This document shows, piece after piece, positions 1 through 64,000 of a stretch of DNA of 64,000 bases. The translations under genes were made by a program, and so were the position numbers. Source of the stretch: Diphasiastrum complanatum (lineage: Eukaryota > Streptophyta > Lycopodiopsida > Lycopodiales > Lycopodiaceae); contig CM055111.1 of the NCBI GenBank assembly GCA_029204225.1, positions 28,044,340 to 28,108,339 on the forward strand, read 5' to 3'. Numbering within the stretch: position 1 is the first letter of the stretch; each line of letters begins with the position of its first letter. Below the pieces are notes generated by a model. The model saw only the letters and a program-made list of their open reading frames with translations. It did not search any database and was not told the DNA's origin.

Positions 1-1440
1 CAACATATTCAAGATGGAAGATGCTCCATTGACTACCTTTCAACGTCTATGAAGAGATCTTTTCTAAGGCATAAGGTTATGAGTTTTGATTTCAACATCC
101 CACCTCTTAGAAGTATTAAATGAAAAGATAGATATGACTCCCAACATGAAGGACATCCATGAATCTCGAGCTCTAAATGAAGGAGTTGTTATACCAGAAT
201 GCATGGAGTTCTCTCATGGACTTATTTTTCGAGACCCACTCAACAGTAGAATGGCTCTCAACACTTAGGACTCTCTCTCAATCACGAGGTTGATGGATTG
301 ACATATAAACATGAGCATCCATTGTGCAAGATGTCACAACTCATAATTCTAAACTATTTCTCACTTAAGTTGGAAAAATATGACACTCATAAGCAATGAC
401 ACCATCTCATGTAATGAAAAATGGTAAGCCTACATCAAAAGCACGTAAGCACAAGATGTGGAAGAACCCCAATCTCTCCATATTGAAAACCTCTATGACT
501 CCACAGTTACTCCCAAACCAATCTAGCTCAACAAATGTTCAATGTTCCAAACTCTCAAATCGGAAAAAGCTTCAAACCTCACACAAGCTCAATGACTCTC
601 AACCATCAAAATATTTTCCACTGCCCAACTATTGAAATATTTTTGACACTCCAACTATTCAACTATATCTTTAACACAAGGAGTGGCCTCTCTTTTATAG
701 CCAAACCCAAAGGGTTTCCCTCCAATATGACATTTTGTCAATTGTCATGCATTTCGTACCTTCTTTGCCACATGTCCCTCCCTCATTAGGGTTCACCTAA
801 TTTAGTAGATCCTCCAACTTGCTCCCCTCCTCCAAATAGGATGTTCTTTGGGGTTTGGAGCCCAACAACCTTGAAGTTTATTTTCTCATGCTTTTCCAAG
901 TTAGCCTTTTCGTTGCTTTCCCCTAGTGGATCTTCTCTTACATTGCCTTTCTTCCAAAATAGCATGTGCTTAAGGCAAGGAACCTTTTGGCCTTATCATC
1001 CTTAATCAACCTAGTAGCTACCAGTCAACTGATAAAAATACAGCAAAATAATTCCATTTGATCCTATAAATGATGGAGAAAACACCTACTTAAGATCCAA
1101 CAAGATCTTGAAGCTAGATTACTAATCAATGCATTGATTTCTAGCTTATCTTGGCTTGAACTCCATGAATTAGTTCCAAAACTCTTCACACGTGTAAAAG
1201 TACGGCTTGTTGCTGCCTGTGTACTGTACCTGCAACTCCAAACTCATTCAATCATCATAGAAAATCATATGCCAATAGCATTCATCAATCAAATCATAGA
1301 CTCAAGCTAGTCAAGAAGGAAAATCTCATCCCATCACCTATTTATACATGTAGAGCTCGGATCTGAGCATATTAGGGCTTCTATGTATTCATCATAACCT
1401 AATCCTAATGTCCCTAAAGATCCACTTGATCCACCGTACA
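1..1440. other. No gene recognised
   Basis: Short open frames occur on the plus strand but none has a recognisable motif or sustained coding character. The stretch is AT-rich and probably decayed repeat sequence. I see no tRNA, no LTR boundary and no convincing splice structure. Confidence 0.5.
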
Positions 1441-1441
1441 T

Positions 1442-1826
1442 GGTGAAATTTTAGCACGGCTATGCCGAATATTTCTACAACTGGCTAAAAAGTCGCAAAA
1501 CATTTTTACATGCCATTTCTAAGGCCGCAAACTTTTCTCTAGCCTCATCGGACTGGGACCCAGTTCTAGGTGGACCGACACTTTTCCTCGGCTTTACAAA
1601 AATTGACATCTATTAAAAATTTTTTACGATTCTTGAGACCGTCACAAAAGACTACTATAACATGTCTAGCCAATTTAGGGGCAGGCTGGGACCCTTTTAT
1701 AGAGGCAACTATATGTCAATTTTTTGTTAATAACCGGGGTTTACATGCTGAGTTTTTACAATTTTGAAAAAAGAAATCTCAATATTAGTCCGATTTTCCT
1801 TGCAAAAATATCGGCTAACATTGGTG
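1442..1826 (+). repeat. Dispersed repeat M1, copy 1 (MITE-like)
   Basis: This block is related to an inverted copy at 56735-56925. Shared landmarks in order are an AATTTTAGCACG start, CTAGCCTCAT followed by CTGGGACCC, and an end containing ACAATTTTG then AAAATATCGGC. The ends GCCGAATATTT and AAAATATCGGC look like imperfect terminal inverted repeats. This copy also has an internal duplication of the CTAGCC...CTGGGACCC part, which the other copy lacks. It reads as a non-coding MITE-like element, but no target duplication could be fixed. Confidence 0.45.
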
Positions 1827-3131
1827 ACAACCACTGGGTAATATGGTCCCCATACGGGGCGGACCTAGAATCTCTGGTTCAGAAAATGTTCTCCTTTTGC
1901 TGTTACACATAAGTGCATTGGTTACAACTTTGGGATCATCACTCTAGGTGGGTAATGCTAACCTGGTTCTTTGTAATTCAGCTTTCAGCAGATCTTCGAT
2001 CTTTGTTTGATTTGGTACCTTCATTCCTGCAACACAACACCCTGCGACCTAATTTGGGAAATATGCACCCACTCCCTCAGAAGATTATGCCCTTTTCATA
2101 ACCCTTCAGTTTTGGCATGCAAAAATCATTTCTCAGAAAAATATGACATTTTGGATGCATATGGCAGTATTGTGCCTATTGTGAGTGTGTTGCGTGTATG
2201 CAATGAGGATTCAGTGCCTTAACTCTGAAAATTGTCCATACTGGTGGAATAACGATAACCATCAAATTTTTTATTTTTATTTATATTTATTACTATTATT
2301 TTTTATAGACATTCAAACCATATTCTCTAAGACCCGATTTAAAGGAGAATAACCACCTATCTTCTCCGTACTGATTCTTCTCTCAAGCTCTATGTTTTGA
2401 CAATGATACTTAATGTCCTAAGATCCAGTACTAGTAGAAGATTTTGATTTTTTGCTGATCTATGGAATCAATTGAAAAAAAAAATCCCCACCTCGTATGG
2501 ATGTGTCAAGCATCACTCATCCTCACAAATTGATTCGAGATCTGATAGAAATTATTGATGTCTTTTTCTTTTTTTTCTTTTTTTTTTTTCTGTGCTCTTT
2601 TTTCTTTATGAAGGATGGTGTCAGGTTAGTGGTGATAAGGAAGAATTTTCTTGGTTGTTTGGTATCAATAGGTGATACTGATTCAATTGTATACATTTGT
2701 TGCTGATCATCCATATTTTCCAAGATGATTGAAGTACTTCTAAGTTTGGGTAGTAGTAACAGGTAGACTGCATCACCCAACTCTTTGTTCAAATTGTCAA
2801 CTCTATTCACCTCTAGCTTCACAGACATAAGTGGCCTTTCACATCCTCCTATTTGATCCGATCATATGTACAAAGCGTAAATATCTTTCAAAATCTTGTC
2901 TCAAAGATTCACTTTTCAAAATAGTGACGTTTCAAGCTTGTTATCTCAATGCCATGTAAAATTACCATATGGAGACTTTTGCTTCTCTTTATCTGTCATG
3001 CTTCTGAATTCTTCATCAATTTGCTCAATCGTTTCTTATCCATTGGGTAATGGAGTCACTCCCCACCCCATTGTACTATTTCTATTCCCAATTCTTCTCT
3101 CTTAACCCCCCCAATTTTCAAAACTTGGAGA
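1827..3131. other. No gene recognised; contains a T-rich tract
   Basis: Nothing codes convincingly here. A pyrimidine tract of almost pure T lies at about 2563-2605. The open frame opposite it gives a run of lysines at its end, which is a low-complexity artefact. The last part may be decayed sequence upstream of the Penelope-like reverse transcriptase that follows. Confidence 0.4.
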
Positions 3132-3782
3132 CAAAGTCCTGGTATACTGATGGGTTTTTCATGCTCACCTACATGGTGTAACTGGTATCTTGCATTCTTT
3201 GAAGCTCAATTTATTAAGAGACTAGCCAAGTTAGGACTCAAAAAAGATATGAATGATTTCTGTCACTCGTTTAGATATATTGATGACATTTTCTTTATTG
3301 ATAATCCCAATATTGATGCGTTTATGGATAAGAATCAGATTAGAAAACCAAAAAACCCTTTCTGGATTTATCCTCTAGAATTTCTTGATATTGAAAAGAA
3401 GTCTTGTGAAGTAAACACCACCAGTTTTCAGAACATTTCAATAACCTTTAATCTTGGCACCGGTGATTATCAACTCTCAAAGTTTGATAAAAAAAGAGAC
3501 TTATCTTTTCAATACTTACAGTTCATACATCTAGCTTCCAATAGGCCAGTCTATAACTCTTACAAAGTAATTATCTCCCAAGTTATTTCAACAATGTATT
3601 GTTGCAACGATCAGGATACTTTTATAAAAGAGGTAGCAGTCTTGCTAAACGCTTTTCAAAAAAATGGTTTCACGAGGGATAAACTTTGCCTTATAATTAA
3701 CAAACTTCTTTTGACAGATACATTTCCAAGTTTGTCTTATGATCTACCACAGTGTATTAAAGGTCAGATGGTGGGCAGTTAG
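3132..3782 (+). pseudogene. Penelope-like element reverse transcriptase fragment
   Basis: This is the C-terminal half of an RT of Penelope-like type. In order it shows a GILMGFSCSPTWCN block (RT motif 4-like GxxMG), an EAQFI helix, the catalytic box FRYIDDIFF (about residues 45-53 from the MGF methionine), a LEFLDI block, a SKFDKKRDLSF block and a YKVIISQVI block. The two aspartates of YIDD are intact. The order IDD, then LxFLD, then xDKRxDFxF, then xYxxxxSQxI is the pattern I remember for Penelope-like RTs, and differs from copia and gypsy RTs. The frame ends at a stop inside an inserted palindrome and CT repeat, so the protein is truncated. The N-terminal RT motifs and the GIY-YIG endonuclease are not visible. 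A group II intron-like RT is a less likely alternative. Confidence 0.72.
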
Positions 3783-3809
3783 CTATCCCTTAAGGGGAGC
3801 TAACTGCCC
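3773..3809. repeat. Near-perfect 37-bp palindrome
   Basis: Arms GGGCAGTTAGCT (3773-3784) and AGCTAACTGCCC (3798-3809) are exact reverse complements, and the loop itself contains the palindrome CCCTTAAGGG. It sits exactly where the RT reading frame stops and is followed within 40 bases by a CT microsatellite. It could be the compact end of an inserted foldback element. Confidence 0.8.
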
Positions 3810-3843
3810 CCTAAGGGATTCACTAGCTACGGGTGGATTGGTG

Positions 3844-3846
<3 letters not shown>

Positions 3847-3884
<38 letters not shown>
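3847..3884. repeat. (TC)19 microsatellite
   Basis: Uninterrupted TC dinucleotide run of 38 bases, preceded by GTGGGA. It belongs to the same GA/CT class as four much longer runs in this window. Confidence 0.97.
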
Positions 3885-3886
<2 letters not shown>

Positions 3887-4251
3887 GGACTCTTTTTTAT
3901 CTTAAGTTACCACCCCTGGTCAAGTCACAAACAAACATATGCAATTTGATGGTCCTAACCTTTGTTGCCAACCCAACCATGTATTACACTTTTCAAAAAG
4001 TAATTTCCCACCAATTTTGGCTGAAAGGGATCTTCCGCAATACTTCCTATGGAACTACTATATATAACCTATTCTTGAATGAGTTTTCTCTACTATACGG
4101 TGGAGAGAAGGTTGGGAGATATATTCATGATAGAGATTGCACCCTACTTGGCTTGAAGTCATCTGTTTCTACTTTATGGTATGTGGTTCTGCTCATTTCA
4201 TATCGTTGCTTTCATCTCTTTGCTACATATGAATGGTATCCATTTTTTTGA
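3885..4251 (+). pseudogene. Possible continuation of the Penelope-like element
   Basis: After the palindrome and CT run an open plus-strand frame continues for about 120 codons to a stop, with hydrophobic and aromatic-rich sequence such as NLMVLTFVANPTMYYTF. It may be the thumb or linker region displaced by the insertion, because it is uninterrupted and lies directly downstream in the same orientation. No endonuclease motif is visible. Assignment is by position only. Confidence 0.3.
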
Positions 4252-5737
4252 GTGATAAATGTGATGTTGTGGATCCGCTATCCATCGAGGGTTCACACGT
4301 ATGTTTGCATGGCTTTTTTCATCATGAATACTCTTCGATGAAGCATGCTCAATATTGTATGAATCTTTTGAAAATATGTTGTTTGTTGTCCACAACAATG
4401 GACCTGCAATAGACTCTCTTAAGCTATGTGCTTAAAAAATGGATATGTATGGTATGTTGTCCACGGAAATGGACTAGCAATGTACCAATGCTTCCTTCCA
4501 CATACTTTTTTAAGCATGATAATGATAGGCATGCATCACATATTATGTGTTGAGACAAAAGCTTGCTTTGGTCAGGATGACCAGTGATGAAGCACGTCTT
4601 ACTTTATAAATAGTTGTATGTACTCAAACTCTTTATCATAGATATGAAAGGATGAAAGTTTGTTTTGATAACTACAGTATAGAATAAGCATTACTATCCT
4701 TTAAAGGATAGTATGAATGTTTGGTTGTTCTATAAGTAGCAAAAGGTTACGTACATAGTCCAGAGATGAAGCTACTGTACTATCATGCTATCATACATAA
4801 GTTACAACTCAAATACTGGCACGTTCTGATTATCATTAGTATATCTCATGCTTTAACCTATCTGCTATTATACTTTTGACTGGTTGATATTGGAATACTA
4901 ATGTATCTAAGCACTAACAGATAAAACTTGTGCTCTTTGTAGCATCGAATATTACTACTATCTTCATTTTCGATTAGATTCGGTTTTGAACCATAAGGCT
5001 ATAAGCGTCTGCACAGGTATGCACATAAAACCATTCGTTTTGGACTTATATCAGCAATGATTAATAGGATTTCCTTAACATGCTAAGTGCTCTTTTAACA
5101 TTATTTGACAATAACATCATGAATGGTTCAAGTCTAAAGAAGACAAGAGCACTCGAAGGACTAATATGGCATCCTCACAAGAAGTCACTTCTACGATTAT
5201 CCAGGTTTGAGTTCTCCGAACAATTTTCATAGTTTGCATACACCACTTACGCTCAAAAGGGAAGATGTCTCTTTACAAATATATTCCATTCTCGGTGACT
5301 AATAATGATCCTAAATGCAAAAATAGGTTGGGTCTTACTTAGTTTGATTCTACAACTTCATAAATGATGTAACTACTCTATGTTTAATGACACCTATGCT
5401 GTCCTGAAATAAGGTTTCTCTTCAAATTATCTTGGACATCATGGATTTGCATAAGATAAACGGTTCTTACAAAAGGATTAGAATGGCATGGATCTGCCCT
5501 AATACCTTGTAAAAACTACAAAAACCTCACCAATAAGATTTAGCCTATCCAATACAAGGTCTTAGAAACCACGGGTTGGATATGGAGTTACGATAAATGT
5601 AAGTTAATTCGTAACTAAACTATTCAACCATGGCTTTTACAAATTTATTAATCATTTAGTGATTATATCAGATTATGGTGGTTATGAATAAAGGGTTCAA
5701 AGGGTGTAGTCTTGCTTTGTCAAGAGGACTAAGTGAG

Positions 5738-5828
<91 letters not shown>

Positions 5829-8133
5829 AGCTGACTTTGATTATTCTAGTTGTACATTCATGAGATTAAATAGTCCATGTCCAAATTTCAAGTGACGAAT
5901 TATGTTTCTAATAAATCTCCATATTAATGATGTCGAATTGTATGAGTTTTAACCTCTCTTTTTGCATCGCTAGTTACATTGAACTAGCACTATTCTATAC
6001 AATATGTGCATTTTACATCTAGAATTAGGCCAATTTAAGAAGGAGCTTGAGGCTACGAACATCAATAGCATAGTGGTGAACCTATGCTTCTAAGGTTCAT
6101 GAACAACTCTTATCCAACTTGACCAACTTTCACACAAGAGCAAAAAATTTGACACTAACTCTTCCTCAAGGGCTCCAAAATGTAAAGTATTATGGTTCCC
6201 ATTATATCTTGTAAATGAATGACATGATATTAGTACATAAATCTGAAAATTTAATTAGATTATGAAACTCAACATCTCATTTGTTATAGCTCCATGCTTA
6301 TCATGGTGCCATCTTTAATAAATGTATACATTGAATGAATTGACAACATGCCAATGTTGAAGCTTGTGATGAAATATGTATCCTCTTGATGTTTGGGAAC
6401 GTGTACCACGACGATGAATTTTTAATGTGACAACTATGTTATGCACCATCAACCTCATTTGTTTACATAGAACATCATGCCATCCTATTAACATGGCTAA
6501 TTGACATGGATTTTAATCACACGTGTTTATTTTAAGACAACCAAAACATGTTTGACCAATACATATTAAGCACATTAAACATCTCAATGTCTAATTTGTA
6601 TTGTTTTTCTCTCTCAAGGTAGTTTGGAATACTATACAAAAGTATAATGAAGTCAAGGCTTTAGAACCAAGACAAGGCTAAGCATGCACAATCTCCAAAG
6701 TTACACTGTAACCTAGAAAAATAAAAGACATGTATATCACACAAAAAAAAAATGGTTAACTAATAATGAGCACGAAGCTTGCAAATTATAGGATCACCAG
6801 TTGAAACCACATAATAAAACTTTAAATGTGAATATTAGATCCACAGTGGACACAATATCACCAAAAATAAATAAAACTACTAAAATCACTTTGACCGTGG
6901 AAGACCCAACAAGCTTAATAATAGCAACCTAGACCATTTAAAAGTCACCTATAAAGAGGTCCATGAAGCTAAGAAGAAGAGCTTGATGGCACTTTTCACT
7001 AGTTTAATAACAAATGACTAGACCACCCTAGAATATGGAAGAAAAGATTGTCTTTGCACTCAAATTTATCCAATGGGCCATCCTTGTAAGAGTCAAATGT
7101 ATTCTCATATACTTTTGTAACACATGTCATCAAGATAGAAAAACTAGTGCTCATCACTTGTGCTACCACTGCAATTAAGGTTTTGAAGAAATATCATTCA
7201 AGTCTTGGAAAAGTGATTCTAACTCAAGTCCACATAGCTTATCTCTATGTGATGCTATTGAAAAAATATTAATTGTAAATATTGAGACACCTGAAGGATG
7301 GAGAAGAGTGCTAGTTTGTAATTTGAAGACTGGTAAACCTTTGAAAGGAAGAAGTAGGTAGATTTTTTAACGTTGTTGAAAGAATTGTTACATGGGACTT
7401 CAAAGGACATGTGGGTCAAAAAAATGGGTCAACGAAGGTGCAAGGATGTCGAAGGCTTGGTTGAGACAATTAGTGTTGTAAGAGAATAAGTGTAACAATC
7501 GCCAAGTGAAGATCTTCTAGATCCTATTGCACGCACCAAAAGAATATGACTTTGAAACCACCCAACCAACTAGAAAGTGAGAGTCAAAACTCCAATCAGC
7601 GAGTCACGGTGACTGAATACATGAGAGGAGAGGATCCTAGCAACTAGAATTGGAAAATAGGTGAGGTATATGGGCAAGTTCCTATAGGTATGTATTAGCT
7701 CCAGTGGCCTAGGAATATTTTTAATAGGATGCCAATTCTCAACCAATTTGTTTTGATATCTTTTACATGTATAATAAGCAATCCGACACCATGCACTAGC
7801 TCCACATGTCCTAATGGGTATGCATGGGCCCTCACAAGAATAAATACATTTCTAGCCTACTTTGAATGGCAAGGCATAACTAATAAACTCATACACTTAC
7901 CGATAATCCACATCAAAGATTATTTCAAATCCCTTATACTGGATATGGACGTAACATTTTTCTCTCCTTGAACTACTTGTGTCCTCAAAAGTGAAAACTA
8001 GGGGAGTTTCTCTTTATGCTTTCAACTCTCTTCCATGAGGCATCATCCTCAATGTGACAGATCAAGCACTTAGAGATAGAATGACTTATCATTTGCTTAT
8101 CTCTAGTTCTGAGTACTTTTTATGGTTCCGAAG
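4252..8133. other. Long stretch without recognisable genes
   Basis: AT-rich sequence with only short open frames. One dinucleotide microsatellite is annotated separately. An 80-codon frame at 7729-7971 shows no motif. I see no RT, integrase, tRNA or transposase trace on either strand. It is most likely old repeat and intergenic DNA. Confidence 0.5.
5740..5825. repeat. (TC)43 microsatellite
   Basis: Pure TC dinucleotide run of about 86 bases between unique AT-rich flanks. Confidence 0.97.
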
Positions 8134-8271
8134 TGTGAAGAATTGCCAAAAATTGGCAAATCTAGCTTGATCAAAAACCATGAAGAATAGTGTAAATTTA
8201 GTACATAATTGGGTTCCACACATGTATGGCCAAAATGCCACGTGGAAACCCACTCCGAATGTAGCTTGCGT
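8134..8271 (+). repeat. 5' fragment of gypsy LTR family L
   Basis: It starts TGTGAAGAATT and is a close direct match to the first part of the LTR at 21704, including the shared central block with CATGAAGAATAGTGTAAATTT and CACACATGTATGGCC. The match ends at about 8271, just before copia-1 coding sequence begins. It is therefore an LTR 5' fragment, probably left after a deletion or insertion that also removed the 3' end of copia-1. Confidence 0.7.
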
Positions 8272-8280
8272 CACTATAAG

Positions 8281-8488
8281 TTTTGATGTGAAATCCAACT
8301 TTCTTCGAATAACACAGTCCGTATTTCTTTCGTTTCCTGGAGATATTGTAGTACTTTCTTTGCCAACTTCCAATGTATCAATCCTGGGATCTGATTATAT
8401 TGGCTCAGCCTATATACTACAAATGCTATATCAGGTCTGGTGTTGTTTGCTAGATATAACAATGATCCAATCAGCCTACGATAGGCAT
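8281..8488 (-). pseudogene. Copia-1 RT/RNase H junction, downstream of the MITE
   Basis: The minus strand encodes the region that links RT to RNase H in copia elements: AYRRLIGSLLYL, TRPDIAFVV, LSQY and HWKLAKKVLQYL. These match the usual YRxxIGSLLYLxxxTRPDI pattern. The frame runs into unrelated sequence at its 3' end, next to the LTR fragment, so the RNase H catalytic part is gone. The upstream side is cut exactly at the MITE. Confidence 0.8.
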
Positions 8489-8859
8489 TAGAGGAGTTTT
8501 GATTTCCAAAAAGACCCTTTAAGAATTTGTGCAAGAGGTCTTTTTTATTATTAAAATATTATAACACTAATACTTTTGACTTGCCATAACTTTTTAATAG
8601 TAGCTCAGAAGTATGTCACGTAACATATCATTGAAAGCCCTTGTTGAGCGCTTTCCAATGCACAAAACTCCGCTAAATTTGGACATACCACTAAAAAGTT
8701 ATGTCATTTTTAGTATGAAATCAAAATGTGGACTCAAAAAGTTACGTTACGTAGATTTCAAATTTGAGTGTTTTGATTGGTCCATGTGTAAGAAACATTT
8801 GAGAAAAAATATAAAAAGAATCTTTACAAAGGGTCTTTTTTGGATTTAGAACTCCTCTA
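8489..8859. mobile_element. MITE inserted in copia-1 (family with TTAGAGGAGTT ends)
   Basis: A 367-bp core (8491-8857) has terminal inverted repeats of about 30 bp: the left end GAGGAGTTTTGATTTCCAAA and the complement of the right end GAGGAGTTCTAAATCCAAAA both run on to a GACCCTTT block. TA is present on both sides (8489-8490 and 8858-8859), consistent with a 2-bp target duplication, though the outward TTA/TAA symmetry leaves 2 or 3 bp open. It cleanly splits the copia reading between MAKTP and NAYRRL. It has no coding capacity. A related end occurs at 11314, just upstream of the RAG1-like gene. Confidence 0.8.
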
Positions 8860-8860
8860 A

Positions 8861-9684
8861 TGGTGTTTTGGCCATTCGTTCTTCTTCCATGAGAGTCTGC
8901 GGACAATCTGCCTTGCTCAGTATTGTTCCAGATATCATGGGAGTATGCACACCTTTGCATTCGAGCATGTTGAAGTCTTCAATGATCTTTTGAGTGTACT
9001 TTTGTTGGCGAAGATACAATTTACCACCTTCAAAGTCTCTCACAATTTGCAAGCCTAGATATATTTTAGTTTCTCCTAGGTCAGCGATCTCAAATATTTC
9101 AGAAATGTCTCTTTTGACATCTGAAATTAACTTACCTCTTCTTGAGAAGATAAGCGTGTCATCAACATAGACAGCTAGAATGATTATTTCATTTTGGACA
9201 TGCTTGATATAGACATTTGATTCAGCAAATGGAGGTTTGAAGCCTAAGGAACGTAGTGATTTGTCCTTTCTATACCATTGTCTCGCTGCCTATTTGAGAC
9301 CATAAATGGTTTTATTCATGTGACATCCATATTCTGGATATTCTTGGCTTACATAACCAAGTGGTTGTCCATGAATAAGTCTTCTTCTAATTCTACGTGC
9401 AAGAAAGCAGTTTTCTCATCCACAATATGGATTTTCAAATCATGAGCCACTGCATACACAAATAACAAACGAATTGATGTATGTTTGACTATCGATGAGA
9501 AAGTATCAGTGTAGTCAATCCCATACTTTTGTGAAAATCCTTTAGCAACCAACCTTGCCTTGTATCTGATGTTTTCTCCATCATGACCTATTTTGATCTT
9601 ATAGATCCACTTGCATTTGACTGGTTTTCTACCATCAGGTATAGGTGCAAGTGTCCATGCATTGTTCTTGTACATGGATGACAT
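8861..9684 (-). pseudogene. Copia-1 reverse transcriptase
   Basis: The minus strand carries NNAWTLAPIPDGRKPVKCKW, YKARLVAKGFSQKYGIDYTD, a KIHIVDEKTAFLHVELEED block (copia QxDVxxAFLxG region, here degenerate), and, further on, IVRDFEGGKLYLRQQKYTQK and NMLECKGVHTPM. The YVDD region is in poor sequence between about 9050 and 9350, where stops interrupt the frame. The domain order and spacing fit copia RT. It is not functional. Confidence 0.8.
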
Positions 9685-10387
9685 TTAATCCTCCATTGCC
9701 TGGATCCAGCGATTTTATCTGGTCCATCTACAGTTTCTTCGAATGTTTGAGGTTCGTCAGAGAATCCACAAAATTTGATGGCCATATTAAAAACATCCTG
9801 ACCATACCCATCTGGTGGTTTTCGTTGTCTATCTGATCTTCTTACAAGTGGTTTCGAATTTGATTTTGCAGGTTTTGAGTTCAATTCTGATTTGAGCTTT
9901 TCTGCTGAAATTTGAGCTGATGATTCGAGTCTGTTAGGCACTCAATCTTGACCTCCCTCTGGATTTGGTAACTCTCTTTCATCTTTTGCTTGTTTTTTTT
10001 TCGTTGTTGTTGGAAGTTTATAATAATTTTTGAGAATTTTGTAGCCGACTAGATCATTGTCTGCTATGTATTTCGTCTCATCAAATTTAATGTGGTGGCC
10101 TAGTCGTTATAGATTTTCACAAAATCAATGAATTAAGCAGTATAAAAGGTTTGATCATTCCCCAAGAGAGAGAATAATCTCATCTTTTGTATGATAAGTG
10201 TATGTATGATGGTAAATGGTCTGGGATGTGTAATATTCACAATGAATACTACAGCAAAATATCTAGTTATCCAAAGATATTTGGGTAAATTGGCTTTCAG
10301 GAACACCAATGATGAAATGATTTGGTCAAGGTCTGTGATTATAAAAATTACTTTATCTTTCAGGCTCTTCAGATAACAGTTAGGCAA
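9685..10387 (-). pseudogene. Copia-1 integrase C-terminal part and linker
   Basis: The block KANLPKYLW followed by VVFIVNITHPRPF corresponds to the end of the copia integrase core (LPxxxWxEAxxxAxYxxNRxP). It is followed by decayed sequence and then a linker with PLVRRSDRQRKPPDGY, which resembles the RRSxRxxKPPxxY segment that precedes copia RT. Upstream of this point the copia sequence stops, because a gypsy fragment and the transposase pair lie between it and the rest of the integrase. Confidence 0.7.
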
Positions 10388-11310
10388 TCAGATCAGACAA
10401 CAACTAGCAAATAGATTCATCAAACAGAATCGCATTGGCTAAAGATTCTTATTAATCAAACACAGAGAATTAGTTCTTATCGCGGGAAGCAAACAGAACA
10501 GAGCATCAAACAAGTTCATTATCTGAACACATAGCTCATTCAGAATTGAAAGAAGTTCTGCTTAAGGTTATTCTTAACAGCTTTGGCTAATTCCCTGCAC
10601 ACATTAGTCAAAATTGTTGCTCACTGGTGACGCCTGAAAATCCGTGTTAGAGTGGCTGAAATTCAGTAAAACATGAGAAATATGTGTGACGCAAACACAA
10701 CAATACCACAAACAGTTACAGATCATATAGAGTGTATTCGCTCAATTGATAAGAAGTAATGTTGTAAAAGATGACAGAGGGAAAGTATGCTCAAGTTTAT
10801 AGAAACTTGCTCTTCTCTCTCTATTGATACTCAGATCTATGCAAATGCATAAGTACAATGGCACGAAGTGTCAACCTTATAGGAATGATCACCGACCTCA
10901 ATGTCGTTTACCAACCGTCAAAATGTCGGTTGAGATCCACTACTGTGTCTCTATAGAACGTCACAAATTCTAGCCTAAATGTGAATTTACAAAGTGCAAA
11001 TAGGCCTTTACATGAATTTAGACACTATAGCACATTTACATGTATAAAAATTAAAAAAATTTACAATATATAACAATAACTTGGATAATGTGGGATCCAG
11101 CTGTGCAGCGGCTCGCAAACAATTTGCTTACATTCTTCTCTGTCGCTTCCTTTGTTGGCTGGCTTGCTATGAAAAATAGTCTTAGCTCGGGCTTCGTTTT
11201 CTTCATTAACTTGCTCTAAGGTCATTTCTTTTGTAGCAAAGTAATAATTATTCTTCTGGTTGTAATCTTCCTGGAATGATAGATTCGGATATCCTCCTAT
11301 TCCTTGACAT
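10388..11310 (-). other. LTR-like DNA and 3' coding tail, possibly of the nested gypsy
   Basis: About 10390-11065 is non-coding, AT-rich and contains a sequence resembling that at 36090-37200 only loosely. On the minus strand about 80 codons are open from about 11300 to 11066, ending at a stop, with sequence including YYFATKEMTLEQVNEENEA and a short Cys/His stretch CEPLHSW. By position it could be the C-terminal tail plus 3' LTR of the gypsy fragment now at 16363-17890, cut by the transposase element. I cannot assign the peptide to a family. Confidence 0.3.
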
Positions 11311-11313
11311 TAG

Positions 11314-11360
11314 AGGAGTTCTCACTATCAAAAATACCCTCTAAGGAATGCCATGTAGGA
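11314..11360 (+). repeat. Element terminus related to the MITE ends
   Basis: TTAGAGGAGTTCTCACTATC, followed by an AAAAATACCCTCTAAGGAAT stretch, aligns with both ends of the MITE at 8489-8859 (shared TTAGAGGAGTT, then an A-run, then ACCCTnTAAG). It points toward the transposase-like gene that starts about 760 bp downstream, so it may be the left terminus of that element. No matching right terminus was found near 14.5 or 16.4 kb. Confidence 0.5.
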
Positions 11361-12119
11361 TATAGAAAAATATCAAAATAAAAAAAACAATATTGTTTAT
11401 TTGCTTGCCCACACCACTCCCAAGGCCCCCCCAACTCCCAATGATCTAACAACGGTGTCTATAGTCATAGTTAAGAACTATTAACAGTTCGGTATATAAC
11501 TTGACTAAATTCAAAAATATTCCCTCCATTGGTTACAAAAAGGGAATATTTTCATTGGATCTTGAATATGACCGCCATCCCCAAATTCGAATCAGAAAAA
11601 AATGCAAAATATTTACATATGCATTCCTTCCACGAGAATGGAAATATGAGCGCCAACTACCTATTGGAATGAGAAAATGAGTGGCATTTCCAAATTTGAA
11701 TCAAGCATACAAGCATGGAGATTGGATTGATCGTACATAGTATATAATATAATCAAATATGAGTATTTTGTTTTGCTTCATAGAATCTGGTCATAGTACT
11801 TTGATGCAACTGATTACTCTATTATTTTTTTGATGATGACATTATATCATTTACATGTGGATATCCCTATTGATTTGGCACCTTTGCAGAGAAGAGGAGG
11901 CAAAGGAATTTAAATATCTGCTGGGGATCATTCTCGTTACAAGGCAGAAGGAAAAAAAAACTTGGATTTATGGATAGATGGAACATTACATCCACAAGAT
12001 CCAAGCACTTTGACACATCCCACATTCTCTTCAATAACTCATTTAGTTACATGGATATGCAATGGGCTAGATTACTAGGATATTGTGAAAGATTGCAGAA
12101 CCATGGAAAATAACTTTAC
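11361..12119. other. Non-coding leader before the transposase-like gene
   Basis: AT-rich sequence with no sustained open frame. It includes a small inverted repeat around AATATTCCCTCC and GGGAATATTT (about 11516-11562). It may hold the promoter and 5' UTR of the following gene; no clear TATA box could be chosen among many AT-rich runs. Confidence 0.35.
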
Positions 12120-14479
12120 ATGAATAAAGTTCACTTTTTAGAAGGTGAGGTAATTCGGATATCCTCTTATTGTCAGAATAGAGATTGTCATCTCCAAAAG
12201 ATGTTAGAAGAAAATGAACAACTTAAAAAAAATAATGAATCATTACAGAAGATAAAAATCAATATCAAATCAGAACTAGAGCAAATGCAATCAGTCTTAC
12301 AGTCTATTCGTATTGAAAACTTACAATTATTGAAGGATGTGGATTTGGCAAAGAAGAAGGCTGAAAGTAAGAAGCGAAAGTGACAAAGTTGCAAGGATAT
12401 TCAAACGCTTTCAAAAGGAGGTTATCGAAATAGAAGGATTCGTGCATTCAAGTAAGCATATTCTGAATTTTGGAAGTTTTTCAATGACATTTGGATTTAA
12501 TTTCAGCTACGGTGATATTCTGTTAACTATTTGGTTTTTTTGAAGATCTGCATTAGTAGCTCCTCGGAATATTAAAGACAATGCTTCACTAGGAATGTCA
12601 TTGGGCACAATATTGACTTGCAAATCCATTGAGCATATCATGATGAACATTAGGATTTCAAATGTAAAGTGTAAAATAGCAGAGTCTTTGATGGTGGACA
12701 TTCAAAAAATTTTAGATAGGACTATAGTTTAGGGTGCTTGTGATTTTGCAAGTATTAGCAGAGAAGCATATGCAACAATATCTAAACTAATTAGAGAAGT
12801 TTTTAAGCAAGTTCAAATTAGAAAAGTCCCAATCCCTAGAACATATCACTTGAAGAAAGAGAGGGATACATTAAACATAGGTATGCATAAGATAACTGGA
12901 ACTCCATTTCATATTGAGGAGGTGTATGAAACTGATGGAAGATCGATATTCTATAATTCATCAAACAATTTATTTGTTGATCTATGATTACTTGCTGAGA
13001 TACATCGTCACATTCTATGATATAACCTATGAAAAGGTGAATGGAAAAATAATCATAGTACTTAAGTTAGATGAGTCAGAAATTGTGAAAGGGCAGAAGA
13101 TGGAGAGGGTTAGTATAACTCTCATGAATGGTGCTCTATCACAAATAGAGAACCAAGAAGATTTCAGATTCAGTGTCCACTCAGAAAATGATATATGGTG
13201 GTTGGCAGCGTTTCAGGTAACTAGCCTCATTATTACATTACATTCATTGAATAGTATTAATACATTGTAAACTAAGTCTGCTTAATTCTTTGGACAGGTG
13301 CTGAAAGAGGATCATGATATATTATCATGGATATTCTCAAGGACATCTTATCCTAGGATCATCAAGGACCATATGGATGGAGGACTTCTCAATGTTCCAG
13401 GAGTTGGAGACTTCAATGTTGAATGGCACTTAGCAGGTGATTTGAAAACATTGAAATGTATGTATAATGTCTCTCACGGTGCTACATCAAAACACCCTTG
13501 TTTGAACTGCATGAAAATGGCAAAAGAAGTAACTAGGAGTACATGAATTACTAGAGAATATGCGGATCCAAACTGGAAGGCCTGTGCTGCCTATCCCCTT
13601 AAAAAATGTGCATGTTTGCACTCTTCATGTAGAAGTTAGATTAATAGAAAAGATCATTTATCTTCATATAGTTTTTGCTTGGAATACTAAGCCAGCATCA
13701 ATAGCAAAGGAAGCTATCTCTCGATTAGAAGATGTTTTATCAAAAGCAGAACTCCATAAAGGACATGTCAAAATTCAGAAAGATGAAAAGCTTTTAGGAA
13801 AGAATGGGAACATGCCAACTAAGCCAAGCATAGGAGGAGCAAAAGCATGTCGTTTTCTATCAAATCATACTGGTAAGGCTTCTTATATTCAACACTCAGT
13901 CTGGACAGATATATTGCTGCCACTCAGGATTTTGAGAAAGACGGCAAAACCAGAGTACTAAAAGTTGATGTATGGAAAAAGCTTGATAGTATGATTGCTA
14001 TTTTAAGAAAAGAAAAATACTCTGATATTGATAAGAAAGCTGTCCAAAGGACTTGTGTCGAGTTTGTTAATGCAGTATCAAAAGCATGGGGAGAAGATCA
14101 CATCACTCATTACATGGTTAGTATAAAATTTTCAAAATGCTTTCAAATTTTCATATATATTTAGATCCAAACATAAGACTAACATTATGATTTTGACATA
14201 TGCAGCACATTCTAAGAGATCATTACAACATTTTTTGCAAATACATATGGAAGCTTGAGTGTATGGTCATCACAAGGGATGGAGAAGTCACACTGGCAAG
14301 CACGAGCAACATTTCATCGAAATACACAAAATAGAGGAACCAATGAAAAACGAAACTACATTTGTCAATTGTTTCAGTGGTTCTACCGTAGAGTTCAGAT
14401 TCAACATATAACAAAGTCCACACAATACAACAAGTTTAGAAAAGCATGCAAGTTCATACAGAAAGAGAAAATCAAATGA
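12120..14479 (+). pseudogene. RAG1/Transib-like DDE transposase relic
   Basis: It begins with a coiled coil (about 87 codons, Lys/Glu/Gln heptads, basic end KKKAESKKRK). After an intron (12452-12559) comes a region with ISREAYATISKLIREVFKQ. The catalytic-type blocks follow: KLDESEIVKG (Asp codon 13070-13072) before RVSITLM; an 81-bp GT-AG phase-0 intron (13217-13297); EDHDILSWIF; GDLKTLKCMYN with CLNC zinc cysteines; VCTLHVEVRLIEK; KNGNMPTKP; another intron (14117-14205); and YGSLSVWSSQGMEKSHWQ (Glu codon 14282-14284). This order mirrors the RAG1 core as I remember it: SCDGMG, VRFSFT, DESDHETL, EKLVxEVEGL with CTLC, ALHCDIGNA, GSIGAWASEGNESGNK. The acid expected near LHCD is Glu here. At least four frameshifts and one stop make this copy dead. 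A different RNase H-fold transposase family with the same layout is the main alternative. Confidence 0.62.
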
Positions 14480-14599
14480 TTGATAAGTAGAAAATCATCA
14501 TTGTCATCAAATCATGACATGTTCAGAATTGCTTTGCAAATTCATTGAACATCCAATGTAAATGTATTGATTGTATTATACCAAAATACAAAGTGTCAA

Positions 14600-16359
14600 C
14601 TATTCATCATCAGATCTTGTATCAGATTCTATGGCAGTATTGTCATGAAGAAATTCTCTGCTAGCGTACGCATATAATAGATGTGCACTATCCTTATTTC
14701 CACTAAGCTCAATATAAGTGGAATACAATGAATAATGGGAGCTCCTTAAAGGAACATTCCCATCAGTAAAGCCTAAAATGTTTAAAACGTAAGATCTTTT
14801 GACAAAAATGATCTTATTCGTCTTAACAAATTTATGTCCTCCTAGGTAAAATGATAAAACTTTAACTGCCATTATAAGACTCTCCCCGACTGGGCTCAGC
14901 TTGGAATGAGCAATACAGATCTCATTCTTTAGGAAATGCCTAAGATAGTGGCCCAGTCCACTGTCCCTCTGGAACGAGGATGCATGTTGTCTGAAACCAC
15001 CTCGTCTCGCAGCAAAATCATCTGTTATGAGAGCATCTTGCAATAAGAAATATGTTAGCAAAAACACATTCAGTGATTGAAAACATTCAAATGCAAGGAA
15101 GATTAAACACTTACACATTCTTCATCATTAGCAGCAACCAGATCAGGATGATCAATATAACCACGTACCGAAGTGGAATAATAAGTGAAATGCATTAATG
15201 ATGGACGAGGGAAGCCCATCTGGGATTGAAATGCCGTGAATTCTTCATCGGATACTCCGCCTCGCCCATCCTCAGCTATATTTGATAAAGTCTTATTCAG
15301 ACATTCTTCACCGGTCATAAGTCCCTCCTCATCATCAAAATCAATACCAGCAACAAGGTCATCTGTTTCAAAATCTACAAAGTCGGAGAATTTGGAAATT
15401 GTGCCGGATAATAAACATAGAACCTCGTCCTCACGATAGTCAAAAAAATTTACATAAATCAGCAGTAGTAAAATATACATTGTCATTAATATAATATACA
15501 GACAAATTGAAAAGACATTTTGACTCCTCCATAGATTTGGATTCATCATCAGATGTATTTTGGCCAATGAAAGAATCCAGGAGAACATCAGTATTTACAT
15601 CAATAAAGTCACTATCCTTATCAGGAGTGTCGATAAGAAAGTGACCGATATCCTTAATAGCTGACTGAACAGAGCATGGTGCAAAAGGAGGGTCAGCAAC
15701 AGAAACTTCATCATCATCTGAAATATGAACTAACATGAAAAATACGAAACCACTCTGAAATTTAACCAATCGACATTTCTTGTTGCAATATGGACATATT
15801 GAATTGCTTTTGAAAAGATTAAACAATTTGGTGAACATTCTCTCCAGTCTATGTCTGAAAGCTGGGAAGAAATGAACAAGATCAGTATAATGCATGTACT
15901 GGAGTGGACCTATGGAGAAAACAGGCTTACTAAGTATATATCTGAATCTGACATAATGGTCATAAAATACATCAGAATTTGGTGGTGCAGTCCTGAAAAC
16001 ATGTAGATATGGCCTGAATAGACTGTGAAAATAGTCTAGATTTTTAGAAATCCCAAATTCACTAAGAAATGAACTCAAGTCTGAATCTCGTGAGGATGAT
16101 GAGGAAGTAAAAGAAGGTAATCCATTCTACACTGGAGTTCTGGACTACAAAAAGGTGAGAGAAAAATTGTTAGTTCTTGCTGGAATGTTTGAAATTTTGT
16201 CTTTAGTAGTGAATACACTATCTTGTTCTTCCTTGCGACAGCTCCACTGTCTGATGCCTCAGCTTGCTGTGGAGTAATATTTAGCATTGCTGGTTGGTCT
16301 GCAACAGCTGTGACACTGATTGTTTTTATCTTCATAGCATCCTCGGGGTCAGTCTGCAT
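14600..16359 (-). pseudogene. Unrecognised multi-exon gene converging on the RAG1-like gene
   Basis: Four coding blocks read on the minus strand. The first (16359 to about 16080) begins with Met and has AVARKNKIVYSLLKTKF. The second (about 16120-15530) has a Ser-rich start, FRPYLHVFRTAPPNSDVFYD, a single CPYCNKKC zinc-type motif, and acidic ISDDDEV. The third (15440-15115) is acidic, with GLMTGEECLNKTLSNIAED. The fourth (15036 to the stop at 14600) has DSGLGHYLRHFLKNEICIAH and ends SDTRSDDE. A GTAAGT donor at 15114 and a TTGCAAG acceptor at 15037 bound a plausible 78-nt intron, although the phase is off by one, suggesting a small indel. The stop lies about 120 bp from that of the opposite gene. 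I recognise no family: no kelch repeats, PHD finger, RT or integrase motifs. Confidence 0.5.
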
Positions 16360-16362
16360 CTC

Positions 16363-17890
16363 TTAATCTTTTTGGATTTGCTTGAAGATGATGTCTGTCT
16401 GAATGGCCTTCCTACCCGAAAGATCAGGTTTATTCACTAAATGTTTCAATGCGTATTGATCTACGTGAAAAACAAAAGGGTATCCTAAAAGATAATGTCT
16501 AAATTTCTTTACTGAATAAATCATTCCTAGTGCTTCTCGCTCTATAGTGGAATAGTTCTTTTCTGATGCAACGAGTTGCCTACCCGCATAATACATTGGG
16601 TTATCTACATTTTGGACATCTTTCTGACTAAGCACTACACCTATTGCAAACGATGATGTATCTAAATATACATGGAACTTTTTTGCCCAATTTGGAGGTC
16701 TAACTCTAGTGGCTTCTGCTAATGACTGTTTTAACTGATCAAAAGCTTGCTGATGGTCCTGTAACCAATGGTACTCAACAGATTTTTTTTAATAAACTTG
16801 TTAAAGGAGTTACTACTATGGCATAATCCTTAATTATCCTACGATAATAACCTACGTGTCCTAGAAAACCTCTAAGCTCTTGTAGATTAGTTGGTTCTAA
16901 TAACTCTAAAATCAATTTTACTTTTTTGATGTCGGCTTGTATACCATCCTTCAAAATTTTATGTCCTAACAGGATGCCTTCCCTCATCCCGAAGTAACAC
17001 TTGGCTGGATGCAATTTAAGAGATGTCTCTTGACATATTCTTAATGTTTTCTCTAATGCGTCTAGATGGTCTTTAGTTGATGAATAGACACAAAAGTCAT
17101 GAAAGAAAATTTCTAAAAAATTCCTTGAAAAAATATTGAAAAATATTTGTCATCATACATTGGAATGTGGCAGGTGCATTACAAAGACCAAAGGGCGTTC
17201 GCGTATACACGTACGTCCCCCAATTAGTGGTGAAAGTGGTCTTGGATCTATCTTCCTCTTTTATAAAAACTTGGTTATAACCTGAGAATCCATCTAAAAA
17301 GCTATAACGTTCATGACCAACTACCTAGTCAAGAATAGTATCTGTATACAACAGAGGATGATAATCCTTTGTTGTAGCAGCATTTAGTTTTCTAAAATCA
17401 TGGCAAACTCTAATCTTGCCCGTCTTCTTCGTAGGTACTATAACTATTGGTGACACCCACTCACTGCTTAGAACATGATATATAATACCCGCTCTAAGAC
17501 ATCTATCTAATTCGTCTTTAACTAACAAGGAGTACTTTGGATTCAATCTATATTGGAGCTGCCTAACAAGTATTGTTCCCTGAATAAGTTCTATTCTATA
17601 TTTGCCCCATTTAACTGGTATCCCTATTAAATCATCCATCGACCAAGCAAATATGTTTTGGTATTTTTGAAGAAGTAATATATACTCTTCACGATCCTGG
17701 TCCGATTGGTGTTTATATAAATTCAAAATTTTACCTTTATTAATTTCTATTTCTACATAATCTGTTTTATCTACCATCCCTTTGGTCAGGCTTGCTCTGG
17801 TTCCACCCAGAACTTCCCTTGACTCGGATGTTGTTGGTATTTTCTCATCCTCGTCAATCTCATAGCATTTTATGAAATTGATCCGCAAAT
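16363..17890 (-). pseudogene. Ty3/gypsy pol fragment (RT to RNase H) nested in copia-1
   Basis: Minus-strand blocks in order: NIFAWSMDDLIGIP, the priming segment with LDRCLRAGIIYHVLSSEWVS, PIVIVPTKKTGKIRVCHDFR (RT start), a region with stops that still reads FGLCNAPATFQ, HPAKCYFGM and LRGFLGHVGYYRRII, then RNase H with VVLSQKD, EKNYSTIEREALGMIYSVKK and FRHYLLGYPF. The catalytic YxDD box falls in the stop-riddled part near 17100. The 5' side joins copia-1 integrase sequence directly, so gag, protease and 5' LTR are absent. It ends at RNase H, where the unrecognised convergent gene begins. Confidence 0.85.
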
Positions 17891-18590
17891 TTGCTGAAGT
17901 CATCAATAAACGTAATGAAGTACTTTGCATCACCCAATGACAATATTCTGAATGGTCCACAAATATCTGAATGCACAATTTCAAGTACCTTAGTTGCTTT
18001 ACAAACATTCTTACTAAAAGATGTTCTAGTCATCTTGCCCTTAAGACAAGATTCGCAGGTAGTTCAAATATCTCTACTTTTGATTTCGACTCCTTGAATT
18101 CTCTTACTTTTATTGGCTTGGTACAAGGCTTCCATGTTCATATGACATAGCCTTTTGTGCCACAATACATTTGTTGATTCCTGAGTTTGATTGACTTGTT
18201 CGATTCTTGTTCAAATGTTCAGTTGATACAAATTTCCTTCTCTGCTACCTTTAGCAGTCGGGTTATCAAAATCTTCCTCGAATAGTCTACAAGAGTTCTT
18301 TATGAAGGTTACTGACATGCTTGTATCAACTATCTTAGCTACAGACAGAAGATCTTTATCAAGAGTAGGGACATAAAGGACTTCCTCCAATTTCTTGTCA
18401 CCCTGATTCGTGTCTAGCCATAATACACCAGTTCCATCAACCACGTGTTTAGAACCATCTACAAGTATAATGTATCTCGAATCGTTTGTCTTCTTGTAGT
18501 CAGACAAAATTTGTTTCGAGGAAACAAAATGTGAGGTGGCTCCCGAATCAAGTACTACTTCTCGAATTGAATTAGATTAACAACATGGAT
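17891..18590 (-). pseudogene. Copia-1 protease and N-terminal integrase
   Basis: The protease active site VVLDSGATSHF is intact on the minus strand near 18545. It is followed by LEEVLYVPTLDKDLLSVAKI, the usual protease/GAG-preintegrase link, and GNLYQLNI. Further down the strand come KATKVLEIVHSDICGPF and KYFITFIDDFSKFA, the start of the integrase core with its first catalytic Asp (HSD) and second (IDD). The sequence is then cut by the gypsy insertion. Stops lie between the blocks. Confidence 0.8.
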
Positions 18591-18639
18591 GAGTACTAAC
18601 ATAAGCTGCTAAATTCCTTGTGCCCTGCCTGCTCTAGAG

Positions 18640-19569
18640 CATTCTGCTTTGTCTTTGACATAGGGTGAATCTGAAGGTTCACTTCGATTCTACTCCTTTG
18701 TTTCTGGGATTCTGATAACAGTCTATTGCTGCATGGCCCCATTTATGACAATGACTACATTCAATCTTTGGATTTAGCCAACACTTTTCTTTTGTGTGAC
18801 CTGATCTTCTGCATCTGTTGTAGATCTTCTTATCACCAAAATTCTTCTGTTGTTAATCAGATTGTTGTTCATTAGTCTTAGACTCATTCTTCTTAGATGA
18901 CTCCCTCTTAAACTTAGACTTCCTAAAAGATTTATTCTTCTGAGTAAATAGAGCACTTTCTGAGTCACCATTTTTGTCATAGTGTTCATGAGCTTCTACT
19001 TCTTCCTTCACTCCGTCTATTGCCTTTTGAAGTGTCATCATCGCATCTTTTGCCAATAAGGTTCGAGTTGTGTGGAATGACTTGGGTAGGGCTCGAAGAA
19101 AATAACTAAGCTATTTTTCCTTAGAAATTGTATTTTCTGCACCAGAATTTTGCAAGAAACTAAATAGATCTTTAATCTCTCGCACGAATGTATTCAGGTC
19201 TTTGCCGTCCCACTGTAGGTAAGTTAATTGGTCTTCCAAGAACATGATCTGATTATGAGATCGAGTCTCATTCTTGGTTTGCAATTTTTCCCATAAATCC
19301 TTTGCGTTTGAAATTGATGTAAGATCTAACATTATATTGTCATGCACTGAAGACACAATAATTGCTATAGCTTTGTCATTTTTTAAACTCCATTCTCGAA
19401 ATTCTTTGCCAAGAGTAGCTTCTAGTCTTTCCTCAATTGGTTCTACCCATTGCCATAGACCTTCGCCCTTCAACAAGAGTGAAGTCTTTAATTTCCAAAT
19501 CAAGTAATTTGAACCTTCTGGATCCAAGATTGTAGTGATCTTAGCTTGAATATTGGTGATCGATGACAT
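18640..19569 (-). pseudogene. Copia-1 gag with zinc knuckles
   Basis: Starts at a Met with ILDPEGSNYLIWKLKTSLLL, the typical copia gag opening, followed by KDLWEKLQTK and EDQLTYLQWDGKDLNTFVRE (UBN2-type gag). Two knuckles lie near 18720-18800: the first is degenerate (Tyr replaces the first Cys, RCRRSGHTKEKC) and the second, CSHCHKWGHAAIDC, fits CX2CX4HX4C. The frame is broken at about 19110 and 18850. Confidence 0.8.
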
Positions 19570-19671
19570 CTTTTAATTCTAAATAACTTCCAAATAGCGA
19601 CTTACTAATGGATGTATGAAGAATGTTGAGAGGGATTCGAAGATAACACTGTATCAACTTTAATTCCGTAT

Positions 19672-20518
19672 GTTCTGATACCACTGTAGGGAAAATAGTA
19701 ATTACTTTTCCATAGAGAACATGATACGAATTTGAATAAATCAAATTAATATCAGTGTCTTCAATCGTAATTTTATCAAATCTATGTACTAATAGAACAG
19801 TATTTGTTTTGATTGAATATGCATGTGAAAATTATATGTGAATGTGTTAGACTTATATGCGAAAGTAAGAAACAACTCAAGACAATCTAGACAATAAGAA
19901 ACTATTGATCAAAAACTAATTTTTATAACTCTGAATCTGATTCATCAATATACATCTCTTGCTGTCTTATCTCACTATTGTGTCTCTGATTGAGTTAGTA
20001 TGAACAAGTAGTGCATATGTATTTATATTGCTACAAGATAGGTCCTTTGGCCTTTTAATACTGTAACAATAGAAATGTAACCGTTTATGACGGTTGATAT
20101 TCAAATAGACGCTCTGTTTCCAGGATCAAATAGATTTTGTTCGTGAATATTTTGCGATAGTCTATCTCTTCATCTTAGATTCATCTTTCGCGAATTGTTT
20201 GCGATAGATGACAATTCTTGAGCTTGAAGTAGGAAGCTAGAATATTTCGTGAATTGTTCGAGATAGTTTCGCGATATCTGAGGCTTGAACAAGAAACAGA
20301 AAATTTTTGCGACAAGATTCTGTTCGCAAATCTTTTGCGTTTCAACAAGAAAGCCACGAGCTTCCACAAGACGCTGTTTCGCTAATCTTTCACGAATCTT
20401 TTGAGCTGGTCACAAACAGAAATGTTTTGATTTCGTGTCCGTTTCTTTCTCATCCTTTGTCAAGTAAATTGTGCGCTTTGTTGGTAAAACCAAGATCTGT
20501 CTGATCAATTGTTCTACA
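19672..20518 (-). repeat. Copia-1 5' LTR with adjacent primer-binding site
   Basis: On the minus strand the LTR ends ...CTACA one base before TGGTATCAGAAC (19672-19683), complementary to the 3' end of initiator tRNA-Met with one changed position near its end. In plus orientation the LTR runs from TGTAGGGAAAA (19685) to TTGTTCTACA (20518), about 834 bp, with TGTAG/CTACA inverted ends. It contains several variants of the motif TTCGCGAAT...TTTGCGAT between 20130 and 20400, which could be promoter or enhancer repeats. The partner 3' LTR is missing. Confidence 0.7.
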
Positions 20519-20531
20519 GCATCTTGCAAGG

Positions 20532-21203
20532 ATGGTGAGCATTGGAGAGTCTACTATCTTTGAATACTTTTTGGATAGTATTAGTAGACATGAAGTGAAT
20601 TGTTGCTTATCTTTAAGATCTATGATATTTAGTACTTTGTATGACAAGACAATGAAAATTGATGCTTTCAAATCTCCACTTGTTGTTGCAATTTCATTGG
20701 ATAACTATTTTTGTAATAGTTTGAATAGTGTCATAAAAGATGAAACATCATTTGTATTGGAAATCTTTGGGTCCACATGCTTTGAGCATGATCATTCCAA
20801 TGTAAGGACCAAAGATTATCCTATTTCAATGATAGGAATAATGGTAGTGTTTTGCTCTTCAAGTAGAGATTGTGGAATCTACTTGTTTTCCATCAAAGAA
20901 GTTGTCAATGGTGGAAATGTGATCTTTCAAGAGTGGAAGATTTGTAAACTCGAAGAAGCCCCTTTGGATCAATACCTTATTCAATTCATTGATGGTTTGG
21001 AGTTAAGTCAGGTGGAGCAAGTTCAAGACTCAAGGACTCCAAGAAGAACCATGAGTATCAAGATGGAACCATCAAGGCTCAATCATATGGGTCAAGCAAG
21101 GCAAGTTGTCTTTGGAAACATTATGTATGCACTTAATAGTTTAACTGATGTATCTTCAAGTGCACAAAATGCCTTGGAATCCATGGCTTGGCATGATGTT
21201 TAG
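20532..21203 (+). CDS. Unassigned 223-codon open frame
   Basis: An ATG-started open frame just outside the copia-1 LTR, unusually long for this decayed window. The N-terminal 150 residues are mixed alpha/beta-like, with hydrophobic strands such as ISMIGIMVVFCSSS; the C-terminal third is polar, containing QDSRTPRRTMSIK. No catalytic motif, zinc ligand, signal peptide or transmembrane segment is clear. It could be an exon of a host gene, a retrotransposon accessory frame or chance. No splice partner is evident. Confidence 0.3.
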   Translation: MVSIGESTIFEYFLDSISRHEVNCCLSLRSMIFSTLYDKTMKIDAFKSPLVVAISLDNYFCNSLNSVIKDETSFVLEIFGSTCFEHDHSNVRTKDYPISMIGIMVVFCSSSRDCGIYLFSIKEVVNGGNVIFQEWKICKLEEAPLDQYLIQFIDGLELSQVEQVQDSRTPRRTMSIKMEPSRLNHMGQARQVVFGNIMYALNSLTDVSSSAQNALESMAWHDV

Positions 21204-21703
21204 TTTTGAAGTGCATCCTCAGTGTGTTGAAACGTACTGGCACGCCAAAGATCACTAGAAACCATTTGTAGAAGCTGCGCCCTGCACCTGATCAAACAAT
21301 CGATGACCACCAAGTCAAATGCAAAGCATGTGGGGGCTGGCTTACAGAGGTCCAGATGGCTGAACACCCAGAACATGGCAAGAACACGCCTCTTCCTAGT
21401 AAGAAAAGTCACCAGGAAGAGGGCCTCATGGACGATGGCTCTAACCCAGGGAAGTGCACCTATGTCCCCCATCAGAAGGTCTATGCCGTGCGCTGCACAG
21501 TCAAGGGATCCCTTAAGAGGTGGTGAAAGATCCTTCATGGAACATCAAGGGATCCTCTAAGAGGTGGTGAAAGATCCTTCATGGACATTATTGTCTATTG
21601 GAGTCTCAAAAGTTCCTTGTTTGTAGCTGGTTTTTTAGACACTTCTAAAGCATTCATTCATCTGGCAAGAGAGTTGTAAATAGATCAAGCTAAATTTGAG
21701 GAG
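21204..21703. other. No gene recognised
   Basis: A moderately GC-rich spacer between the unassigned open frame and the gypsy LTR. Overlapping frames are open on both strands but carry no motif, so I treat them as chance. It contains the 44-bp duplication annotated separately. Confidence 0.4.
21501..21585 (+). repeat. Two-copy tandem duplication, 44-bp period
   Basis: TCAAGGGATCCnnTAAGAGG followed by TGGTGAAAGATCCTTCATGG occurs at 21501 and again at 21545 with one short difference. This is a recent local duplication in non-coding DNA about 120 bp before the gypsy LTR. Confidence 0.9.
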
Positions 21704-22546
21704 TGTGAAGAATTTCCAAATATTGGCAAATCTACCTTGATAAAAAACCATGAAGAATAGTGTAAATTTTGTACATAATTGGGTTCCACACATGTATGGC
21801 CAAAATGCCATGTCGAAACCAACTCCTAATGTAGGTTAGTTCAAGTCAAGAGAGTTGGTCATGTCTATTTGGTGGTCATCCCTACTTTATAGGACCTACA
21901 CCCAAGTTTAAGGTGAAAATTTGAACAACTAGCTACCTACCAAGCATATCTCTAGGATCTAGGCTAGGGTTTCATTTTAGGGCAAGAAGAGTGAGTTAAC
22001 TTCCTTATTACATGCTGAAAATCACCTAACTTCAAGAAGGAAGTCGAATTTGCTATGTATTCCAAGCTCCGATAGTGAGAAGATAGAATATTTTTGGAGC
22101 TCATTGGCAATCTCAAGCTAGTTCACTATGTACATTGAGTTTTTGTGATCCAAATGCAACCAAATCAATTTCTACTTGTTTCTCAGGTTTAAGGCTATAC
22201 TATAGCCTGTAGTATAGTAGCGCTTAGAATCTGATTTCAGTTCATTTTGCAGTAAAGTAGAAGTAGATTTCATGGTTGTTCACCTGAACTGCATGTTGAT
22301 CATTTGGTTGATACATGATGGATTGATTGCATGTGACACGGTTCAAGAGAGACATACTTGAGTTGTCCTCTGACAGGCAGGACATTAACCTTACAAAGAT
22401 AATCTGTCCCTTCTGCCTGATTTTGGGCTTTAAACAAGAAAAAATAACTGTAAGCAAGAGCCCACCATCTCTATTGATAGGCAGAAGAAGAAGCAAGCAA
22501 AAGAATCTTGGTAAACAGATCCTCCCAAGTAGAGAATCTGCCAACA
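21704..22546 (+). repeat. Gypsy-A 5' LTR (family L)
   Basis: Runs from TGTGAAGAATTTCC to GAATCTGCCAACA, about 843 bp, with TG...CA ends and a primer-binding-like site directly after. Its first 138 bp recur at 8134-8271, its last 350 bp recur at 32387-32731, and a middle piece (about 22098-22205) recurs inverted at 57808-57921. Together these define one LTR family with several fragments in the window. Confidence 0.65.
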
Positions 22547-22548
22547 TT

Positions 22549-22561
22549 TGACACCGTTGCC
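22549..22561 (+). promoter_or_regulatory. Primer-binding-like site of gypsy-A
   Basis: TTTGACACCGTTGCC follows the LTR end by two bases. It resembles the TGGCGCCGTTGCC sequence found after the 5' LTR in several plant gypsy lineages, with two substitutions. The copia elements in this window instead use the tRNA-Met-type site. Confidence 0.5.
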
Positions 22562-22807
22562 AACTGCAACATTGTCCCTGTTCAGATCCTTGCAAACAAA
22601 CTCTCAATCTTTTGACACATTTGAGTTTCTACAAACTGGACAGAGCCACATAAATGGCTACATCATTGTCCATATCCACTGGCTAATACACTCGCAAATC
22701 TGCTGGCTGTCTCATTGTTAGCAAACACACCAATAGAGCTGGATTTTCTTCAACACAAGCTCACGCTCCTTTTGTCCCCTCATGCTTCCATTCTCAACCG
22801 TAGGCCC

Positions 22808-23350
22808 CTCTAAAATCTCAATTGGAACCCCTGTGTGAAATCTCAACCGGAGCTCCTGTGTGAAATCTCAACCAGAGCCCCTGTGAAATCTCAAATGGAG
22901 CCCCTCTGAAATCTCAACTGGAGCCTCTATGAAATCTCAACCGGATCCCTATGAAATCTCAACCGGAGCCCCTCTAAAATCTCAACCGGAGCACTCTTTC
23001 AAATCTCAACCGGAATGCTCGTTCAAATCTCAACCGGAACAGTCGTTCAAATCTCAATCAGAGCCAATCATCAGATCTTGACCAAAACAGCGCATCAGAT
23101 CTTGACTGCAGTGTTGCGATCAAATCTTGACCGACGGGTTTCGATCAAATCTCGACCAAAAAGTTTCTCTGAAACCTCAACCGAAGGGTTTCGATCAAAT
23201 CTCGACCAAGGGCAGCGATCAAATCTCGATTGTAGGGTCTCGATCAAATCTTGACCGAAGGCTCAAGTCTAGTCTCGACCAAAGGAGATCTCGATTGCGG
23301 CAATTAGGTCAATTCTTGACCGGAGCAATTACATCCCATCTCGACCGAAC
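22808..23350 (+). repeat. Degenerate minisatellite, about 24-bp unit, in the gypsy-A leader
   Basis: Around two dozen imperfect units of the type AAATCTCAACCGGAGCCCC, drifting toward GATCAAATCTCGACCGAAGG in the second half. Units vary from about 19 to 28 bp. Two frames stay open through part of it and give a repeated RSNLDRR-like peptide, which is expected from the repeat. It lies between the PBS and the copia-2 insertion, in the untranslated leader of the gypsy element. Confidence 0.8.
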
Positions 23351-23627
23351 CGGATCAAGACCATAACTTTTAAACGAGACCTCTAATTGCCATTTTGACC
23401 GAACCACCATCTCCCCAAAGCATTAGAGGTTGAAAAAAAAAAGGGCATGAACACCAAAAAAAATTTCAAAAAAAATAAAACTCATACCAATAAAAAGCCC
23501 TTTTCATACTGAGTCTCCCCCTTCACTTCCTTTAACACCCTAAAAAAAATCCAAAAAATCCAAAGAACACCAAAAATCCAAAAAAGTCACAAACTCTAAA
23601 AGATTCAAAAACACCAGAAACACATAC

Positions 23628-24173
23628 CTAACACAACGCAGAAGGTTAGAACGTTTCGTGCTCGTCTTCTCCTTCTCTTTTTGCGAACAATTTTCTTTCT
23701 TTTGAATTGTCAGTGTCTCACTTGTTGGCGGATTGACACTCTGCTCTTACGCTGTGTTCTACTTGTTGGCAGACTTTCATGTACAACTATGGTGTCTTTA
23801 CTTTCTTACTCTATTCGCTACGTCTCTCTCTATCTCTTACCGATCTCAGTATTCTCATCTCTATATAGTTATGATCCAGAGATGATCGTTTATACCTCCA
23901 CTATGTGGAGTTTTTACAAGATAGCTAAAACGTCGAATCACAAGACTAGTTAACACTAATCAACTAGTTAGTTAGTCTCCGTCATTGCTACTTGTTTCAG
24001 CTGGGCATGAAGCCCATTGAGCTGCCAGCTAGCAGCGTGAAAGATTTTTTTTCATTTGATTTATAATCTCCCGTTTGCTTTTGTTCTTTTTGTTTCTTTT
24101 TGTAGTTTTCATTTTGCGTCTCTTTTGCGGTTTGTGGTCTTGGAGGTGTGTTTGAGATTTGCAAATGATTCAA
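23628..24173 (-). repeat. Copia-2 3' LTR (partial)
   Basis: Aligns with the 5' LTR over most of its length, for example CGCAGAAGG, the block ending in TCTATATAGTTATGATC, CACTATGTGGA, GACTAGTTAA, and GCTGGGCATGAAGCCCATTGAG. It lacks the segment 27460-27600 of the 5' copy and ends where pol sequence begins. Confidence 0.85.
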
Positions 24174-24184
24174 GATCTCCAGTC

Positions 24185-24820
24185 CTAGGCATTTTGTTGT
24201 TTTTTCAAGATCTGTGATTTTATAATCTGACTCTTTGTGTCTTTGATCAACATTAAGGAGTTTCCTATCATCAGCGAATCATCCATGAAAATGGTCAGTA
24301 TCACAAAATCCTTTCCTACTCTTTTGATATAGACATTATAGTCTAGTTGAGTAGGATTGAAATCTAGAGACTTCAGAAGACTATCAAGCTTTTTGTACCA
24401 GACTCGTGATGCATGTTTTAGACCGTAGATGCATCTCTGTAATTGACAAACATATTGTCTGTTGTCGGGGTCTTCATAGCCTTCTGGTTGCTTCATGAAA
24501 ATTTTTTCCTCTAGATCTCCATGGAGAAAGGCTGTTTTCACGTCAATCTGGTGAATTTTCAGATTGTAATGTGTGGCGTATGCAAGAAGCAGCCTTATGC
24601 TTGTCATCTTGACCATGGACGAACATGTGTCAAAATAGTCGACACCATATCTTTGCATGTAGCCCTTTGCGACAAGCCTTGCTTTGTAGCGGCCAATGGT
24701 GCCATCTGATTTCAGCTTTTTCTTGTACACCCACTTGCAGTCGACTACTTTTCTATTTTTTGGCAGTGGCTCTAATGTCCATGCCTCGTTTCGTCTCATC
24801 GACTCAATCTCTTCTGACAT
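24185..24820 (-). pseudogene. Copia-2 reverse transcriptase (N-terminal two thirds)
   Basis: An uninterrupted frame with NEAWTLEPLPKNRKVVDCKW, YKARLVAKGYMQRYGVDYFD, KIHQIDVKTAFLHGDLEEKI (first catalytic Asp in QIDVKTAFLHG), EGYEDPDNRQYVCQLQRCIY and VWYKKLDSLLKS, reaching ILTIFMDDSLMIG, where the YVDD box is FMDD. It ends in sequence unrelated to RT at the deletion junction with the 3' LTR, so the RT thumb and RNase H are missing. Confidence 0.88.
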
Positions 24821-25081
24821 TGCCTGTTTTCAGAATTCTCCCTCTAGACTCTAAATCGCTTCTTGGTATGTTGTTGGCTCTTCTATGAAGCTGCAGTACT
24901 CAAACTACATGTCTTCACTCCATTGAAGATTGTCAGAATAGCGGTCTGGAGGTCTTCTTTGTTTCATTGACCTTCTAGGTTCGTTTCGTCGCTTCTCAAG
25001 CATTTCTTGTTTAAGGGGTTGATCCTTTGTTTTCTGCTGCTTTGGAGTCTGGGGTCCTGCATTTTGATTTGATGTCTGTTC

Positions 25082-25964
25082 TCAATCTCCCTCTTGAATA
25101 GGCAACAATGTGAAGATCTCATGGCCTCTTTCGTCTTTCAGTCCAGGGAATGTGATCTTGTCGAACTTTACATCTCTGTTCGAAACAACCTTCTTTGTGG
25201 TTGGATCATAGAGTCTGTACACATGTGTTCCGTTTGAGTAGCCGACCATGATTGTTTGCTCGGATTTGTCGTCGAGCTTGCTTCTCTTTTTCTTTGAAAT
25301 GTGCTTGTATGCTGCACATCCAAACACTCGTGCGTATGACAGATCAGGATTTCTGCCTGTCCACATTTCATATGGTGTTTTGTTCTCCAGCGCTATCATT
25401 ATAGTTCTGTTCTTCAGGTGTACAGCTGCAGCTATTGCCTCGGTCCAGAATTGGCCTGACAATTGAGCCTGTGCTATTATGCATCTAGCTCTTTCGACTA
25501 ACGTTCTATTTTTTCTTTCTGCCACACCGTTGTATTTTGGTGTGTATGCAGGAGTGAACTAGTGTTCAATCGTCTGTTTTTCGTAGAATCTTGAGAATTC
25601 TGTGCTTTTGTATTTACCTCCATTGTCAGATCTAAGGATCTGTTATCCTTTTTGAGGTGTGTCGCTCTGCGAATGCCATGAACTTCTTGAAAGAATCCAA
25701 TACTTCGGATTTCTTCTTCAAGTAGTAGATCATGGTCATTCGACTATAATCATCTATGAACGTTAGAAAATATCTCGAACCTGAGAGCGGATCTATTTTC
25801 ATCGATCCACACACGTCAGAGTGGACAAGCTCAAGAACTTTCGTGGCTCTTCTTCCTTCGTGTGTGAATGGATTCCGATGTTGCTTGCCTTTCTGACGAG
25901 CTTTGCAGAACTCAGCCTCGGGCCTTGATATTTTGAGACCTGTGACAATGTCCTTTGTGCTCAT
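25082..25964 (-). pseudogene. Copia-2 integrase
   Basis: Two frames joined by a stop region at about 25530-25630. The upstream one has FCKARQKGKQHRNPF, KVLELVHSDVCGSMK (first Asp), YFLTFIDDYSRMTMIYYLKK and SFKKFMAFAERHT. The downstream one has AERKNRTLVERARCII (catalytic Glu), GQFWTEAIAAAVHLKNR, TPYEMWTGRNPDLSYARVFG and TIMVGYSNGTHVYRLYDP. This is the usual copia integrase order. The segment with the second core Asp (SDNGG region) lies in the interrupted part. Confidence 0.87.
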
Positions 25965-27103
25965 GTGTACAGGCTCCGCATGTTTAGATGATACATTCTC
26001 CTATGCCAGAGCTGATCTTCATTTTTTGAAGCATTTAATATGCTATCAAAGTTGCTGATTATTTTGGCCTGGTAGAGGTTTCCTTCTCTACATCTGACAG
26101 TCAGCAACTTGTTTGTTGTCTTCTCGATCATACGACAAGTGTTTCCATCGAACAAAACTCGAATGCCTAGATCTGCCATCTTGGAGACAAATAGTAGATC
26201 CTTTCTAAGTGAGGGCACATAGAGTGCTCCTGGCAGTTTTGCTTGGCCTGACAGTGTTCGTAGCTGTAGAGAGTCGATGCCCTTGACATTGTGTCTGCTT
26301 CCATAGCCTAGAATCACCGCTCTGTCGTTTTTGAGTTTGCAAAAGTTGATCAAGAAATTCTTGTTGCAAGTTATGTGAGATGTTGCTCCTGAATTGATGA
26401 CCACATCGTAGTCATGTTTGGAGTATCTTGTCGAAGCTTCGTCGAGTATCGTGAAAGCTTCATCACCTCTTTTTGCATCTTTAGATGATTCTACAATGTT
26501 TGCCTTTTCAGCTTTGTTTTTTCTTTTTGAGTTGAATCTGCAGTCGTATGTAGAATGTCCTTTCTTCTTGCAATGCATGCAAGATATTGTTGGATTGAAC
26601 CAGCATTTGTTGGCCATATGGCCTGGTTTGTGATAATGATTGCAAGAAGAAGATTGTTGATTCGAGGACTTCGTCTTCTCGAATCTTGGCTTGTTTTTGT
26701 TCTTCTTCTTTCCTTTTGTGAAGAGAGCCTTTTTTTGATCACTGCTTCCCTCTCCTTCATCTCTCATCAGTCTCTCATCAGCCACAAGACTGACTGCTTT
26801 GTCAAATGTCATATCTGATAGACTCAGTATGAGCATTCTCAGCGGCTGATAGGACGTCGATAGAGATTTCATGAAGCACATCAGTTGCTGTGGTGCTGGG
26901 ACCTGGTGTTCCTGTCCTGATGTAGCGAGTTGAGTGAATATCATTCTGATCTTCTCAATGTGCTGATCCAGCTGGTTGACATCCCACCGTATTGATTGCA
27001 ACTGATTGTGAAGGTGCATGACTGAAGCTGCAGTCCTCACTTCATACTTCTGCTTTAATCTTTTCCATGCTGCATGGCTGCTTTCGTAGTCTTCAATCTG
27101 CAT
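25961..27103 (-). pseudogene. Copia-2 gag-protease
   Basis: A 380-codon open frame. Gag is UBN2-type (AAWKRLKQKYEVRTAASVMH, QLQSIRWDVNQLDQHIEKIR). Two knuckles follow: CNHYHKPGHMANKC, where the second Cys is His, and CMHCKKKGHSTYDC, which is canonical. The protease triplet is VINSGATSHIT: the catalytic Asp of DSG is Asn, so this copy cannot be an active aspartic protease. It ends with LPGALYVPSLRKDLLFVSKM and the preintegrase block LWHRRMYHLNMRSL. The true gag start is upstream, where the sequence to 27300 is broken by stops. Confidence 0.88.
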
Positions 27104-27371
27104 GAGTAGATCTTCATTTATGGATGAAACGATGATCGCTCATCCTTTCTGAAACATTCAACTCTCCTCAGGTCTCCCTCTGGAGGCTGCACCTCTGAGA
27201 GCTCGGTCACCGACCAGATGCCTTCGTCCTTCAGGAGTGTTTTGATTTTGAATTTCTAGATTCTGTAATTTGCGCCATCGAGACTGATTGCTACTCTGGT
27301 CTAGATTGTCATAGCCATATTATGTTGTCTAGAAGAATCATTGTTGGGATATCAATATTGACAACCTGTTG

Positions 27372-28189
27372 GCTCTGATACCATGTCGCAGAAGGCCAGA
27401 ATGTTTTGTGCTCGTCTTCTCCTTCTCTTTTCGCGAATAAGTTTTTTTCTTTTGAATTTTCTTTTTGTGCGGAAGCCCTTACAGGATCCCAAACACTCAA
27501 CTACGCATCGCAGAACATATTTTATTCTAACAATCAAGACACATAGCACAACACAAAGAGATACAGGAAAATAGAGCGACTATATAATTAGTTTGGTTTT
27601 AAAGCAAGATCGTCAATGTCTCGCTTGTTTGCAAATTGACACTCTGCTATTACGCTGTGTGCTGCTCGTTGGCAGACTTTCATGCACAGCTATGGTGTCT
27701 TTACTTTCTTACTCTATTCTCTACGTCTCTCTCTATCTCTCACTGATCTCAGTATTCTCATCTCTATATAGTTATGATCTAGAGAGGATCATTTATACCT
27801 CCACTATGTGGACTTTTTCCAAGATAGCTAAAACATCGAATCACAAGACTAGTTAATACTAATCAACTAGTTAGTTAGTCTCCGTCGTTGCTACTTGTTT
27901 CAGCTGGGCATGAAGCCCATTGAGCTGCCAACTGGTAGCGTGAAAGATTTTTTTTCATTTGATTCATAATCTCCCGTTTGCTTTCGTTCTTTTCATTTCT
28001 TTTCATAGTTTTCATTTTGCGTCTCTTTTGCGGTTTGTGGTCCTGGAGGTGTGTTTACGATTTGCAAATGATTCGCGAATCGTTCGTGCTTTGAGTCAAA
28101 GACATGTTGACTATCGCAAATCGTTCTCGTTCAACCTTCGTGTCTTGTTCATGCTTTGACAAAGTTGCAGGAGCTCACCATTTCTGACA
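27372..28189 (-). repeat. Copia-2 5' LTR and primer-binding site
   Basis: The minus-strand sequence TGGTATCAGAGCC (27372-27384) abuts the LTR and is a perfect 13-base match to the expected initiator tRNA-Met site. In plus orientation the LTR starts TGTCGCAGAAGG and ends CATTTCTGACA, about 805 bp, and is complete. The U3 end carries GATTCGCGAATCGTTCG and similar motifs, like the copia-1 LTR. Confidence 0.85.
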
Positions 28190-28259
28190 CATACAGATCC
28201 TGAAATCCTAGAAGCTTATCCATACCAGATAAGGTCCTCTACAACTGAACAAATCAGAC

Positions 28260-29530
28260 ATCATAGGTTCTACCGAATGCGGTCCCAACTCCACAAGCCA
28301 TCCACAAACCCATTCACAGAACAAGAGCCTGATAGAGCCAAGTCTTCACGAGCACGAGCCCATTTTTATGGTGCTGAACCCTCCCAGGTCAGAACCAACC
28401 TTAATGGTGCTTCTGCCACTCACGGAGCTCATCTTGAGAGACATACACCCAAGCTAGATCTACCAAAGTATGATGGTACTTCAGACCCTCAAAGATTTTT
28501 TGCAAATCTTTGAGAATGCATGTGATGTGTATGGTGAAGCATCTCCTGCTGCCATGGTCCAACTGTTTTCGATGACCATGATCGCTAAAGCACGTGATTG
28601 GTTTTTCAACCTTGATCGTGAAGATAAGACAGACTGGTCAATTTTGAAAGAGTCCTTTATCAAGCATTTTAAGCCCTTTCGCTTGATAGAGAGTCCTTTT
28701 GTCAAATTGAGTAACATCAAGATGGCAAAAGATGAACGTGTACAAGACTACATCGAGCGTTTCAAATGCCTCAAAAGTCAAGTACATGAACAACCCTTTG
28801 AACAAATGCTCATCATTTGGTTCTTAGTCGGCCTTCCAAGATGGATTAGATGCGAGCTTAAATCCAATGATGAATATATGAGCCTAAAGTTAGCTATGTC
28901 TGATGCCATCAAGAGGAAGATGAAGGACCAGATGTTGATGAATCCAGAGAAAGGAGAACACCACGTGCTTCTGTCCATGAGTCGAAGCTGCTCGAGGACA
29001 CTCGAGATCAGCTTTGGAAATCCCAGTTGGAGTTGCTTAATAAGCAACACCAACTACAGATGGAGAAACTCACCAATGAGTTTCAAACTACCCTGAAGTC
29101 TATCCAAAGCAGTATGCCTGGTCAGCCAAACACTGGATAGGTACCCTATAAACGAAAACCAATATGGTGCCCACACTGTCAAGCTACGCATCCTGCTGAT
29201 GCTTGTCCTTCATATTAGCCTATCCAAGCACATACAGTAAACCGATATGAAGAATAGCCATCACAATTTGGAAATTTCTTGAATTATCATGAATACCCAC
29301 CAGATTGTCCAGAACCATTAGCCATACAAGATGGCTATGTTATTATACAAGGGCCATTGAACAATAGATGTTTCATCTGTGGTGAATCCGGCCACGTTAT
29401 GGCTGATTGTCCAGTCAAGACCAAGTACCACACCGAGTGTCCCGATTGTGTCAGAAAACACAGTTTCAAAGACTGTCTGAAACAACCAACTAAGTTCCTA
29501 CCTGTCCGTCACGTCAGTTATGAATCATGA
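28260..29530 (+). pseudogene. Gypsy-A gag with zinc knuckle
   Basis: Coding resumes on the far side of copia-2 in the orientation of the gypsy LTR at 21704. Blocks are LDLPKYDGTSDPQRFF, then in another frame ENACDVYGEASPAAMVQLF, ARDWFFNLDREDKTDWSILK, ESFIKHFKPF, ERVQDYIERFKCLKSQV and FLVGLPRWIRCELK, the retrotransposon-gag pattern. A knuckle CFICGESGHVMADC (CX2CX4HX4C) lies near 29370. Two frameshifts (about 28480 and 28960) break it. Protease and pol are not found downstream. Confidence 0.85.
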
Positions 29531-31616
29531 TAGGATCCTCACGACAACACAACACGAGCACCATAGCACCCAACTGCTCAACTTGCTGCTCACTCGAGAA
29601 GTTTCTAGCAAACTTCTACAATACCATGCACTACACCAGCTCCATAATGCAAAAACACACTAATATGACATGAGTCCTTGTAGGAGAAAAGCGAAATCGA
29701 TATTCTGTCATCATGCCTTGTTTTTGACAAGGGGAGAGTTCTTTCATTACTCTAAAAGATCAATAGAAACATGAAATTGCCCAGGTGAATTATATATGTG
29801 GATGAATGACTTTTTGTTTGACAAGTGCTCTACAACTTTCACTCTCGGTAACATTGGTATCTTCCTTGTTTATTTTTTGTAATTTTTTGATTTGGTAATT
29901 TCTTCTAATTGCATATCTTTTTCTAGATTGTTTTTAGTTCATCAAGGATAGCCATTGAACAGGAGACATCATGTAGCATATCTCAAGAATAGCTTGTCAT
30001 TCATCTATCAATATTCAAATCACCTTATGCAGAGTTTCGGATTTTTGCGCATCCACCAAATCTGCAAGGTGCATATCACATCTGAGTTGGTTCCTGCATC
30101 TCATTGCCATATTCATCTTCGAGTCAACTACAACAAGATTGAAACAAATTTAGTTAAAATTTGTTCAGTCTTTAGTCCAATCACATGTTCAACATGTTTT
30201 CAACTTCGTGTTCCACACGCCGACCCAATCTTGAGCATGCACAATTACCAGCAACAACATCCCCACTAATTGATTTTGGGGAGGGGGAGAGAGTGGATCT
30301 GCTTGGATCCACTAGAGCAGTTACGCTGCTAGCAACAACATCAGCAAGACCAACAACCAAGGTCACAAGTCAAATATGAAAAAAAAAAAAAGACAAGGCT
30401 AAGCAAGCAAATGGGCAATCCAAAGAGACTCAATCAGAAGAAGTACCTCAGTCACGACAAAAATCCTTCAGAAAGGGAAAAACAGGCATTGGAAAATCAG
30501 TCTCCTTCTTCAACCGACCTCTTGCCATACTTCTGTGCCCATTCTCATGCTTATCGTTCACACCATCTACCGATGTCACCACCTCCACCCAACCTTCCAT
30601 CTGTTTGTTTATCATTAGTTTACTGTTCTTCTGAAATATTCCTAGTTTTTTATAGTCTTATCGAAACAGCTGATAGATCATTGCAAATGTCCTATGGAGA
30701 CTAACTACCACCGACAATGGTTGATCATCCAGAAAGAAGATCTACAAAAGCAAACGAAGCCGCAAAAAGAAATAAAGAAAGAAGCTGAGGAGGAAAGGAC
30801 AAAACTTAAGCAACAGTTGAGTCAGATCGATCTTGATCAAAAGAGACTCTCTGGAGCAATGATAGTTGATTTCTCTCTTATAAAGCCCAAAGAGATCCAA
30901 AAGTAATGGATCAAAAGAAAGAGCTGTAGAAAAAGAAAGATAAAGACAACCAAGAACCTGCAAAATAAAGCGAGCTCCTCACCCAACAAGTGGTGGTCGA
31001 AGCTCGACATTGCAAGGATCCAAGGCTGCAACTGTAGAACTATCAGTTCCACCACCCGCCCACCAAGAATTCATCATGTTCCTTATTGTTATCAAACCGT
31101 CCATCCAAATCTGTTCCTACCACCAAGTCTTTAATGATGAGTCCATCCCCTTCAGATTGATAATCAAAGTTTGTGCAACCTACAGATTGAAGGTTTTCTT
31201 TAAGACTGGGACTTCGATTGAAGGAAGAACTGTGGAAATGCCTAGAAGCAAAATGGAGGATATAGACCTCCCAAAAGTTAGTATCTTCCAAGAAACCAAA
31301 GATGAACTCATCAATGATAGATATAAGTGATATAAAGGACATGAGAAAAACACTCAGACATGCAGAGTTGTGAAGCTGCTGGGAGCTCCCCAGATTCTAA
31401 GAATGTCAACCAATTGCAGCAATAAGACATTCTGGTTAAATTGCGACAATTTGCGAAAATAATTTTGATAAAGACTGACAACAATAAACCCTTGTTTTTA
31501 TGTAAGCAAACGAGGATCTACGCTTTTCCAAGTGCCGATCGAAGATGCCAATGTGAAAGCGGAGCGACATCATCCAATATGAGTTGCAGTGGGTCCTGCA
31601 ACACATTAGGAGTGGG
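29531..31616 (+). other. Degenerate gypsy-A interior with short open frames
   Basis: No pol domain is visible. A 70-codon frame at 30694-30906 is strongly charged and coiled-coil-like (KEIKKEAEEERTKLKQQLSQ), and a 106-codon frame at 31010-31330 carries KVCATYRLKVFFKTGTSIEG. A coiled-coil frame also precedes the related LTR-like copy at 45 kb, so these may be remnants of an accessory frame of the same family. An A-run lies at 30377-30391. Confidence 0.35.
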
Positions 31617-32386
31617 ATGATGTTGGCTGATTCTGACGAATCCCCAAGATACTCGGACAGAGCAACTCAAGAGCACCTCTCATCTTAGACTGACGAGGTC
31701 TCTGAGAAGAGGAGACTAACGAACATTGAGAGCTGAGGAATACTAGTTAGTAATGACAAGCCGGACCTGTGTAAGCCTCATGGTGAATCCCAGAAGATGG
31801 AATGACCACGTAGGAACTAGTATTTCTAGGCAAATGTAATAAATGCAAGTAGACCCCTCTTAAAGAAAGTAGAGTGAGCCATCTTATGATGGTGACCTCT
31901 AGTGGAGAGCATTATTCCACTTGTAATTTGTGAAATGTGGAAATTTCACTAGAATGTCATCTAAGGAGCTCTCTTGCTTATTTAAGAGGCTCCCTCTTTG
32001 TGAAGAGGAGCTTTTTGTGTATTGTATCAACTCCATGCTGAAATGAGAAGAGCCTCCACGAGCTAGATGCATCCATTGAGCTCCTTGATCATGATGGTTT
32101 TCTTGAGTGATGCCCCTATGATCATGCCCTTCCATTCCTATTATGTGTGGTTGTGGACTTAGAGTGGATTAGTTTTCATTTATTGTTTGTGGATTAATGT
32201 AGGAATCAGCATTCAAGTAAACTAAATAGGCTAGAAATGTGGTATAAATCTTGCATATCCTCCAACATTCTAGTTTTTGATGTTCTTGGGATGTCCAAGA
32301 ATCAAAAGACTGGTTTCTTTCTTGATTCTTGGACCTCTAAAATGCTGTAGATTAGTTCTTGTTTCTTGTTTTGTCAATTTATGCAA
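31617..32386 (+). repeat. LTR U3-like repeat, copy 1
   Basis: The block matches, in inverted orientation, 44380-45120. Shared landmarks in order are a GAGGTCTC / GAGGAG stretch, GAATCCCAGA then GGAATGACCACGTAGGA, GAGTGAGCCA, GTGAAATnnG, CTTGCTTATTTAAG, ACTAAATAGG, and CAAGAATCAA near the 3' side. It contains CTTATTTAAGAGG, a plausible TATA-type element. It leads directly into the R-U5-like block shared with the 21704 LTR, so the two together may form a 3' LTR with a U3 unlike that of the 5' LTR. Confidence 0.6.
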
Positions 32387-32731
32387 GTATAGTAGTGCTT
32401 AGGATCTTATTTCAGTTCATTTTGCAACAAAGTAGAAGTAGATTTCATGGTTGTTCACCTGAACTACATGCTGATTATTTGGTTGAACGTTTTGGTTATA
32501 TGATGGATTGATTGCATGTGACATGGTTCAAGAGAGACAGACTTGAGTTGTCCTCTGACAGGCATGACATTAATACTACAAAGATAATTTGTCCCTTCTG
32601 CTTGATTTTGGGCTTTAAACAAGAAAGAATAACTCTAAGCAAGAGCCCACCGTCTCTGCTGATAGGCAGAAGAAGAAGAAAGCAAAAGAATCTTAGTAAA
32701 CAGATCCTCCCAAGCAGAGGATCTACCAACA
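32387..32731 (+). repeat. R-U5-like 3' part of LTR family L
   Basis: From GTATAGTAGTGCTTAGG to ATCTACCAACA it matches 22197-22546 closely, with one inserted stretch GAACGTTTTGGTTA. The CA end falls at 32731, immediately before decayed copia coding sequence of opposite strand, so it marks the boundary of gypsy-A inside a copia element. Confidence 0.75.
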
Positions 32732-32737
32732 TAGACT

Positions 32738-33830
32738 ATTACCTTTATGTCTATTAGAAGATTGGTGACAGTCCATGATGTGTTATTCCTCAGCAACGAG
32801 TTGTACTCCTTGTCCATTGCTTCTTTCCGGAGATCTGAATCAGCTAGTGACATAGGTTCGCCAACTATGTTTGGCTCCTGAATAGAATAGCTTCATCTTC
32901 TTCCTCTGGGTCTGACTGTATAGAGTATTCGATAAGTATGAGTTGTTAGGGCAGAAATTGTAGACTGCATCTGGTCCTTGTCCTTCAAATCAATGAACTG
33001 ATCTTCTATGAAAGTCACATCCATGTTAGTAAAAATTTTACAAGTTTGTATATTGTATAGCGTATATATTCCATCAAGAGTACGTTAGCCAACAAAAATA
33101 GTCTAGAATGAATACTCATCTAGTTTCTTTATGTTGTCCTTTGGGTCATAAGCATAGGCAGTACATCCAAATACTCTTAAATGTTTCAATGAAGGTTTGA
33201 ATCTCATCCAAACTTTATGAGGAGTTTCGCTGTTGGGTAGGCCTTTCGTTATACATTGGTTCTGCACATTAGCTGATGTTGATGCAGCATGTTGCTAGAA
33301 TAATTTGGAAAACGAAGCATGAGTTATCATGCATTTGGAAGACTCAACTAAGGTCATGTTCTTCCTTTCTCCCAGTCCATTCGATTGTGGAAATAGGAAG
33401 CAACAAATTGTTGTTCGATGTCATTAGGTGAGCAATAATCCTTGAAGTCGTTCATTCACCATCGTTGTCGTTCCTAAGAGCTTTGATCTTCTTGTCTGTC
33501 TGTAATTCGCCATTTTCTTTGTATTTCTTAAAGAACTGGACGGCTTCAGATTTGTGCTTAAAAAATTATACATCAATTCTTTTGGAATAGTCATCTATAA
33601 ATGTAATAAAAAATTTAGCACTAAACAGTGATAGTATTTGCATTGGGCCACATATATCAGTAAGTACAATGTCTAGCAAATCTTCAGATACATGTTTTTG
33701 ATTCGACTTAAATGGCCTTCTTGCATGCTTTCCTATGATACAACTTTGGCAGAAAAGAAGGTCGACAATTCGATAGTCTAAATCATGAACTAAAGAATGT
33801 CTAGACTAGATATAGCTATTATGAGGTCTG
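32738..33830 (-). pseudogene. Copia-5: RT start and integrase, highly decayed
   Basis: Minus-strand traces with many stops: KEAMDKEYNSLLRNNTSWTV (the region just before RT), then integrase pieces near 33400-33800 including FITFIDDYSKRIDV, KHKSEAVQFFKKYKENGE and CIIGKHARRPF. The order is integrase then RT when read on the minus strand. It is cut at 32731 by gypsy-A and at 33830 by another insertion, after which protease sequence resumes at 35831. Confidence 0.65.
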
Positions 33831-34044
33831 AGAGGGTTTTGATGGACAGTTTTTGTAGGATCTTGAAAAACCTCAGTTTTTGAGCACTTTTGAGCACTTT
33901 TTCTTAGAACTTTCTAGATCTATCCATTGGATCATCACAAAAATTTCATAGAAGCTAGATCAGGGTTAGATATAGTTATAAAATTCTCAAAAAAGGTTAA
34001 CTCAGTGCAGATCTCAAAAAATAAAAAAAAAAGCGCATTTTTGG

Positions 34045-34690
34045 GGTTTTTTTGCTATTTTTGGAAGTTTTCTCTCAGATACTAGAGGGATAACCTTCAA
34101 CAAGATGGAATTAGCCTTCTATAATACATATTAAGCTAAATCCAGGTAGGCAAAGGTTGTTTCCTAGGAGATAGAGAGAAAATACAAATTTTATGGCTTT
34201 TTTTGTTATTTTTGGCAGTTTTCTCTCAGATCCTAAGAGAGAACGTTTATCGAGCTGACAGTAGCCTTATCTGATACAGATCTAGCTAAATCCAGGTGGA
34301 AAAAGGTTATTTTCCATGGTATGGAGAGAAAATACAAATTTTATGGCTTTTTTTGTTATTTTTGGCAGTTTTCTCTCAGATACTAGAGCGGGAATGTTTG
34401 CTGAGCTAATAGTAGCCTCCTCTGATACAGGCTAAATCCAGGTGGGAGAAGGTTAATTCCCAGGGGATGGAGAGAAAATGCAATTTTTATGGGTTTTTCA
34501 CTATTTTTGGTGGTTTTCTCTCAAATCCTAGAGAGATAACCTTCGCCGAGCTGACAGTAGCTTCCTCTAATATAGATTTAGCTAAATCCAGGTAGAAAAA
34601 GGTTATTTTCCAGGGGATGGAGAGAAAATACAAGTTTTATGTGTTTTTTGACAATGTTTTGCAGTTTTTTCAAAAATGGTTGGGAATTAA
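34045..34690 (+). repeat. Tandem array, about 150-bp period, five units
   Basis: The marker TTGGnnGTTTTCTCTCAGAT or its variant occurs at 34061, 34212, 34362, 34507 and, diverged, 34657 (spacings 151, 150, 145, 150). Each unit also carries GCTAAATCCAGGT, a GGTTATTTTCCnnGG block and GGAGAGAAAATnCAA. Units differ by point changes and short indels. It is non-coding and resembles a short satellite array. Confidence 0.88.
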
Positions 34691-35229
34691 CCTTCGCCAA
34701 CTTTTATGTAGGTTTTGAACAATGTCCAAAAGGTACTATCAAAGGGGCAAAGGTTATTTGTAGAGCAGTAAAAAGTTATTGCCTCTAATATATTTTTCCT
34801 GCCTATTTTCCCACCAAAAATAGATTTTTCATGGTTTTCTGATTTTTTTGTTTGTTTGTTTTTTTAATTCTTTAGAAAGGGTTGTTCTAATCTACAGTTC
34901 TAACACTAATCCACACCCCACTAACTCTAATCCACACTTATTGCCATTAACAAGCTAAAAAACTCGATGTTTTGATGAAAAATTAAGGGAAAAGAAGAGA
35001 GAAGAGTGAGAGAAGGAGAAGAAAAGTGATGTCTACGCGGGCTAAGGCAAGTGTTGGTGCTCCCTGGTGACGGTGCCACTGTAGTGTCGGTTGTAGCATG
35101 GGATTCATCGTTGGGAGCGAAAACTTGCCTTCACTTGCTTAGCACACAAAGAGAGAGAAGAGAGAGAAAATGCCTAGGTTGAGAGAGGCTTTGGAGGCCC
35201 GAGCACCTTCCCAAAGCTATTCACACCCA

Positions 35230-35364
<135 letters not shown>

Positions 35365-35830
35365 AAGTGAAACTAGCACAGTTTTATTAAGAAAAAGATG
35401 GAAGATGCAATACAAAGAAAATGGCTCCCTCTTATAGATTTTAGAGGTGAGTCTCCTTCACTCTGATTGGCCACTTCATTGGGGCAAGGATTCTAATCCA
35501 AGCCATTTAAACTAGCACAAAATGAATCTAGTGGTTTTTAAGAAAGCACAAGGGCACTCACATGATTTATGTGAGTTCCAATTTGGGCCCTTTAAGTTTT
35601 TTATTGGCAACTTGACTTAGGGCCTCTAATGTCATTTTGGAGTTTTAAGCCCCTAGTCGATTATTCCTAGGAATTACAACTTGCTAGTTGTGCTCATTGG
35701 GTTGGGCTTACACACTCAAGATGCCAGTGCCCTTGCACTTATTAGTCTACTTGTATAGTATTGTGGTGGGCCCACTTGGCAAGCCTTGGCAAATAGTAGT
35801 TTTAGTGGTGGGACCCACTAGGTGCCCAAC

Positions 35831-36060
35831 AGTCTGTAATTCCACTGATCAACAATAGATTTGTCATCAGGTTTGGGACATACAATACATTTGGTATGAG
35901 CTTCGATAATCCATTCTAAAACTTCAGTCTTATAGTACCTTCACCTTCAATTATGTGTGAGCTGCTATCTCCACAGTGAACGAATTTCTTGGTGTTGTAG
36001 GCCGAATAGTCAATAAACCATTCTTGATGGCTTGTTGAAACATCCACTTGTGTCATGATA
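35831..36060 (-). pseudogene. Copia-5 protease remnant
   Basis: The minus strand gives EWFIDYSAYNTKKFVHCGDS, where the protease triplet region is altered (DYSA rather than DSGA), then HIIEGEGTIRLKF and, after a stop, IPNVLYVPNLMTNLLLIS, the copia protease-preintegrase link. It continues the element interrupted at 33830. Confidence 0.6.
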
Positions 36061-37244
36061 TACCAACACAAAATTGCTATATTTATGTAGTATTTAGATC
36101 ATTCCCCAAGGAGATAGCACTTAAAAGCTGATTAGTTGATACTATATTGACTTATTTCGAATGGAATGGAGTCGAGAGAAAATCTGGTTGTCAACAAACA
36201 TTTTAGAAGTAGCCAGTACCACTTTTAGAAAAAGTGTAAAAGGTGATAAATGCTAAACAACAGTCTTCCTCTATCAAACCGAAGAAAAAACGTCCTATAT
36301 GTAAAATGATATTAGAGTAACTCGAATGAATTTCACTTTGACTGAGATTAAGTTGTCAGCAGGGATCTGTGTTATGTTTGATGCAGACGCGTACGTACCG
36401 ACAAAAAGTTAATCTTATTCTTGAACTACGTGTTCTAGATAGAAGTCCTCAACAACTAAAGTAAAGAACTCATATAGTTCACAAATATGTTAGAAACAAT
36501 TATCTTTGTTGCCAACACGGATACAGATCAATAACTCAGTTCCTTAGACAGGGACTAGCACTTCACAAACATACATACTTCTCTATCAGTGACTGTGAAA
36601 AAACTGCACCAAGGGATACTTTACTCGAATGCTAACACCAAGTATTCATGTAGGCTGATAAGTTAGTTTAAAGACAGTTCTTTAGATCAATTTTACGGAA
36701 ACACAACAAACTACTATAATGAACTATTTCACTGTCTGACCAAAGAATGATTTAAGTAATGCATATGAGATTGCTAATAGATCCGAAATCACTCACACTC
36801 AATAGTGCAAAGAACAGAAATCAGAAAGGATAGCCTTTGTCGGTCTATTCACTTCTCCAATCTCTTAATACAAAAACTCTCTCTTTCTTGGTGGTGTAAG
36901 AATGAAGTGCATCTACTTTTATAATCTAGGGAGCAAAAAATCACACCTCTAAAAATTCGTGGTGCATCGCTCCATTTACAAATTCTAATTATAAGTTACA
37001 AATATTTGTACAATTGACGGTCCATTGTGATGCTTCAAATTCAGTTGCTTCATATTCCAAGTGTTGTTTCATTCCAGGAGGTCAAGTCTTTAAGTAAACG
37101 GTAGGTTCTTAAACAATTTTATCCAAAAAATGATGTAAGCCTCTTCAAAATATATACTTGTCCAACACATATTCTCATTTCTAAGTATAAAATGCCATTT
37201 TTTAATAATTATACAAATATGCAGTATCACATATCCCCCTCCTC
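36061..37244 (-). repeat. Candidate LTR with polypurine tract
   Basis: On the minus strand GAGGAGGGGGA (complement of 37234-37244) is a clear polypurine tract, followed at once by TATGTGATACTGC, a plausible 3' LTR start. The following 1.1 kb is non-coding and AT-rich. The other end is not fixed; it may lie at about 36060 beside copia-5 protease. The coding region upstream of the tract is too decayed to classify. Confidence 0.4.
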
Positions 37245-37329
37245 AAATGTGAAACATCCTCGTGAATATATAGTCAAATTTCAAGGTTTATTCATTCCTT
37301 CGAAAAGAATGTGTCAAGTATCTTCGTTA

Positions 37330-38482
37330 GGTAATGGTTGATAGGACGCAAGTAGAGATTTCATGAAGTACATCAGCTATTGTGGTGCTGGGACCTGGTG
37401 TCTTTGTCCCGGTGCAGCGAGTTGAGCAAAGACTGCTCTAATCTTCTCAACATGTTGATCCAACTGGTTGCCATCCCATCGCATAGATTACAGTTGATTG
37501 TGAAGGTGCATCACCGAAGCAGCAGTCCTCACTTCGTACTTGTGCTTTAGTCTTTCCCATGCTTCATGGCTGCTCTCACAGTCTTCAATCTACATGAGTA
37601 TTTCTTCGTTAATGGACAAAACGATGATTACCATTGCACGTTCATCTTTTCTGATCCACTCAACTCTCCTTGGGTCTCCCTCTGGAGGCTGCACCTTTGT
37701 GAGTTCGGTCACCGAGCAGATGCCTTCACCCTTTATAAGTGTTTCGATTTTTTTTTTTTGAATTTCCATACTCTGTAGCTTTTGCCATCAAGACTGATTG
37801 CTATTCTCGTCTGGATTGTTGTTTCCATATTGTGTTGTCTTAGAGAATCACTACTGGGATATCATGTAGCGATAGCCTGAGCTCTGATACTATATAACGA
37901 TTTTGCCTTTTGTTTCTATTTTCAGGATCCTAAGCAAGTGACTACAGATCACAGATCATGATAGAATCAATCGAGAAGACGACGTGAAAGATGAGATGGA
38001 GAAGAGAACAAGAGTATTTTCTGTTTTACATTTTCCAGTGAGTCGTTTAGTGTCTCGCTCATGATGCTCACCTCAATCGTTGTGTTCTGCTCGTTGGTAG
38101 ACTTTCATCCACAACTATACTCTCTTTTACTCTATCTTTCGTATTAATCAAAATGCGTATTTATCTCCACTGTGTGGAGTTTACAAGATGTTTATCAGAG
38201 AATTACAAGACAAGTTAATGCTAATTAACTGGTTAGCTATTTTTTGTTATCATTGTCTCTTTCAGCTGAGCATGAAGTACAATGCACCATGCTCATCGAG
38301 CTGCCAGTTGGCGGCGTGAATTTTTTTCTTTCATTTCGTGTCTTCCTCTAGTGTGTTTCGTCACCTGGTCGTCGGGCCAAATTTCGAATACATTTCTTTC
38401 AGCTCCGGGGTATGTTTGCCCTTCGCTTCGTTTCTCTTCGTCACCTTCACGACAAAGTTATAGGAGTTCACAATTTTTGACA
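37330..38482 (-). mobile_element. Truncated sister of copia-2: gag fragment, PBS and 5' LTR
   Basis: 37330-37860 matches the copia-2 gag region at 26850-27330 at nucleotide level (for example GATTTCATGAAG and GTGGTGCTGGGACCTGGTG). A degenerate PBS (GAGCTCTGATACTA in plus orientation, about 37879) is followed by an LTR to ATTTTTGACA at 38482, which aligns with the copia-2 LTR over the CACTGTGTGGAG, TTAATGCTAATTAACTGGTTAG and GAGCTGCCAGTTGG segments. Pol and 3' LTR are absent. Confidence 0.75.
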
Positions 38483-38485
38483 GAC

Positions 38486-38740
38486 ATGTGGGAGCATTTA
38501 CTCATTCACATGGAAGTGCATTCTATTTACAAAAGTTTGACCAAATTGACTCATTTCTAGATTCTACTTAAAGGTCAATTTCACACATGGGTAGATCCAT
38601 CTAAAATCAATCTAACTTTATTAAAACAAGTTATGTACATCTTTTCACACATGGAAACATACTCCACACATGTGAGATCCTATCATAATCTCATATCTCA
38701 AGATACACCAAGTATAGCAAGTTTGAAGTGACATTTTTAA
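38486..38740 (+). repeat. Repeat H, copy 1 (CACATGTG motifs)
   Basis: Shares TGGGAGCATTTACTCAT with 54818 and, like that copy, contains spaced palindromic CACACATG/CACATGTG words, one next to CTCCACACATGTGAGATC. The downstream text ATACTCCACACATGTGA parallels AGCTCCACACGTGTGA at 54980. It is probably an LTR fragment of a copia family. Confidence 0.6.
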
Positions 38741-40509
38741 CAGTTTGCTCAACTTTTGTCTTCTTGTCCTTCGAAGATTTCTTCTTCTAGATCTCTTGCT
38801 TATTTGAATAGAGAGCGAATGTCTTCAAATCGACATGGATAAGCTTTTCCTTCTTACTTCTTCCTGTAATAAACCTGCTGCCACCTTTTGCATGGACAGG
38901 TCAGGAGCATTGCTAAGTAGCAATACTAGATTGTCGTAAGAGAGAGGAAGACTAGACAAAAGAGACATGTTAACATCTTCGTCTGATACTAGCAAACCTA
39001 TTGATTTAGTAGCTATTTGAATTCATTTAGATAATCAGTGACTGAGGTTGCTTCACTCATCCAGAGTGACAGAACCTTCTTTCTCAAGAAGAGATGAGTC
39101 GATACATCTGTTGTTTCATATAGATCAGTAAGAATGTCCCATGCCTCTTTGGAGCTAGAATAATTACCTACATGAGCTATTTGTGAATCTTTGAGATTCA
39201 TAGATACAATGACAAGAGCTTTGCCATCCTTAGCTTCCCAGGCAGTCAACATGCCAAGTTCAGTGGGCTTGGCTATTGAAGCGTTGACGTATTCCTAGAG
39301 TTTTTTTATGTGAGTATCATCTTCGTCTTGAACTTCCACATATGGAAGTCATCACCGTTGAACTTGTTGAGATCAAGCGAATTTCTGAAGATGTTCCTTC
39401 CATGATGAATGATCTAAGTATATTTAACAGTTTTGAATATTAATAGTAGTTTGGAATGAAGGCTATGATACCACTCTATTAGGGTGCTCTCGAAGATATT
39501 AGGTGCGGAATAGGAAATAGAGCTCCAACATAGAGAACATTACATGATCTTTACCAAACTACAACTTCAACATTGACTTAGATCAAATGGAGGAATGTCT
39601 TGGTAGGTGTCAAAGACAACCATGAAGAGAGCGAAATGATTAGGCATCTAAGACAGCCATGCTTCCTTCAAGATTAGACATTCCAAATCGAGTGAGTGTC
39701 AATTGAGAAAGAAAATGGTCAAAAAGCCTTTGTAGTGCAATATACATAAGAAAATAAAGAATCTGAATTAAGCTGTTGTGAATTCAATGATCAGATCGAT
39801 TCTGTATCCAAGAATGGTTCACAATAGTGGCACACTGTGTGCAGTGATCTTACTTAGCTAGCTATAGATTAAATAAGTATCTCTATTTCTTGAATGACTT
39901 TCACTCTCTCATGTATCTTTGATTCTATGGGATCAGATAGTTAAGACACAATGGAATTCGCACAAGAACTACTATTCACTCCTCCACTTTTGTCTCATTA
40001 TAGGTTCTTATCGCGTGAGTTGTCACTATGTATATATACATGGAATAGTTACCATGACTGTGTGGACAATGAGCATGAAATAGTGCAGTTATTAAAAAAG
40101 TGCTAAAGTGAACTGTGACATGGTCTACGTCGGACGAGGCAGTGTGGATGACGTGGACCTTGAAATCAAAGACTTTGAATTTGAAGTAGGTCGAAGAAGA
40201 TGTAGAGTATAAAGATCTCAAACTCATGTCATTGATCATGCTTTTTCTCTAGTTGATTGATTGCATAGACATTCAACTTCAGAGAGTAAGGCTACATTGC
40301 AGTTGTAGAGAGAGAGAGAATTTGTATTTACATAGTGTACTAGTGCTCAAGAATTGAGACAAACTCGAATGATTCGTGTTTTGATGACACGAATACTGAT
40401 GAGTTGAATTCTGGTGAGTTGGAGTTTGTTTGATTGCAATCAAGATTGTATTCCTCTCCAAAATTCGAGTTCCTTCAAGAAATTCCTCTCAAGGAAAATA
40501 CACCTAATA
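38741..40509 (-). mobile_element. Copia-4: gag fragment, PBS and LTR
   Basis: Gag coding on the minus strand includes LTAWEAKDGKALVIVSMNLK, SSSKEAWDILTDLYE and LFLRKKVLSLWMSE, the UBN2 gag pattern, with the start region near 39300-39400. A PBS-like TGGTATCATAG (complement of 39463-39473) is followed by an LTR-like block from about 39477 to 40509, bounded by the inverted words TATTAGG and CCTAATA. The boundaries are tentative. No pol follows. Confidence 0.55.
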
Positions 40510-41570
40510 GCTTTTGCATCAAATTTTCATCATTTCTCATCAAGAATATGAGCATAAACATCAAGACCAAATACTCTCAAGTGAGAGAATCTATAAACTT
40601 TGAGCATTAGTATGACCAAATCGTTGTTGCCAAAATCAATAGTCACATAGCTTGATTAAAATATCTCGCATTCAAGTTGTAGAGTCGATTTCCGTTGACT
40701 CTAGCTCCTATAGCAATCACTTTGTAGTAATTCTTGATGTCCTTGATGATACAATTGTTACTATCAAACTCAACCTTGAGTTGTTGATCAGGCATCGTCC
40801 CAACTGATAGTAGATTGTTGGCTAAACCAAGTACATATCCTGGCTCTTGTATCACGCCATGCCTAACTCGATTTACCAAACCCATGGTGGTCATTGCTCA
40901 TTGTTTATCCGCTTTATCATCTCGCTAGCTAGCATCACTGATATCACTCCAAATCCATTAACATGTAGCAATTGCCATCAGGTTGTCAAACTTCATCGCC
41001 ATTGTGGATTTCCTTGGATTCCAAAAACCACTCCTTCATCGAAGTCATGTGCTTGGATGTTGCACTGTCAATGTACCAAGTATCCTTGGCTTCATCACTT
41101 GTCATAGTGCCGTAATGAGCAAGTTTGAACTCTCACTTGCATCATCCTCATATTGATCATCATCAAATTGATGGTAATCAGCATAATTGCCTACCTGCCA
41201 TTTGTCTAATTTCCATTGAGCTAACTCCTATTGTTTCTTGTAACACTCATGCTCCTAATGACCAGGTTTGTTGTAATATCGGCAATTCCTAGGTTTCTTC
41301 TATCTTGGATTGTCGCGTCCTTGATCTCGATCTTGATGCCAATTGCCTCGATTTGGGCCATCATTGGATTGTTCTTGGAATTGTTGGAACAATCCACGAT
41401 TTGAGTTTCCACCTCTTGAGTGGTCTCTTCCGCGACCAAATTTGCCACCACATCCTCTGACTACAAGATCTTGATCAAATCTCCTATTGTGATGACTCAA
41501 GTTCTCTTGACGTTGTTCTTCCTGCAAAAGGGATCCACCTAACTTTTCATTCCTGGACAACATGAAAGCT
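40490..41570 (-). pseudogene. Copia-3: gag knuckle, protease and integrase remnants
   Basis: Minus-strand order: gag tail with NEKLGGSLLQEEQRQE and a GRGRDHSRGG-type basic linker, a knuckle of the CRYYNKPGH type near 41250, then LANNLLSVGTMPDQQLKVEF and NGNRLYNLNARYF (protease-preintegrase link), and near 40500-40600 an integrase tail with SHLRVFGLDVYAH. The integrase core is missing. Stops and short deletions are frequent. Confidence 0.65.
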
Positions 41571-42170
41571 GCACTCATGTCAATAGATGCCAATACGACA
41601 TGAATGGAATCATGAGTCGTAGTGTGCTCTATGCCAAAAGGGCAACACATGAGATGAGTGCCAATAGAATTAAGAGGGTGACCACATGAAAATTTTGTCA
41701 ATCCTGCTAGCATTGGATGAGGGAGACCCAACCTAACTCGAAGGGCGGTTACAAATAGCTCTGAAGAAATGCGCAAGAGTGGAACAAAAAGTTGCGCAAC
41801 AAGCCAAGCACTAACACCTGGGCTTGCACAAGACAGAAGGCGAGCCCGAGTCTCATCGGAAGGTGAATCACTGAAAAGCTGAGTGAAATCATGTGAGTGG
41901 AAGTGCTCCAAAAGATACTTTTGAAAATGAGCACACTGATGGCTAAGCAAAGTCTCAAAGGGAGGCAAAGAAGCTCGCACAAGTGGAGGGATGAGATCCT
42001 TGGCCGCACAAAGATGTTGTTGGAAAGGAAGAATGCATGTTTCCACGTGAGCTACTGAATCAAGAAGAATGGGCTTGTTGTCCTACTGAAACCGAGAGTT
42101 AAGTGTTGAAGCAACAAGGGCCCAACTTCCCAAAAAAGTAGTTGGAGCAATAGAAGCTCGTTGCCATAAC
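41571..42170 (-). pseudogene. Retrotransposon C-terminal zinc region fused to copia-3 gag
   Basis: The minus strand reads FETLLSHQCAHFQKYL, ARLLSCASPGVSAWLVAQ, ELFVTALRVRLGLPHPML, then CGHPLNSIGTHLMCCPFGIE with downstream HTTTHDSI. The pattern SxxxPGAxAWL, RLGLP, then Cys, DxxGxHxxxC and a final His is one I recall from the region after RT in a class of non-LTR-type retrotransposons; the first Cys pair is reduced here. Upstream sequence to about 42170 (GSWALVASTLNSRF) fits too. The same open frame runs without a stop into copia-3 gag. I cannot name the clade. Confidence 0.5.
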
Positions 42171-42629
42171 TACACTTAGATGAGTCCGGATCACAAAAAT
42201 GACTATAAAAATGAGAAATTCACTGTGAAATTGACAAGTGACGTCTCTAACCACTTTCCAATCCAAGCTATGGATAGAAAGTTATGCCAATTTGGAGATT
42301 TTGGCCTTAGAATAGCTCAAAACTATCCTTAAGCTTGAAAAATGGCTATTATTACCAAATTGCCATTTTTGAAAATTTTCTCCATCACACACAATTCTTC
42401 GATTTCAAAAAAAATTATATCAATGCATAGGCAATTGCACTAGGATAGCTCTTGTCTCATCAAATCTACAAAGTAGTCGTGTTCTCCATGCTCAAATATC
42501 ACTCTGCTTTTCGCTTTTCTGCAAAAAACACTAGTGGATAGGGCCCTTAGGAAAGATGGCCAATCCCAAAAACTAGGGGCACCTGTGGGACCCTTCAATT
42601 TGATGTGTATTTTCTTCAAGTTGATCTGA

Positions 42630-43440
42630 GCCATTGATTTGCTTCAATCCGATGGTCCAAATTCAAGTACCCTTGCTCTTATGACACGTGGCAGGCAAAT
42701 ATTGGTGTGCTTTCACTTTCTGTGTTTGCAAGGGGACCCACCCCTAGAGACGCTAAGTATTCTAATTCACTTCACCGCGCGACCACTGGACTCCTTGTTG
42801 GGGCGTTCAAGCACGGGGCCCCACGTGCTTGCGATTTGGCCTCGGTGCTCCGTGGTGCTTGACACGTGTCCCCGACGCGGTGCCCATAAAAAATTGGGAC
42901 GCGCCAATTTTTTGCAAGCCACGCCAGGCCACGGCACCGGGCACCCCGACAGTGGCATCGGCCAGCCATAAGTAGGGCGCAGGTGGGCACCGAACAGCCA
43001 AAGGTGGCATTGGGCACCAGCTGTGGGGCATCAGGCAAGGCGCAGGTGGTGTCGGGCACCGCCACGCGCAGGCACACACGTGCAGGTATTAGTGGGAGTT
43101 TGGTTATATTTTTCCTCTTGGAAAATTGCCAGAAACGCTTATGGGATAAAAATTGGCTGCCTGGACATGTGGCGCCCATGCAGCCACAGCCTCACGTGCT
43201 CGCAAGATGCAAGGGACGCCACCCCCCCCCCCCTCCCCCCCGCGCGTACACGTTTCAGATTGCAGATTTCACGTTTCGCCCTAAAAACTAGCATTTCGGG
43301 GCAATTTTCCAATGTTTCAGACCTTCTGCCCGGCGTTTCGAGCACTTGCAAGATGTTTTGGGGGTTGAAGTGGCATTTTTGCCCCAAAAATAGGTGTTTT
43401 GGGCTGTACAGAGGCTTTTAGTGAGCAGTACACAGACAGA
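42630..43440. other. GC-rich island with a poly-C tract
   Basis: A sharp rise in GC against AT-rich flanks, dense in CpG, with recurring GGGCACC, GGTGGCAT and GGCGCAGGTG words suggesting decayed short tandem repeats. A C-tract broken by a single T lies at 43222-43241. Frames are open on both strands simply because stops are scarce in GC-rich DNA. I recognise no protein. It lies between copia-3 gag and the copia-3 PBS, in what would be leader or inserted DNA. Confidence 0.5.
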
Positions 43441-43971
43441 GAAAGCCCAAGAAGCCTGTTTCTAAGCAAAAATCACCCTAATTAAGCCAAATCTTCATCA
43501 AAAAATGCGATTTTGAATGCAAATCCACACTAAATCGACTTGTACTTGGATCTAACAACTTCCAAAAGTATCATTACAGAAAATGAGGCGTAAAACTTTG
43601 ATTTTCTATTACAAGGCTACTTCAAGCAAAAATGCACAAGAAATACAAAAAATTGCTCAAATCTCCACCAAATGAACTAGGATCAGTTCTAAACTGCTAG
43701 TAGCACTTTTCCACAAAAACTAGAAAATATTATATAAATTTCTCCACTCAACAAATTTTCAATCTGTTTGATGCTACCTTGGCCTTTCTGATGCCTCCGA
43801 GACCGTGTCTTCGTTCCCCACTGATGATTTTGAGCTCCAAAATCTGAAAAATACACCAAGGAAGGATTTCTTTCAACTTTTTGCCTCTCCAAGCTTTCAC
43901 CTCCTGTGAAGGACTTTCTCACTTTATTGTTGTGACAAGCTGTATACACTGATTAGACATGCAAGACTATC

Positions 43972-44165
43972 GGGCTCTGATACCATGTCAATAATCGAAT
44001 GAGTATTATCAATCAATCACCATAAGCAATCACCACAAGGAGGAAGAACACACCATCACAATATCACACTAACTGAATGTAGAAGATAATGAACCCTGAA
44101 TAGAGAGAGAGAGGAAACTAGGAGTTGACTAACAAACTAGCCTACAGCTGCTAATAGTTGGCAAC
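43972..44165 (-). promoter_or_regulatory. Primer-binding site and start of a copia LTR
   Basis: The minus-strand TGGTATCAGAGCCC (complement of 43972-43985) abuts an LTR starting TGTCAATAATCG in plus orientation. It is in the right position and orientation for copia-3, whose gag lies at lower coordinates, though 2 kb of unrelated DNA lies between. The far end of this LTR could not be fixed; it may be near 44165. Confidence 0.6.
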
Positions 44166-44379
44166 AATAAAGTACATCGTAGATAGTAATTTTTTGTGTC
44201 AAAATGCATGTTTTTGTATTAATTTTTTTTTGTGAAGTTTGAGAATTTTTATGCAAAAAAACGCACGGATCCGATACTCAGCTACATGCATTATCCAGCC
44301 ATGTAACCAGTCTTAGATCAAGAAGATCAACGTTTTGTAACAAGGAGTATTCCTACCACTATCTACTAAATCAAAAAAC

Positions 44380-45120
44380 AATCAAGAACAAGATTAACTA
44401 CTCAAATAAGAAACAAGAAACTAGATTCCTAAAAGCATATCAACAGGTCCAAGAATCAAGAAACACTCATTTCTTGATGCTTAGATTGCCCAAGAACAAT
44501 CAAGAACTGGAATGTAAGAAAGTATGCAAGATCTACACCACAAACCAACCTATTTAGTTTACTTGCATGCCGATTCCTACCTTATTCCACAAACAAGGAA
44601 TGAATCCTAATCCACAACTAAGTAAGAAACAAGAAAACAAGATCCTAGTTGATCCACAATACAAGGAAATCAAGCATGCTCATAGAAACTTCACTCAAGA
44701 ACATTGCCATGAACAAGGAGCTTAGCAATTATCAAGAACTCGTGGAGGATCCTCTTTATTTGCTCAAGAGAACTTGACAATACATTCAAAGCTCTCTCAC
44801 AAGAGAGGGGAGCCCTTAAATAAGCAAGAAGGCTGCCCATGTGGAGCCCAAGTGGCAATTCAACCCAATTAGAAATTACATGTGAAATTTGCCCTTCCAC
44901 TAAAGGTCACCATCAAAAGGTGGCTCACTCTAACTAATTTAAGGGGGGTCTACATTTATTTACAAAGCCTAGGAAATAGACTAGCTCCTACATGGTCGTT
45001 CCTTCTCTGGGATACACCATGTAGGCTCACATAGATATTTCATTGTCATCCTAGCTAGTAATTTCTCGGCTCTCATGCTCGGCTCTCAGCTTCTTCTGCT
45101 CTCCTCCTTCTGAGACCTCC
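44380..45120 (-). repeat. LTR U3-like repeat, inverted copy 2
   Basis: It matches 31617-32386 in reverse complement across most of its length, with shared words such as CTAAATAGG, TTGCTTATTTAAG and GGGGTCTACATTTATT-type ends. It sits downstream, on the minus strand, of the gypsy-B integrase at 46.3-47.7 kb, so it is probably the 3' LTR of that element. Confidence 0.6.
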
Positions 45121-45390
45121 TCGGTCATGGGTGAGAGGTATTCTGTGTCTTTGGCTTGGCTTGGCATCTAGGGATTCTCTGAAATCTGCTAACATTATCA
45201 AGCATATATTTTTTGTTTCAAGCATTGAAATTTGTTCCCTAGAGCGGGACGAGGCATTGTGTTGATCTTCTTCATGATTTTTGAGTTTTAACACCTTTGA
45301 CTTCTCTGCCTGCTCGTGTTGTTGGGCTATTAGCAGGTCTTGCTGGAGCTGGACAATTTCTGCTCTCAGTTGTGTATTACTCATAGCCAT
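45073..45390 (-). pseudogene. Coiled-coil frame next to the gypsy-B LTR-like repeat
   Basis: A 105-codon frame rich in Gln, Glu and Lys with heptad character in its first half (QLRAEIVQLQQDLLIAQQHE) and a basic end (GGLRRRRAEEAESRA). The 3' half overlaps the LTR-like repeat. A similarly charged frame lies upstream of the other copy at 30.7 kb. It may be a small accessory or gag-tail protein; no family is recognised. Confidence 0.35.
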
Positions 45391-46330
45391 TACTCATGGC
45401 CAACTCCAATACTCAGCCATCCAAAAGTGTTTTGGTTGCTACCTCATCCTGGACAAATGTTCCCAAGACTTGGTAGGCCGTTGCAAAGACCGTGGGACCA
45501 GCTGGTATGGTGACCATAGAGCTTCATTGAATGAAGTGCCAAATGACTCAAATTCGGTCCGTATATAGGTGAGAATTGAGTGCATATTAGGGGAAGTACA
45601 CTTTCTCCAATTCAGTTCTAACCAAATTTTTGCAGGGACCTTCTTCCCATAATTCTAAGGCCTCAGAAAAATCTACGAAGGTTCAGAAGGTGTTTTGGAT
45701 GCCCTACGAAGATTCTATGAAGGTTCACCAGCTTTAACCCTCATAGAAAGAGAACTCTCACACAACATGCTCTGTATATCAGATTTTCATGATCTGACAA
45801 TGTAGCAGGTCAAATTCACTATCCTGAATCCAAAAATGTTGTCTATGAAGGTTGGTTTGAAGGTTTTGATGCCCTATGAAGGTTCCTTAGATACATCTTT
45901 TTTGAACCTTCGCAAACACTCAAATTTGACTGATTTTTCACAAGTAACCTTTGTAGAGATTTTAGTGGGTCCATCTAGGTTAGATCTAACAAAAGCTTTT
46001 GCGAAATTTTTTTTGAAGATTTTGTTGCTGATCCATCAATTTAGTGATTTTCACCCCTATTTTTGGTTTTTTTTTTTGAGATATATACTATTTTTTGAGG
46101 CTAAGTATGGACCTAGATCCTACTTGGATCCTATTGGATTTTGTCTGATTTGTCCAGATCTTGCCCAATCTTGCTGAATCTTGATCAGTTTTGTTTGATC
46201 TGATTAGATTACTTAGATGTGAGTTATTTTCATTAGATCTGGCTGTGATGACTTCTGATAGGGCTTGATCTGATCCTTGTATGTACTGATGGTCATCACC
46301 TAGCTGGATCAGTCTTATTTTGGTGGCCAG
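45391..46330. other. Non-coding interior of gypsy-B
   Basis: AT-rich, with repeated GAAGGTTC / ATGCCCTAnGAAGGTT words between 45660 and 45910 and T-rich runs near 46060. No open frame shows a family motif. By position it lies between the integrase remnant and the 3' LTR-like block. Confidence 0.4.
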
Positions 46331-47660
46331 TACTTGTAAAGTCGGCTACCATTGATGGGTGTATCAAATGGCGTCCCATCAAGTTGTTCAAGGTTCGGCT
46401 CCATGGCTTCGGATTTTCTTGACTTGGTATGGGCCTTCACCTATGAACTTTAAATTTTCCTTGATCGCCTCGGTTTTATACATGAGGGCTAGATCTCCAG
46501 ATCGAAGATCCTTCTTGTGTATAACCGACGATCGTGCCATGCTTTGCATCATGCCTTCTCAACTGTCAATGCATGCAAAGCTAATAAGCGTGTTTCACAA
46601 AGTTTTTTTAATGCTTTATGGTGCAATTGTAGAGATTTGGACTCATCAAGGTGTTGTGTTGTGACAACTCACAATGAAGGTACCAGAAACTCCACTGACA
46701 TTACTGCATCTTGACCATAAATTAGTTGAAATGGCGTTTGATCAGTGCTTCCCTTTTATGTTGTCTTGAATGCCCATGCCTGAATGCCCACAACGCAGCA
46801 TATAACTTTTGCTCCCAATCAGATCTGCTAGCCTAACTATTTTCATGATAACGCTACATAGGATCTTGTTGTTGGATGATTCTGCTTGCCCATTACCACA
46901 TGGATAATAAGGTGTGATGAATTGATGGATCACGAAGTATGGATGCAATAGATTATAATTAAATCTTGTTGGCCTCCTAGCTCGTTGGCACACATCACAT
47001 TTCCTCAAGTATTCCTCTGTGTCTTTATGAATCGTTGGCCACCAACATCCTGATTGCAAGATCTTTCGAACTGTAATGTTAGATGAAAAGTGATCGCCAC
47101 TCATGCCTTCATCAGATAATGACATAATTTGAGTGGCCTCATATGGGAGAATACATCTTTGAAGAATACTATCTGCTCCTCTTCGATAAAGTTGGCCAAC
47201 AATCAACTGATACTTTCGTTGTTCTGCCTTCAGTAGTTATTTATCCCATTGGCCCCACATAAGATACTCAACTATGTCAACAGCCCATTCGGGTATTGTA
47301 TCAATGTAAAATAAGACAACATCAAGAAGCTCATCATCATGATGGGTTGTACTTTCTTTCCCTTTAATTCGTGACACATAGCTTGCATTGATAATAACTC
47401 TTTTTCTAGGCTTGGAAGGTTTGGCCTGTTTCCTCCTCCTTTCAAGGATGAGCCTTCTCTCTGCCAGTGGTGGCATGTGGTAAGACCACTCCTGAAAACT
47501 TGGTCGTATGTATTTTCCAGCATCATGACAAGGTGCGTGTCCGACAACATAAGCATAACTCTCTTGGCATGCATTGTGCAAAGGGTTGAGTCCTCAAAAA
47601 ACTTGACTTGGAAGTCCTCATAAGCTATATGAAGGGCTTCCAAGGCTGTGATGTTCTAGC
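46331..47660 (-). pseudogene. Gypsy-B integrase remnant
   Basis: On the minus strand a zinc-binding domain reads GDHFSSNITVRKILQSGCWW, HKDTEEYLRKCDVCQRARRP (HHCC type). The core is internally deleted and rejoins at ITPYYPCGNGQAESSNNKIL, which includes the catalytic Glu of the GQAE box, then TPFQLIYGQDAVMSVEF and a decayed C-terminus to about 46330. Upstream (47237-47660) lies a frame with EWSYHMPPLAERRLI and a basic linker, consistent with the RNase H-integrase connection. The first two catalytic Asp positions are lost. Confidence 0.75.
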
Positions 47661-48215
<555 letters not shown>

Positions 48216-48419
48216 GAATCTAGAAAATGAGATGAATCCTTGTTTATATAGTACTCAAAAGAGGTAATGATTGTGGTGACTATCCAAACATGTGCAGAGG
48301 GACGATTGTACATGTGTCGATGTTTGTGGCTAGTTGGCTCACACGTGCGGGTACAGTGTTGCATTTTTTTCTAGACACATGTCAACTACTGACTATGTGG
48401 TTATCTTGATCATTCATTT

Positions 48420-49233
48420 TGGAGACAGATGTCGGCCCAGATCTTTTTAAGAAAAGTATATGTAAGAGTATCTATTTCTAAAATCACTTTTGCAAAATCA
48501 AGACAATTAGAGAGATTCTTGCTCTCCAACTCAGTTGAATATCACCATCACACGCCCAATACACTACTCTTCCTACACTCTTCCCTCCATGCGTGTCGTA
48601 CCGATATGCCATACCTGATTTGATAAAATTCACACGTGTGCGATGCCCTACACATGTACTTTTGATCTCCTAAGCCCAATAATACCATAAAGATCAAACT
48701 AGCATTGATTGACAATAGGAAAGCTGATCATACAAGAAATATTATTGTGTAACAAGCAAGATCTATCAACAAAATATGAAACTAAGTACAATAATGTCTC
48801 AACTCGACTAGAGAGAGAATGTAAATGTACAAACTCGAGTAGAGAGAGAGGGCACAAAGAGCCTAGTCTCCAAATTTGCATTACACACAAAAATCATCAT
48901 CTTCTCAATGAGAGTACTTCACATGTATATAGATCCATGAACTCTCCTCCTACTTTGAGTTGAATTGGAGTTATGAATCCACCTCTCAAGCTATCTAGAC
49001 TTATTCAAGCCACCTCAATATGTCTAATTGTGCCACCTAGTATTTTGATGCATTAAATGTGTCATGCAAAGTACAAATGGCAATTCCTATGGTAGCTCGA
49101 GTTTCTACTTCTACCTACCTTGAATATTTATTCTAAGATGAGTCTTTACTAAGCCAAAAGAGCTCAATTCATCTTTGGCATTTTTAGGACCCCTACTTAC
49201 AACATTAGATAGATTTTTCCAAACATCTCAACA
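48420..49233 (-). repeat. Candidate 3' LTR of copia-6
   Basis: On the minus strand the end of copia-6 pol is followed by GGAAGAGTGTTGAGATGTTTGG, which resembles the purine tract plus TGTTGAGATG LTR start common in plant copia elements (start at about 49233). The following 0.8 kb is non-coding and contains CACACGTGTG-type words. The far end and a partner LTR were not identified. Confidence 0.4.
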
Positions 49234-49259
49234 CTCTTCCTAAAAATGTATCTAATGTG

Positions 49260-50515
49260 GATCAAGCATCGATCTTGAGATAAGACCAAGATTAGATCTA
49301 TGATTTGAGAAGGCACTTTTGCAAAGTGGCTTTGTGAGAAGATCAGCAATACATGAAGATGTGTTGACATGTTCCAAGTTGATTTCACCTCAGCTTTTTC
49401 CTTACAAAATGGTGTGCCACTTCTATATGCTTGCTTCTTGCATGAAAAATAGGATTGTTTGCAAGAGCTTGGGCCGATATGTTGTCACACTTGATCAAGG
49501 GAAGATCATCCTCTTTCATGCCCTTTAGCTCCATGATTAACCTCTTGATCCAAAGCACCTCTTTAGTTGTTGTAGTGAGTGCTTTGTACTCGGCCTCACA
49601 AGAAGATAGAGATATGGTATCTTGCTTCTTTGAAAGCCAAGACACAAGATTGCCTCCAAGAAAGATAGTATATGCATTAATGGACTTTCGATCCATTTTA
49701 TCACTTGCAAAATCGGAATCCGAATAGCCAACAATGGTTAGATCTTCATTCTTGTACAAAAAACCATAATCTTGAGTAGAGGATACATATCTTAGAACTC
49801 TCTTGGTCATCTTCCAATGTTGGATCTTAGGATCTTGCATAGATTGACTCAATTTGTGCACACAATAGCTCAAATTGGGTCTAGTGATAGTAAGCCAAAT
49901 TAAGGAGCCTATAAGACTCCTATAAAGTGTGATGTCGTCAAAGGATCTTTCATCACCTTCTCCATGGGAGTATCTATGCCTTTACAATTTTGCATATTGA
50001 ATTTTCTCAACATAGAAAAGACATATCTATTGACAAATAAAAGCATATTCTTCATGAAAATCAATCTCAAGGCCTAAAATGTAATGGATCTCTCCTAGAT
50101 CTTGCATTTTAAATTCTCCTCCTAATGCATCCTTAGTTTCTTGAACTAGCATCAAACAACTTCCACTAAAAATAATGTCATCTACATAGATTAGAAGAAT
50201 GACAATATTACTACCATCAAACTTTAAGTAAATAGAAGGATCATGGTCACTAAGCACAAATCCTAATGAAAGTAGAAAGTTGTTGAGTCTTGAATACCAT
50301 GATCTAGGTGCTTGCTTCAAGCCATAAAGACTTCTAAATAGCAAACACACCTTAGATTTTATCCTTGATGAATCCTTGAGGTTGTTCCATGTATATCTCC
50401 TCCTCAAGATAGCCATTCAAAAAAGCGTTGGAGACATCAAGTTGATACAATTTCCACTTAAAAAATAAGGCAAGAGAGATTGTGATTCTTATTGTCACCA
50501 TCTTTGCTGCAGGAG
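49260..50515 (-). pseudogene. Copia-6 reverse transcriptase and RNase H
   Basis: Minus-strand order: YQLDVSNAFLNGYLEEEIYM (first RT Asp), CLLFRSLYGLKQAPRSWYSR, IVILLIYVDDIIFSG (YVDD intact), EFKMQDLGEIHYILGLEI, then after a stop-rich gap MSYCVHKLSQSMQDPKIQHW, DLTIVGYSDSDFASD (RNase H Asp), SLSSCEAEYKAL (Glu), KCDNISAQALANNPIFHARS (Asp) and KHIEVAHHFVR, ending with SSCIADLLTKPL. RNase H is in one clean frame. Integrase is absent upstream. This is the best preserved copia pol end in the window. Confidence 0.9.
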
Positions 50516-51360
50516 CAAAGGCTTAAAGGAGGTGAAGCAATTTGTTGTGGAGTTGACGAATCCAACTTCATGGTCGTTCTTTCATCTGCTTGGGAGAGTC
50601 CGACATTGTACATTTTTTATAATATTGAGTCAATCAGCTCAAGTTACATCACTACATTGGTGCGGCACTGCATGGCGACTCTCATGGCAGAAAACAAATT
50701 GTGTTATATTGTGCTATTTTTGGAACAAAGTATTGAAGAGGGAGTCAAGGGAAGCTTAAAGTCAATGCATGACATAAAATTCTCAATATTCGAGGGTTAT
50801 TATCACCAAAATGAAGATTCTAGCTTGATCTCTGAATACTAGTTTTTAACACCAAAACTTGCTAAAAATGGATTAACCTATCTTAAGCATCAAAAAGACA
50901 ATACGCTGAAACTCAAATAATTAAAAGCTCATGCAACTCTTTATAATGCTCTCAAATTAGATTTCTAATCCAACAAATGGACTTTAAATCAAGGTGGAGT
51001 GCAAATGCAAAATTTGCAACATGTTATGTATTTCCTATACAATGCGGATTACCAAGTGATCTAAGTGCCTATGTGCATAGTAAACTTAGGTTTTTCAATT
51101 TGTGTTTTGACGACAAGGGGAAGGTGCCTAAAAAATTTGTGACCCATAGTCCAAAAACTAAAAACAGAGCAAAACATTGGGAAGGCATCAACTCCATTGT
51201 TGAGTCTTTCTCTTCTCCTCAATGGTCGGTCTGTTTGTTCAGGTTATCTTACTGTGTGGCGCCGTTATTAAATGTCATGGGTCGCAAACCTATATGCATC
51301 GACACTCTGAAAAACATCAGACGGACTAAGTCTTATCTCGATGTTGTAAGATCTTTGTAG
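50516..51360 (+). other. Two unassigned open frames
   Basis: Overlapping plus-strand frames occupy 50492-50842 (in two phases, one with VVELTNPTSWSFFHLLGRVR), and a 127-codon frame at 50977-51360 reads GKVPKKFVTHSPKTKNRAKH and PQWSVCLFRLSYCVAPLLNV. They directly follow the 5' break of copia-6 pol. I find no family motif. They may be exons of an unrecognised element or chance. Confidence 0.25.
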
Positions 51361-52480
51361 TAGGGTTCTGAGAGACAGTCTTTTGGAGAACCGCAATCGA
51401 GGGATGTGGGTTCTCATAATGTAGATTTAGATTCAAATTTATAATATACTTAGGGCAATGCATAGATGCATATATTTTGTAATACATAATGATAAATACC
51501 CTAGGCGCCGATTGTTACCGCCATTTTCCATAATATAATAGACAAACTCATTTTCAAAATCAGTTGTTATGGATGTTTGTTGAATGTCTCATAAGATGTT
51601 TGAATATTTTCATTTGCATGTGAGATTCAAAATCAGTTATGATGGATGTTTGTTATTCATATGCTAGTCATTATGTTGTTGCAGTTATACTGAAAGTATT
51701 GTCAATTTAAATGATATTTTTATCGCTAGATGATACCAATTTAGATGGATGAATCAAAGTATTAATTATATCAAAAATATGTTTAATTTGGTGTGTTGTA
51801 AATTCTCGAGTCCATTTTTGAAAATGGACTTTGGGAAAGTCCAAAATTTATTGAGATAGTGTTACTTAGCTTTTTCATCCACAAGTCTCCACACGCGTGA
51901 ATGTACTTTCATGGATGATATATGCATGTTTGATTGTGCTCTTGCCTTAGATTTGTGAGATAGATCTTGATTTTCAATCTATGCTTGATCTTTCTGCAAT
52001 CACCAAATATTAGGAGATCATAATTACACTTCTGGGCACTCCCACACATGTGAAATTCAACATGGTATTGTTGGAACCTCTGATGGATCATAATTTTGAT
52101 TCCTTTTCTGCCTAGATAACTCTTATCCATAGCTACTATTGTGCACTAAAATCTATCTTCTTCCAAGCTACAAATTGACACAATAGATCTGATTTAAGTT
52201 TATAAACAATAGATAATGTTTAATAACAGCAGAAATATATCTACTGTTAGCAAGCATCAAAATCATTCATAGATTACACACCATAGACATAATGTCGCAA
52301 CTCTTTCAAAAATAAGTCTACATCATTTTCAAGCACTGTATATTTTCCAGATCAGCGCGTCGGTGCAAGAGAGATACTCTCTCTTGCAAGGAACTAGCTA
52401 CTGCTAATTCTATATCTATTTGTGTGACAATGTGTGTCTGCTACTACATGACCAACACTGACGCATCAAAACTAGCCAAC
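51361..52480. other. No gene recognised
   Basis: AT-rich DNA with short frames on both strands. It includes a CACACGCGTGAATGTACTTTCA word near 51890, related to repeat H. Nothing else is identifiable. Confidence 0.4.
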
Positions 52481-52489
52481 TCGTCTCTC

Positions 52490-53260
52490 TCATCTCTCAC
52501 ATATAGGACAATTTGTTAGTCTTTGACACTCACCACGATACAAGATGAAATCTTTTGGACAAGCATGATGCTCTGTATAGTCCATTCCCAACATCTTGCG
52601 TGCCTCGGCTCTCGTCTCTAGCATGCATTTTCCTTTTGGGAGTAGTTTGCGCACAATACCTTGCATATAACCAAATGAATTTTTCATAATATGAAACACA
52701 ATTGCTTATTCAACTAAAACTTTTAACTTACACAAGTACACACTTAGTTAAATAAAAAATAATTCAATTTTTTTTACCCAAATAAAGATGTAACACTTGT
52801 ATCACTCCATTTATATTTTGCTTGGAGATTCAATAGAAGCAACGCAGCGGACAAATGAGATGTCTTTGCTCCAGAGTATAATGGTGTATGTGATTCTTCT
52901 CTCAATTTCCTTTTCTCGTCAATCACAAAAGGTTCGGTATGTTTCAGTGGGTTCTTTCTTATTATCATGATGCTCATAGACATCATTTATCAAGTTGTTC
53001 ATAATTTCAACTTCATCTTGCATAGAACAATCATGCTCATCACTTGAACTTGATTTTGAGGAAGAAGAAGAGTAAGGTCGAGACTGATTTGTCTTGCGAC
53101 GTTGTTGTTCATCTATTCTCATCATGGCTCGTAATCCCATCCGCTCATGATGAGTTAGTTGATCTATAAGTGGCCCATTGTATCCCAATCTTGTGGGGGA
53201 TACAGAATGTATGTGATCATCACTAGAACTAGATGACGATTTGTATTCCTTCAAACATGG
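52490..53260 (-). pseudogene. CACTA (En/Spm) TNP2-like transposase, N-terminal fragment
   Basis: Minus-strand exons: the first (53255 to about 52920) is Ser-rich and acidic, then after a frameshift HTPLYSGAKTSHLSAALLLL with NLQAKYKWSDTSVTSLF; an intron with GT at 52777 and AG at 52661 (117 nt); then LPKGKCMLETRAEARKMLGM, and HHACPKDFILYRGECQ with the zinc-type CPICER. These match the TNP2 opening (PLYxGCxxxxxLSxxLxLxNLKxxxxWSDxSFxxLL, then LPxGNxLPxSxxEAxKxL, then HACxNDCxLYRxExxxLxxCPxC). The DDE core is not present. The CACTA termini were not found. Confidence 0.78.
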
Positions 53261-53830
53261 GAAAACAAATAAGACATCAAAATTGAACAACAATATATAC
53301 AAATTGGAACTTAAATCAAGATATAAAAATTGAACATTATATAAAAAAAGTACCACTATTAAGATAATTCATGTTCTCAAATAAAAGATATCATCTTATA
53401 ATTCAAATATCAAATATCAAGAATGTATATCTAATTAGATTAAAACCATTGTATATAGTTTTGATATAGTTGAATATTTTGTTTAAAACCTAGACACTAA
53501 GCATCATTCAAATTGAAACTTAAATATGACATCAAAATCGAAGATGATATTCAAATTGAAACTTAAACAAGACATGAAAATTGAACATTATTTCTAAAAC
53601 CTAAACATCAAACATCATATCCAAGTTGAAACTTATATAAGACACCTTAATCGAACATTATATTATAATCAAAATTGAAACAATACATTGAAAATTGAGC
53701 AATATTTGTAAAAGCTTAACATCCAACATCATATCAAATGTGAACTTAAATAAGATATCAAAAGGAAACATCATATCTAAATTGAAAGTCAAATAAGACA
53801 TCCAAATTGAACTCGAAAGAAAAGGATGTA
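53261..53830 (-). repeat. AT-rich degenerate tandem repeats upstream of the TNP2 fragment
   Basis: Variants of AAATTGAAACTTAAATAAGACATCAAAATTGAACAT recur at about 53305, 53516, 53557, 53626, 53738 and 53786, with irregular spacing and CTAAACATC-type linkers. It may be part of an intron or 5' region of the CACTA element, since a TTTGAAG acceptor-like site precedes the Ser-rich exon. Confidence 0.65.
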
Positions 53831-53842
53831 CTTATGGTATTT

Positions 53843-54050
53843 ACAACGCACATGGCTGTGCTTGGGTCAAAACTTTTTACATCTTGGTAGAGGACAATTG
53901 AAGCTATAGCTGATGAATAGTTCTTCACCACATTTAATAGGACTGATCGCACAAACCATTACATATGTAGCTTTCACATATCTAGAAAAATAATCTTCTT
54001 TTCCATTGAGCCACGCAAACTTGAATCCAAAAAATGCTTTGAATAGAGCG
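53843..54050 (-). pseudogene. Short coding exon, possibly SET-like
   Basis: A minus-strand frame reads FFGFKFAWLNGKEDYFSRYV, then CAISPIKCGEELFISYSFNC and PLPRCKKF before a stop. The GEELFISY block followed by Cys residues recalls the end of SET domains (GEELxxDY, NC), but the fragment is too short to be sure. It could equally be an upstream exon of the CACTA relic. Confidence 0.25.
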
Positions 54051-54119
54051 TTTTAGAACGCATTTCTTCACTAGTTTTTTGCATAGTGTTTCTTTGTTAT
54101 TGCTTTCATTGTGTTAGTG

Positions 54120-54125
<6 letters not shown>

Positions 54126-54206
<81 letters not shown>
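54126..54206. repeat. (CT)40 microsatellite
   Basis: Uninterrupted CT run of 81 bases after GTAAG and before GCGATAA. Confidence 0.98.
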
Positions 54207-54208
<2 letters not shown>

Positions 54209-54369
54209 GATAAATTTTATTGTTTTTAGGACAATAATGATTGTACTTTACAATCATAGAGAGTTATTGGTTGCTTAATCAATGAATCTATCAAGTTCTA
54301 CACATTAGATATTGATCTAGATTCACTACACTTGGATTTAAGCAAGAGCAATGGATCAACACATCATTT

Positions 54370-55030
54370 TTAAGTGATAGCGGCCTCACACGTGTGGAGT
54401 ATTGTCCACAGTATGGCCTGCACCTGAAACAACAAGTACAATGATACTAGATAGCAATCATACATAAAAATCACAAGACCAATGACTAGAAACCTCACAA
54501 GAGTGCAGAGTGCAGAGTGCAAAAGTCTCATCAATGTTCTTAGCAAAATGACGATTCTTTTATGGATCAAGTACATCCATGAGTCTGGTATAGTCCAGTG
54601 GGTCTTCACACGTGTGAAGAGTGCCACATCACCAGATCTATCCATTTGATCCATCCTTGATCCTTATCCAATAGTTGACCTTCTAGAATATGACTAAAAT
54701 CCAAAAAGCTAGTCTCCTAGAATATAGGAATATTCCCTACAAAATAGGATCTAAGGAAAATGGTCAACTCTTATCTTCTAGTACTCTATACACACGTGTG
54801 AATATCCACTTGCCATGTGGGAGCATTTACTCATGCACATGCAAGGAAAAGCTAATTTGTAGGTGACTAGTCAACTTGACTAAAAACTAGTCATTTCATG
54901 TTCACACTAACTAGAATGATACAAAATCAATTTGGATATATACAAACATGAAAATTACATCCTTTCACATGTGGGAACAAGCTCCACACGTGTGAAATCA
55001 GATCATCAACATATTCTAATGTTTGATCAA
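54370..55030 (+). repeat. Repeat H, copy 2 (CACACGTGTG motifs)
   Basis: CACACGTGTG or close palindromic variants occur at about 54389, 54606, 54791 and 54984, with CACATGTG-type relatives between. TGGGAGCATTTACTCATG at 54818 matches copy 1 at 38487, and the order of the later words is the same. It is probably the remains of a copia LTR or a non-autonomous derivative. Confidence 0.6.
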
Positions 55031-55059
55031 TATTTACATGAACCAATGTCAAGTGAGAA

Positions 55060-55462
55060 GTGACTGGTGGAATTACAATTTTATTGCAAAGCCCAGAACC
55101 AGAAGCAGAATTGTTGCAAGTACTTCATGAAGATTGTTGGTTGTCTGTGAAGCCTCTGCCAAGTGCATTTGTTGTAAATCTAGGTGACCAAATATAGGTA
55201 TGATTATTGTTGAGACAATATGTTTTTATGTGTTATTATATCCATCGCTTCATTCTACAACCCATCACTTGATTTTCGCATCGCTCCTCTCATTGACTTG
55301 AGTAAAGGTGGTTGCATGTATAGAGAGAGCACATTTGGTGAGTATCTAAAATATTTCTATTCCTCAAACGTCAATCCAGGCAAAAGCCATCTCGAAAAGT
55401 TTTGGCTCCTTGAGAAGACCAATGGCATCAATGCCTTGGAAGAAGAAAGAAGAAGGGACTAA
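55060..55462 (+). pseudogene. 2-oxoglutarate/Fe(II) dioxygenase fragment
   Basis: The C-terminal part of a plant DOXC-type dioxygenase. The first block (55062-55197) reads [20 protein letters not shown] and [19 protein letters not shown]; the second (from about 55235) reads ISIASFYNPSLDFRIAPLID and YRESTFGEYLKYFYSS, ending with GKSHLEKF. This matches the family order GGxTxLxQ, WxxVxPxPxAxVVNxGD, then RxSxAxFxxP, then FxxYxxxxxxxxxxGKSxLD. The segment between, which holds the second iron-binding His (the YKSVxHR region), is missing, and the upstream HxD motif cannot be read. It is the only clear host-type gene remnant here. The specific substrate class cannot be told. Confidence 0.8.
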
Positions 55463-56734
55463 TGCTTGTGTTGCAAAAGCATGAATTTAAATGACGTCTT
55501 ACATAGTCGTGCCATGCAATTAAAAATATTGTTCTTTGTTGTGAAATTGGTATGGGAAACGCCAAAACCTTTCCACTTGATAGTTTCACATCTTGTTTGG
55601 GTGTTGCGGCTATTCCTGGACATGTGGGTGTACTAACATTATGAAAAGTTACTTGACCTAAAATTTGAGGCCTTTATATGAAGCTATAATATATGTGTCA
55701 AGAATTAGCTTTTTCATGTTAGATCATTCACTGTATGCATCATGCTTATTTATAAGTTGGCCATCTAGTATTAGAAATGATGCCTCTCTCAATATCCTTG
55801 CATAAAAAAAAACATAAAACAAAATAACATGATGGCAAACGGAAACATGATGAAAATAGGAGTTGAACAAAATCACCATGAGCCAAGTCAACATGCTTGC
55901 TTTAAGAAGGTAATATCCTTGTTCTAAGAATTGAACAACGATGGTCTTTTACATGCTAGTTGCTACATTGGTTATGGTTATCAAGTGGTAGCTAAATCTT
56001 CTAACTTAGTCTCTTGAGAGTCCAACTTTAAAGGACCTAGTCACATTTACCTTGTTAGCTATTTATCTAAGGTATCTTGTGAGATTAGGAATTTCTAGTT
56101 TAGTGCCTTACCAAGTTGAGGTTCCTAGGAAGGAAGAAAAATATTTTCGCCGCAAAAATAAGGGTGGGTTCACATAAAGGCATTGTCAAAAAAATGAACT
56201 CAACCCCACACCTAGCCCCCATATTAATAGGAGCACAACTAGGCTTCCCTGATTTCAAATTTACGTAATTACCTGATAAGCCCAGATGAAATTCGATTAT
56301 GTCCTCGAGTCTACTGCCCTCTGTGATAGGATCTACAATAAAAACATTGTTGACCTACATAGAATTTACTTATGCATTTGACAAGGTAAAAGTAGTGTGC
56401 GGAGTAAGATTGAAACCAGCTGATTACAAAGATGCAACTATTAGACAAATAAGCATTCGATCATGTTCAAGACAAGAAACTCTTCTGCATAAGACATCTA
56501 CTGCATTATCAGAGAATTCCTTAAGCGTTGTTGTGACATACCACACAACGCGTCAGCACGAAAGAAACTCTATCAACAATTGTAAAGTTGCTACCATTTG
56601 TTTCCACTAGCACATCGTCAACGTATGTACATCGATGATGAGTGTGATTGAGTAGTTTTTTATTTAGTTAAGCATATTTTTCTCGAGGCTTGCTCAATAA
56701 CATATATTGGTTGGGCACATTTGCATATATATTG

Positions 56735-56925
56735 CTGGCCGATATTTTCACAGAGCGATTCTCACAAAATTGTAAAAATCGGCATGTAAAACTTATCTAA
56801 TAGTATTAAAATTGGCACAAAATTGTCGTAGATAGGGGTCCCAGCCCACCCAAAATGAGGCTAAAGAAAATTTTGAGGCGTTAACATAAATTGTAATAGC
56901 CGACACTGGCGTGCTAAATTTTTCA
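56735..56925 (-). repeat. Dispersed repeat M1, inverted copy 2
   Basis: Reverse complement of the block at 1442-1826, shorter because it lacks the internal duplication. Shared words include GGGCTGGGACCCC, GCCGATTTTTACAATTTTG and AAAATATCGGCC. Confidence 0.45.
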
Positions 56926-57807
56926 TGTATTGAATTTTATTCTGACTGATATAAATTTATCCAATGTGTTTCAGGATACCAACCCGTCGAAACAATCCAA
57001 AGTCATGAGTCCTAAAGACTACGGGTTACTGACAAGGGGTTTAAGTGAAAATTACGAGAACAAAAAAAAATTGAATGGGCCAGGTTGGCAACTTGACGAA
57101 CAAAGAAATAGAGGAGCAGCACACAATTGGAAAAATATAAGTCAAGAGCCAAATGCAACATATGGTATACCCCGATCCAAAAATAGTAAGAGTTAACCGT
57201 TGAAGTTACTAGCCATGGATGGAAAACTAAAGAAGTACCTTATCATGAGGGGCCATGCCATTTCCCTTGTTAATGGGCCACCTCCCAAAGGGGAAAATAC
57301 CAAACTCCATTGGTATTCCTATGGGTACATGAAATCAACAAAAGGTCTTTTCCCAATTTAGAAAGGTACCCATGATGAAGAGGTAAATCCCCAAAAGTGG
57401 TATCATACTTGAACTACCATGTCACAAAAAAAATTATAATGGGAAAGACTTTGTACAAGGGTGAATTGATTGAAAGAAAGGAAAGGATGTTGTTGAAGGA
57501 AAGGGGTACATGTGAAGGGGATGTGTAGCAATGTAGCATTGAGGACTTGGGTGACTTGAAGGAGGATTTTCACATGTGGATGGCACTATTTTTTGAAGAC
57601 TTTGTGCCGTAGTAAGGTGTGAAAGTACTTTACTTTAGGACCATAAATGGATCTACAAAAGATCCACAAGAGTGATTGGATGCTTGCTTAACAATCTATC
57701 AAAAAACTAGACACAAAAAAGTTGATCTAGATTGGCGATTTGACAAACAACAAGCATTAACAATCAAAAGCATTAATCAACATTGAAATCCAAGACCACC
57801 GTGTAAT

Positions 57808-57921
57808 ACAGGCTGTAGTACGGCCTTCAACCTGAGAAACAAGTAGAAATTGATTTGGTTTCATTTGGATCACAAAAACTCAATGTACATAGTGAACTAG
57901 CTTGAGATTGCCAATGAGCTC
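57808..57921 (-). repeat. Inverted internal fragment of LTR family L
   Basis: Reverse complement of about 22098-22205, including GTAGAAATTGATTTGGTT, GTACATAGTGAACTAGCTTG and CCAATGAGCTC. It has no LTR end of its own and is an isolated remnant. Confidence 0.8.
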
Positions 57922-58199
57922 CAATTGGTTACCTTTTGGGGACGGATTCTAAGTTGGCTTTCGAGTTGGTTGGGATTCCAGTTTTCTAAAGTCCGAATGG
58001 TTAAGCTTGTTACGTTTCTAAGTTGGCTTTTACATAAGTGCATGGTGGATGAATGTTAGACTTAAGCGCGTGTTGGGGAAACCGCTCAAGTCCCAGGGCC
58101 CTTTGAGGTGCCGGCGCAACATGTGGTATCAGAGCCGACTAGCCGGTCAGCTACTCAAGTCTCACAGGGATGTCCACGTTTTGGGATTTGTTAGGACAA

Positions 58200-58620
58200 C
58201 CGTTGCGCAAGGTGCTGCCCACAATGTAAGCATGGGTGCGTCCACGGTCGGGGTGGTCGACAAAACAGGGGACTTGATGATGCAAGGTGCTGCCCTTGAG
58301 GTGTAGGCACGGCCAGTTCCCACGGTTTGGCCCTAGCGCCATCTGCACGTAGGACAGATGAGGCAATCTGCTGCCATTATGTTGGTGAAAGCATGGTCTG
58401 TGCCTTGTGGGGTGCGGGGTGACATATTCAAACTGTACGGGTTAACCATTGATACAGAGATGCTGCTCGAATTCGGGTGTAAAGCACGGGTGGTTAGCTG
58501 CCGGTGCGGGATAGCTGCCGATTGTTTAGCTATAAGGGCTATCGACCAAAAAGTGGTGGGGCATGACTGAGGCAATGTACTGCTTAATGGTGAAACACGG
58601 ATGGTTGGATGGATGTTTCC
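58200..58620 (+). repeat. Degenerate tandem repeats in the chromovirus leader
   Basis: GCAAGGTGCTGCCC-type starts followed by a GTnAAGCAnGGnnngTnCC-type block recur at about 58208, 58282, 58364, 58455 and 58572. Spacing is 74 to 117 bp. The region replaces the place where gag would be expected. Confidence 0.5.
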
Positions 58621-58648
58621 CCGTGGGCTAATTCTGTGATAGATTTTA

Positions 58649-59596
58649 GTGGGCGCGGCTAGGCAAAGGTCCTACGTCCGGTCTCAAGGGGAATGTGGCT
58701 TGAGAGAGATCCTCTATGTTTGCTTTGGTTGGTATGTTCGTCTGTGGTGTGCTTGTTTGGACCTGAATAACCCCTGGTTGCTTAACTTCTTCCAGGTGAT
58801 TGGATCTAGTTGGGAGTTGAAGGAGGAGTTTACATTTGTGGGTGGACGACATACAAGTATGGAAAGGAGCTTCCATGGGGCAACCCCCAAGATTGGTTCA
58901 AGATTATTATTCCTATCCAGAAATATCACGGGGAGGAAGTCAGATTTCATGATCGACTCCGGAGCTTCACATAACTATATTTCAAGGAGCGTAGTGGAAC
59001 AATTCAGCTTGCCGACCAGAAATGTAACATCAACGCTCAAGGTAGAAACAACAAAGGGAGCACTGGACGCAGACAAAGCAACATTGAACATCCCGGTGCA
59101 AATTGGGAGATGGAAGACTAAACTTAGCTTTTTGATTTTAGAGATGGATGCCTTCGATGTAATTTTGGGCCTTCCCTGGCTAAATGAACATTGTATTGCA
59201 GTTTTGGGTAGGAGCTCAAACTTGGTTCTCTTGGATTACAAGGGACAGATCTGTATGACAAAAGTTCTGCCTGGAGGGAACGCTAAGGGCACCGATATTG
59301 AACAAAATCTAGTTGCTGCATCTGTGATTAAAAGCATGGCGAAAGGGAAAAGGTCAAAGTGCTTTCTTTGTATCTGCAGAGAGGTTCCAGAAGGGAAAAA
59401 TACACAACATAAAAACTTGTCAAAGGAGGTGGCAGATTTGCTAGAGGAATTTAGCGATGTGTTTCCGGAAGAACTCCCAACTAAGTTACCTCCTCGAAGA
59501 CCAGTGGACCATAAGATTGAGTTGGTACCAGGAACAGAACCAACTTTACGAGCATCCTATAGGATGTCCCAAGAAGAGTTGGTAGAACTGAAATGA
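58649..59596 (+). pseudogene. Chromovirus protease and RT priming region
   Basis: A 315-codon frame. The protease starts at about 58860 with DFMIDSGASHNYISRSVVEQ (catalytic DSG intact) and has VILGLPWLNEHCIAV as its second signature. A tether with EVADLLEEFSDVFPEELPTK, PRRPVDHKIELVPGTEP and SYRMSQEELVELK follows, the standard start of gypsy RT, and a stop at 59594 cuts the next motif. The first 70 codons (58649-58855) show no gag features and may not be native. Confidence 0.88.
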
Positions 59597-60770
59597 CAAC
59601 TTGGTAAATTGATAGACAAAGGATTCATTAGACCCAGTGCTTCGCCTTTTGGAGCCCCAGTGTTATTCGTGGAAAAGGCGGAACAAGACACTGCGGATGT
59701 GTGTGGATTACTGCATGCTCAACAAAGGTACCATCAAGGACAAGTATCCCATGCCTAGAATTGATGACCTGTTCGACCAGCTCAAACATGCCAAATATTT
59801 TAGCCGAATAGATCTCAGATCTGGATATCACCAAATTCAAATAGCTAAAGGCGATGAGCACAAAATGGCTTTTCGAACACGGTCTAACAAATGCACCAAC
59901 CACTTTTTGCACGTTGATGAAAAACATTTTTTAAGACTGCTTAGATGATTTTGTCATTGTGTACATTTGTCATTGTGTACATCGACGACATCTTGGTGTT
60001 TAATCGTAGCCTCAAAGATCACATTAAACATTTAAGGACGGTCCTCCAACGACTGAGGAAGAACAGCTTGTTCGCGAAAAGACAAAAATGTGAATTTGTG
60101 GTAGAGGAAGTTGACTTCCTTGGACATGTTATAGGCTACGGACGAATTCGGATGGATCCTAAGAAGATCAAGACTATCTTGGATTGGCTGGCTCCTAAAA
60201 CTGTTCATGGCATCAAATCCTTTGTGGGCTTATGTAACTTTTACAGGAGATTCATTGAGGCATTTAGCAAAATTGTGGCACCACTGTTGGAGCAGACCAA
60301 GACTCATCTGAAGATGACATGGACACCGGAATGTGAAGCAGCATTCCAAGAACTAAAACGACGGATCACTCAAGAACCCATCCTTGCCTTACCGGACTTT
60401 AGTAAACCTTTCAAAATACATACAGACGCGTTGAACTTTGCTATTGGGGCCGTGCTGATGCAAGATGGAAAACCTATTGCATATTTTTCAAAGAAATTGA
60501 GTGACATAGAGCGACGATGGAAAAGAAATGGTCGCAGTAGTTCAAGCAGTGGAGCATTGGAGACATTATGTGGCAGGAAAACCCTTTAAGACATTCACTG
60601 ATAATGTATCACTCAAGTACTTCTCACCCCAAGGTATGCTTACGCCAAAGCAAATGCGATGGCTAAACTTTCTCTCAAAATTCAATATAGATATTGTACA
60701 CACGGCGGGAAAGAACAATGTGGTGGTGGACGCACTAAGTAGACAGGAACACTTGGTGGCAATGGTGACA
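59597..60770 (+). pseudogene. Chromovirus reverse transcriptase and RNase H
   Basis: Blocks in order: [60 protein letters not shown], then a deletion of the FGLxNAPxTFQ segment (about 59890-59945), then IVYIDDILVFNRSLKDHIKH (YIDD intact), FLGHVIGYGRIRMDPKKIKT, FVGLCNFYRRFIEAFSKIVA. RNase H follows with KIHTDALNFAIGAVLMQDGK and, in another frame from 60528, HWRHYVAGKPFKTFTDNVSL and KFNIDIVHTAGKNNVVVDAL. The residue equivalent to the RNase H Glu lies at the frameshift near 60515. Confidence 0.88.
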
Positions 60771-62287
60771 ACTCAGATGACTGGCCTACTCCAAGAGATT
60801 AGAGAGAATTATGGTGCAGATGCGTTAGCGAAGGACTTAATGATCGAATTCCAACTGGGAAAGCCTCATAAACATTTCACTTGGAAAGATCAAATGGTTG
60901 TTTATAAACAACGCAGAATATATGTCCTAGACAACATCAACCTGAGGAAGAAAGTCTTGCAAGAACATCATGACGTACTAGTCGTCGGACATCCAGGGGT
61001 GAATCACATGCATGAACTTCTCAAAAGAGGCTTCTATTGGCCAGGTATGTGGGCAGACAATCATATGTGCAAACATGCCCGACATGTCAACAAGTGAAGG
61101 TGGAACCGCTAGCTCCAACAGGACTATTCCAACCATTACTGATACCAGCATACCCATGGGATTTGGTGAGCATGGATTATATTGTTCAACTACCACGGTG
61201 CCAAGGCTTCGACTCAATTTATGTGGTGGTTGACCACTTTTCAAAGCAAGTTCACCTGGTACCAACTAAAAGTTTAGTGACAGCTGAAGAAGTGGCAAGG
61301 TTATTTTTAAAATGTGTCTTCAAATACCATGGCCTACCTAGAACAATTATTTCTGACCGAGACACCAAGTTCGTCGAAAAGTTTTGGACTTGTCTATTTC
61401 ACCTCGTGGGAGCTGGACTGAATTTCAGCACTGCATATCACCCTCAAACAGATGGGCAAACGGAACGAGTCAATCGACAGATTGAACAATATTTAGGAAA
61501 TTATGTCGCTTGGGACCAATCCGATTGGGTCAACTACTTGGATATTCTTGAGTTTGCACATAACAACCAAGTGAATAGATCTACTGGACGGGCACCCTTC
61601 GAGATAAGCAATGGTTGGCTACCGATTGTTCCAAGTTCTTTTCTTACAGGTGTGCAAGAAACCCCAGTACCCACTGTGGAGGAACTCATCAATGAGTGGC
61701 ACACAAAGCTGACAGAGGTGAAGTCATTTTTAGAGCAGTCCCAAAGAAGTATGGCAGTTGACGTAAACCCACATCGACGAGAACTGGAATTTGAGGAAGG
61801 TGATCAAGTGTGGCTGAACACAAAGAACATTGCGTTACCAAAAGTTTTCTCTCATAAGTTCGTTCGACCTTATGCGGGGCCATATTATATCACCAAGAAG
61901 ATCAACCCAGTGGCTTACCGATTGGTGCTGCCATCCAGCTTGGATATACACAATGTATTTCACATCTCATTACTCAAACGGTACAAACCAGATGAGCGAT
62001 TTGATCGGCAACACAAACTCCGTCACCCACCAATGACACTTGATGATACAAAGAGGCAGCTTCTACCAGAACAAATATTGACACATAAAAAGCAAACTGG
62101 CGTGCAACGTGAATATCTAGTGAAGTGGCTACGGGCTCCACTCATTGAGGCTTCTTGGGAGTACGAAGACAAACTTAAGGAGAGAGCCCCTGAAGTACTG
62201 GCAAATTATCTGCAGAAGAATCAACGCAATAGCCGTTTTCCCAGATCGGCACACAAAGCACTACCTGGTGGCATGCCTCCTGCATAA
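60771..62287 (+). pseudogene. Chromovirus integrase with chromodomain
   Basis: The HHCC zinc region spans the frameshift near 61060: GHPGVNHMHELLKRGFYWPG, then QTCPTCQQVK. The core from 61037 has DLVSMDYIVQLP (Asp), TIISDRDTKFVEKFW (Asp) and YHPQTDGQTERVN (Glu), so all three catalytic residues are present. The C-terminal part has AHNNQVNRSTGRAPFEI, a GDQVWLNTKNI block and the GPYYITKKINPVAYRL link. The last 60 residues (about 340-395 of this frame) form a chromodomain with ILTHKKQTGVQREYLVKWL and ASWEYEDKL, which in this lineage tethers integration to chromatin. This 416-codon frame is intact to its stop. Confidence 0.92.
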
Positions 62288-62514
62288 ACACTCATGACCA
62301 TTTCTGAAGTTCAAGGAACTTCCAGGTATCTTTCTTAAGTTTGTCAATAAATCACTTGCAGCTTTACACAGGTTTTACGTAAGTGAACTTTATCTACACT
62401 TTTCATGTGCTACTGCCAATGTATCTTTTTAATTCAAAGTTTTTAAGGCCGGTGAATTGAGCCCGTGCCATACGTCCTAGGTCTAGTTTGGCCCTGATGA
62501 GGACAATTGCTTTA

Positions 62515-62883
62515 TCAACAACAAGTAATCTCCTCCTTTGCCAAGCTCATTCTTTCAAAAGCAACACTAGCTTCCAGCTTAAACAATCTTCCATGTTTAA
62601 ATCCCTTTGCAATGCAAACATCATTCTTCAAGATGAAGCAAACACCATGCTTAAAGTGGACATCCAATTTACTTTCTAAGAGTAGACCAACACTAAGCAT
62701 ATTCTTGGTGATTGATGGTACATAAAGGACCTTTTCTAGATCCATGCATTTTGAGGATTCCCAACACAAAGAGATGGTGCCAACACCATCTATCCTACTC
62801 TCTTCATCATTTGCAGTAAAGACAAACTTTTTAGCAACATTGAAAGAGTGTAAGGTTGAGAAAAAGTCCTTGTCACAAGACAT
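62515..62883 (-). pseudogene. Copia protease/preintegrase fragment
   Basis: The minus strand reads SCDKDFFSTLHSFNVAKKFV, RIDGVGTISLCW, LEKVLYVPSITKNMLSVGLL and HGRLFKLEAS. This is the region between the copia protease active site and GAG-preintegrase; the DSGA motif itself is upstream and not readable. It is an isolated fragment just past the end of the chromovirus. Confidence 0.7.
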
Positions 62884-63027
62884 GTGGGAGCTACGTGCTT
62901 GAGAAAAAAAGAATTTCTTCCGTTCTAATTTATTTGGAGGGTAAAGCCATGTCGTGGTGCAGAGATCTCAATCCTAAGCCAGTCACATGAAAACTTTTAT
63001 AGATGTGTTTATGAAAACGCAATGAGG

Positions 63028-63600
63028 GTCGATTCAGTCCGGTGATCAAGTTCTATTGGACAGTCGGCTCTGTCAGAGACGTGGTTCTGTCAGACATGCG
63101 GCTCAGTCCAGTGATTAAGTCAAAGACTCGGTTGATGGTTCAGCCAACGAACTCGGCTAGTGGTGAAACCAGATGATTTGGTCAGTCACTCGGTTCGGTT
63201 TGTTGATCAAGTCAAGGACTTGGTCAGTGATCAAGGTCGATTCGGTCTGGTGATTAAGTTTTGTTGGATAGTCGGCTCGGTTAGAGACGTGATTCTATTG
63301 GACACTTGGCATGGTCAGAGACATGGTTCTTTCGGACACTTAGGTCAATCTGGTGATCAAGTCAAAGAATCGGTCGATAATTCAGCCAATGAACGCAGCT
63401 AGTGGTGAAGCTAGATGATTTGGTTAGTCACTCAGTTTGGTTCGTTGATCAAGCCAAGGGCTCGTCTGTTGGATAAGCCAGAGGAATCGACAAGTGTTCT
63501 AGTCAGGGAGTCATCTATTGATCAAGGCAAGGGCTTGGCTGTTGGATAGGCCAGAAAAATCAGTGAGTGTTCAAGCCAGAGGAGTTGGTTGATGTCGAGA
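63028..63600 (+). repeat. 208-bp tandem duplication with short internal repeats
   Basis: GTCGATTCnGTCnGGTGAT followed by AAGTTnTnTTGGAnAGTCGGCTC starts at 63028 and again at 63236, and the match continues through GTCAGTCACTCGG-type text. Within each unit GATCAAGTCAAGGACTnGG-type words recur several times and continue as GATCAAGCCAAGGGCTnG to about 63560. It is non-coding. Confidence 0.8.
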
Positions 63601-64000
63601 TCGTGAAAATTCAAGAAAGGGTGTGGAAGACATCGAAAATATATGGGAGAGTCTGATATGGATAAAATGAAATGGGTAGAGAAGTGTGGATGGATGGATC
63701 GGGCACTGTAGATCAAGATCAGAACTATCTTGAAACATGTCAGAGCGGCGAACAATTTGTAAACTTTATGCAGGGATCTGAGTTTTCTCGATTGCATCAT
63801 ATGAAGAACTCAAGACATTTTCAATTGTTCTGTGTATGGGTTCAAGTGGCAACGGGGCCAAATGTTGACTGATTCTTTTTCTTAGATCCTATTTACAGAT
63901 TGGCACATTACTTGGTTTCTTTTCTGTCTGTTATCAGACTTTATGGGCAATTCTTGACATTTTACATTCTTAATTTAATGTCTAGATTAGGTAGCAAGGT
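63601..64000. other. No gene recognised
   Basis: Only short open frames are present on both strands. No repeat family of the window is recognisable here. Confidence 0.4.

Follow-up and report, generated by a model that had tools for sequence, protein, structure and literature searches.

The window, the whole 64,000-nt stretch of Diphasiastrum complanatum DNA analysed here (GCA_029204225.1, CM055111.1, 28,044,340-28,108,339), contains a member of what is very probably a high-copy family of cut-and-paste DNA transposons whose transposase has a RAG1/Transib catalytic core. The predicted fold, conserved active-site and zinc-binding residues, terminal inverted repeats (TIRs), copy number and MITEs support the sequence-only reading of this locus, which had proposed a Transib/RAG1-related or sister family; the second half of that proposal is the better one, since no 5-bp target-site duplication (TSD) was found and the TIR starts with CATTAG rather than CAC. 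We give even chances to the fuller proposal that this is a new lineage of superfamily rank that has the RAG1 fold, is abundant in the genome of a plant, joins its ends bluntly without a TSD and carries its own histone H3 variant and a convergent second gene. Vertebrate V(D)J recombination arose from RAG-like transposons. As far as the accessible parts of the literature go, such transposons are described from animals, and an abundant, apparently plant, branch would provide an outgroup. A whole RAG1 active site combined with hardly any TSD offers a probe of how the 5-bp stagger is set and of which parts of the core are ancestral, and the near-identical copies and MITEs make both mechanism and activity testable.

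The transposase gene lies on the + strand within a right-truncated transposon copy (11308..16107, +) that begins with a TIR of about 35 bp (11308..11342, +; CATTAGAGGAG), of which the right ends of other copies are the reverse complement. An N-terminal conserved module (11839..12069, +; LWIDGTLHPQDP...), located by tblastn with P0016, P0020, P0064, P0065, P0067 and P0068, is followed by a probable coiled-coil part (12114..12380, +), an open frame whose Pfam matches were all sub-threshold, several of them of coiled-coil type; a relative's predicted model has long helices at residues 83-157. A further stretch (12544..12984, +) precedes the catalytic core, and positions 12337-12984 are 93.5% identical to P0060 (tblastn). 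The first core exon (12986..13216, +) encodes the KLDES block with the first catalytic Asp (LDE, codon 13070-13072, equivalent to RAG1 D600) and QKMERVSITLMN. The next (13298..13543, +) encodes the LKEDHD block (E codon 13307-13309, E662), the AGDLK block (D codon 13439-13441 in GDLKTLK, D708) and the PCLNC block, whose CxxC (first C codon 13499-13501) corresponds to C727/C730. The CTLHV block (H codon 13626-13628 in CTLH, H795), a helical insertion region and the KNGNMP block (first N codon 13803-13805) lie in 13578..14116 (+), with a frame shift near 13913. The last exon (14206..14476, +) carries the HILRDH block (first H codon 14206-14208), equivalent to the H937/H942 zinc pair, and the SQGMEKS block, in which the catalytic Glu (codon 14282-14284, within SSQGMEKSHW) corresponds to E962.

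All of the ordered RAG1-like blocks of the sequence-only reading are thus present on the + strand, and two of its short GT-AG introns are readable, at about 13217-13297 and 14117-14205. The span it had given, 12120..14479, contains the blocks but is too narrow, with the N-terminal module, the left end at 11308 and a second gene (14603..16107, -) falling outside. That second gene is convergent with the transposase and probably has introns, and its 5' end was lost to the truncation. The gene had also been called a relic, which holds for the window copy: it is dead, with in-frame stops at 12730 and 13544, several frame shifts and its right part lost. It does not stand alone, however, as the family has very many copies. 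Its + strand open frames are 12114-12380, 12544-12729 and 12733-12984 (with a stop between these two), 12896-13267, 13286-13543, 13533-13958, 13877-14161 and 14216-14476. The window also holds a non-autonomous 377-bp MITE relative (8486..8862, +) that has a TIR at each end and sits within a copia gene, and is repeat-rich in general, with gypsy-like and copia-like pieces, judged by eye, at 16366-18029 and 59945-62284 and at 24188-27139 and 49388-50416.

A composite window protein with X at the breaks gave 63 matches at E≤0.001 among 1,319 candidates (best 7.1e-123), and because of these matches and the block-by-block alignment of relatives the gene cannot be put down to chance. A profile from 28 relatives gave 51 matches at E≤0.01 and a C-terminal query 13, bringing the total across searches to 110 distinct proteins. 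Two relatives, P0065 (898 aa, with ITPYMHILKVHGPYFAKEGSLAIWSTQGMERSHWQ) and P0068 (900 aa), have the full block set from the N-terminal module to the end. The two that bear an organism name, P0059 and P0094, are proteins of the fern Adiantum nelumboides; both are predicted gene models in which transposase pieces are fused to other domains (PF25070 DUF7794, PF03492), probably the result of annotation running across a transposon.

Searches against known families returned little, and sequence by itself makes no convincing link to RAG1. The window pieces matched no transposase family of Pfam, and among the matches listed for the relatives (E≤1, some proteins at E≤10; for one 53-member set, 25 of 53 families) there was no transposase, RAG1/Transib or CACTA-type family. 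Nor did a RAG1 chain turn up in either of two profile searches of PDB sequences. Titles and abstract starts, with thin coverage of subscription journals, yielded no Transib/RAG1-like plant family. Profile comparison with RAG1, a check that the sequence-only reading had proposed, was divided: the hhalign probability was 2.9-6.3%, while the last block, aligned to the single mouse RAG1 core, scored 28.0 against a maximum of 23.2 in 40 shuffles and 18.2 for the reversed sequence. A weaker second alignment placed ERVSITLMN...KEDHGIL on RAG1 AVRFSFTVMK...ESDHETL in the correct order, with a score of 17.5 that was not above shuffles.

The resemblance to RAG1 is clearest at the level of predicted structure. 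Predicted transposase models match the RAG1 fold over RAG1 residues 459-1008, at about 13-16% identity in the structural alignment. The C-terminal domain is the weak part of the predicted models; model 2 took the place of model 1, for which the alignment was shallow there. An assembled triad is not visible in the coordinates because the catalytic Glu falls within a low-confidence stretch (781-808 of P0065). Computed mouse RAG1 numbering places the reference residues at D600 (CDGMG), E662 (LADESD), D708 (GTGYD), C727/C730 (ICTLC), H795 (DALHC), H937/H942 and E962 (EGNES); for amphioxus BbeRAG1L, the consulted part of PMC7204232 gives an active site of D701, E764, D811, H894 and E1063. On the basis of the models, D411, E464, D508, C528/C531, H591, H761/H766 and E785 of P0065 are taken as the equivalents. 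D411 follows a strand at 403-410 (model 1) and D508 stands directly after a strand at 497-507. The spacing is also similar, with 20 residues from the second D to CxxC (19 in RAG1) and 19 from the second H to E (20 in RAG1).

These positions are conserved in the family alignment. Among rows with a letter, D is found in 30/31, E in 37/37, D in 41/41, C in 39/41 and 40/41, H in 43/43 and the final E in 15/17, and the window copy has kept all five active-site residues (the D600, E662, D708, H795 and E962 equivalents). The identification of the first-block Asp with D600 and of the last-block Glu with E962 agrees with this mapping. The further claim that one expected catalytic Asp is Glu here was mistaken: the block concerned is that of E662 (LADE662SDHETL), which is Glu in RAG1 too, and the counterpart of D708 is the D of GDLKTLK, which is intact. 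RAG1 numbering and the strand order in the models (497-507, then D508) both rule out the reading of DESDHETL as the block of D708. The zinc-pair columns are more mixed, with H in 15/50 rows and V in 33/50 at H761, and H in 15/40 at H766; we read the non-H letters, which these counts include, as translated intron, from ORFs reading into the GT after ATG.

The family is abundant in the genome (1.745 Gb, 5,176 contigs). One exon matched at 150/150 scored places with 93-100% identity (E≤2.1e-51; 150 scored of 7,559 first-look candidates), and 16 of the 150 matches have an internal stop. We compared 20 copies, 4 of which were extended rightward. Wherever a copy has a left end, it is that at window 11308; similarity to the window ends by 16107, and the copies are still alike among themselves further right. 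Right ends were found in L009, L012, L013, L016 and L025, and after reverse complementation they agree with the left end over 28-36 bp at 97-100% (CATTAGAGGAGTTCTCAATATCAAAAAGACCC...), with few variants of the opening sequence at the ends read. A 32-nt TIR pattern, allowing at most 2 mismatches, occurs at 990+1,034 = 2,024 genomic sites, compared with 0+0 for a control. Self-comparison of the window revealed no TIR above shuffles because the right end has been lost. Convergent TIR pairs picked from the first 100 sites listed lie 8.1, 9.5, 9.4 and 2.6 kb apart. The 2.6-kb pair (pair D, C1:47.86 Mb) was rejected as a simple insertion, its left flank lying inside another copy and its right flank not being the continuation of that copy. 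Two copies on contig C2 (L019 and L020) have 8.2 kb in common at 99.7% identity, either because the segment was duplicated recently or because the assembly contains it twice. The window MITE matched 40/40 scored genomic places at 95% identity or more, one of them the window copy itself (3,623 first-look candidates).

These MITEs allowed integration to be examined at many sites. From 40 sites (the window and 39 fetched, L042-L080), 8 repeats were dropped to leave 32 independent insertions, with copies 95-96% identical to the window MITE. The flanks match exactly by 0 bp at 16 sites, 1 bp at 10, 2 bp at 2 and 3 bp at 4, with none at 4 bp or more, against 22.5, 6.7, 1.8 and 0.8 expected from permuted pairs for 0 to 3 bp. 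There is no fixed target duplication, and insertion seems to occur mostly without one. Matches of 3 bp, and likewise of 1 bp, are commoner than chance; short duplications may arise at a minority of insertions, possibly through two insertion modes. Among the larger copies, tca/tca is seen at pair B, and the match does not exceed 1 bp for pairs A and C, L016 and L025. Thymine is in excess 3 bp from the junction on both sides (37/64; nominal p 7e-6, with ten positions tested in all). This excess was first noticed in the initial 20 sites, and the second batch alone (13 independent sites) gave 14/26 (p 0.012). The resulting junction-centred dyad fits a near-zero stagger.

These counts bear on the placement of the family. 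Instead of a branch near Transib/RAG it could be a divergent CACTA/EnSpm (CMC) element, an explanation that we regard as possible but less likely and under which the motifs, and presumably the fold, would be common to both groups. The element has the CxxC, H(4)H and CA..TG expected of CACTA, and EnSpm families with 3-bp TSDs are described in the sources consulted, in keeping with the four sites that match by 3 bp; yet 28/32 sites show no such match, and the matches listed for the relatives include no CACTA-type Pfam family. More broadly, the CMCT clade (EnSpm/CACTA, Mirage, Chapaev, Plavaka, ESTA, Lanisha) has in common with our element C(2)C and H(3-4)H between the second D and E, and CA..TG termini. 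The TSDs of this clade are given as 2-5 bp in the portions of the literature available, whereas 26/32 sites here match by 0 or 1 bp. Within the literature searched, Lanisha appears in PMC12730594 only. Because CACTA has the same motifs and no CACTA structure was among the rows compared, the closest kin of the family may still be CACTA; we file it with the CMCT kind, as a lineage that has the RAG1 fold and is unusual in both its integration and its cargo.

The lack of duplications might also be an artefact, with ends misplaced or taken from different insertions, as pair D, which is no simple insertion, illustrates, but we consider this improbable. The left flanks of the window and 10 other copies diverge immediately before CATTAG, and the MITE holds both ends within 377 bp. 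Moreover, at 3/3 empty sites that could be tested, the flanks rejoin without a duplicated or lost base. When the flanks of the window MITE are joined, the copia frame stays open (...EERMAKTPYRRLIGSLLYLANNTRPDIAF...); the g/g end match permits at most a 1-bp duplication, which would shift that frame and therefore argues against a duplication at this site. The joined flanks align with the L016 copia copy with no gap, at 34% identity and with one stop. Beside the junction, the distant copia copies in L011 and L021 are not of equal length to it but 2-3 residues off, a point in favour of an artefact, and for this reason the argument at the window MITE is one of frame, not of exact length. At the other two sites the joined flanks align with empty paralogues and show no gap at the junction: L016 with L013 at 85% over 195 columns, L025 with L023 at 74% over 148 columns.

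We judge it slightly more improbable still that the family is Transib or RAGL proper with target duplications faded by age. According to the parts consulted of PMC7204232 and PMC4411706, RAGL and Transib elements have 5-bp TSDs and RSS-like CAC termini, and the consulted part of PMC4411706 adds that Transibs encode the transposase alone. With the RAG1 core or RAGL (amphioxus ProtoRAG) our element has in common the predicted catalytic-core fold (RAG1 459-1008), all five residues of the active site (D, E, D, H, E), the zinc ligands C(2)C and H(4)H, and the layout of a TIR transposon with a convergent second gene. However, a 5-bp match was found at 0/32 independent MITE insertions, the empty sites rejoin exactly, the TIR starts with CATTAG in place of a CAC heptamer-like sequence, and sequence searches detected no relative of gene 2. 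Our element also differs from RAG1 and RAGL in the low identity already given, in having no Pfam or PDB sequence match, in its H3-like cargo, in the absence of a sequence-detectable RAG2 relative and in its plant-like host (the named relatives being those of a fern), and from Transib in its extra genes. That the RAG1 resemblance is only the general RNase H-fold likeness common to hAT, P and other DDE transposases is very improbable: P element, ISCth4 and Hermes (the last in one of two lists) are among the structure matches, but the RAG1/Transib rows rank clearly above them with the whole core of the predicted models covered, and conservation extends to the H795 equivalent, C(2)C and H(4)H.

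Insertion without TSDs has a precedent in Spy elements of the PHIS superfamily, for which the available part of PMC4482050 describes cut-and-paste transposition without target duplications. Spy differs in its AAATTT preference and its Harbinger/ISL2EU kinship, whereas here the enzyme is RAG1-like, the T excess lies 3 bp from the junction, and an AAA/TTT insertion site was found at 0/32 MITE sites. For the RAG1-fold lineage proposed here, we envisage a mechanism in which a transposase dimer would pair both TIRs and cut them by two-metal chemistry at D/D/E, helped by the E662 and H795 equivalents and perhaps proceeding via hairpins, as in RAG. Both 3' ends would then be joined to nearly opposite target phosphates, such that repair would leave no duplication. 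Accessory proteins may aid expression, silencing escape or target choice.

The element carries candidates for such accessory proteins. Gene 2, on the minus strand and convergent to the transposase, is part of the same repeated element; its frame in the L028 copy matched nothing by sequence in Pfam (E≤1) or the PDB (E≤10), and the idea that it is RAG2-like found no sequence support in either database. Beyond gene 2, longer copies have a + strand ORF whose product combines a histone H3 domain (Pfam Histone, 4e-28; best PDB match H3.3C, 5.6e-24), by its sequence a core histone of the H3 type, with a C-terminal extension of considerable length. This suggests that the transposon may carry its own chromatin component. 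The gene is present whole or in part in 12/20 copies, several with stops, and the window copy ends before reaching it. Tiles of 400 bp from the L012 element recur in 19 other copies at the core and in 2-8 others in the right half, counts that are low there partly because most fetched stretches stop in that part. An H3-like gene with a further ORF inside a TIR transposon is described for Pyrenophora hAT elements in the part of PMC3538342 consulted; those elements differ in being fungal and in having a hAT transposase.

In L012 (locus 449-1489, - strand) and other copies, the H3-like protein aligns to H3.3C with one extra residue in the stretch before VRF. Two more minus-strand ORFs, without a Pfam match, lie near the right end of L012. 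Elsewhere in the window, 47275-47655 (-) contains a second, degraded H3-like frame (Pfam Histone, 2.9e-6) that by eye is nearer to ordinary H3 than to the H3 of the transposon.
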